From a virus: DNA of 29,332 nt. The translations under genes and the position numbers were made by a program. The notes under the pieces are model-generated. The model was not told the DNA's origin. It did no database searches and worked only from the letters and a program-made list of their open reading frames with translations. Location of the stretch: positions 1 through 29,332 of the IMG/VR virus record IMGVR_UViG_3300034072_002193. The stretch is one strand, 5' to 3'. Of the stretch, positions 1 through 29,332 are shown piece by piece (within the stretch, counting starts at the first letter, position 1; each line of letters opens with the position of its first letter).

Positions 1-360
1 CGCAGCCTGAGCCGCTGTCGCCTGATCCTGCAGGGCATAGACCTGCTGCATCAATGCGCGGTTGGCAGGATCCAGCGCCGCCAGCTCTCGCTCGCGCAGC
101 GCAGCGGTATTGCCCTGCAACTGCAGTATCTGACCTTCGAGGCCGTAACGCTCGTTGGCAATCTGCTCGGCCTTGGCTGCAGCCTCCTGCGCGATGCGTT
201 CCTGCTCAGCCGCTGCTGCTGCCGTTGCGTCTGCCGCAGCCTGAGCCGCTGTCGCCTGATCCTGCAGGGCATAGACCTGCTGCATCAATGCGCGGTTGGC
301 AGGATCCAGCGCCGCCAGCTCTCGCTCGCGCAGCGCAGCGGTATTGCCCTGCAACTGCAG
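1..360. repeat. In-frame direct repeat inside the tape measure gene
   Basis: Bases 1-126 and 235-360 are identical by eye over 126 bp, with a period of 234 bp (78 codons). On the minus strand each copy encodes a stretch from LQLQGNTAALRERELAALDP to the ALQDQ motif and its Ala-rich tail. A third, diverged relative of the ALQDQ part lies near 450-490. More copies may continue past the left edge. The perfect identity over 126 bp suggests a recent duplication or gene conversion that could change tail length. Confidence 0.9.
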
Positions 361-3300
361 GAGTTGCGTCTCGATGCCCGTCCGCTCGCTGGCGATCCGT
401 GCCTGTGCCGATGCCAATGCTTCCGACGCCGCGCGCGCGGCCTCTGCCGCTGCCGCCTGATCCTGCAGCGCATAAACCTGCTGCTGCAGCGGACGCAGCG
501 TGGCATCCAGCGCGGCCAAGGCATCGGCGCGCTTTGCGGCCAGCGCCCCTTCCGCATCGCCCGAAAGCTCCATGATCTGGATCTGCAGCGCGCGCCGATC
601 CTTCTCGATCTGCGCCAGCTGCGCCGCTGTCTTGCCGGTCTCCTGCATCTCGCCGTTCAGGCTGGCGAGGTACGCGGTGGTCTTGGCGAACGCAGGGGCA
701 ACACTCATCAGCTGCGCGAACATCGACTGCCCGCTCTCGGTCGAGAGGTCGAGGCTCCACACCAGCTGCTTGAACTGGTCGTTGGTCGTGATGCCCGATT
801 GGCCGAGGCGCGCCATTTCGGCGCGCACGCTGTCGATGATCGGTGCCATGCGCTCGGCTTCGGTCAGGAACGTGTCGCCGAAGTTGGCAACCGCCTCCTG
901 GAACGCGTCCAGCCCGCCGAACTGGTCGACAAGGTTCTGGATCATCGGGAACACCGCCTGCGCGCTGCTGTTGCCGCCGACGGCAGTGATCGTGTCCGCG
1001 CCCACGCTCTTCAGCGTGGTGTTCACCGTCATGAAGGTGCGCGTGATGCGGCTCAGCGTTTCGAACAGTCCCTCGCCAGCCTTCTGAAATTCCGTAAGGT
1101 CGGAAAGCCCGACAAGCCCTGCCGCCATCATCGCAATCTGGTCGGCAACGCTGCTGAAGTACGCGTTGAGCGCCTTCTCGATCTCGTCGCCGGTCATGTC
1201 CTTGAACGAAAGCGATGCACCCGGCAGCGTCAGACCGTTGATGTAATCGCGCGCCTGCTGCTCGATGTTGACCACGTTGGCCAGCGAGGTCTGCTTGCCG
1301 ATCTCGGTCACGAACGCCACGACGCTCTCGGCCACGTCGTTCACGATCAGGCCGAACTGATCCTTGATCTGCTGGCTCACGGTGCCAGTGATCGTCTCGT
1401 AGGTCGTCTTGGTGCCGCCGCCGATGCCCAGCACGCCGCTCGACTTCTTCACCTGCTCGACCACGTTGTAGACCTGCGCTTGCACGCCCTGCGCCAGCAC
1501 TTCGCCGATCTTGAAGTTGAACAGTTGAATGCCCTGGTCATACAGCGTGCGCGTGGTGCTGCTGGCGAACAGGCCAAGCACGCCGTTGTTGCCCGTGCTG
1601 CCGAGGTTCAGGTTGCCGGTCGAGAACATGCCACCGCCGCCAAGGCCAACCTGCCGCGCGATCTGGGCCGTCAGGTTGCCGATCCCGTCGCTGATGTTGC
1701 GCAGGTACTTGACCATGTCGTTCGAGTATTCGAGGTCGCTGTTGCTGTTCTCGGCCATGATCTGCAGGGCGTTGGCAATGCTTTCCGATTGCGCGCTGCT
1801 GTTGCCCAGCACGGTCCCGGTGCCGATCGATGCCTGCATGTCCTCTGCGGTTGGAGGCGGCGCCGAGACGCTGCTACCGCCGGAAAAACCAAGGCCAGCC
1901 ATCACAGCAACCATCGCGCCGACAACCGGAAACGCCCACGGTCCCAGCTGGGCAAAGATCTTTGCCGCACCGGCGGCCACATGCTTGATCGTGTTGACCG
2001 CCGCCAGCGCCGCTGCGGCCTTCTCTGCCGCCTCGATGGCCTTGTACCCCGCGCTCTGCTCCTTGAAGAGCATCTTCGTCTGGCCGAGCAGCGCCACCGT
2101 GCCGTTCAGCTTGGCCTTGTCATAGGCGGCCTGCGCCTTCGCAATCTTGGTCTGGTCGTTACCGGCCTTGTAGACCGCGTCGCCATAGGCATTTTGTGCC
2201 TCGGCAAGGCGATCTAGCGTGGAGACCATGCCTTCAAGCGCGCCGCCGGCGTCGCCGAAGATACCGCTCAAGTCCAATTCACCGGCAATTTCATTGAGGT
2301 CGCGCAGGCTATCTGCATATGCTCGGCTTGCCTCGGCACTCTTGTTGAAGCCCTCATTATTCTTGAGGATCATTTCGCCGAACCCGGGCGCAGGTTTGAA
2401 ATCGAGCATTGCGGCCCGCTCCTTGAGCTTGGCCATTTCCTCGTCGAGCAGCTTAAGCCATTTCTTGAGCTCGTCCTCGCTGCCGTCCTTGATCCCTTTC
2501 GCCAATGCCTTCCCGGCTTCCTTGCCGCCCTCCCCAAGGATTTCCTTGGCTTGATCAGCGAGGCGCTTGTTGCGATTTTGGATCGTCAAAGCGTCAATGC
2601 GGTCGAAAGCGGCATCGGCACTTTGCTTGGCCTTGCCATAGGCAGTGGCGTAGTCCTTTCCGAACTTTGCGCCCGCGGCCGAGTAAGCGACTTTCAGACC
2701 AGACAGGTCCACCCTGGCGATTTCAGAAAATGCGGTCCCAAAGCTCTTGTTTGCAGCCCGGGCAAGGAAGTTCAAACCATCAACGCCAGCGTTGACCAAC
2801 TTCTGCAGGCGATCGATGTTGGAGTTAACGACGAGCGCGACAGCGTCGCCCAGCATTAAGGGGAGCTGGCGCCAATTTGCGACGATCGCCGTGTATGTTC
2901 CGTAGAATTCTGCGTAGATTCCGCCGACACCCTCGCGGAAGGCACTGTAGATGAATTTGGCAGCGGATCCTGCCCACCCATTTATGCTGTCAAAAACTGA
3001 CTGAAGACCCAGGCCCTCCGAAAAGACCTGCCATGTTGCCTTGACCGTATCACCTAGCGTTACATGGGTGTCCTCAAGCTTTTTGGCCTGTTCGGCAGTA
3101 AGGCCAAGGGTCTTGATGTAATCATCAGCCGGTTCGCGCTCTTCAAGAACCGTCGTATAGGACTTGAACGCAACCGCAGTAGCGGCAATCACACCGCCAA
3201 CCACCAGCCCGGCCAATCCAAGGCGGCTGAGTGAAGTGATCTGTGCGGCGGACGCCGCTGACGATGCTTCGGCGGAGGCAGTGTTTGCACCAGCCAGTGC

Positions 3301-4026
3301 AGATTGCGCAACGGCAGCCTCTTGGGCTGCGCGCGTTGCTGCCAAGGTGGCGGCGGCCAACCGCGCCTGCGCCGCTGCATTTGCTTCGGCGGATGTAGCC
3401 CCAGCAACTGCCGCTTCTGCCAACGCAACTTCTGCTCTCGTAGCCACAACGGCCGCACTGGTCCGCTCTGCCATTCCCGCAACAGCCGCTTGATGGGCGA
3501 CAGCCTGTGCTGCAGCCGCCTCGAGAGTGGCATCAGTGCTCACGGTCGTGATCCCGGAAAGGCGGAGCAATTCGGCTCCGAGACCGCGGACGCTGACCCC
3601 TGCTTGCGCCATGACACCGCCGATCTGGCTGCCCTGCTGGAACAGCGCCATGAACATGCCTTTGATCGGTGAGCCGCTTTGCGCAGCGCCAACCATCTGG
3701 ATTGCGAGATCGTTGAACTGGAACGCGAGATTCTGGACATGGTGCGAGGCGAACTTGTTTGCATCGCCTGTCTCGACCGTCGAAGTCTTGACCTTCTCCT
3801 GCGCAGCCCGGAAGTCATCGTTTGCTGCGGTAAGGCGAGCCAACTGGTCTTCCATCGCCTTGCCGCCGGCACCGGCTCCAAGTTGACCGAACTGGTTGTT
3901 GGCATCCTTTACGCGCTTTGCGACTTCAGATTCCATTCCCGCGACCGACTTCTTGACACCCTCCATCTGCCGTTCCAACTCGTACAGGTTGGCCATGAGC
4001 TTGATCTCGAGAGTGCCAGCTTCCAT
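1..4026 (-). CDS. Tape measure protein, partial (C-terminus beyond left edge)
   Basis: The frame is open from an ATG at 4026 to base 1, giving 1342 codons without a stop. AGGA lies about 8 nt upstream of the start. The protein sets tail length and occupies the tail tube lumen; this role is family knowledge. An Ala-rich coiled-coil stretch covers roughly residues 160-255. Hydrophobic segments lie near residues 266-285 and 680-717, and a Gly/Ser-rich linker follows the second. From about residue 1160 to the edge the chain is helical and repetitive, built on units containing LQLQGNTAALRERELAALDP and MQQVYALQDQ. It is the largest gene and starts 3 nt after the tail chaperone frame ends, which is the classical tape-measure position. 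The stop and true length are not visible. Confidence 0.9.
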   Translation of the reverse strand, partial: MEAGTLEIKLMANLYELERQMEGVKKSVAGMESEVAKRVKDANNQFGQLGAGAGGKAMEDQLARLTAANDDFRAAQEKVKTSTVETGDANKFASHHVQNLAFQFNDLAIQMVGAAQSGSPIKGMFMALFQQGSQIGGVMAQAGVSVRGLGAELLRLSGITTVSTDATLEAAAAQAVAHQAAVAGMAERTSAAVVATRAEVALAEAAVAGATSAEANAAAQARLAAATLAATRAAQEAAVAQSALAGANTASAEASSAASAAQITSLSRLGLAGLVVGGVIAATAVAFKSYTTVLEEREPADDYIKTLGLTAEQAKKLEDTHVTLGDTVKATWQVFSEGLGLQSVFDSINGWAGSAAKFIYSAFREGVGGIYAEFYGTYTAIVANWRQLPLMLGDAVALVVNSNIDRLQKLVNAGVDGLNFLARAANKSFGTAFSEIARVDLSGLKVAYSAAGAKFGKDYATAYGKAKQSADAAFDRIDALTIQNRNKRLADQAKEILGEGGKEAGKALAKGIKDGSEDELKKWLKLLDEEMAKLKERAAMLDFKPAPGFGEMILKNNEGFNKSAEASRAYADSLRDLNEIAGELDLSGIFGDAGGALEGMVSTLDRLAEAQNAYGDAVYKAGNDQTKIAKAQAAYDKAKLNGTVALLGQTKMLFKEQSAGYKAIEAAEKAAAALAAVNTIKHVAAGAAKIFAQLGPWAFPVVGAMVAVMAGLGFSGGSSVSAPPPTAEDMQASIGTGTVLGNSSAQSESIANALQIMAENSNSDLEYSNDMVKYLRNISDGIGNLTAQIARQVGLGGGGMFSTGNLNLGSTGNNGVLGLFASSTTRTLYDQGIQLFNFKIGEVLAQGVQAQVYNVVEQVKKSSGVLGIGGGTKTTYETITGTVSQQIKDQFGLIVNDVAESVVAFVTEIGKQTSLANVVNIEQQARDYINGLTLPGASLSFKDMTGDEIEKALNAYFSSVADQIAMMAAGLVGLSDLTEFQKAGEGLFETLSRITRTFMTVNTTLKSVGADTITAVGGNSSAQAVFPMIQNLVDQFGGLDAFQEAVANFGDTFLTEAERMAPIIDSVRAEMARLGQSGITTNDQFKQLVWSLDLSTESGQSMFAQLMSVAPAFAKTTAYLASLNGEMQETGKTAAQLAQIEKDRRALQIQIMELSGDAEGALAAKRADALAALDATLRPLQQQVYALQDQAAAAEAARAASEALASAQARIASERTGIETQLLQLQGNTAALRERELAALDPANRALMQQVYALQDQATAAQAAADATAAAAAEQERIAQEAAAKAEQIANERYGLEGQILQLQGNTAALRERELAALDPANRALMQQVYALQDQATAAQAA

Positions 4027-4029
4027 GCT

Positions 4030-4485
4030 TCAGTCCTTTCGGGCACGGCCACCGAAAATTGCAGTTACCTTGCTGGCAACGGCAGTGCGGTGCACTTCAA
4101 CGTCGTTGATCCATGGTTGCGGACAGTCAGGCTTTTCCGACCGGGCCAGCTGTTCCGCGTAATCACCCGAGAGCCTGCGGATCAGATTGCCTTCCCAAGG
4201 CTCGAGATCGATGCCGCTGACATCTTGCCAGGCCGCGATATCCCGCCATTCGAGCCGACACCTTCCGACCCCATTTGAGCCGGTCGGTCCAATCTCGAAG
4301 AGCCAGTCTGTGAGATATGGGGCTGAATTTTCCGGCATGGGAACCGGACGCCCCTCGCGCTTGAGGGCGGCAAGGCGGCTTTCCGGCTCACACTCACCGG
4401 AAAGCTTGCCCTTCTTCTCATCCTTCGGCGCGGCGTGTAGCCAAGCTACCTGCCGGACCCAAAGGCTCAGCTCTTCGCCGAGCCT
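4030..4485 (-). CDS. Tail assembly chaperone, C-terminal frame (GT-like extension, probably made by -1 frameshift)
   Basis: This frame ends at TGA 4032-4030. The first ATG in the frame is at 4338 (102 aa from there). The frame stays open for about 60 codons above it and reads as sensible protein (KRLGEELSLWVRQVAWLHAA and onward), with no ATG, GTG or TTG in that part. It is in the -1 frame relative to the upstream gene and overlaps that gene's last codons. This matches the G/GT arrangement of siphophage tail chaperones, where a ribosomal slip joins the two frames. The C-terminal part (DWLFEIGP, CRLEWRDIAAWQ, LEPWEGNLIRRL) resembles alphaproteobacterial phage tail chaperone sequences. It lies directly before the tape measure gene, as expected. 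The start given here is the inferred slip point. Confidence 0.65.
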   Translation of the reverse strand, partial: RLGEELSLWVRQVAWLHAAPKDEKKGKLSGECEPESRLAALKREGRPVPMPENSAPYLTDWLFEIGPTGSNGVGRCRLEWRDIAAWQDVSGIDLEPWEGNLIRRLSGDYAEQLARSEKPDCPQPWINDVEVHRTAVASKVTAIFGGRARKD

Positions 4486-4880
4486 TTTGTAAAAGACGCC
4501 CAGTCGCGCGACTTTTCGAAGACCTGGTCACGGATGTAGCCGAGCAGATCATCGCTGTAGGCCGCGCGGAATGCATTCTCGCCGTCTGCCACTGGATAGG
4601 TCCAGCCATTGAAGCTGATGGTAATGCGGGTCAGAAATTCGATCGCCGACGTGCGCGCGTGATCGAATACCGCTTCGACCTTGCCGCCATTGTCCCGCAT
4701 GCGCTTTGCCTGGACGCGGTTCTTTTCTGCTTCAGCCTGCTGCCACACCTTGCTGCCCGGGCTGTGAACAGTAACCGACATCGTATCACCGTTGTCGTCA
4801 AGCATGGGCGAGCCGTCAGGGTTCTTCAGCTCGATATCGCCGGTTTCGGCCACACGCTTCTTGGTAATGTCATAGCTCAT
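4467..4880 (-). CDS. Tail assembly chaperone, N-terminal frame (G-like)
   Basis: The product is 137 aa, beginning MSYDITKKRVAETGDIEL and ending FTKGSAKS. The ATG at 4880 is preceded by AAAGG about 9 nt upstream. An in-frame extension to 4937 lacks a better ribosome site and runs through a terminator-like region, so it is not chosen. By position, between tail tube and tape measure, and by its overlap with the -1 frame, it is the analogue of lambda gpG. That family binds the tape measure protein and recruits tail tube subunits. No family motif was recognised with certainty, so the call rests on context and size. Confidence 0.7.
   Translation of the reverse strand: MSYDITKKRVAETGDIELKNPDGSPMLDDNGDTMSVTVHSPGSKVWQQAEAEKNRVQAKRMRDNGGKVEAVFDHARTSAIEFLTRITISFNGWTYPVADGENAFRAAYSDDLLGYIRDQVFEKSRDWASFTKGSAKS
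4484..4494 (-). promoter_or_regulatory. Candidate -1 ribosomal frameshift site
   Basis: Near the end of the zero frame the mRNA reads tct ttt aca aaa ggc. There are two slippery runs, UUUU (4494-4491) and AAAA (4488-4485). A Lys tRNA on AAA can re-pair one base back and continue with AGG in the chaperone extension frame. This is not a classical heptamer but fits A-AAA-G type slips. A joined product would be about 283 aa. Confidence 0.45.
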
Positions 4881-4935
4881 GGAATTGCCTTTCACGGAAG
4901 GGTGTGCCCGCCAGCTCCGTGACGCCAGCGGGCAC

Positions 4936-4960
4936 AAAAAAGCCCTGCGCGAGGCAGGGC
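4936..4960 (-). terminator. Rho-independent terminator-like hairpin after the tail tube gene
   Basis: A perfect 7-bp stem, gccctgc at 4942-4948 with gcagggc at 4954-4960, has a 5-nt loop. On the minus strand it is followed by a run of six T. It sits between the tail tube stop (4987) and the chaperone start (4880). Confidence 0.75.
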
Positions 4961-4986
4961 AAAGAGATCACGGTCAAACCTGATGC

Positions 4987-5448
4987 TTAGGAAGCGAGCT
5001 TCTCGACGATGCCGACGCCGGCAGAACTGGTCGTGAGCTCGAGCGTCACGGTAGCGGCGGTGATCTGGTCAACACCCCCAACCCCGACCTTGAAACTCAT
5101 GACCTGCGCAGCGAAGTAATAAATGTCGCCGTTCTGGGTCACGATCTTGAAGTAATGATCGGCATCCGAGGTCGAAGCTGACTTGAGCAGGATCTGACCG
5201 GCGTCGTCGGTGTCCAGCGCAAGCTGCAGGGTGATCGAACCTTCGTTGAACGAACCCTTCTTCTTCACGGTTCCGCGCGACGCCAGCGGGTTATGGGTCA
5301 CGAGATTATACTCGCGGCCGAATTCTCCGAGGTCGGTCACCTCGCCGATCAGCGTCGGCGTCAGAGCGTCATATCCGGTCGAATTGAACGTAGCCGGTGC
5401 GGATGCGGTGACGGCAATCGTGGTCCCCGCCGAGGTACGTGCGTTCAT
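4987..5448 (-). CDS. Major tail tube protein
   Basis: The product is 153 aa, starting at ATG 5448 with AAAGGTAA about 8 nt upstream. The protein is rich in beta-prone Thr/Val/Ser stretches. It includes a GEVTDLGEFGREYNLVTHNP segment and a C-terminal VGVGGVDQITAATVTLELTT segment. These resemble phage tail tube (phage_TTP-like) proteins of alphaproteobacterial siphophages, which polymerise as stacked hexamers around the tape measure. The gene follows the tail terminator module and precedes the chaperone pair. It is bounded on both sides by terminator-like hairpins, which fits a gene whose mRNA needs separate control or stability. Confidence 0.8.
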   Translation of the reverse strand: MNARTSAGTTIAVTASAPATFNSTGYDALTPTLIGEVTDLGEFGREYNLVTHNPLASRGTVKKKGSFNEGSITLQLALDTDDAGQILLKSASTSDADHYFKIVTQNGDIYYFAAQVMSFKVGVGGVDQITAATVTLELTTSSAGVGIVEKLAS

Positions 5449-5466
5449 GTTGGCTTACCTTTGCAC

Positions 5467-5489
5467 AAAAAAGCCCGCACTAGGCGGGC
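5467..5489 (-). terminator. Terminator-like hairpin directly upstream of the tail tube start
   Basis: Stem gcccgc (5473-5478) pairs with gcgggc (5484-5489) around a 5-nt loop. A run of six T follows on the minus strand. Only 18 nt separate the T-run from the tail tube ATG, and that space holds the ribosome binding site, so no promoter can fit between them. Confidence 0.7.
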
Positions 5490-5513
5490 GGGTTTATTGC
5501 CGGGCTGGCGCTT

Positions 5514-5714
5514 CTATTCCGGTTTGGCCGGCTTGCTCTTTCTGGTGGCAGCTGCGTCCGCCGGATCGGCTGAGGCAGGAGCATCCTCGGGCTCTGCGTC
5601 GACAAGGCCGACAGACTGCCAGTCAGCGAACTGCCCTTCTGGGATGTCGATCCTGGCGCCCTTGTCGTGGATCACTTCGCCATGAATGAAGCTGCGTTTG
5701 ACAATTGCTTTCAT
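5514..5714 (-). CDS. Small phage protein of unknown function
   Basis: The product is 66 aa from the ATG at 5714; an alternative ATG at 5717 would add one Met. AGGTGAG lies immediately upstream and spaces better for 5714. It begins MKAIVKRSFIHGEVIHDKGA, with a basic, possibly beta-structured N-terminus. The tail is acidic and Ala/Pro-rich (DAEPEDAPASADPADAAA). Its position between the DUF3168 protein and the tail tube suggests a minor head-tail or tail accessory role. I do not recognise a family. Confidence 0.65.
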   Translation of the reverse strand: MKAIVKRSFIHGEVIHDKGARIDIPEGQFADWQSVGLVDAEPEDAPASADPADAAATRKSKPAKPE

Positions 5715-6121
5715 CATCTCACCTCGTTGTAGCTAACTCGGAAATCTCGGCTCCCGATGAACAGCGATGCGCTCGCATCGGTGAAATCCGGGCCAGCACC
5801 ATCGCTGTGCACCACCACAGCGGTGACATCGTCGATCACGGGCAACTGGTCAGCGCACGCACGCTTGAAGGCCTTCTGCACCTCTTTGAGGCTCGGATAG
5901 GTTGCGGCCACGACTGTCGCCTGCACCCGCTCGGTCACGCGTCGTCTTGCGCCGGGAGCAAGAATGTTGCGATCGACGCTCGAAACCGATTGGAGTGAGA
6001 CATACGGCAGCGGAGTGCCCTGCGGAAATATTCCGCCTGCGATCCTTGTTGCGGGGACGAGCAGGACCAAGTCAGGATTCGCAATCGCCAGCGCTCTGAC
6101 AATTTGCACGCCATCACTCAT
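5714..6121 (-). CDS. Tail terminator / tail completion protein, DUF3168-like
   Basis: The product is about 135 aa from the ATG at 6121 (MSDGVQIVRALAIANPDLVL). This start overlaps the upstream gene end by 8 nt; an extension to 6139 is possible but overlaps more. The features AGGIFPQGTPLPYVSLQSVS and a C-terminal SRDFRVSYNE fit the DUF3168 (gp17-like) family. That family caps the tail tube at the head-proximal end. Gene order (gp10-like protein, this gene, tail tube) is the standard siphophage order. The stop codon touches the start region of the next gene. Confidence 0.8.
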   Translation of the reverse strand: MSDGVQIVRALAIANPDLVLLVPATRIAGGIFPQGTPLPYVSLQSVSSVDRNILAPGARRRVTERVQATVVAATYPSLKEVQKAFKRACADQLPVIDDVTAVVVHSDGAGPDFTDASASLFIGSRDFRVSYNEVR

Positions 6122-6770
6122 CGTCGATGTCCGCTTCAATGGTGACGGGTGCGGTGAAGCCGGTTTTGGTTTTCAGGTACTCGCGGATTCGCTCACCCAC
6201 TGCATTGACCGCCTCTGCCGCCTTGCGGTCTAATGCAGGGCGAAGAAACGGCTTGGCGGCAAAACCCGGATGCAGGACGGCGTCCCTGATGATTGTGGGG
6301 CCAATCACCAGGGCGCTCGCTTCCATGTCGGCGTCCGTCCGCTTCCCCTTGGGGCCGCTATTGTACTTGTAGCCACCAACCCGGATCAGGCCGTTTTCCT
6401 GCGTGCTGATCCCCCCGCCGCCCTGCTTTTCGTTGTTCCTGGCATGCTTGTTCAGCGTCTTTGCCGTCAGATCGGCATCACCTGCCGTAATGAGATGCGG
6501 GCTGACGCCGTACTCGAGGAACCAACCTATGAAGGAATGTTCGCCTTTCAGCTTGACCTTCACGGAAACCGTACCGTCCTGATTGACCCGCGGGCTGCTC
6601 GTCTTGATGGCCTTGGCGACCTTGCCAGTATCCTTTGCCACTGTTGCGCGGGCTTCGTCGCGAACCACGCGTGCACCAGCCACCATGCCAGCTCGCAAAG
6701 CACCCTTTTTCAGCTTCTCGGGAAACGCGTCGAGAAACTGCGATAGTTCGCGCCCACCTTTGAGCCTCAT
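6114..6770 (-). CDS. HK97 gp10-like head-tail / tail component protein
   Basis: The product is 218 aa, starting at ATG 6770, which overlaps the upstream stop as ATGA. The N-terminal LSQFLDAFPEKLKKGALRAG and following VVRDEARATVAKDTGKVAKAI match the HK97-gp10 pattern. In that pattern an amphipathic helix and a conserved Arg/Ala segment precede the core. The central FIGWFLEYGVSPHLI segment is also typical. The C-terminus KPFLRPALDRKAAEAVNAVG matches the usual end of the family. It is longer than most members (about 130-160 aa) because of an insert around residues 90-160 rich in Gly and Lys. The family acts at the head-tail junction. Confidence 0.82.
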   Translation of the reverse strand: MRLKGGRELSQFLDAFPEKLKKGALRAGMVAGARVVRDEARATVAKDTGKVAKAIKTSSPRVNQDGTVSVKVKLKGEHSFIGWFLEYGVSPHLITAGDADLTAKTLNKHARNNEKQGGGGISTQENGLIRVGGYKYNSGPKGKRTDADMEASALVIGPTIIRDAVLHPGFAAKPFLRPALDRKAAEAVNAVGERIREYLKTKTGFTAPVTIEADIDDE

Positions 6771-7117
6771 GGCTGCATACCTTCTGTCGTGAGTTCTTCC
6801 GCCGTCAACTCCAGTGCATCCCGCCGGCCGCGCTCGGCGAGGGCGGCGATGCGCAATGTCCGGCCGCGATATTCAAGGCGCATGTCCATCGTCACGTCCT
6901 CGCGGAACCGGATAATCACCCGGCATGGTCGTCTCCCGATCTCGAGCCCTTCCGCGATGCGCTCGGCCCGACTTGGCAGCATGTCCTGGACTTCCGCCCA
7001 CACCGTGGCCAATGCCACCCAGACGACTTCGGTCGTTCCGTAAGCGTCCTCGCGAACGCGCATTGGCCGGAGAATCGTGATCTTGCGATCGTACCGGGTG
7101 GATTCGATGCGCGGCAT
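6767..7117 (-). CDS. Head closure protein (phage head-tail joining family)
   Basis: The start is set at ATG 7117 (MPRIESTRYDRKITILRP), giving 116 aa. The upstream gene's TGA overlaps this ATG by one base (TGATG), so the in-frame extension to 7300 is rejected. The DAYGTTEVVWVALATVWAEV and LEYRGRTLRIAALAERGRRD segments match the SPP1 gp16 / HK97 head-tail joining pattern. A conserved W.EV strand and a central GR..R strand can be seen. The protein closes the connector after DNA packaging. Confidence 0.82.
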   Translation of the reverse strand: MPRIESTRYDRKITILRPMRVREDAYGTTEVVWVALATVWAEVQDMLPSRAERIAEGLEIGRRPCRVIIRFREDVTMDMRLEYRGRTLRIAALAERGRRDALELTAEELTTEGMQP

Positions 7118-7662
7118 CAGAGCCAGATCCGATCGTTTACGAGGCGCTCCTCGAGGTCGAAGCTTTTCCCGTCGAACTGGGCGCGGGTCGCACGCAGGAT
7201 GGTCGTGCGTATATGCGCCGGTACGTCTGCCACCGCTGCACCGTAACCCACCTGAAGGGTAAGCCGAACCGCGTCCGAAACGCTGGCAGTCGCTGGCCAC
7301 TCTCGGTCAATCTGCGGGTCGATCCGCCATTGCAGCATGGCACCGCTTAGCCGCCATTGCTCTGCTGCAAGCGTAACCTCGGTCCCGGCCTCGTCGATGT
7401 ACTTCAGCGACGTGACGGAGATTACCGGCCCGATCGGCAGTGCTTCGAGATCTGTAAACTCCGACGCCGAAACAAGAACCGACTGGGCAATCAGCCTAGT
7501 CGACGTAACTCGCTCAACCTCGGCGATCGCGCCGTCGAGTAACGACTGAAGTTCGACATCAAAGGAAGTATCGTCGGCAGAAATACGGACGAATTCCTTG
7601 GCTGCCTCCAGCGTAACCGCGCAGCTTGTCGGCGCAGAGATGGTAACTGGCGGCAGCCACAT
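7117..7662 (-). CDS. Head-tail connector protein, gp6-like
   Basis: The product is 181 aa, starting at ATG 7662, 3 nt after the preceding stop. The N-terminal helix VTLEAAKEFVRISADD and SLLDGAIAEVERVTSTRL match the gp6-like (HK97 gp6, SPP1 gp15) connector family. A beta stretch with YIDEAGTEV follows. The C-terminal VADVPAHIRTTILRATRAQF helix is also typical. It forms the ring below the portal. Confidence 0.82.
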   Translation of the reverse strand: MWLPPVTISAPTSCAVTLEAAKEFVRISADDTSFDVELQSLLDGAIAEVERVTSTRLIAQSVLVSASEFTDLEALPIGPVISVTSLKYIDEAGTEVTLAAEQWRLSGAMLQWRIDPQIDREWPATASVSDAVRLTLQVGYGAAVADVPAHIRTTILRATRAQFDGKSFDLEERLVNDRIWL

Positions 7663-7665
7663 GGA

Positions 7666-8031
7666 TCAGGCCGCCTTCCTGGCGCGGGTGGGCTTTTCAG
7701 GCTTGACCTCGGCGACAGGCATCGAAGCATCGCCAGCATCGCCAGCATCGCCAGCATCGCCAGCATCGCCAGCATCGCCAGCATCGCCAGCATCGCCAGC
7801 ATCGCCAGCATCGCCAGCATCGAGGGCAGCGAGTTCGTCTTCAGCGGCTGCTAGCTCCATCTGCTCATGCTCGGCCAGCGTGGCGGCGAAATCGTCCTTC
7901 GATTCAGCGGTGGGCACGCCATATCCCGCGCGGAAGATCCGGACGGCTTCGGCAGCATCACACACATGAACCCCGCCAACCGCAACGCTCACAGACGGCC
8001 CGGAAAGTGGCACGTTCATCTTCATATGCAT
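7666..8031 (-). CDS. Phage protein with (Asp-Ala-Gly)10 repeat, unknown function
   Basis: The product is 121 aa, starting at ATG 8031 with AAGGA about 8 nt upstream; in-frame ATGs at 8025 and 8019 are alternatives. Residues 1-70 hold an ordinary-looking domain (GGVHVCDAAEAVRIFRAGYG) with an acidic helix. Then comes a perfect tandem DAG tripeptide run encoded by a 9-bp DNA repeat. The end is a short basic tail (KPTRARKAA). It lies between the capsid and connector genes, a slot often used by small head accessory proteins. I do not recognise a family; the repeat is probably a flexible acidic linker. Confidence 0.7.
   Translation of the reverse strand: MHMKMNVPLSGPSVSVAVGGVHVCDAAEAVRIFRAGYGVPTAESKDDFAATLAEHEQMELAAAEDELAALDAGDAGDAGDAGDAGDAGDAGDAGDAGDAGDASMPVAEVKPEKPTRARKAA
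7732..7821. repeat. 9-bp tandem repeat, 10 perfect copies
   Basis: The unit gccagcatc is repeated ten times without mismatch. On the minus strand it encodes DAG repeats in frame. A 9-bp unit keeps the frame when copies are gained or lost by slippage, so the protein linker length can vary freely among relatives. Confidence 0.97.
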
Positions 8032-8104
8032 GGAGAATTCCTTCTTGGCATCAGGAGGGACGTCCCTGACCAGACCGCCGGAGAATGCCGGCGATCAGGA
8101 GAAG

Positions 8105-8130
8105 GCCGGGCAGGATCAATCCCGCCCGGC
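8105..8130. terminator. Hairpin after the major capsid gene, no T-run
   Basis: Perfect 7-bp arms gccgggc (8105-8111) and gcccggc (8124-8130) are extended by an inner GGA/TCC pair. It lies between the capsid stop (8159) and the next start (8031). There is no U-tract on either strand, so it may stabilise mRNA ends or be a weak terminator. Confidence 0.4.
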
Positions 8131-8158
8131 ATCCATCTCAGATTCAGGCTGAAGCCGA

Positions 8159-9448
8159 TCAGGCCAGCTTGAGGTGCTTGATCGCGGCCGTGTCGACCAG
8201 TTCACCGTCGAAACGGATCAGACCGGCCATGCCGATCTTCGGCCAAAAGCGCTCGCGCACGGTGCCGATAAGCGGGGCGCCTACCTTGCGCACCCAGTAA
8301 CGGCTGTGGTCCCCGAACAGGATCGCGCGCGCACCGGTTGCGATCGCGGCGATGTCGTCGTTGATCGAATACGGGTGATCGAGAAGCAGCGAGGGGGCGC
8401 CGATGCGCACGTCACCCATCTGCCACAGGAAGTTGCCTTGGCCGTCCTTCAGCTTGCGCAGGGCGAGCAGCGTGGTGTCGGAGAACTGCCAGCGGCACTT
8501 TGGACTGCGGCGATAAGCAGCGTTGACCGAGTGCTGCAGCGCCATCACTTCGTCAGCGGTGATCGCGCTGGTGCTCACAGCGGTAACGCCAAGCGTCGAA
8601 GCTGTCGCGATACCGTTCGGCTGACTCGTGCCCGTGCCGGTGGTCAGGCGAGCATTGGCACGGCGGCCGAGACGTTCGCCGATCGCATCAGCGAGGAAGC
8701 TGGTCAGGTCAAAGGCCGAATCCTGCATCAGCTCAAACGACAGCTTGATCCACGGGGTAGCGTCGACGTAGGCGTCGAGACGCTTCTGTCCGAAGCTGAG
8801 GTCGCCGCTGTTGTCGTCAGTCAGATCAGCACCTTCTGCGAGCGCCGATGCGGAGTTTGCCGTGTCGTCGTTGGTCGGAATATCGAACTCATTGCCCGAT
8901 CCGGTCACAATCTCACGAACGATGTTGCCATCGTACATCGGGCCCCAGTCCTTCATCGTCTTGACGATCTCGTTCGCGAGCTGGACCGGAACGGTGTAGC
9001 CACCCGAGGCTGCGGTACCAGCCACCTGGACGCGGAGTTCCTTGTCGTACCCGCGACGCAGGAGGCTGCGCTGTTCTGGCGTCAGATCGCTGGCGTCGGC
9101 GCCCGCACGCAGGAACGCCATGAAGGCGTCGCGATACTCTTCCTGAGTCTTCTCGGCCGCAGGGCGCTCATTGCCGTCGTGGTCGCCGGCCGCGCGCGTT
9201 TCAAGATCGGAGCCGAGCGGACGGCGCTGCTCCCGATGCTCCTGGGTGATCTTCTCGATGTTGGCTTGACGCTCTTCGCGCTTGATCTGGGCTTCGAGCT
9301 TGTCGAATTCAGCCATGATCGTGTCGTGGCGCTGCTCAAGCTCAGCGGTGCGCGATTCGTCCGTGTTCTTTGTGATTTCTTCCAGCGCCGCGCGGGCCTG
9401 CGTAACCAGTTCACCGCGCTTTTCGTGCAGCTTCGTCAGAGTGTCCAT
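8159..9448 (-). CDS. Major capsid protein, HK97 fold
   Basis: The product is 429 aa, starting at ATG 9448 with AGGAG 6 nt upstream. Residues 1-75 are a charged coiled coil (the scaffolding delta domain), which HK97-like proteases normally remove. The mature domain seems to begin between about residues 80 and 145. It carries typical HK97 capsid elements: GGYTVPVQLANEIV at about 149-162, a DDNSGDLSFGQKRLDAY segment in the loop/P-domain, and WIKLSFELMQDSAFDL. The region LDHPYSINDDI and the C-terminal FGDHSRYWVRKVG are also typical. It follows the prohead protease gene in the normal order. The family assembles the icosahedral shell. Confidence 0.95.
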   Translation of the reverse strand: MDTLTKLHEKRGELVTQARAALEEITKNTDESRTAELEQRHDTIMAEFDKLEAQIKREERQANIEKITQEHREQRRPLGSDLETRAAGDHDGNERPAAEKTQEEYRDAFMAFLRAGADASDLTPEQRSLLRRGYDKELRVQVAGTAASGGYTVPVQLANEIVKTMKDWGPMYDGNIVREIVTGSGNEFDIPTNDDTANSASALAEGADLTDDNSGDLSFGQKRLDAYVDATPWIKLSFELMQDSAFDLTSFLADAIGERLGRRANARLTTGTGTSQPNGIATASTLGVTAVSTSAITADEVMALQHSVNAAYRRSPKCRWQFSDTTLLALRKLKDGQGNFLWQMGDVRIGAPSLLLDHPYSINDDIAAIATGARAILFGDHSRYWVRKVGAPLIGTVRERFWPKIGMAGLIRFDGELVDTAAIKHLKLA

Positions 9449-9466
9449 GTTCTGCTCCTGGGCATG

Positions 9467-9489
9467 AAAAAGCCCGCTCGCAGCGGGCT
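9467..9489 (-). terminator. Terminator-like hairpin directly upstream of the capsid start
   Basis: An 8-bp stem pairs agcccgct (9471-9478) with agcgggct (9482-9489) around a 3-nt loop. Five T follow on the minus strand. Only 18 nt separate it from the capsid ATG, and they contain the AGGAG ribosome site. Confidence 0.7.
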
Positions 9490-9538
9490 GAGAGGACGGG
9501 AACAGCCCGTCGCCTCCGGCATCAGCGCCGGGTGAAGA

Positions 9539-10159
9539 TCAAAGGCCGCGTTCGAGTTGGGCCTGCCGAGCCCGTCGTGCAGCAATGCGAGTCATTGCGC
9601 CGTCACGATTGTGCTGTCGCTTTTCGTTCCGGGCATGCTCAAGCGAGCGCAGTCCCACTTCGGTGTCCTGGTACTGGGGCATTGCGGTATACGTGATCTC
9701 GTAGAGCTCTGCTTCGATCACGGTCCGATGCGGCGGGCTGACCGTCTCGTCCCACTCTTCCTTCCGCGACCGGAAGGCAAATGACATGCCGGCGATATCG
9801 CCGCGCGCAATCTGCACACCAAGATCTCGGCCATCACTGGTGTCAGGCAGTGCGTTTTCGAACCACAGGCCCTTGTCATCCTCACGCAGGGACAGCGTGC
9901 CCGCCTTCATCCGGCCGACAACTCGGCCGGTGTCGTGACTATGGACGGCAAGCACATCCCGGGTCTGGAGCGAATGCCCAAAAGCGCCCGGCAGGAATTC
10001 TTCCGTCCAGATTCCGCAAACGTCGGTTTTAGCGCGAAACACAGCGGCATAGCCTGTCGCCGTCTTACCGCTTTCGCCGTCCACCGCGGCACGGAGCTCC
10101 AGCGGCGAGGTCAGGGCGCGCGTTTCGCGGCCCTCAGGCGTCGGCGTGTTCACCGTCAT
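9539..10159 (-). CDS. Prohead protease, HK97 family (peptidase S78)
   Basis: The start is set at ATG 10159 (MTVNTPTPEG), with AAGGA 8 nt upstream, giving 206 aa. It overlaps the portal gene end by about 25 nt. The core ATGYAAVFRAKTDVCGIW and the EEFLPGAFGHSL segment match S78 proteases. The likely catalytic His lies in AVHSHDTGRVVGR near residues 73-75, and the Ser in GMSFAF near residue 126. The C-terminal part (TAMPQYQDTEVGLRSLE) is also typical. It cleaves the scaffolding delta domain of the capsid protein encoded just downstream. The basic, Arg-rich end may be a self-cleaved tail. Confidence 0.93.
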   Translation of the reverse strand: MTVNTPTPEGRETRALTSPLELRAAVDGESGKTATGYAAVFRAKTDVCGIWTEEFLPGAFGHSLQTRDVLAVHSHDTGRVVGRMKAGTLSLREDDKGLWFENALPDTSDGRDLGVQIARGDIAGMSFAFRSRKEEWDETVSPPHRTVIEAELYEITYTAMPQYQDTEVGLRSLEHARNEKRQHNRDGAMTRIAARRARQAQLERGL

Positions 10160-11444
10160 CGGCAGAATCCTTGGTTTTATCCGTCGCATCGGCGGCCGGC
10201 TCGTTGTCGTTCAGCGGTGGTCCGCCATTATGGCCCTGCATGTCGGGCACGCTCCCCAGCGGCACAGTCGCCTGCTGAACATAGGGCTTGGCTCCGACAC
10301 CATCAGGATAGGGCATCCGGTCCTCGAGTTCGCGCGACTCATCCGGCGTGAGTTGTCCGGTCAGAATGGCGCGAGCCATCGCTTCGATCCGCGTTTTGAA
10401 GTCGGCGCGCTGGATCGCATCAAGGTTGTGCTTGGTGCGGCGCGAGCGGCGACGTTGGCCAAACAGCTTCAGGTTCAGTTCGTCTTCAAGCGCCTTTGCC
10501 CAGTGCAGGATAAGGTGCTTCACCAGCTGAAGATCCTGCTGCTCGGTATTCGCGAACGTACCTTTGGACAGATCACCGAGGAACACGGGCGGAAGGCCGT
10601 AGATGCGCCCGATTTCCTGTATTTGGAACAGCCGCGCCTCGGTCATCTGCCCCTTGGCGGGATCGATCCCGATCGGCTTCAGAGAGTGGCCCGGCGGCAT
10701 CCCGAAAAATGGCATCCCTGCCTTCAGGGCCATCTCGATGGCGCGCTGGATATCCTTCTGCGCGCGCTTGAATGCTTCTGCGCCTTGTGGAAGCGGCCCC
10801 TCAAGGGCAAGCGGCGGCGTGCCGCCACTCGCGAAGAAGCCGCCGGCGAAGTCGTTCATGGCGATCGCCAGAGCGATGGCCTTGCGACCTTTGTAGATCG
10901 GGCTGTAGACGTCCAGTTGGTTGGGCCGAAGCATGAACGGCAGATCGATAACGTCGGCCGCCAAGTACTCCTTGCCCGCGAAACGATAATATCTACGCCC
11001 GTTCCTGCGTCCAACGGTCGTTTCGTGCGGATCCATCGGCCAGATCGCGACCGGCTTGGTCCCTTCCCTCTCAATGAAGGAGAGTCCACGACCTCCGGTG
11101 AACACCTGCTGCCAAAAGTACTGCCGCCAGCCAAAGCTGGTCCACTCTGAATTCGGTGCCTCATTCAGCAGCATGGCCAGCTCGCCATCGACGCGCTTGA
11201 CGGAACTGTAGCCATGCAGCGGTAAGCTCGCCAACGTGCGCGACAGGAAGTGCACCGCGCAGAACACCGCAGGCACCTCAAGCGCAGCCTCGATCGAGAC
11301 CGGTGGCAGCTGGCTCCGGTTATCCATCACGCCAAGTAGGCGCAGCAGTTCCTCGCTGTTCGCGCTCAGACTGTAGAGCGGGTTCTCCAGCGGATTGCCC
11401 GCCCGCTTTTCCAGGGCGCGATTGCGATAATCGTCGGGCGACAT
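10134..11444 (-). CDS. Portal protein, HK97 family
   Basis: The product is 436 aa, starting at ATG 11444; the large terminase stop overlaps it by one base (TGATG), so translation is probably coupled. Family features in order are an N-terminal helix with ALEVPAVFCAVHFLSRTLAS, an LLNEAPNSEWTSFGWRQYFW segment and IWPMDPHETTVGRRNGRRYY. A stem/crown region (ARLFQIQEIGRIYGLPPVFL) and LVKHLILHWAKALEDELNL follow. It forms the dodecameric vertex ring through which DNA enters. The C-terminus is acidic and low-complexity (DNEPAADATDKTKDSADDG). Confidence 0.94.
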   Translation of the reverse strand: MSPDDYRNRALEKRAGNPLENPLYSLSANSEELLRLLGVMDNRSQLPPVSIEAALEVPAVFCAVHFLSRTLASLPLHGYSSVKRVDGELAMLLNEAPNSEWTSFGWRQYFWQQVFTGGRGLSFIEREGTKPVAIWPMDPHETTVGRRNGRRYYRFAGKEYLAADVIDLPFMLRPNQLDVYSPIYKGRKAIALAIAMNDFAGGFFASGGTPPLALEGPLPQGAEAFKRAQKDIQRAIEMALKAGMPFFGMPPGHSLKPIGIDPAKGQMTEARLFQIQEIGRIYGLPPVFLGDLSKGTFANTEQQDLQLVKHLILHWAKALEDELNLKLFGQRRRSRRTKHNLDAIQRADFKTRIEAMARAILTGQLTPDESRELEDRMPYPDGVGAKPYVQQATVPLGSVPDMQGHNGGPPLNDNEPAADATDKTKDSADDGEHADA

Positions 11445-13231
11445 CAGGCGTCTGTCATACTGAATTCGGGATCATCCCAAGGCGAAGTCGGCACTTCTTC
11501 TTCCTCCTTCGCCATCGCAGTGCCCAGCGCCGCGATCAGCGCCACCGGGTTGTCGATCTTGGCTTCCGCCCGCGGCTTGCGTGGATAGACGTTGTCCTTG
11601 GCGTCTTCCTGCGCGACGACGTTGCTCATCTGCCATTCCATGACCGGGCAACCGCCGTGGGCGATGGTCCCGGCCTTGGTCAGGGCATCCAGTTCTTTCA
11701 TCGGCTCGCTGAAATTCAGCACTACCGGGCGGTATTCGATCATCGGCAGGCCAGCCTTGATTGCCGTTGTGGCGAGATAGGTGGCCTGGTGCGGGTCGTA
11801 TGGGACGTGCTCGAGCTGAAAGCGGGTTCGCACGTCTTCCAGCACCGTCAGGATTTCATCGTAATCGATGATGTTCCCGTCGGTGCTGGTCAACAGGCCC
11901 TGCGCATGCCAGCCCTGATAGGTCTCGTTCTCCGCGATCGTGTCTTCGGGCAGGAAGTAGAAGCCCGTCCGGATGTAAGGATCTTCCTTCGTTGCTCTTT
12001 CGCCGATCGGCAGGAACAGCAGCTCCAGCGCGGCGATGTCCGTCTTCGACGCAAGGTCGAGGCTGGCAATGCAACGCCGGCCAAGCATCTGCGGCAGCGC
12101 GAGGAGATCCTGCGCCCTGGCCGGCAGATCCGGATCCCTGCATGCCCGCCATTTCTCGATGTCGAAATAGGCTGCCTTGGCGGCAACCCAGATATTCAGA
12201 TGCTTCGTCTTGAACTTGCCCGCCTTGCGCGGGGTGTTGATCGCTTCGCGCTGCGCGCCAAGGAGGAAATCCTCCATGACCGAAACGCCATAGTTCGGGT
12301 TCGCCTTGCGCAGGACCTGCGGAGATCGCCAGTCGTCGCCTTCGTCGATCGTGTACTCGATGAAGAACGTGCGCTCTTCGAACGATGGTCCCGGGCCCAG
12401 CCCCAGCGCCGCGCGTTCAGCCTGTACCTCCTCGGATGCACCGATGCCCTGCAGCCGCTGCCGCTCCTCTTGGATGCGGGCGTAGCAAGGTCCGGCCAGA
12501 TTGAACCCGGCAGTCGTTATCATGATCTGCAGGGGCTGCTCTCGCGCGCCCATGCCCGTGCCCATCGTATCGATCTGCCGATCATCGACGTGCTCGTGGT
12601 ATTCGTCGTGGATCGCGCAGCTTGGGGATTGCCCGTCGCCCGGATCTCCGATGATCGTCTCGAACTTGGATTCGTCGGCGATCCGCACCAGCGAATGCTT
12701 GTTGATCCCAATGCCGAACTTCTTGACCAGCGCCGGGGTGCGCTTGGCCATCTGCTGCGCCGGGACGAAGACTTCCTTCGCCTGCTTCTCGGTCACCGCG
12801 CCGGCGTAAACCTCGGCACCGAACTCCCCATCGGCGCAGAGCATGTAAAGGCCGACAGGCGCGACCAGGGCCGACTTGCCGTTCTTGCGTGGCACCACCG
12901 GGAACACGACCCGGAAGCGCCGCAGTCCATCAACCTTGCGCAACCACCCGAAGACGCAGGCAAGGATGAAGATCTGCCAGGGCTCGAGGATCAGCTTTTT
13001 CCGCTGCAGCGCCCACTTGCCTTTGGTGTGGGGCATCAACTCCACGAACCTGCAGATCCGCGCGGCCTTCTCCTCGTCGAAGCGGAAGGGGAAACCCTTC
13101 TTTTTCTGGACCTTCAGCTCATCCAGGAACCGCTGGCACTGAAGCCGGACCGTCTTGCACGCCGGGATCTTCCCGCGCGCCACGTCGCCGGCATACTGCC
13201 GCGCAATCGCAGCGTAATCGCGGTCCGACAC
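11444..13231 (-). CDS. terL: Terminase large subunit
   Basis: The product is 595 aa with a GTG start at 13231, immediately after the stop of the small upstream gene (TGATGTG). The ATPase domain shows a Walker A-like motif PRKNGKS near residues 114-120 and a Walker B SCAIHDE near 204-210. ITTAGF at about 238-243 is the usual coupling motif. The C-terminal nuclease domain shows a catalytic Asp in IASLDLASKTDIA (about 388-400) and a second in VPYDPHQA (about 476-483). This is the phage terminase large subunit of the HK97/Terminase_1 type. It translocates and cuts DNA together with the small subunit and HNH protein encoded upstream. Confidence 0.95.
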   Translation of the reverse strand: MSDRDYAAIARQYAGDVARGKIPACKTVRLQCQRFLDELKVQKKKGFPFRFDEEKAARICRFVELMPHTKGKWALQRKKLILEPWQIFILACVFGWLRKVDGLRRFRVVFPVVPRKNGKSALVAPVGLYMLCADGEFGAEVYAGAVTEKQAKEVFVPAQQMAKRTPALVKKFGIGINKHSLVRIADESKFETIIGDPGDGQSPSCAIHDEYHEHVDDRQIDTMGTGMGAREQPLQIMITTAGFNLAGPCYARIQEERQRLQGIGASEEVQAERAALGLGPGPSFEERTFFIEYTIDEGDDWRSPQVLRKANPNYGVSVMEDFLLGAQREAINTPRKAGKFKTKHLNIWVAAKAAYFDIEKWRACRDPDLPARAQDLLALPQMLGRRCIASLDLASKTDIAALELLFLPIGERATKEDPYIRTGFYFLPEDTIAENETYQGWHAQGLLTSTDGNIIDYDEILTVLEDVRTRFQLEHVPYDPHQATYLATTAIKAGLPMIEYRPVVLNFSEPMKELDALTKAGTIAHGGCPVMEWQMSNVVAQEDAKDNVYPRKPRAEAKIDNPVALIAALGTAMAKEEEEVPTSPWDDPEFSMTDA

Positions 13232-13232
13232 A

Positions 13233-13427
13233 TCAGGTGAAGTTTGCCTTCACCGCCCACATAGCAGCTTGCTCGTAGTTGGTGATGGCGATCGCGCGCT
13301 CTCGATTGGCGGGCACATTTGCCGCGATGTACGCGAGTAGATCTTCGGTCTGCCGCTTGATCTCGGCCACCACTTCCGACCCTGACGGGTTGAACGCGGG
13401 GATCGTGCTGGGCTGCTTGACTGACAT
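13233..13427 (-). CDS. Acb2/Tad1-like hairpin protein (candidate anti-CBASS / anti-Thoeris cyclic nucleotide sponge)
   Basis: The product is 64 aa from ATG 13427 with an excellent ribosome site (GAGGAG, 6 nt spacing); an extension to 13460 would overlap the small terminase gene. The layout is a short Pro-rich N-terminus, helix one (VAEIKRQTEDLLAYIAANVP), a turn with NRER, then helix two (AIAITNYEQAAMWAVKANFT). The NRER followed by A.T..E.A.MWA.KA pattern is that of the Acb2/Tad1 hairpin domain. The studied members bind cyclic oligonucleotide or gcADPR signals and shield them from host effectors. It sits between the two terminase genes, so it is made late, or with the virion genes. Family assignment is by motif memory, and ligand binding is not shown by sequence. 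Confidence 0.62.
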   Translation of the reverse strand: MSVKQPSTIPAFNPSGSEVVAEIKRQTEDLLAYIAANVPANRERAIAITNYEQAAMWAVKANFT

Positions 13428-13437
13428 CGTGTGCTCC

Positions 13438-13938
13438 TCAAAAGCCGCCGAAGGCGTCATCTTCTTCTTTGTGACCAGCGGCGATGCGGAGCGCGGCGGC
13501 CGGGTTCAGCATCAGCTCACCAAGCAGCGACTGCGCCTGGCGCATCGCATCACTCAGCATCGCCACTTCCGGCCGAGCCCGAATCAGCCGGGTGATGATC
13601 GTTTCCTCGCCGACTTTCTTTGCCGACTCTGTCTTGTATGTGTCGCCCTCAGTTTCGAGGACGGCTTGGAAACGCTGTATCTGCTCGAGCCGCAGCGCGA
13701 GCAGCGCGATGTGCTCGGCGAAGTTGGGGTTTGCGCGCCCCTCCTTCTCGAGCATCCCCGCGATCGACGCGAAATGTAGCTGGGCCAAATCCGACAGGTG
13801 CAGCGGCGCAATCATCGGCTCGCCGGGCGAGACCGCAACCACGTTCTCGCGGTCCTTGCGGTCGGTGCCTGCCAGCTTCTTCAGCTCGGGCGCCTTTGGT
13901 CGTCGACCAGCTCCCGGTCGGGGCCCACCCTTCGCCAT
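13438..13938 (-). CDS. Terminase small subunit, P27 family
   Basis: The start is set at ATG 13938 (MAKGGPRPGAGRRPKAPELK), giving 166 aa; an upstream extension to 13980 lacks support. The GRRPKAPELKKLAGT opening followed by a basic stretch is the signature start of P27-type small terminases. The helical middle (LRLEQIQRFQAVLETEGDTY) and RARPEVAMLSDAMRQAQSLL near the end also fit. The family recognises the packaging site and loads the large subunit. The next gene starts 10 nt downstream, and the HNH gene precedes it. Confidence 0.9.
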   Translation of the reverse strand: MAKGGPRPGAGRRPKAPELKKLAGTDRKDRENVVAVSPGEPMIAPLHLSDLAQLHFASIAGMLEKEGRANPNFAEHIALLALRLEQIQRFQAVLETEGDTYKTESAKKVGEETIITRLIRARPEVAMLSDAMRQAQSLLGELMLNPAAALRIAAGHKEEDDAFGGF

Positions 13939-14052
13939 CGCAACCCCGTGAAAAAAGACCCTTTGAATTCGCCCAGGCAAAAATCAAGGACGGGGGGCGG
14001 TGTCCGCCTCGAAGGGGGTCGATTTTCGACCCCTCCCCCCTGCCGTTAAGGT
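13939..14052. other. Intergenic gap, candidate cos region
   Basis: This 114-bp non-coding gap lies between the HNH gene and the small terminase. It contains G-runs (13992-13997, 14014-14018) and C-runs (14031-14040). A dyad pairs ggggtcg (14015-14021) with cgacccc (14027-14033). Phages with an HNH protein beside the terminase are usually cos phages, with cos in this neighbourhood. The exact nick site cannot be read from sequence alone. Confidence 0.35.
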
Positions 14053-14397
14053 TCACCGCCCCGAAGCTGAACGCCGACGTATCGCAGCTGACCTTGCCGC
14101 CTTTGCCCGCTCCGCCTTCGACTTGGCATCATGGCAGGGCGTGCACAGCGCCTGCTTGTTCGACCGCTCGTCACTGCCACCCCAAGCGAGTGGCTTGATG
14201 TGGTCGACCACGTCGCTCGCCACTTCACGGCCTTCTGCGAGGCACGACCGACAGAAGGGCTCCTCATCCAAGACAGCAATGCGATCACGCTGCCCGGCGC
14301 GACCGCGTTTGCGAGGATCCTTGTAGGCCGGGTCACGAGCCCAAGCCTTTCGAGGAGCTGCCGCCGTCTTCCTGAAGACAGGCGCGTGGGTCGGCAA
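14053..14397 (-). CDS. HNH endonuclease
   Basis: The product is 114 aa with a TTG start at 14397, two bases after the TAG stop of the upstream gene. No other in-frame start exists in the domain. The HNH core is clear: FCRSC at about residues 48-52, then VVDHIKPLAWGGSDERSNKQ, then ALCTPCHDAK. These give the metal-binding Cys pairs, the catalytic DH and the final CH. HNH proteins next to terminases take part in cos cleavage in HK97-like phages. The N-terminal region is basic and Arg/Lys-rich, consistent with DNA binding. Confidence 0.9.
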   Translation of the reverse strand: MPTHAPVFRKTAAAPRKAWARDPAYKDPRKRGRAGQRDRIAVLDEEPFCRSCLAEGREVASDVVDHIKPLAWGGSDERSNKQALCTPCHDAKSKAERAKAARSAAIRRRSASGR

Positions 14398-14399
14398 TG

Positions 14400-14843
14400 C
14401 TATTTGCCGGATCGGAATGAAAGACGTGAACTGTATGTCGGGCGATAGCTATACGTCGATCGATAGCCTGACGAACCCGACGACCAGGTCTTCGTCTTCA
14501 CTGTGCTGGTCACCGCACTGCCATTGCGCACGGTTGTCGTTGTGGTCACCGTCTGCTTGCGCATCGCAGGATGCTGGTAGCTTGCAATCGCCGGTCGATA
14601 TCCGCGGTAGTGGGGATCAGCAATGATCACCGTCTGCCGCTGTCCACCCCTCATCACAGTGCCCAGCATATAGCCTGTCATGCCATAGAGCAGGTAGTCC
14701 TCGGCACTGCCGCCAGCCTTCACCACCTGCTGGCACTGCAGCACGTCCTTCGCTTTGAGGCAACGGTCGACGGGCGCCGCAGCACACGCGGTAGCCGCCA
14801 CCGCCAACACGGCAGCAAGAATGAAATTCAGATATCGGATCAT
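14400..14843 (-). CDS. Probable secreted lipoprotein, unknown function
   Basis: The product is 147 aa from ATG 14843 (MIRYLNFILAAVLAVAATAC), overlapping the previous stop region tightly. The first 22 residues form a signal peptide with a lipobox-like ATAC just before Cys20. Then follow DRCLKAKDVLQCQQVV, which could form a disulfide, and a hydrophobic Gly/Tyr stretch. The tail is Ser/Thr/Tyr-rich (STYSYRPTYSSRLSF). It could be an outer-membrane lipoprotein such as a spanin component or an exclusion protein. No family is recognised. Its place in front of the packaging genes is unusual for a lysis gene. Confidence 0.65.
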   Translation of the reverse strand: MIRYLNFILAAVLAVAATACAAAPVDRCLKAKDVLQCQQVVKAGGSAEDYLLYGMTGYMLGTVMRGGQRQTVIIADPHYRGYRPAIASYQHPAMRKQTVTTTTTVRNGSAVTSTVKTKTWSSGSSGYRSTYSYRPTYSSRLSFRSGK

Positions 14844-15157
14844 TGTCCGCCTTCCACATGAAGAGTGAGGATCACGATCGAAAGCCAGCAATGGCCATCC
14901 GAGCATTCAAGCCGGACGATGCCGGCATCGGCCAAGATCATACCGGGCAACTCGATGGCATCATCTTGAAGCGCTGCCTGCAGGCGCTGGTCAGGATAGC
15001 CCATCGGAACCTTGAGGCAGAAGATATGCTGCTCGCCGCTGAAGGTGACCGACTGCCAGTTCTCCGTGCGCTGCAGCCACAGGAAAGCATCCGGCCCAGC
15101 CAGCTGCAACACCAATCGCCGCACCGGGCAAGACGTGGTCCTGCCAGCGCGCGTCAA
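14840..15157 (-). CDS. Conserved-looking phage protein, unknown
   Basis: The product is 105 aa from TTG 15157, whose start overlaps the upstream stop as TTGA. The sequence has alternating hydrophobic strands (WQSVTFSGEQHIFCLKVPMG, IVRLECSDGHCWLSIVILTL) suggesting a small beta-rich protein. Its stop abuts the ATG of the lipoprotein gene. Nothing recognisable was found. The chain of overlapping starts and stops from 15539 to 14400 supports these as one translational unit. Confidence 0.55.
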   Translation of the reverse strand: MTRAGRTTSCPVRRLVLQLAGPDAFLWLQRTENWQSVTFSGEQHIFCLKVPMGYPDQRLQAALQDDAIELPGMILADAGIVRLECSDGHCWLSIVILTLHVEGGQ

Positions 15158-15351
15158 CCAACCGTTCCCGAAAGGTCGAGCAATTCACCATCGGTGCGCC
15201 CGATCCGGCGGGCTTGGGCCATGGCCCATCGCCCGCGCTCGATTTCGCCTACCACCTGCGCCAGCCAGCGCCTGGTCACGCGCACCTCGTCGAGCGCATC
15301 ACCACGATCGGCAAGCTGCCTCGCCGCCACAAGATCAATGCCCTCGCCCAT
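15154..15351 (-). CDS. Small helical phage protein, unknown
   Basis: The product is 65 aa from ATG 15351, two bases after the upstream stop. It is helical and Arg-rich (VTRRWLAQVVGEIERGRWAM). No family is recognised. Support comes from its tight junctions on both sides and the lack of any competing frame. Confidence 0.55.
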   Translation of the reverse strand: MGEGIDLVAARQLADRGDALDEVRVTRRWLAQVVGEIERGRWAMAQARRIGRTDGELLDLSGTVG

Positions 15352-15353
15352 GG

Positions 15354-15539
15354 TCAGCCGCGGAAAGCCTTCTGAAGCCTTGCCCGAAGACGTTGGACCC
15401 TTTGCTCCAGAGCATCGAACTGCGCCTGGTTGCGCAATCCCAGACTGAGCACCGACAGCATCTCGTCGATCTCGGCAGAAGCCTCGCGCAATGCGGACTC
15501 GATGTCGCTGGTCGGCCGAAGTGGCATCGTCACACGCAT
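15354..15539 (-). CDS. Small coiled-coil phage protein, unknown
   Basis: The product is 61 aa from ATG 15539, with GGAGG about 4-5 nt upstream. The extension to 15599 would read through a terminator hairpin and is rejected. It is a predicted coiled coil (SALREASAEIDEMLSVLSLG, then LEQRVQRLRARLQKAF). Size and helix content would suit an assembly or regulatory partner. No family is recognised. Confidence 0.6.
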   Translation of the reverse strand: MRVTMPLRPTSDIESALREASAEIDEMLSVLSLGLRNQAQFDALEQRVQRLRARLQKAFRG

Positions 15540-15555
15540 GCCACCTCCAAACACG

Positions 15556-15588
15556 AAAAAGCCCGCAATGCCTCGAAAGGCTGCGGGC
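15556..15588 (-). terminator. Terminator hairpin between the membrane protein gene and the small-gene block
   Basis: Stem gcccgca (15561-15567) pairs with tgcgggc (15582-15588); an inner gcct/aggc pair caps it. Five T follow on the minus strand. It lies 16 nt before the ATG at 15539, the same layout as at the capsid and tail tube genes. Confidence 0.7.
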
Positions 15589-15667
15589 TGCGGATACAAC
15601 TATGGCGGGGTCGGATTTGCCGGAAACGTGGCCATTCCGGCAGGGTCCTTTTTGTGACGGGCTAGGT

Positions 15668-16624
15668 TTAATGCGAGGGAGGGTCTTTCTTCGACGGGCT
15701 CTGGTATGCCCAGTACTGGATGTTGTGCATCACTTCGTCATGCTCACGGGTGAACTGCTCAGCCGCTATTGCAAACGTCCGGTATCGGATAAGCCAATCC
15801 TCGTTCGGAAATAGTTTCGGATCTTCTGGCCACTCGCCTCGCAGCCGTTCGGCGGAGACGGTGCTAACCTTTTCCAACAGATCGGGCAGGTATCGATCGG
15901 CTACACCGTGGTATGCGCCAAGAAGCTTGTGCCATTTGTCTCTTGCAGTTTCCCAGTGCTTCCAGTTGTCAATTGCGACGCCCTGTTTGGGTAAAAGCAG
16001 CACCCTTTCGAAAACTGCCATCTGCTCCGCAAGTTCGCTCAGTCTCTCTCGGTCGCGAATGGCTCTGAACCCGAAGTCCACGTTTGCAAATCGGGTATTC
16101 AGGGTCTCCCGTATGCTTGCGCACATAGCCAACAACCGCTTCTCAAGATCTGATTGCGCTGTCGCGATCGCTTCGACCTTTTTGGTGATGCTGATCTGAT
16201 TGTCGACAATCAGATCGTTCAGCATCGTGATCGACTCGCCGTGCTGCTGTAGCTGAGCTTTCAAGTGAGTCAGCGCCCGAGCCTCATCTGTTGTCGGCGA
16301 CATCGATCTACCCGGCAGGCTTGCGATTTGCTTCTCTATTTCTGCGGCAATGGCTTCAAGATCAAGGTTTGCCTCATTGCTTCGATGCCACGGTAGGCGA
16401 ATGTCTTTTCCCTGCCATCCTGTGAATAGCAGGATGATGCCGGCGATCAGTGAGAGCCAACCTATCATTGCGCCCCATGGGATAGCCGTCACATCGATCG
16501 CTCCAGTTGCATTCTTTGGCAGTGGCAGTGCGTCGAGAAGCTTCCCAAGCAGCCACCCCGCTGATTGCTGCAGTAAAAAGACCACAATCAGCACAAGACC
16601 CGTAATCATCTGTTTTCTGTTCAT
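15668..16624 (-). CDS. Two-TM membrane protein with long coiled coil, unknown (possible moron)
   Basis: The product is 318 aa from ATG 16624 (MNRKQMITGLVLIVVFLLQQ), with GGAG very close upstream; a GTG at 16681 would add 19 residues. TM segments lie near residues 7-27 and 50-70. They are followed by a cytoplasmic charged coiled-coil region (about 85-215) and a helical C-terminal domain containing WETARDKWHKLLGAYHG. Codon use looks less GC-rich than the neighbouring structural genes. It is separated by a terminator from the genes downstream. Possible roles are superinfection exclusion or membrane sensing; none is proven. Confidence 0.72.
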   Translation of the reverse strand: MNRKQMITGLVLIVVFLLQQSAGWLLGKLLDALPLPKNATGAIDVTAIPWGAMIGWLSLIAGIILLFTGWQGKDIRLPWHRSNEANLDLEAIAAEIEKQIASLPGRSMSPTTDEARALTHLKAQLQQHGESITMLNDLIVDNQISITKKVEAIATAQSDLEKRLLAMCASIRETLNTRFANVDFGFRAIRDRERLSELAEQMAVFERVLLLPKQGVAIDNWKHWETARDKWHKLLGAYHGVADRYLPDLLEKVSTVSAERLRGEWPEDPKLFPNEDWLIRYRTFAIAAEQFTREHDEVMHNIQYWAYQSPSKKDPPSH

Positions 16625-16707
16625 CACTCCAATTTGCCGGAAGGCTTCCCAACTTTGGAGTCGAACTGAACTCAAATGCACAAGATTTTTAGTAATGCGC
16701 GAGCGGA

Positions 16708-17355
16708 TTAGAGCAGACCGGACTGCGCCGCCAACAGCGTGGCCTCGTCAACTTCTCTAACCGCAGACCAAAGGTGCGACGGCCAAGAGTCCAGCGCATC
16801 GCTCAGCAGCTTTCGTGCGCGGCGCACATGCATCCGGTACCGCCGCGCCACGATCGTCACGCCCACATCTTCCACGATCATCTCGAGCACGGCCGCGATC
16901 GGCAAACCGCCGAGCAACCCGGGTAACGCACGCCGCCAATTTCCATAGGCCACCTCGCGCCGCACCTGCCCCAGCGCTTCGAAGAAGCCGCCATCGCCAC
17001 GCATGGATTGATCGACCCGTGTCTCGAGGCTGACTGTCCGCACTGTCACCTCACTGCCGATCTTTTCGGCCACAGATGCAATTTCCAAGGCCGAGCCCAG
17101 CTGCTCGATGCTGATCGCACCACTGGCGTAAAGCCGCGCCAAAGCGCCCTGGCGCTTCCGGCTGGCCTTATCCCGGGTCTCGGGCGTAGCGGCCGCAGTT
17201 GCCGGGCACCGATCCAGCAAGTCTCGGCGCTCAAGGCGCAGCCGGCGTTCCTCTGCGGCCCGCGCTGGGTGGCGGCGCGCCCAGCTGCTGCGTTGCTGGT
17301 TGCGCTCGTCTGCCGCCTTGGCCTCGATCGCGCTCAACATTTTCTTCTTCGCCAC
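16708..17355 (-). CDS. Putative phage regulator, DUF6456-like
   Basis: The product is 215 aa from a GTG at 17355, preceded by GAGGGGGG with 6 nt spacing; the in-frame extension to 17469 is not needed. The N-terminus is very basic and helical. The middle (GALARLYASGAISIEQLGSA) and the C-terminal helices (VTIVARRYRMHVRRARKLLS) have a helix-turn-helix look. They recall the DUF6456 proteins of Sphingomonads. Together with the winged-helix gene upstream, it heads the leftward late block, so a role in late transcription is plausible. The family link is weak. Confidence 0.6.
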   Translation of the reverse strand: MAKKKMLSAIEAKAADERNQQRSSWARRHPARAAEERRLRLERRDLLDRCPATAAATPETRDKASRKRQGALARLYASGAISIEQLGSALEIASVAEKIGSEVTVRTVSLETRVDQSMRGDGGFFEALGQVRREVAYGNWRRALPGLLGGLPIAAVLEMIVEDVGVTIVARRYRMHVRRARKLLSDALDSWPSHLWSAVREVDEATLLAAQSGLL

Positions 17356-17734
17356 GCTGTGCCCCCCTCGATCCGCAGGGATCGTAATCGAGCAAAGGGT
17401 CATCCTGCAGGGGCCCATTTGTGACGGGCTCAACCTTGTAACCGTGCGCCTTGAGCAGGCGTACCGCATCGGTCACATCGTCAGGAATGGCCAGCCCGCG
17501 TGGTCCAGGCCGTCGCAACAGCATGCCGTCGGCCGTCAGGCTGCGCACAGCCTTTTTCACCCGGGTGCGGTTCGTATCCAGCCCGGCCGCGATTTCGCCG
17601 TAGCTCGGCGATGCGCCCCAGTGGCTAAGGTAGGATCGGACGAAGCGGAGGACCAGGAGCCGCAGGCTTGCCATCGATGGCGTAAGCTTGGTGGGGAAAT
17701 GCGGCGTTTCGTTCAGCTTTTCAACGCCCTGCAT
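17231..17734 (-). CDS. Winged-helix DNA-binding protein
   Basis: The product is 167 aa from ATG 17734; no strong ribosome site is seen, and ATG 17674 is an alternative start. A winged-helix/LexA-like domain runs from about residue 20 to 85. It includes HWGASPSYGEIAAGLDTNRT for helices one to three and GMLLRRPGPRGLAIPD for the wing. The last 40 residues are low-complexity (Gln/Ala/Pro/Arg) and overlap the next gene by about 125 bases in another frame. It is the first gene of the late leftward block, which suggests a transcription regulator. Confidence 0.68.
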   Translation of the reverse strand: MQGVEKLNETPHFPTKLTPSMASLRLLVLRFVRSYLSHWGASPSYGEIAAGLDTNRTRVKKAVRSLTADGMLLRRPGPRGLAIPDDVTDAVRLLKAHGYKVEPVTNGPLQDDPLLDYDPCGSRGAQRGEEENVERDRGQGGRRAQPATQQLGAPPPSAGRRGTPAAP

Positions 17735-17802
17735 GAACGACGCATAGCATTTACCAGCAGATGTTGTAATCGGTTTGTTCTAGCGTGTGGGCTTTGTGGA
17801 TC

Positions 17803-17991
17803 ATGGTCATGAAATTCAAGCGCCGGTTAGCATGGTGGCTCGTGGCGAGAGCTGGCAAGCTCTATCCAAAGCTCTACCGTGAGCTGGTGGACATGGCCGT
17901 TGCCGCACTGAACAATGCTTTTGACGATCACGGCGCAGATGGCATGTTATTGAGATCAGCCGCGGACCCCCATAAGAATTCGTCCGGCTGA
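17803..17991 (+). CDS. Doubtful small basic protein on the opposite strand
   Basis: The product is about 62 aa from ATG 17803 (MVMKFKRRLAWWLVARAGKL); a GTG at 17785 or ATG at 17809 is also possible. The first half is a basic amphipathic or membrane-interacting helix; the second is helical (LYRELVDMAVAALNNAFDDH). It is the only plus-strand candidate left of 21 kb. It lies divergent to the winged-helix gene and convergent with the DUF2806 gene, overlapping its 3' end by about 64 bases. The ribosome site is weak. The protein-like composition argues for reality, the position against it. Confidence 0.4.
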   Translation: MVMKFKRRLAWWLVARAGKLYPKLYRELVDMAVAALNNAFDDHGADGMLLRSAADPHKNSSG

Positions 17992-18965
17992 AGCGCGAAG
18001 CCAAACCTCCGGCCAACAAAGGCGAAACATCCCGGTCCGTGCGGCACGCGCTGCTTCAGATGGCCCACGACCCTACGAAGCAAGGCCTTTTCGTCACTGA
18101 CGGGCAAAAGCGCCAACAGTTCTTTTCCTGAGTTCGTAAGCTGTATGATTTGCAATTCGAGGTTTGTGGCACCTTCAGGTGAATATATCAAAGCACCATA
18201 TTCCGCGCCAAACACGAAATAGCGCCCGTGGTCGTCACGCGGGATCGGCCTTCTGGACGTACCTGCAACCTCACTGGTGATCCCCCAATCGCGCATTGCT
18301 ACGCTTCTCAAATAGAGATGCCCCGAATTCCATCGATCAATGGAATCTACGAACAATATCTCACGGTTGAGGCAATCTTCTGCCGCTTCTTGAAACATCA
18401 CCGCGACAGCCGGGTCCATTTCAGAAACCAGCCTGAGGGTCCTGTATGAGAACGAACCGGGTTTTCTGATCTCACCAGCCAAAATGCGGGCCCATACCCG
18501 CTGCATCTGAGGTTCAGACACATCCTGCGCAAAGGTGGTAAACTTCCGTTGCCAATCTTCGTCGATGTCTTCTTCCGGGGGTGCCTCGGGCTCGCCTTGC
18601 CCTACATCGGCATTGCTGTGATCGACCAGCAACCTGAGCTCCTCGGCGCTTTTCTCGCATATACTCTCGAGCCGCTCTTGCCTCCCGAACTCCTGCTCGT
18701 AATAACGCTGCTCAAAGCGAGCGACCATGGCAGGGTCCTTTGACCACTTCTCCGCCACCGCACCCACCATGGCACGGTTCAATTCGCTGGCCCCATGTGC
18801 GCGATCGATTTCGGCTGAGACTTGCCGCATCCTCTCCGGCGAAACAACAGTACCGATAATCCGGCTCAGCGCCTTTGCCGTTTTGGCCCACCAAGGAAGG
18901 GGAAGCCCGTCGATCGCGCGATTGACAGCCTGCGGGAGATTTTCCGGAGTGTTCGAGTTGCTCAT
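17928..18965 (-). CDS. DUF2806-family protein
   Basis: The product is 345 aa from ATG 18965, with AGGA about 5 nt upstream; the extension to 19013 overlaps the previous gene and is rejected. The diagnostic stretch lies at about residues 135-185: an acidic lead-in, DEDWQRKFTTFAQDVSEPQM, then VWARILAGEIRKPGSFSYRT. This matches DUF2806 proteins found in prophages and islands. The C-terminal half ends with a compact GCFAFVGRRFGFAL segment. It is last in a run with the TM2 and three-TM genes. Function is unknown. Confidence 0.75.
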   Translation of the reverse strand: MSNSNTPENLPQAVNRAIDGLPLPWWAKTAKALSRIIGTVVSPERMRQVSAEIDRAHGASELNRAMVGAVAEKWSKDPAMVARFEQRYYEQEFGRQERLESICEKSAEELRLLVDHSNADVGQGEPEAPPEEDIDEDWQRKFTTFAQDVSEPQMQRVWARILAGEIRKPGSFSYRTLRLVSEMDPAVAVMFQEAAEDCLNREILFVDSIDRWNSGHLYLRSVAMRDWGITSEVAGTSRRPIPRDDHGRYFVFGAEYGALIYSPEGATNLELQIIQLTNSGKELLALLPVSDEKALLRRVVGHLKQRVPHGPGCFAFVGRRFGFALQPDEFLWGSAADLNNMPSAP

Positions 18966-18990
18966 GCTTTCCTGTCTCTTGCCACCGGGA

Positions 18991-19395
18991 TCAAGGGCGC
19001 CCTCGCAGCTCATCGATGATGTGCCCGGTGCACGCCATGATCACGCCCGCAACGAACAGGCCGATGCCCACTTCGTGCATCATGCCGCGCTGGCCCACGG
19101 CATCGATGTTGGCGATATCGCTGTAGAGGCTGACATCGCTCATCCACGAATAGCCTGCGATCACCATGCCCACGACTATGAACATCAGCCCGGTCCCGCC
19201 TAGCGAGCTCGGCTGCTTGCCCGCTTGCGGCGCCGGCGCTTCGGGCTTCGCCACCTCCGTCGGGCCTTCCGGCGGCGCGCTGTTCGGCTCAGCGGCCAAC
19301 GTGTCGATCGCCACTTCCTGTTGCGGTGTGGACTTGCTCATGATGCTTGCCACAAGGACCACCACCAACAGGATGGCAACGATTTCCCAGCTCAT
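18991..19395 (-). CDS. Three-TM membrane protein, unknown
   Basis: The product is 134 aa from ATG 19395, overlapping the TM2 gene stop as ATGA. It has a TM segment at residues 3-20 (IVAILLVVVLVASIM), a Pro/Glu-rich linker, a second TM (GLMFIVVGMVIAGYSW) and a third (VGIGLFVAGVIMACTGHIID). Coupling to the TM2 gene suggests the two products act together at the membrane. No family is recognised. Confidence 0.7.
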   Translation of the reverse strand: MSWEIVAILLVVVLVASIMSKSTPQQEVAIDTLAAEPNSAPPEGPTEVAKPEAPAPQAGKQPSSLGGTGLMFIVVGMVIAGYSWMSDVSLYSDIANIDAVGQRGMMHEVGIGLFVAGVIMACTGHIIDELRGRP

Positions 19396-19703
19396 GCCGC
19401 TGCCGCGCCCGGCTGCTCTGCGGCCTCGCCGCTTGCCAGTATCTGCACGATCAGCTTCTGGCGGATTTCGTCACGGCGCGCCCTGATCATGCCGGAAAGC
19501 AGGAACAGGTCGATGAACGCCCAGATGAAGAACCCGCCGAACGTCAGCAGCTGGACAATCGCCGATCCCGTGCGGCCAAGGTAGAACCGATGCCCGCCAA
19601 GGAACCACGTGAAGAAATACAGCAGCCAAGCAACCCCGGCGCTCGGCCCTTCATTGGTCACACGCTGTTCGATCAGCATCAGTTGGCTAGCGGAAAGGGC
19701 CAT
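19392..19703 (-). CDS. TM2-domain membrane protein
   Basis: The product is 103 aa from ATG 19703, with AAGGA 6 nt upstream. A TM2 domain is visible at about residues 25-70. The first TM has WLLYFFTWFLGGHRFYLGRT, with the family GGHRFYLG turn, and a second TM (LLTFGGFFIWAFIDLFLL) follows. The C-terminal helix is charged (IRARRDEIRQKLI) and cytoplasmic. TM2 proteins are common in bacteria and phages, with unclear roles. It starts the three-gene run to the DUF2806 gene. Confidence 0.85.
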   Translation of the reverse strand: MALSASQLMLIEQRVTNEGPSAGVAWLLYFFTWFLGGHRFYLGRTGSAIVQLLTFGGFFIWAFIDLFLLSGMIRARRDEIRQKLIVQILASGEAAEQPGAAAA

Positions 19704-19774
19704 GAATAATCCTTGGTTGCAAAATGAAATTGGGAAGGCTGCTGGGCTGTCGTCGTGACGTGAGCCTATTGTTG

Positions 19775-20590
19775 CTACCGCTTCTGGTACTGACGCTCAC
19801 CCAATGGTGTGCCATCCATAGAAACCTCCAGCGCGATATCCTGATAGCCCTTCGGATTGTCGCGGATCGACAGGATGCTTGCTGTGCAGCCCTGCCCCTC
19901 GCCTACGATCGAGCCGTAAAGCCAGCTGTCTTGCGCCAGATATCCCAAGGCCTGCCCGGACGCGTCGGTCACCAGGATTGCGTGGGGATCAAACGGATTG
20001 CCCTTTTCCCGAACAATGCGAACCGGATCGCCCGGGCGAACTTTGGCAATGGCATCCATGTAGTGCTGCTCGCCGACTACGCCGCAGGGGTAGTTGCCCG
20101 GTGCAGGCTCATTGGCATAGCGACTTGTCTTCTTTCTGCGACGCGCCGGTTTGACGGTGACACTGCTTTCATCGGGTAGGCGACCAAGAGTGGCCACGAC
20201 GTGATCGATCCCGATCATTCCCGTCAACTCGACAAGTTTGTCGAGCGTCAGTTCCATGTCCCGCGCTCGGAAACTCTCCCGGAACTTCTCTGCAAGATCG
20301 GCGAACCCTGCCTCGAAATCGCTCAACGGCGCTTCGATCTTCTTGGGGGAATAGCCCATATCAAGGGCGAGCTTCCGAACATGCGCCACGGCCACAGATG
20401 CTTGTGTCGCCAATGAAGGTTCATGGGATTCAGGCGGGGCAAAATTGGATTGAGACTGAGCTTTGGGCCGTTGCCCCGAATTCTCGACGCCAGATTTGCC
20501 GGGTGCACTAACCGAAGGCGAACCGAAAGTGAAAGGCTGCTCTGAAACTACTGGCGGCCCAGAGAAAATGCTCCGGAGAAACTTCAACAT
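19775..20590 (-). CDS. HIRAN-domain protein
   Basis: The product is 271 aa from ATG 20590, with GGGGG 6 nt upstream; a GTG three bases earlier is possible. The N-terminal 60 residues are Ser/Pro-rich. A helical region (about 60-140) follows, then a basic linker (KPARRRKKTSRYA). The HIRAN domain lies at about residues 167-245: GVVGEQHYMDAI, GDPVRIVREKGNPFDPHAIL, and GQALGYLAQDS. HIRAN domains bind DNA ends at damaged or stalled forks (HLTF, Rad5). Stand-alone phage versions have no assigned role. It follows CI on the same strand, so it may be expressed in the lysogen. Confidence 0.85.
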   Translation of the reverse strand: MLKFLRSIFSGPPVVSEQPFTFGSPSVSAPGKSGVENSGQRPKAQSQSNFAPPESHEPSLATQASVAVAHVRKLALDMGYSPKKIEAPLSDFEAGFADLAEKFRESFRARDMELTLDKLVELTGMIGIDHVVATLGRLPDESSVTVKPARRRKKTSRYANEPAPGNYPCGVVGEQHYMDAIAKVRPGDPVRIVREKGNPFDPHAILVTDASGQALGYLAQDSWLYGSIVGEGQGCTASILSIRDNPKGYQDIALEVSMDGTPLGERQYQKR

Positions 20591-20680
20591 CACCAGCCCC
20601 CTGTCGATAAAATGCCGGATTAAGGCGTTGAACTATTTCCGGTCGGTGCGCTGGATCACATTATGCGGTTTGACAGTGTG

Positions 20681-21097
20681 TTAGCCGCCGCCGAATGATG
20701 GGCGACTATCATGCACGGTTTCGCTGAGTGCAGCTTCACGGCTCCGCTTTCGCATAGTTGGTTCAGGACACACCCCGGCCAGTGACCGAGCGAGCTGGAT
20801 TAGAGCCGCTCGATCTTTCGACTGTATCAGGCGCAAGCAATCGACCAACCCGCGCTCTTCAGCTGTCAGTTCCGGCTCATCGGGCAATTGCGATGTGGGA
20901 TCGTCTGTCTCGCCCGAAAGGTAGGCAGGAGTCGTGCCCAGCTCTCGTGCCACCTTGTGAAGATGTACCGACCCAGTTTTATTCTGATGGATCAGCCCAA
21001 AGATCGTAGGCTGCTTCACGCCCACGCGACGTGCCAATTCAGCCTGCGTGAGGCCTAAATCGCTCATCAGCGCGGCAATGCGATCGCCTCTGACCAT
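20681..21097 (-). CDS. CI-like phage repressor (XRE-type HTH, no peptidase domain)
   Basis: The product is 138 aa from ATG 21097. The HTH spans about residues 3-60: GDRIAALMSDLGLTQAELAR, VGVKQPTIFGLIHQNK, then HKVARELGTTPAYLSGETDD, as in CI/XRE proteins. The second half is helical and lacks the S24 Ser-Lys peptidase of LexA-type repressors. RecA-driven self-cleavage is therefore not expected; induction may use an antirepressor. No ribosome site precedes the ATG, and an AT-rich -10-like TATTAAT lies just upstream, so the mRNA may be leaderless. It is divergent from the Cro-like gene. Confidence 0.88.
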   Translation of the reverse strand: MVRGDRIAALMSDLGLTQAELARRVGVKQPTIFGLIHQNKTGSVHLHKVARELGTTPAYLSGETDDPTSQLPDEPELTAEERGLVDCLRLIQSKDRAALIQLARSLAGVCPEPTMRKRSREAALSETVHDSRPSFGGG

Positions 21098-21181
21098 GAT
21101 GCTAATTAATAGGCTCGGCTATTAAGAGCGATAAATGCTGCCCTATTGACTCTGCAATAAGGATGCCTATTGATAGGCGCC
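21098..21181. promoter_or_regulatory. CI/Cro operator-promoter region
   Basis: This 84-bp divergent region carries repeated CTATTRA sites. They lie at 21119-21125, 21143-21149 and 21167-21173, exactly 24 bp apart, plus one in reverse at 21112-21106. The last forms a near-palindrome gcctattgataggc (21165-21178). A rightward -35 candidate TTGACT (21146-21151) is followed 16 nt later by TATTGA (21168-21173). That would start transcription at or next to the Cro-like ATG. The sites overlap both putative -10 elements, which fits repression in both directions. Confidence 0.7.
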
Positions 21182-21520
21182 ATGACGCAGACCGTCTCGA
21201 CAGACTCGGCTTTGAAACGCGCGGTGGCCAAGCTTGGATCGCAGGGTGCGATGGCTCGTCTGTGCGGGGTGAAGCAGCCGTCAGTATGGGGCTGGCTACA
21301 CAAGATGGGACAGCTGCCGGCAGAACATGTTCTGAAGGTTGAAGCTGCAACGGGCATTTCCCGACACGCACTCCGCCCAGACATTTACCCTGTCGATCTC
21401 GAACAACGTGTAGCTGGTGAGCCGGAAGGGCTTGCTGGCGGGATGCCGGCGGCCGGGTCGCACCTGTCGAATGCCGCCGGCACTTCCCGGCCTCTCCCAT
21501 CAAGGGGTGCTGCTGCATGA
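21182..21520 (+). CDS. Cro/YdaS-like HTH protein
   Basis: The product is 112 aa from ATG 21182 (MTQTVSTDSALKRAVAKLGS); a TTG four codons earlier lies inside the operator. The HTH comprises GSQGAMARLCGVKQPSVWGW and WLHKMGQLPAEHVLKVEAAT, ending ISRHALRPDIYP. This is the YdaS/Cro pattern of divergent repressors. The C-terminal 40 residues are low-complexity. It is the first gene of the rightward early operon and probably opposes CI. Its last codon overlaps the next possible start as ATGA. Confidence 0.85.
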   Translation: MTQTVSTDSALKRAVAKLGSQGAMARLCGVKQPSVWGWLHKMGQLPAEHVLKVEAATGISRHALRPDIYPVDLEQRVAGEPEGLAGGMPAAGSHLSNAAGTSRPLPSRGAAA

Positions 21521-21702
21521 TCGCCGCGTCCCGTCATCGCCATTTGGCATCCGGCATTGCTACGCCAGGCTATGCCGGAAATATGCTCCATAACGGCGGC
21601 ATCTTTGCAGCATCATCCGGCCACGCAATTTGCCGATTCCCTTGCCCCGTTTCCCCCAGTCGCTCTGACCCGGGCGCTGGTGCCTCGGAGGGCGGACGTT
21701 GA
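21517..21702 (+). CDS. Possible small protein, unknown
   Basis: The product is 61 aa from ATG 21517, with AAGGGG 9 nt upstream. It links the flanking genes by an ATGA junction at its start and a TTGA junction at its end. This tight fit supports it. The sequence (MIAASRHRHLASGIATPGYA, then Cys/Pro/Ser-rich) has little protein-like character, which argues against it. No family is recognised. Confidence 0.4.
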   Translation: MIAASRHRHLASGIATPGYAGNMLHNGGIFAASSGHAICRFPCPVSPSRSDPGAGASEGGR

Positions 21703-22262
21703 CCAAGCGCCGCCCTCCCCTTTCCATCGATGCCGCCCTCGCCCGCATTGCTGGCCAGCTTGAAAACGGCTGGGCCGAAATGGGCAAGGTCGTGAACCGC
21801 TCCGAAAGCATGGTTCGCGCCTGGGGCGATGCCGATCGGCGCGAAAACATGCGCATGCCGATCGATGCCGCCATCACGCTCGATCTTGCCTATCGTGGTG
21901 CAGGCGGCGATGGCGCCCCCATCTTCGAAGCCTATGCCCACCAACTGGAGGCTGAAGGCGGCGCCTGGTTCGCCGATCAGATCGCACTCGGGCGCTATGC
22001 CGCCGAAATCATCCGCGAATGTGGCGAGGCCGGATCGGCCGTTGTCCTGTCGTGTCAGCCCGGCGCCAGCGTGTCGCAGCGCCGCGAAGCACTGCGCGAG
22101 GTCGAAGAAGCAATCGGCGTTCTTACCCGGGCCCGCATGATGCTCGGCACGCCTTCGCCGTTCACCGATCGGGCTGAGCTTGCCCACCCTTCCACCGCGC
22201 CGCCGCCAAGCGGTTGCGCAGCAGAGGGCGAAGCACCGCTTCCGCCTCCGCAGCGCAAGTAA
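21699..22262 (+). CDS. CII-like phage regulatory protein
   Basis: The product is 187 aa from a TTG at 21699, with GGAGG 7 nt upstream. The N-terminus holds an HTH-like region (NGWAEMGKVVNRSESMVRAW) followed by GDADRRENMRMPIDAAITLD and a helix with FEAYAHQLEAE. This layout is typical of CII-like regulators in alphaproteobacterial prophages. The region around 120-150 is helical (REALREVEEAIGVLTRARMM). The C-terminus is Pro-rich and probably disordered. Its location right after Cro fits a role in the lysis/lysogeny decision or in replication control. Confidence 0.7.
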   Translation: MTKRRPPLSIDAALARIAGQLENGWAEMGKVVNRSESMVRAWGDADRRENMRMPIDAAITLDLAYRGAGGDGAPIFEAYAHQLEAEGGAWFADQIALGRYAAEIIRECGEAGSAVVLSCQPGASVSQRREALREVEEAIGVLTRARMMLGTPSPFTDRAELAHPSTAPPPSGCAAEGEAPLPPPQRK

Positions 22263-22267
22263 TCCTG

Positions 22268-22303
22268 TGGGGGAGGCTAACCGACGAGCCCCGGCCTCCC
22301 CCA
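22268..22303. terminator. Perfect 10-bp hairpin after the CII-like gene
   Basis: Arms tgggggaggc (22268-22277) and gcctccccca (22294-22303) enclose a 16-nt loop. It begins 5 nt after the stop, in the only sizeable gap of the early operon. There is no U-run, so it may be a factor-dependent terminator, attenuator or mRNA-processing site. Confidence 0.5.
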
Positions 22304-22422
22304 ACCCCCTTCAAGCCACTCACCGCTCCGGTCGCGCATTGCGCTTCTGGTGGCGGTTTTCTGCTGCCTGCCTGCGGTTGCGGAACGCAACGTAGCAGAG
22401 CCCATGCCGGAGTTAGTTCGCC

Positions 22423-22611
22423 ATGACAGACAATGAGGATCTGCCATTCGCAGAGGCCCTGCAGGCCGATACCAACCAGCAAATCGCCCAACGGGGATGG
22501 AGCGCCGATCGCGCCCACGCCCGAATCCGCCTTCTCGCAGGCTTTGTCGGCCTGATCGGCAGTGCGCTCGCGGTTGCGCTCCTCGTGATGGGAGCGCCCG
22601 CACATGGCTGA
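22423..22611 (+). CDS. Small single-TM protein, unknown
   Basis: The product is 62 aa from ATG 22423, with GGAG about 10 nt upstream. It has an acidic N-terminus ([20 protein letters not shown]), a basic patch, and one TM segment ([20 protein letters not shown]) at about 38-57. The end overlaps the GapR-like gene by 8 bases. It could be a small membrane regulator; no family is recognised. Confidence 0.65.
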
Positions 22612-22840
22612 GACCGCAGATGATCGCCTGCGCCTCCTGATCGAGCGTGTCGAACGCCTCGAGGAGGAAAAGAAGGGCATCGGGGACGACATCAAGGATG
22701 TCTACAACGAGGCCAAGGCCACCGGCTACGATGCCAAGATCATGCGTCAGATCGTGCGGCTTCGGAAGATGAGGCCCGATGATCGCCGCGAGATGGAAGC
22801 GGTCCTCGATACCTACAAGAACGCGCTGGGGATCGACTGA
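22604..22840 (+). CDS. GapR-like DNA-binding protein (DUF2312)
   Basis: The product is 78 aa from ATG 22604. Almost the whole length matches the GapR family: an N-terminal coiled coil ([20 protein letters not shown]), then [20 protein letters not shown], then a basic stretch ([16 protein letters not shown]) and a final helix ([11 protein letters not shown]). In Caulobacter, GapR binds overtwisted AT-rich DNA ahead of polymerases and stimulates type II topoisomerases. A phage copy may support phage replication or late transcription, or compete with the host protein. It is shorter than Caulobacter GapR (89 aa), mainly at the N-terminus. Confidence 0.92.
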
Positions 22841-23286
22841 TGGGCAACCCCGGCTCCCGCGCTATCCGCCAACTCGCTCCGCGCCTTATGCGGCTGCTCT
22901 CGCGTAACCAGAGCAAGGCAGTAGCTTCTTTCGGTGCTGGCGGTGCGCCCACGCCGCCAGCCGAGCCGCCAGAAGACAAATCGTGGACGGCTGGTGATCA
23001 GGCTGAATGCCTCAATGAAGCCGGCTGGGGCATCGCCGCAAATGTTGGCCTGATCCGCACATCCGGCCCGGCCAAGGGCCAGATTTTCACCGTCGTGCAC
23101 GTGATGATGCTTCCGCATCCCAAGGGCGGCGAAGTGATCTTCCTTGGCTTTCGCGGGTGCAATGGTCTTTGGGAAGCCACGCAGTTCCGCAAGCTGCAGC
23201 CCGTGGCGGACAAGGCCGAAGCTGCAGACGGTGCCTTCCTTCAGGATCTGCATCGCCGTCTCTCCCGTCAGCCGGAGCACGTTTGA
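22840..23286 (+). CDS. Phage protein, unknown
   Basis: The product is 148 aa from ATG 22840, overlapping the previous stop as TGATG. The N-terminal 45 residues are basic, then Pro-rich. A compact domain follows (SWTAGDQAECLNEAGWGI, GQIFTVVHVMMLPH, VIFLGFRGCNGLWEATQFRK) resembling a small phage family of unknown role. No catalytic motif is visible. Confidence 0.7.
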   Translation: MGNPGSRAIRQLAPRLMRLLSRNQSKAVASFGAGGAPTPPAEPPEDKSWTAGDQAECLNEAGWGIAANVGLIRTSGPAKGQIFTVVHVMMLPHPKGGEVIFLGFRGCNGLWEATQFRKLQPVADKAEAADGAFLQDLHRRLSRQPEHV

Positions 23287-23507
23287 TGCTTCGGCCATCC
23301 AATCCGGACCGTGTTCTGTCTGTTTCCTCGGTCCGGCGCGAAGGCCCGGCCTGGTCGCGCATGCGCCGGGCCTTCGCACTCCCCTTCCACCTCAGCCCTG
23401 AAGGGCGAGACTTCGTGGCGTGCCTGCTTGCGGTGCCCGGCGTGATCATCGTCGCGATCGTCCTCGCCATGATGCTTGCGCCGATCTGGCAGGGAGTGCC
23501 CGCCTGA
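23286..23507 (+). CDS. Small single-TM protein, unknown
   Basis: The product is 73 aa from ATG 23286, with a TGATG junction to the previous gene and the same junction to the next. The N-terminal 43 residues are Arg-rich and cytoplasmic in style. The C-terminal TM (VACLLAVPGVIIVAIVLAMM) is at about 44-67. Paired with the next gene, it makes two small membrane proteins in a row. No family is recognised. Confidence 0.65.
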   Translation: MLRPSNPDRVLSVSSVRREGPAWSRMRRAFALPFHLSPEGRDFVACLLAVPGVIIVAIVLAMMLAPIWQGVPA

Positions 23508-23644
23508 TGCGCGCGCTGGTCGCCGCGATCGAGGCCGTGCTCGGCCTGGTCTTCGCTGCGGCGGTAGGCGCGGCATTCGCCATCCTCCTGTTCAGCGCCC
23601 TCACAGTCTTCGCCGCCTTCCTCTCGCTCCCGAGGTACCTATGA
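23507..23644 (+). CDS. Very small membrane protein, unknown
   Basis: The product is 45 aa from ATG 23507, almost entirely hydrophobic (LVFAAAVGAAFAILLFSALT), and ends in a short polar tail. The TGATG start junction and ATGA end junction support translation. The size and single helix would suit a membrane regulator; a holin-like role is possible but unproven. Confidence 0.55.
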   Translation: MRALVAAIEAVLGLVFAAAVGAAFAILLFSALTVFAAFLSLPRYL

Positions 23645-24018
23645 CCGAACAGTCGCCCTCACCAACCGAACTCGTTCAGGCATTGCAAGTCTCGGAGGCC
23701 TCGCTGCCAGCCGGACAGTACGCCGTGGTTGAACAGCTCGGCCACGCGCGCTTCGTCGGCCGCTTCGAACAGGTCGAAGCGTTCGGCGCACAGTTCCTCA
23801 AGATCGAACCGCTGTTCGGCGACTGGCTTTTGCCGCCCGTCCTGCTCGGCGGTGCCTCGCTTTATCGCTTCACCCCCTGCACACCTTCCACTGCCTGGAA
23901 CTTGCGCGCGCGGTACCGCCACGAACTGCCATCCTGCGTCCACCCCCAGATCGTGGATGATCCGGAGCCAGTCTTCGCGCCAGCCTTCCTTGGCTACGAT
24001 GACGGTGGCGAGCAGTGA
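23641..24018 (+). CDS. Phage protein of a widespread early-gene family, unknown
   Basis: The product is 125 aa from ATG 23641 (ATGA junction). The core (YAVVEQLGHARFVGRFEQVE, GAQFLKIEPL, GASLYRFTPCT) follows a pattern seen in many proteobacterial phages. In that pattern a VE..GH....GR strand is followed by a later IY.ITP strand. The product is probably a small beta-barrel-like protein. No function is known to me. Confidence 0.7.
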   Translation: MTEQSPSPTELVQALQVSEASLPAGQYAVVEQLGHARFVGRFEQVEAFGAQFLKIEPLFGDWLLPPVLLGGASLYRFTPCTPSTAWNLRARYRHELPSCVHPQIVDDPEPVFAPAFLGYDDGGEQ

Positions 24019-24356
24019 GCACGTCAGAGCCGTTATCGCCCCTCGCGACGCGGATGGCGCTAGCCGAAGCTCTCGATCGGCTTGAGGGAATGCAGGCCCG
24101 CGGCTTTGCCGTCGTTGATCAGGTCGAGCAGCTCGTACAGCACCATGGCGCCAGCGTCCGCTTCATAAACGGCACGAACGTGTTTCGCTGTTGTGGCGTC
24201 ACAGGCACATGCGCGGCCGACAAGGGTGCCCGCCTCCTCGCAAGCTGGCAACGTATTGCTGAACGCCGGTTGGGCACGAACTGGCCAAGGGGCGGCGTGA
24301 CGACAATAGCGGGCGCAGCCATGCGGCAGATCGAGCGGAATGCCGCCCATGGGTAG
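24015..24356 (+). CDS. Phage protein, unknown
   Basis: The product is 113 aa from a GTG at 24015 (GTGA junction). It is helical at the N-terminus (MALAEALDRLEGMQARGFAV). A middle region contains CCGVTGTC, and the tail is basic (WQRIAERRLGTNWPRGG). The Cys group might bind a metal. No family is recognised. Confidence 0.6.
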   Translation: MSTSEPLSPLATRMALAEALDRLEGMQARGFAVVDQVEQLVQHHGASVRFINGTNVFRCCGVTGTCAADKGARLLASWQRIAERRLGTNWPRGGVTTIAGAAMRQIERNAAHG

Positions 24357-25305
24357 AGACACCTCGATCGAATGGTGCCACGCCACCATTAACGCGATCA
24401 GCGGCTGCTCGGTCGTCTCACCCGGCTGCAAGCGCTGCTACGCCATGCGCGCCGGGCGGAACAACCGCCCGCATCATCCCTCGCGCGGCCTCACCCAACC
24501 CGGGCCCGGTGGTGAACACGTCTGGACCGGCGCTGTCCGGCTCAATGAGGAATGGCTGAAGAAGCCGCTCAAGTGGACGAAGCCGCAGCGCATCTTCTGG
24601 AATGCGCACGGCGATCCGTTCCACCCGGCCGTGCCGCAGGAATGGGTCGATCGTGAACTGGCGATCGCCGCGCTCACCCCGCACCACCGCCACCTGATCC
24701 TGACCAAGCGCAGCGAGCGCATGCGTCGGTACTTCGAGAACAACCACCTGGCTGAACGCGTGCTCGGCTGGTGCCGCCATTTTGGCTTTCTCCCGGACTC
24801 GGCAAAATGGTCCTGGCCACTTCCCAACGTATGGCTCGGGGTCAGCATCGAGGATCGCAAGCGAATGCTCGAGCGCGCGTCTGATCTTCGTGCCACGCCA
24901 GCCGCGCTTCACTTCTGGAGTGCGGAACCCCTACTCGAAGATCTCGGTGAAATTCCTGCAGAGCTGCTTCCTGACTGGATCGTCGCCGGTGGCGAAAGCG
25001 GCAGCGGCGCGCGCTCGGTTTCAGCCGAAGCATTCACCTCACTACGCGATCAGTGTGCCGTCGCCGGCATCCCGTTCCTGTTCAAGCAATGGGGCGAGTG
25101 GATTGGCCGCGAACATCTGACCAACGACCAGAAGCTGCTGCTCAAGGGCAAGGTCTTCCACGACCCATCGAACAGCGTCCGCCTCGGCCGTCGCGAGGCT
25201 GGCCGTCTCCTCGATGGCAGAAAGCACCACGCCTACCCCGAACTGTTCAAGTGGGAACTCGAACCCCGCAAGAAGACGCCAGCCGCGCGGGAGCTTGCGG
25301 CGTGA
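24349..25305 (+). CDS. DUF5131 / phage Gp37-Gp68 family protein
   Basis: The product is 318 aa from ATG 24349 (MGRDTSIEWCHATINAISGC); ATG 24340 is an equally allowed start. The family pattern is clear: TSIEWCHATIN, SGCSVVSPGCKRCYA with closely spaced Cys residues, and WNAHGDPFHPAVPQEW. LTPHHRHLILTKRSERM, NVWLGVSIEDRKRMLERASD, DWIVAGGESGSGAR and FLFKQWGEW follow. The Cys arrangement and TIM-barrel-like motifs suggest a radical-SAM-related metal-binding enzyme. The reaction is unknown. It is the largest early gene after the ParB-like one. Confidence 0.9.
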   Translation: MGRDTSIEWCHATINAISGCSVVSPGCKRCYAMRAGRNNRPHHPSRGLTQPGPGGEHVWTGAVRLNEEWLKKPLKWTKPQRIFWNAHGDPFHPAVPQEWVDRELAIAALTPHHRHLILTKRSERMRRYFENNHLAERVLGWCRHFGFLPDSAKWSWPLPNVWLGVSIEDRKRMLERASDLRATPAALHFWSAEPLLEDLGEIPAELLPDWIVAGGESGSGARSVSAEAFTSLRDQCAVAGIPFLFKQWGEWIGREHLTNDQKLLLKGKVFHDPSNSVRLGRREAGRLLDGRKHHAYPELFKWELEPRKKTPAARELAA

Positions 25306-25571
25306 CTTCGCTCGCCCCCTCTTGCCTCGATTGCATCGCCCTGCTCGCGGAGGCGAGCCGTCTCGCCAAGCGGGCCCGAAATCTCGACATCGATGTCGCC
25401 CAGGCGCGACAGGTCGGCAAGGGCTGCGCCACCCCGGCGCTGGCGATCCTCAACAAGTACGATCACGATCTCGATCGCTGGGACCGTCAGGTCAAGGATC
25501 ACCTGAAGGCGCATACCGCCGCCACCGGCAACTTTCTTCACCCCATGGACATGGAAGGACCCCCTCAATGA
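25302..25571 (+). CDS. Phage protein, unknown
   Basis: The product is 89 aa from a GTG at 25302 (GTGA junction), ending in an ATGA junction. It is mostly helical (LAEASRLAKRARNLDIDVAQ, KYDHDLDRWDRQVKDHLKAH) with Cys residues near the N-terminus (CLDC). No family is recognised. Confidence 0.6.
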   Translation: MTSLAPSCLDCIALLAEASRLAKRARNLDIDVAQARQVGKGCATPALAILNKYDHDLDRWDRQVKDHLKAHTAATGNFLHPMDMEGPPQ

Positions 25572-26074
25572 AGGGCGCCGATCAATGCCCGCGTTGCGGC
25601 TCGCGCAACACGGCCGACGTACAGCAGGCCATCACCGGCTTCTACGCCACTGTCCTGCGCACCTGCTGCAATCCCGCCTGCCGCACTAGCTGGGAACCCT
25701 TCGATCCGGCCCAGCTACTAGATCCCCGGCACGAACCCTTGGGCGCGTTCGTTCGTCCTTGCGACAACTGCGCTTTCCGAAAGGGTTCGCAGGAGCAGGC
25801 CGACAGCATCGCCTGGGGCAGGAAGCTTCACGACCTGCGCATGGGAGCGCGGTTCTACTGCCACAAGGGCGTGCCGATCGACCCGAACAGCAGCCACGGC
25901 TTCGCCTATCCGGCCGACGGAGAGAAGCCACAAAAGCTCCGCCTTTGCCGCGGCTACCTGAACGCCATCGTCGGCCCCCGCATGCGCGCGGCTGGCTACC
26001 ATTTTCCTGAACAGCCCGACGAACCGTGGAACGACCCAGCTGAGGCCGCACATGCGACGGAAGCGGTCGCATGA
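25568..26074 (+). CDS. Zinc-ribbon phage protein, unknown
   Basis: The product is 168 aa from ATG 25568. The N-terminal zinc ribbon is CPRCGSRN plus CCNPAC. A second Cys-rich domain has RPCDNCAFRKGSQEQ, then FYCHKGVP, then LRLCRGYLNAI. The CxxC/C/C set could bind zinc or an iron-sulfur cluster. Similar two-part proteins occur in alphaproteobacterial phages. Function is unknown. Confidence 0.72.
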   Translation: MKGADQCPRCGSRNTADVQQAITGFYATVLRTCCNPACRTSWEPFDPAQLLDPRHEPLGAFVRPCDNCAFRKGSQEQADSIAWGRKLHDLRMGARFYCHKGVPIDPNSSHGFAYPADGEKPQKLRLCRGYLNAIVGPRMRAAGYHFPEQPDEPWNDPAEAAHATEAVA

Positions 26075-26217
26075 AGCCGCTCCACGCCTACTGCCGCTGC
26101 AGCGAGTGTCGCGCCCTCGATGCCGACCACCCGCGCGACGGTCGCCAACTCACCTTCCTCTTCCCCAAACCAGCCCGGCCTAGGCGCCGCGCCCAAACGC
26201 AGGACAAATGCGCATGA
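26071..26217 (+). CDS. Tiny Cys-rich protein, unknown
   Basis: The product is 48 aa from ATG 26071 (ATGA junction), too short to be noticed easily. It opens YCRCSECRALD, a possible metal knuckle, and then becomes basic and Pro/Arg-rich. It overlaps the next gene's start. The tight junctions on both sides support it. Confidence 0.5.
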   Translation: MKPLHAYCRCSECRALDADHPRDGRQLTFLFPKPARPRRRAQTQDKCA

Positions 26218-26528
26218 CGCAGATCCGCAAGCACATAGTCGACGACATGACGAAGCACATCTCGGGCGAACTGATCCGTCGGTTCAAGCGGCATGTCGAG
26301 CAGCTCGAGGCGGGCGGCGTCTCCTCCGCCGAAGGTGCATTGATCGCCGCCAAGGTCGGGCGGGATTTGCTCGTGGCAACGGTCGGCGGTGCGGCCCTGC
26401 TCACCGGCTCGGACGATCTCAACAAGGTTTTCAGTGGTCTGACTGCTGGCGTGATCATGGAGATCATGGCCAATCGCCCGTCGATCATGGCTGACTTGCA
26501 AAACGTGGCAGCGGCACACCGGCCATGA
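26208..26528 (+). CDS. Phage protein, unknown
   Basis: The product is 106 aa from ATG 26208; ATG 26214 is an alternative. It is helical at the N-terminus (TKHISGELIRRFKRHVEQLE) and Ala/Gly-rich in the middle, with a hydrophobic stretch (LLVATVGGAALLTG) that could touch the membrane. No family is recognised. Confidence 0.62.
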   Translation: MRMTQIRKHIVDDMTKHISGELIRRFKRHVEQLEAGGVSSAEGALIAAKVGRDLLVATVGGAALLTGSDDLNKVFSGLTAGVIMEIMANRPSIMADLQNVAAAHRP

Positions 26529-27307
26529 CTGTCCAGGGCATGATCTTCAGCACACCGATGGTCCAGGCGCTATGGGATGGCCGAAAGGTACAAACTCGCC
26601 GCTTGCTGCCGGAAGGCAAGACCCCCCGCCTGCAGGTCGGCGATCGGGTATACGTGCGCGAGACGTTCCGGATCTCGCCCGATGCCTGCGAGGGATGGCC
26701 GCACGAGGCCGAACCTTGCCCGGGCTGGATCGAGTACGTTGCGGGTGGCAGCCACTATTGCTTCGCGCCCGATTACATGGCCGTGCTTCAGGCCTTCGGC
26801 CGCAAGGCCATCGTCGATTGGGACGCATTGCCCCAGCGCTGGCGCCCGGCACGTTACGCCCCACGCTGGACCTCGCGCATGTTTCTCACGATCACCGACA
26901 TGCGCGAGCAGCAGCTGCAAGACATCAGCGAGGAAGATGCGCAAGCAGAAGGCATCTATCAAACCAGCCTTGGTCTCGGACGAGCGTGGTGCATCGATAG
27001 GCCGGGTAGTCCAGCGAAAGGCGGCGCAACGATTGTGAGGCCAGCGGGGTGGGAAAAAGCCCGCCATGCCTACGTCCATCTGTGGGACCGACTGAACACG
27101 GCCCGTGGGTCCCGCTGGCAAGATAACCCTAGCGTCGTCGCCTACACCTTCACCGTCACCCGCCGAAACATCGATGTGCTGCCCGTGCCAGCCGCGCGAC
27201 CCAGCGCCCGAGATCTGATCGAAGGCAAAGTAGCCCCCCAACTCGCAGGCCAGCTCATCCGCGCCCGCGATCTCCCCCAGCCGCAAAGGAGCGCCGCAAA
27301 TGGCTGA
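26525..27307 (+). CDS. ASCH-like phage protein
   Basis: The product is 260 aa from ATG 26525 (ATGA junction). The pattern is IFSTPMVQALWDGRKVQTRR, then LQVGDRVYVRETFRISPDAC, then RWTSRMFLTITDMREQQLQD, ISEEDAQAEGIYQTS and NPSVVAYTFTVTRRNI. This is the ASCH-fold family common in proteobacterial phages. ASCH/PUA-like folds bind RNA or act on modified nucleosides (YqfB is an N4-acetylcytidine amidohydrolase). Catalytic activity here is unproven. The C-terminal 50 residues are an extra helical tail. Confidence 0.85.
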   Translation: MTVQGMIFSTPMVQALWDGRKVQTRRLLPEGKTPRLQVGDRVYVRETFRISPDACEGWPHEAEPCPGWIEYVAGGSHYCFAPDYMAVLQAFGRKAIVDWDALPQRWRPARYAPRWTSRMFLTITDMREQQLQDISEEDAQAEGIYQTSLGLGRAWCIDRPGSPAKGGATIVRPAGWEKARHAYVHLWDRLNTARGSRWQDNPSVVAYTFTVTRRNIDVLPVPAARPSARDLIEGKVAPQLAGQLIRARDLPQPQRSAANG

Positions 27308-27509
27308 CAGGCTTCAGCGCGCCTACGACATCGTCGCGAGCCATATGGCTGGCATAAACGGACTGTTTCACCCGGGCGTGAAGATCACCGTCATTGTCCG
27401 TCGCCCCGGGCAACCGGAACAGGATTTTCTTGTCTCGAGCGAAGACGGCCTCGCCGGCCTCGACGAGGTAAAACTGTTGATTGGGCGGAGGCAGGCCGCA
27501 CATGGCTGA
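27300..27509 (+). CDS. Phage protein, unknown
   Basis: The product is 69 aa from ATG 27300, overlapping the stop of the ASCH-like gene by 8 bases. It has a helix then a beta-rich part (VKITVIVRRPGQPEQDFLVS, DGLAGLDEVKLLIGR). It lies between the two ASCH-like genes. No family is recognised. Confidence 0.65.
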   Translation: MADRLQRAYDIVASHMAGINGLFHPGVKITVIVRRPGQPEQDFLVSSEDGLAGLDEVKLLIGRRQAAHG

Positions 27510-28062
27510 CCTGCCTCTTACCGTTATCGCACCAACCATCGGCCCACTACTTGCTGGTGAGGTAACCCGATTGCGTCGGCCACACGGTCGGCTTTCGACA
27601 TTGAAGCCGGGTGACCGCTTGTGGATTCGCGAGCAGTTCTTTTTGGCCGAATCGTTCGAGCACGTATCGCCAACGCAGGCTCTCGAACGTGGCGCAGCGC
27701 CAGTGTTCGCTGCCGATCGCGCCGATCTCCCTGACTGGGCCGTCGCTGATCTCGGCCGCCGTCGTTTCGCGCGGGAAATGCCCAAACTATGGCACCGTGC
27801 GCATCTGGTCGTGACCCACATTGCGCTCGAGCGCCTTCACGATACGCCCGCCGACGAATGGGCCAAGCAGGGCTTCTCCTCAATCGAGCACTACGCCGCA
27901 GGCTGGGATACCGGCCTGACATTGAACCAAGGCGGCCGGAACAAAACTTGCCCCCTGCGCTGGCAGTCGAACCCGGCAGTGATCGCCTTCAGCTTCGTCT
28001 TCGTGCCCAGCCCCCTCCCTGATTCCAGTCAGCCAACTTCACAGCACAGGAGCATTGCGTAA
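27502..28062 (+). CDS. Second ASCH-like phage protein
   Basis: The product is 186 aa from ATG 27502 (8-base overlap, same ATGGCTGA junction as the preceding gene). The family pattern repeats: LLAGEVTRLRRPHGRLSTLK, PGDRLWIREQFFLAESFE, HLVVTHIALERLHDTPADEW, AKQGFSSIEHYAAGWDTG and NPAVIAFSFVFV. It is diverged from the other copy and lacks its C-terminal tail. The two could be paralogues with different substrates. Confidence 0.78.
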   Translation: MADLPLTVIAPTIGPLLAGEVTRLRRPHGRLSTLKPGDRLWIREQFFLAESFEHVSPTQALERGAAPVFAADRADLPDWAVADLGRRRFAREMPKLWHRAHLVVTHIALERLHDTPADEWAKQGFSSIEHYAAGWDTGLTLNQGGRNKTCPLRWQSNPAVIAFSFVFVPSPLPDSSQPTSQHRSIA

Positions 28063-29138
28063 TGACCCGTTCTGCCGCTTCCTCCGCCAAATCGTCCTCT
28101 TTGCCTTTCCAGCGCGTCTCGAAAGGTCCGCAGGTCGGGGCTCCGCCCAGCCTCGAACAGGTTCCGGTCGATCGGCTGAACGTCGACGATTCGTACCAGC
28201 GCGCAACGGATAGCCCCGGCTCCCGCGCGATCATCGTCCGCATGATCAAACAATGGGACTGGTCGCTATGCCAGCCTCTTGTTGTTGCGCGTCGTTCTGA
28301 CGGCACACTTTGGATCCTCGATGGGCAACACCGCCACGCCGGCGCAGTCGAACGCGGTGACATTTCGTTCCTGCCCTGCGTGATCCTTTCGACGCTCGAT
28401 CGCGAAGGGGAAGCTCGCACTTTCGTGAAGCTCAATACCGAACAGCAGAAGCTCAACCAGGCCGAGATCTTCCACGGCATGCTCGCTGCAGGCGATCCGG
28501 ATGCCAAGCAGGTGCAGCAGCTGCTCGATGATGCCGGATGGCGCGTCGTACGCTCGAGCGGAACCGACAATTGGAAGCCTGGCGATCTTCAGTGTGCACC
28601 GATGCTGGTAAAGGCTCTGAAGCTGAAGGGCGCAGGTCCTGTCCAGTTCGCTCTCACATCACTTCGCGCAGCCTATGCCGACTTAGCGGTTCGCCAGTCG
28701 GCAACCCTGTTGAAGGCTCTTTTTGATGTCTTCGAGATGATTGGTGACGCCGGCGTATCCGTAAACGCTCTGGTCAAGGCAATCTCTTCCATCTCTCCGG
28801 AGGCGTGGCCTGTGCGCGGCGTAGCGCTTCAGGAGCGCCACCCGAACCTTTCGGCGACCAACGCAATCGCGCGGGCCATGATGCGAGAAGCCAAGCCGAC
28901 AGTCGCGGCGTCGACGAGTGCCACAACACGGGCGAAACCTGCGCCCATCGCTGCGCGAACGGCACCGCCAGCTCCGCCGAAATCGGTGGCGTCCACGAAG
29001 GCACCCGCGCCCGATGGGCCAGTCTTCGGCGCGGCCGGCAAGGGCTGGTGCTCGCAATGCGAGCAGCTCGTATCTCGCGACAAGGCGGCTGCATGTCGCT
29101 CGGCGTTCTGTCGCATGCAAGGGGCCGCAGCCGCATGA
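28062..29138 (+). CDS. ParB-like (DUF6551-type) protein
   Basis: The product is 358 aa from ATG 28062, with CAGGAG 9 nt upstream and a TAATG junction. A ParB-like N-terminal domain shows LEQVPVDRLNVDDSYQR (about 31-47), PLVVARRSDGTLWILDGQHR (about 72-91) and FVKLNTEQQKLNQAEIFHGM. The DGQHR motif corresponds to the ParB box. A helical middle follows, then a Pro/Ala-rich linker (about 285-325). The final Cys-rich knuckle (WCSQCEQLV, ACRSAFC) may bind zinc. Proteins of this type occur widely in phages; a role in partition or nuclease function is unproven. Confidence 0.82.
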   Translation: MTRSAASSAKSSSLPFQRVSKGPQVGAPPSLEQVPVDRLNVDDSYQRATDSPGSRAIIVRMIKQWDWSLCQPLVVARRSDGTLWILDGQHRHAGAVERGDISFLPCVILSTLDREGEARTFVKLNTEQQKLNQAEIFHGMLAAGDPDAKQVQQLLDDAGWRVVRSSGTDNWKPGDLQCAPMLVKALKLKGAGPVQFALTSLRAAYADLAVRQSATLLKALFDVFEMIGDAGVSVNALVKAISSISPEAWPVRGVALQERHPNLSATNAIARAMMREAKPTVAASTSATTRAKPAPIAARTAPPAPPKSVASTKAPAPDGPVFGAAGKGWCSQCEQLVSRDKAAACRSAFCRMQGAAAA

Positions 29139-29332
29139 GCGAGCAAGTCATCAGCCCACTGCTGCGCCGTCCTGAAGTCGAGCGGCGCACCGGGCTGAGT
29201 CGCACGACGATCTACCGGCTGATGGACGAGAACAAATTCCCCCGTCCGCGGCGCATCGGGGTGCGCGCCGTCGCCTGGCAGCAGCACGAAATCGACGCCT
29301 GGCAGGCCAGCCGCCCTTTCACGCACCAGTGA
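29135..29332 (+). CDS. AlpA-like HTH transcriptional regulator
   Basis: The product is 65 aa from ATG 29135 (ATGA junction), ending exactly at the window edge with TGA. It is a MerR/AlpA-type helix-turn-helix: LLRRPEVERRTGLSRTTIYR, LMDENKFPRPRRIG, VRAVAWQQHEIDAW. AlpA proteins act as excisionase-like or transcription factors and usually sit next to the integrase gene. The integrase is therefore expected just beyond the right edge. Confidence 0.88.
   Translation: MSEQVISPLLRRPEVERRTGLSRTTIYRLMDENKFPRPRRIGVRAVAWQQHEIDAWQASRPFTHQ

Follow-up and report, generated by a model that had tools for sequence, protein, structure and literature searches.

A block of four genes beside the repressor gene of the virus record IMGVR_UViG_3300034072_002193 (IMG/VR, positions 1-29,332; this whole stretch of 29,332 bases is referred to here as the window) is the present content of a highly variable cargo slot bounded by cI and a pair of HTH genes. 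The best reading of this block is that it represents a new instance of a known prophage defence hotspot, with a predicted anti-phage role. As judged from sequence comparison, it probably helps the dormant phage to shield its host from other phages, because sister slots hold known anti-phage systems and the DUF2806 protein of the block appears distantly related to a proven abortive-infection (Abi) protein. In full, the explanation that we favour, and hold with fair confidence, is that the slot is a cargo hotspot of sphingomonad temperate phages whose content protects the lysogen, with the DUF2806 protein as the likeliest effector and a HIRAN-membrane pairing as a second element.

Organization of the window

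The window is divided by a CI/Cro switch, with the late genes leftward and the early genes rightward. The CI-type repressor (20681-21097, minus strand; HTH_3, 3.8e-6) is conserved in relatives and forms the right anchor of the slot. Between CI and Cro, the operator region (21098-21178) contains repeated CCTATT/AATAGG half-sites that make up three operator-like sites (21106-21178), as in a lambdoid-type switch. The left anchor is the HTH gene pair (17231-17734 and 16708-17469, overall 16708-17734, minus strand).

The cargo block between these anchors measures ~2.9 kb and consists of four intact ORFs, all on the minus strand, which is also that of CI. Nearest to CI, at a distance of 87 nt, is the gene for a HIRAN protein of 272 aa (19775-20593, with a start at GTG 20593 or ATG 20590), composed of a unique N-terminal part of ~160 aa and a C-terminal HIRAN domain. 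After a gap of 71 nt follows a TM2-domain membrane protein of 103 aa (19392-19703), and then a three-TM protein of 134 aa (18991-19395), which belongs to a small new membrane-protein family. The last gene encodes a DUF2806 protein of 345 aa (17928-18965), a probable Abi-alpha-like abortive-infection effector by its sequence; its mechanical ORF begins at 19013 and the ATG at 18965 fits a 25-nt gap after the three-TM gene. The tight linkage of the last three genes that the first-pass annotation had described is confirmed by this gap and by the ATGA overlap of the TM2 and three-TM genes at 19392-19395. The same annotation had set the four genes on the CI strand between the repressor and the late block; their position, strand and spacing are as described, but the HTH pair separates them from the late genes.

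Three further features of the window lie outside the slot. At 15668-16681 (minus strand), DNA of low GC content (0.54) encodes a protein for which two membrane helices are predicted and to which none of the 132 terminase loci described below has a homolog. About a dozen tandem copies of the 9-nt unit ATCGCCAGC at 7722-7828, inside a minus-strand ORF (7666-8031), encode a Gly-Asp-Ala repeat, and the right end (28062-29138, plus strand) carries a DGQHR-domain protein whose match (1.7e-7) falls below the cut-off of 58.85 bits.

The slot in related phages

Relatives were gathered with the large terminase as query, which yielded 80 viral and 52 genome loci, the closest of them from Sphingomonadales; searches of viral contigs with single proteins (HIRAN, DUF2806 and an alignment of three-TM proteins) gave no match, the terminase query being productive instead. 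After removal of duplicates, 39 loci with both anchors were retained, in eight of which the right-hand anchor is CII or Cro instead of CI. The backbone common to the relatives runs from CII-like and YdaS/Cro genes on one strand through CI, a variable stretch, the HTH pair and HNH to the small and large terminase. The HTH pair is kept in most relatives (44 and 61 tblastn matches among their loci) and anchors the slot on its left side, not being cargo itself. The distance from the HTH pair to HNH also varies among relatives (1.1-3.3 kb), which hints at a second small slot for cargo.

Among these 39 distinct Sphingomonadales relatives, the length of the slot between the anchors ranges from 0.19 kb, in a locus without any cargo (L049), to 6.3 kb, with a median of 2.8 kb where CI is the anchor. 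Together with the four genes of the window, the 192 ORFs found in the slots of relatives fall into 127 families, of which 96 are singletons, the small slot genes being approximate since gene calls were made by a simple codon-usage script. Turnover of this content is high: 78% of prophage pairs have no cargo family in common, and the window has exactly one family in common with each of eight relatives.

Defence genes in sister slots

Two sister prophages carry a complete RosmerTA system in the same slot, one with matches of 9.6e-43 to RmrT and 2.6e-136 to RmrA (L003) and the other with 1.6e-84 and 7.8e-174 (L062); this system is absent from the window. Other slots contain a TIR protein (L027, 4.2e-8) and an Ltp-family lipoprotein of the superinfection-exclusion type (L089, 3.4e-28). 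The Ltp family takes its founding member from a Streptococcus thermophilus phage, where it serves as a superinfection-exclusion protein. WYL and TerB-WYL proteins are also found among the sister cargo, as are toxin-antitoxin families of the HigA, HicB and HI1419/HI1420 types and SNase domains. When 99 cargo genes were compared with PADLOC they matched 63 families, whereas 99 randomly chosen non-cargo genes of the same phages matched four, generic and nuclease/helicase-like, with a best E of 8e-6; this contrast is qualitative, because the cargo genes were hand-picked representatives of at least ~95 aa and many of the 63 families are variants of RmrA. The slot shares three features with Rousset-type hotspots: it is a small locus (such hotspots measure about 1-5 kb) flanked by conserved phage genes on both sides, its turnover is high, and it has known defence systems above the phage background.

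Many cargo ORFs belong to no known family. Four large slot proteins without a convincing Pfam match (L102:3367-4704, L099:5212-6024, L090:4954-5745 and L089:4137-5078) are candidates for new defence genes, and the first two of these also lack a PADLOC match.

The DUF2806 protein

The window protein matches PF10987 with 84.4 bits against a cut-off of 24.5 (1.4e-23), a match confined to profile positions 2-99 of 221, and contains the motif MQRVWARILAGEIRKPGSFS. DUF2806 is its sole Pfam match, and neither PHROGs nor PADLOC gave one. A family that may bear on its function is Abi-alpha (PF14337), whose member ef2833, encoded by prophage 6 of Enterococcus faecalis, causes abortive infection by premature lysis (PMC6356687); a similarity of Abi-alpha to PF10987 was remarked in that study. 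One DUF2806 member (L170) matched PF14337 with 28.5 bits (1.8e-6), just under the cut-off of 29, and hhalign of DUF2806 against sphingomonad Abi_alpha proteins gave an E of 9.1e-6 at a probability of 83% over 93 columns, which include the conserved LWARILAGE region. Like ef2833, the DUF2806 gene is a prophage-borne single gene, and the two resemble each other remotely at this region. However, the window protein belongs to another Pfam family and has no PF14337 match above the cut-off; it is not filed as Abi_alpha, because only the DUF2806 profile matched. These comparisons suggest that DUF2806 is remotely related to a proven abortive-infection protein of prophage origin.

A good AF2 model of the protein (pLDDT 80.6, pTM 0.78) found no convincing counterpart among solved structures, the best Foldseek E being 0.17. 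The best VIA-align match, 8yn0_D (Z 5.6, rmsd 3.6 over 79 residues), was rejected as too weak. Winged-helix regulators do, however, recur among the alignments of residues 173-289. 3H35, the PDB entry to which the Abi-alpha paper refers, is missing from the structure-match lists, which says nothing against the Abi-alpha relation. A match in BFVD, A0A291AUV8 (1.6e-9), carries neither name nor annotation.

Relatives of the protein are scattered among mobile elements and chromosomes. A full-length homolog occupies the same slot in one relative (L028, the same contig as L151), and others are found on IncX4 and Phaeobacter plasmids. Among 398 Sphingomonadales genomes five carry a DUF2806 gene, four as solo chromosomal genes, for some of which no defence neighbours were recognized, and one in the tail region of a prophage. 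One chromosomal copy (L145 7642-8256, G287) is broken by a TAG stop and is probably decaying. Of 45 viral contigs with DUF2806, 13 are P2-like loci in which the gene lies between gpA and gpQ, the P2 defence hotspot that holds old and tin (Rousset 2022, PMC9122126); a search of E. coli chromosomes for a close match to one of these P2-type genes found none.

This distribution bears on the strongest alternative, namely that the cargo has no defence function and comprises lysogenic-conversion morons, counter-defence genes or host-physiology genes whose insertion behind cI is tolerated. Such a reading would accommodate the solitary chromosomal copies of DUF2806, its presence on IncX4 plasmids and the many slot ORFs without a known family, and P2-type hotspots also hold partition systems and toxins (PMC9122126). 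It is nevertheless unlikely, given that known defence or exclusion genes recur in the same slot, that DUF2806 appears related to Abi-alpha and that it is found at the old/tin site of P2.

The HIRAN, TM2 and three-TM proteins

The HIRAN domain (PF08797; 31.8 bits against a cut-off of 24.7, 1.3e-7) occupies the C-terminal third of its protein. Its profile matches structures of the HLTF HIRAN domain (2e-5), and the NP(F/Y)D motif is conserved between them: NPFDPHAI of the window protein aligns with NPYDKNAI of HLTF. The protein is a putative binder of DNA 3' ends. The motif NP(F/Y)DxxAI is common to HLTF, stand-alone bacterial HIRAN proteins and the window protein, which differs from them in its extra N-terminus of 160 aa without detected homologs and in having no helicase. 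PADLOC returned a weak match to a candidate system only (PDC-M03B, 1e-6). At least six other prophages have HIRAN homologs in this slot (L009, L012, L016, L043, L087, where there are two, and L099). The two HIRAN genes of L087, a Sphingopyxis prophage (5112-5543 and 5979-6308), differ from each other.

The TM2 protein matches its Pfam family above the cut-off (PF05154, 56.7 bits against 27.9, 2.7e-15). Outside the window, TM2 was not seen beside HIRAN or three-TM genes, and a literature search found nothing that connects TM2 with superinfection. The three-TM protein has no Pfam family above the cut-off, and its family is marked by a conserved C-terminal stretch, ANIDAVGQRGMMHEVGI...ACTGHIIDELR. 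Homologs adjoin HIRAN at two places in one other genome (L241, L242) and occur without it in three loci (L083, L243 and L244): in L083 the gene lies in the same slot beside a TerB-WYL protein, and in L244 a weakly matching gene lies behind CI and overlaps it directly. HIRAN and three-TM may be a real pair, the basis being the window and this single further genome, where the two copies are possibly duplicates.

The first-pass annotation had treated the four genes as one module and proposed co-occurrence as a check. DUF2806 is found without the others in four chromosomes, one prophage tail region and 45 viral contigs, which speaks against a single module, and the check yielded HIRAN and three-TM together in one other genome but the quartet nowhere else. 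The description of the block as lysogeny-side, defence-like cargo therefore survives in part: the block is dispensable, sister slots carry known defence and exclusion genes and DUF2806 is tied to abortive infection by remote similarity and to the P2 exclusion locus by position, but the four genes do not form one unit. A co-operating four-gene system, in which the HIRAN protein detects the ends of phage DNA, a membrane channel is built from TM2 and three-TM, and DUF2806 is the effector, would explain the ATGA overlap and 25-nt gap and the neighbouring HIRAN and three-TM genes elsewhere; it is improbable, as DUF2806 was not seen beside HIRAN, TM2 or three-TM outside the window and three-TM also occurs without HIRAN. 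A different division of the block can be offered tentatively and with considerably less confidence than the favoured explanation. Here, the DUF2806 proteins of sphingomonad prophages, P2-like prophages and IncX4 plasmids would be an unrecognized Gram-negative branch of the Abi-alpha type, and HIRAN with three-TM a separate, undescribed two-gene membrane defence module that senses DNA ends, both in one cI-linked hotspot.

A core function for the phage itself, in tuning its replication or its switch between lysis and lysogeny, might be read from the proximity of CI/Cro and the ability of HIRAN domains to bind DNA ends. It is rejected as very improbable: L049 carries no cargo and all four genes are missing from most relatives, so that none of them is core.

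Linkage to cI and a proposed mechanism

The distance from the cI stop to the start of the first cargo gene is no more than 100 nt in 21 of 30 relatives, and in seven the two genes overlap or abut; 163 of the 192 cargo ORFs of relatives lie on the cI strand. No terminator-like site was found on the coding strand of the window between CI and TM2. The closeness of the cargo to cI, the common strand and the lack of a terminator-like site suggest expression with cI in the lysogen, probably by co-transcription. On the opposing side, no sigma-70-like promoter was found for cI. The arrangement resembles that of lambda cI-rexA-rexB, in which accessory genes likewise follow cI directly in the same orientation and some products are membrane-bound. 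The cargo itself differs, HIRAN, TM2 and DUF2806 being other families than RexAB, and Pfam and PHROG scans of the window detected no Rex family.

Under the favoured explanation, the block would be transcribed in the lysogen from the repressor promoter, as lambda cI-rexAB is. The DUF2806 protein, most likely the active part, would act as an Abi-alpha-type effector of abortive infection encoded by a single gene. It would stay silent in the lysogen until an infecting phage triggers it, whereupon it may damage the membrane or advance lysis before progeny mature. HIRAN and three-TM, with TM2, would constitute a second and possibly independent element in which a DNA-end-sensing protein acts with a membrane partner.

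Relation to known hotspots and implications

Prophage defence hotspots have been described at gpA-gpQ (old/tin) of P2 and in Vibrio between cI and integrase, the latter thus also next to cI (Rousset 2022, PMC9122126). In common with these, the sphingomonad slot is small, is bounded by two conserved phage genes, has a high turnover and holds known defence genes in sister phages. It differs in lineage (Sphingomonadales) and anchors (cI and the HTH pair), and its defence role is a predicted one. A narrow literature search brought up no description of this kind of slot in sphingomonad phages, nor of sphingomonad prophage hotspots.

Widespread on the IncX4 plasmids of enterobacteria and in P2-like phages but without an assigned function, the DUF2806 family is now a directly testable candidate for abortive infection. 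The slot itself, clearly anchored by cI and the HTH pair and carried by a phage lineage that is common yet little studied, can be mined for new anti-phage systems.
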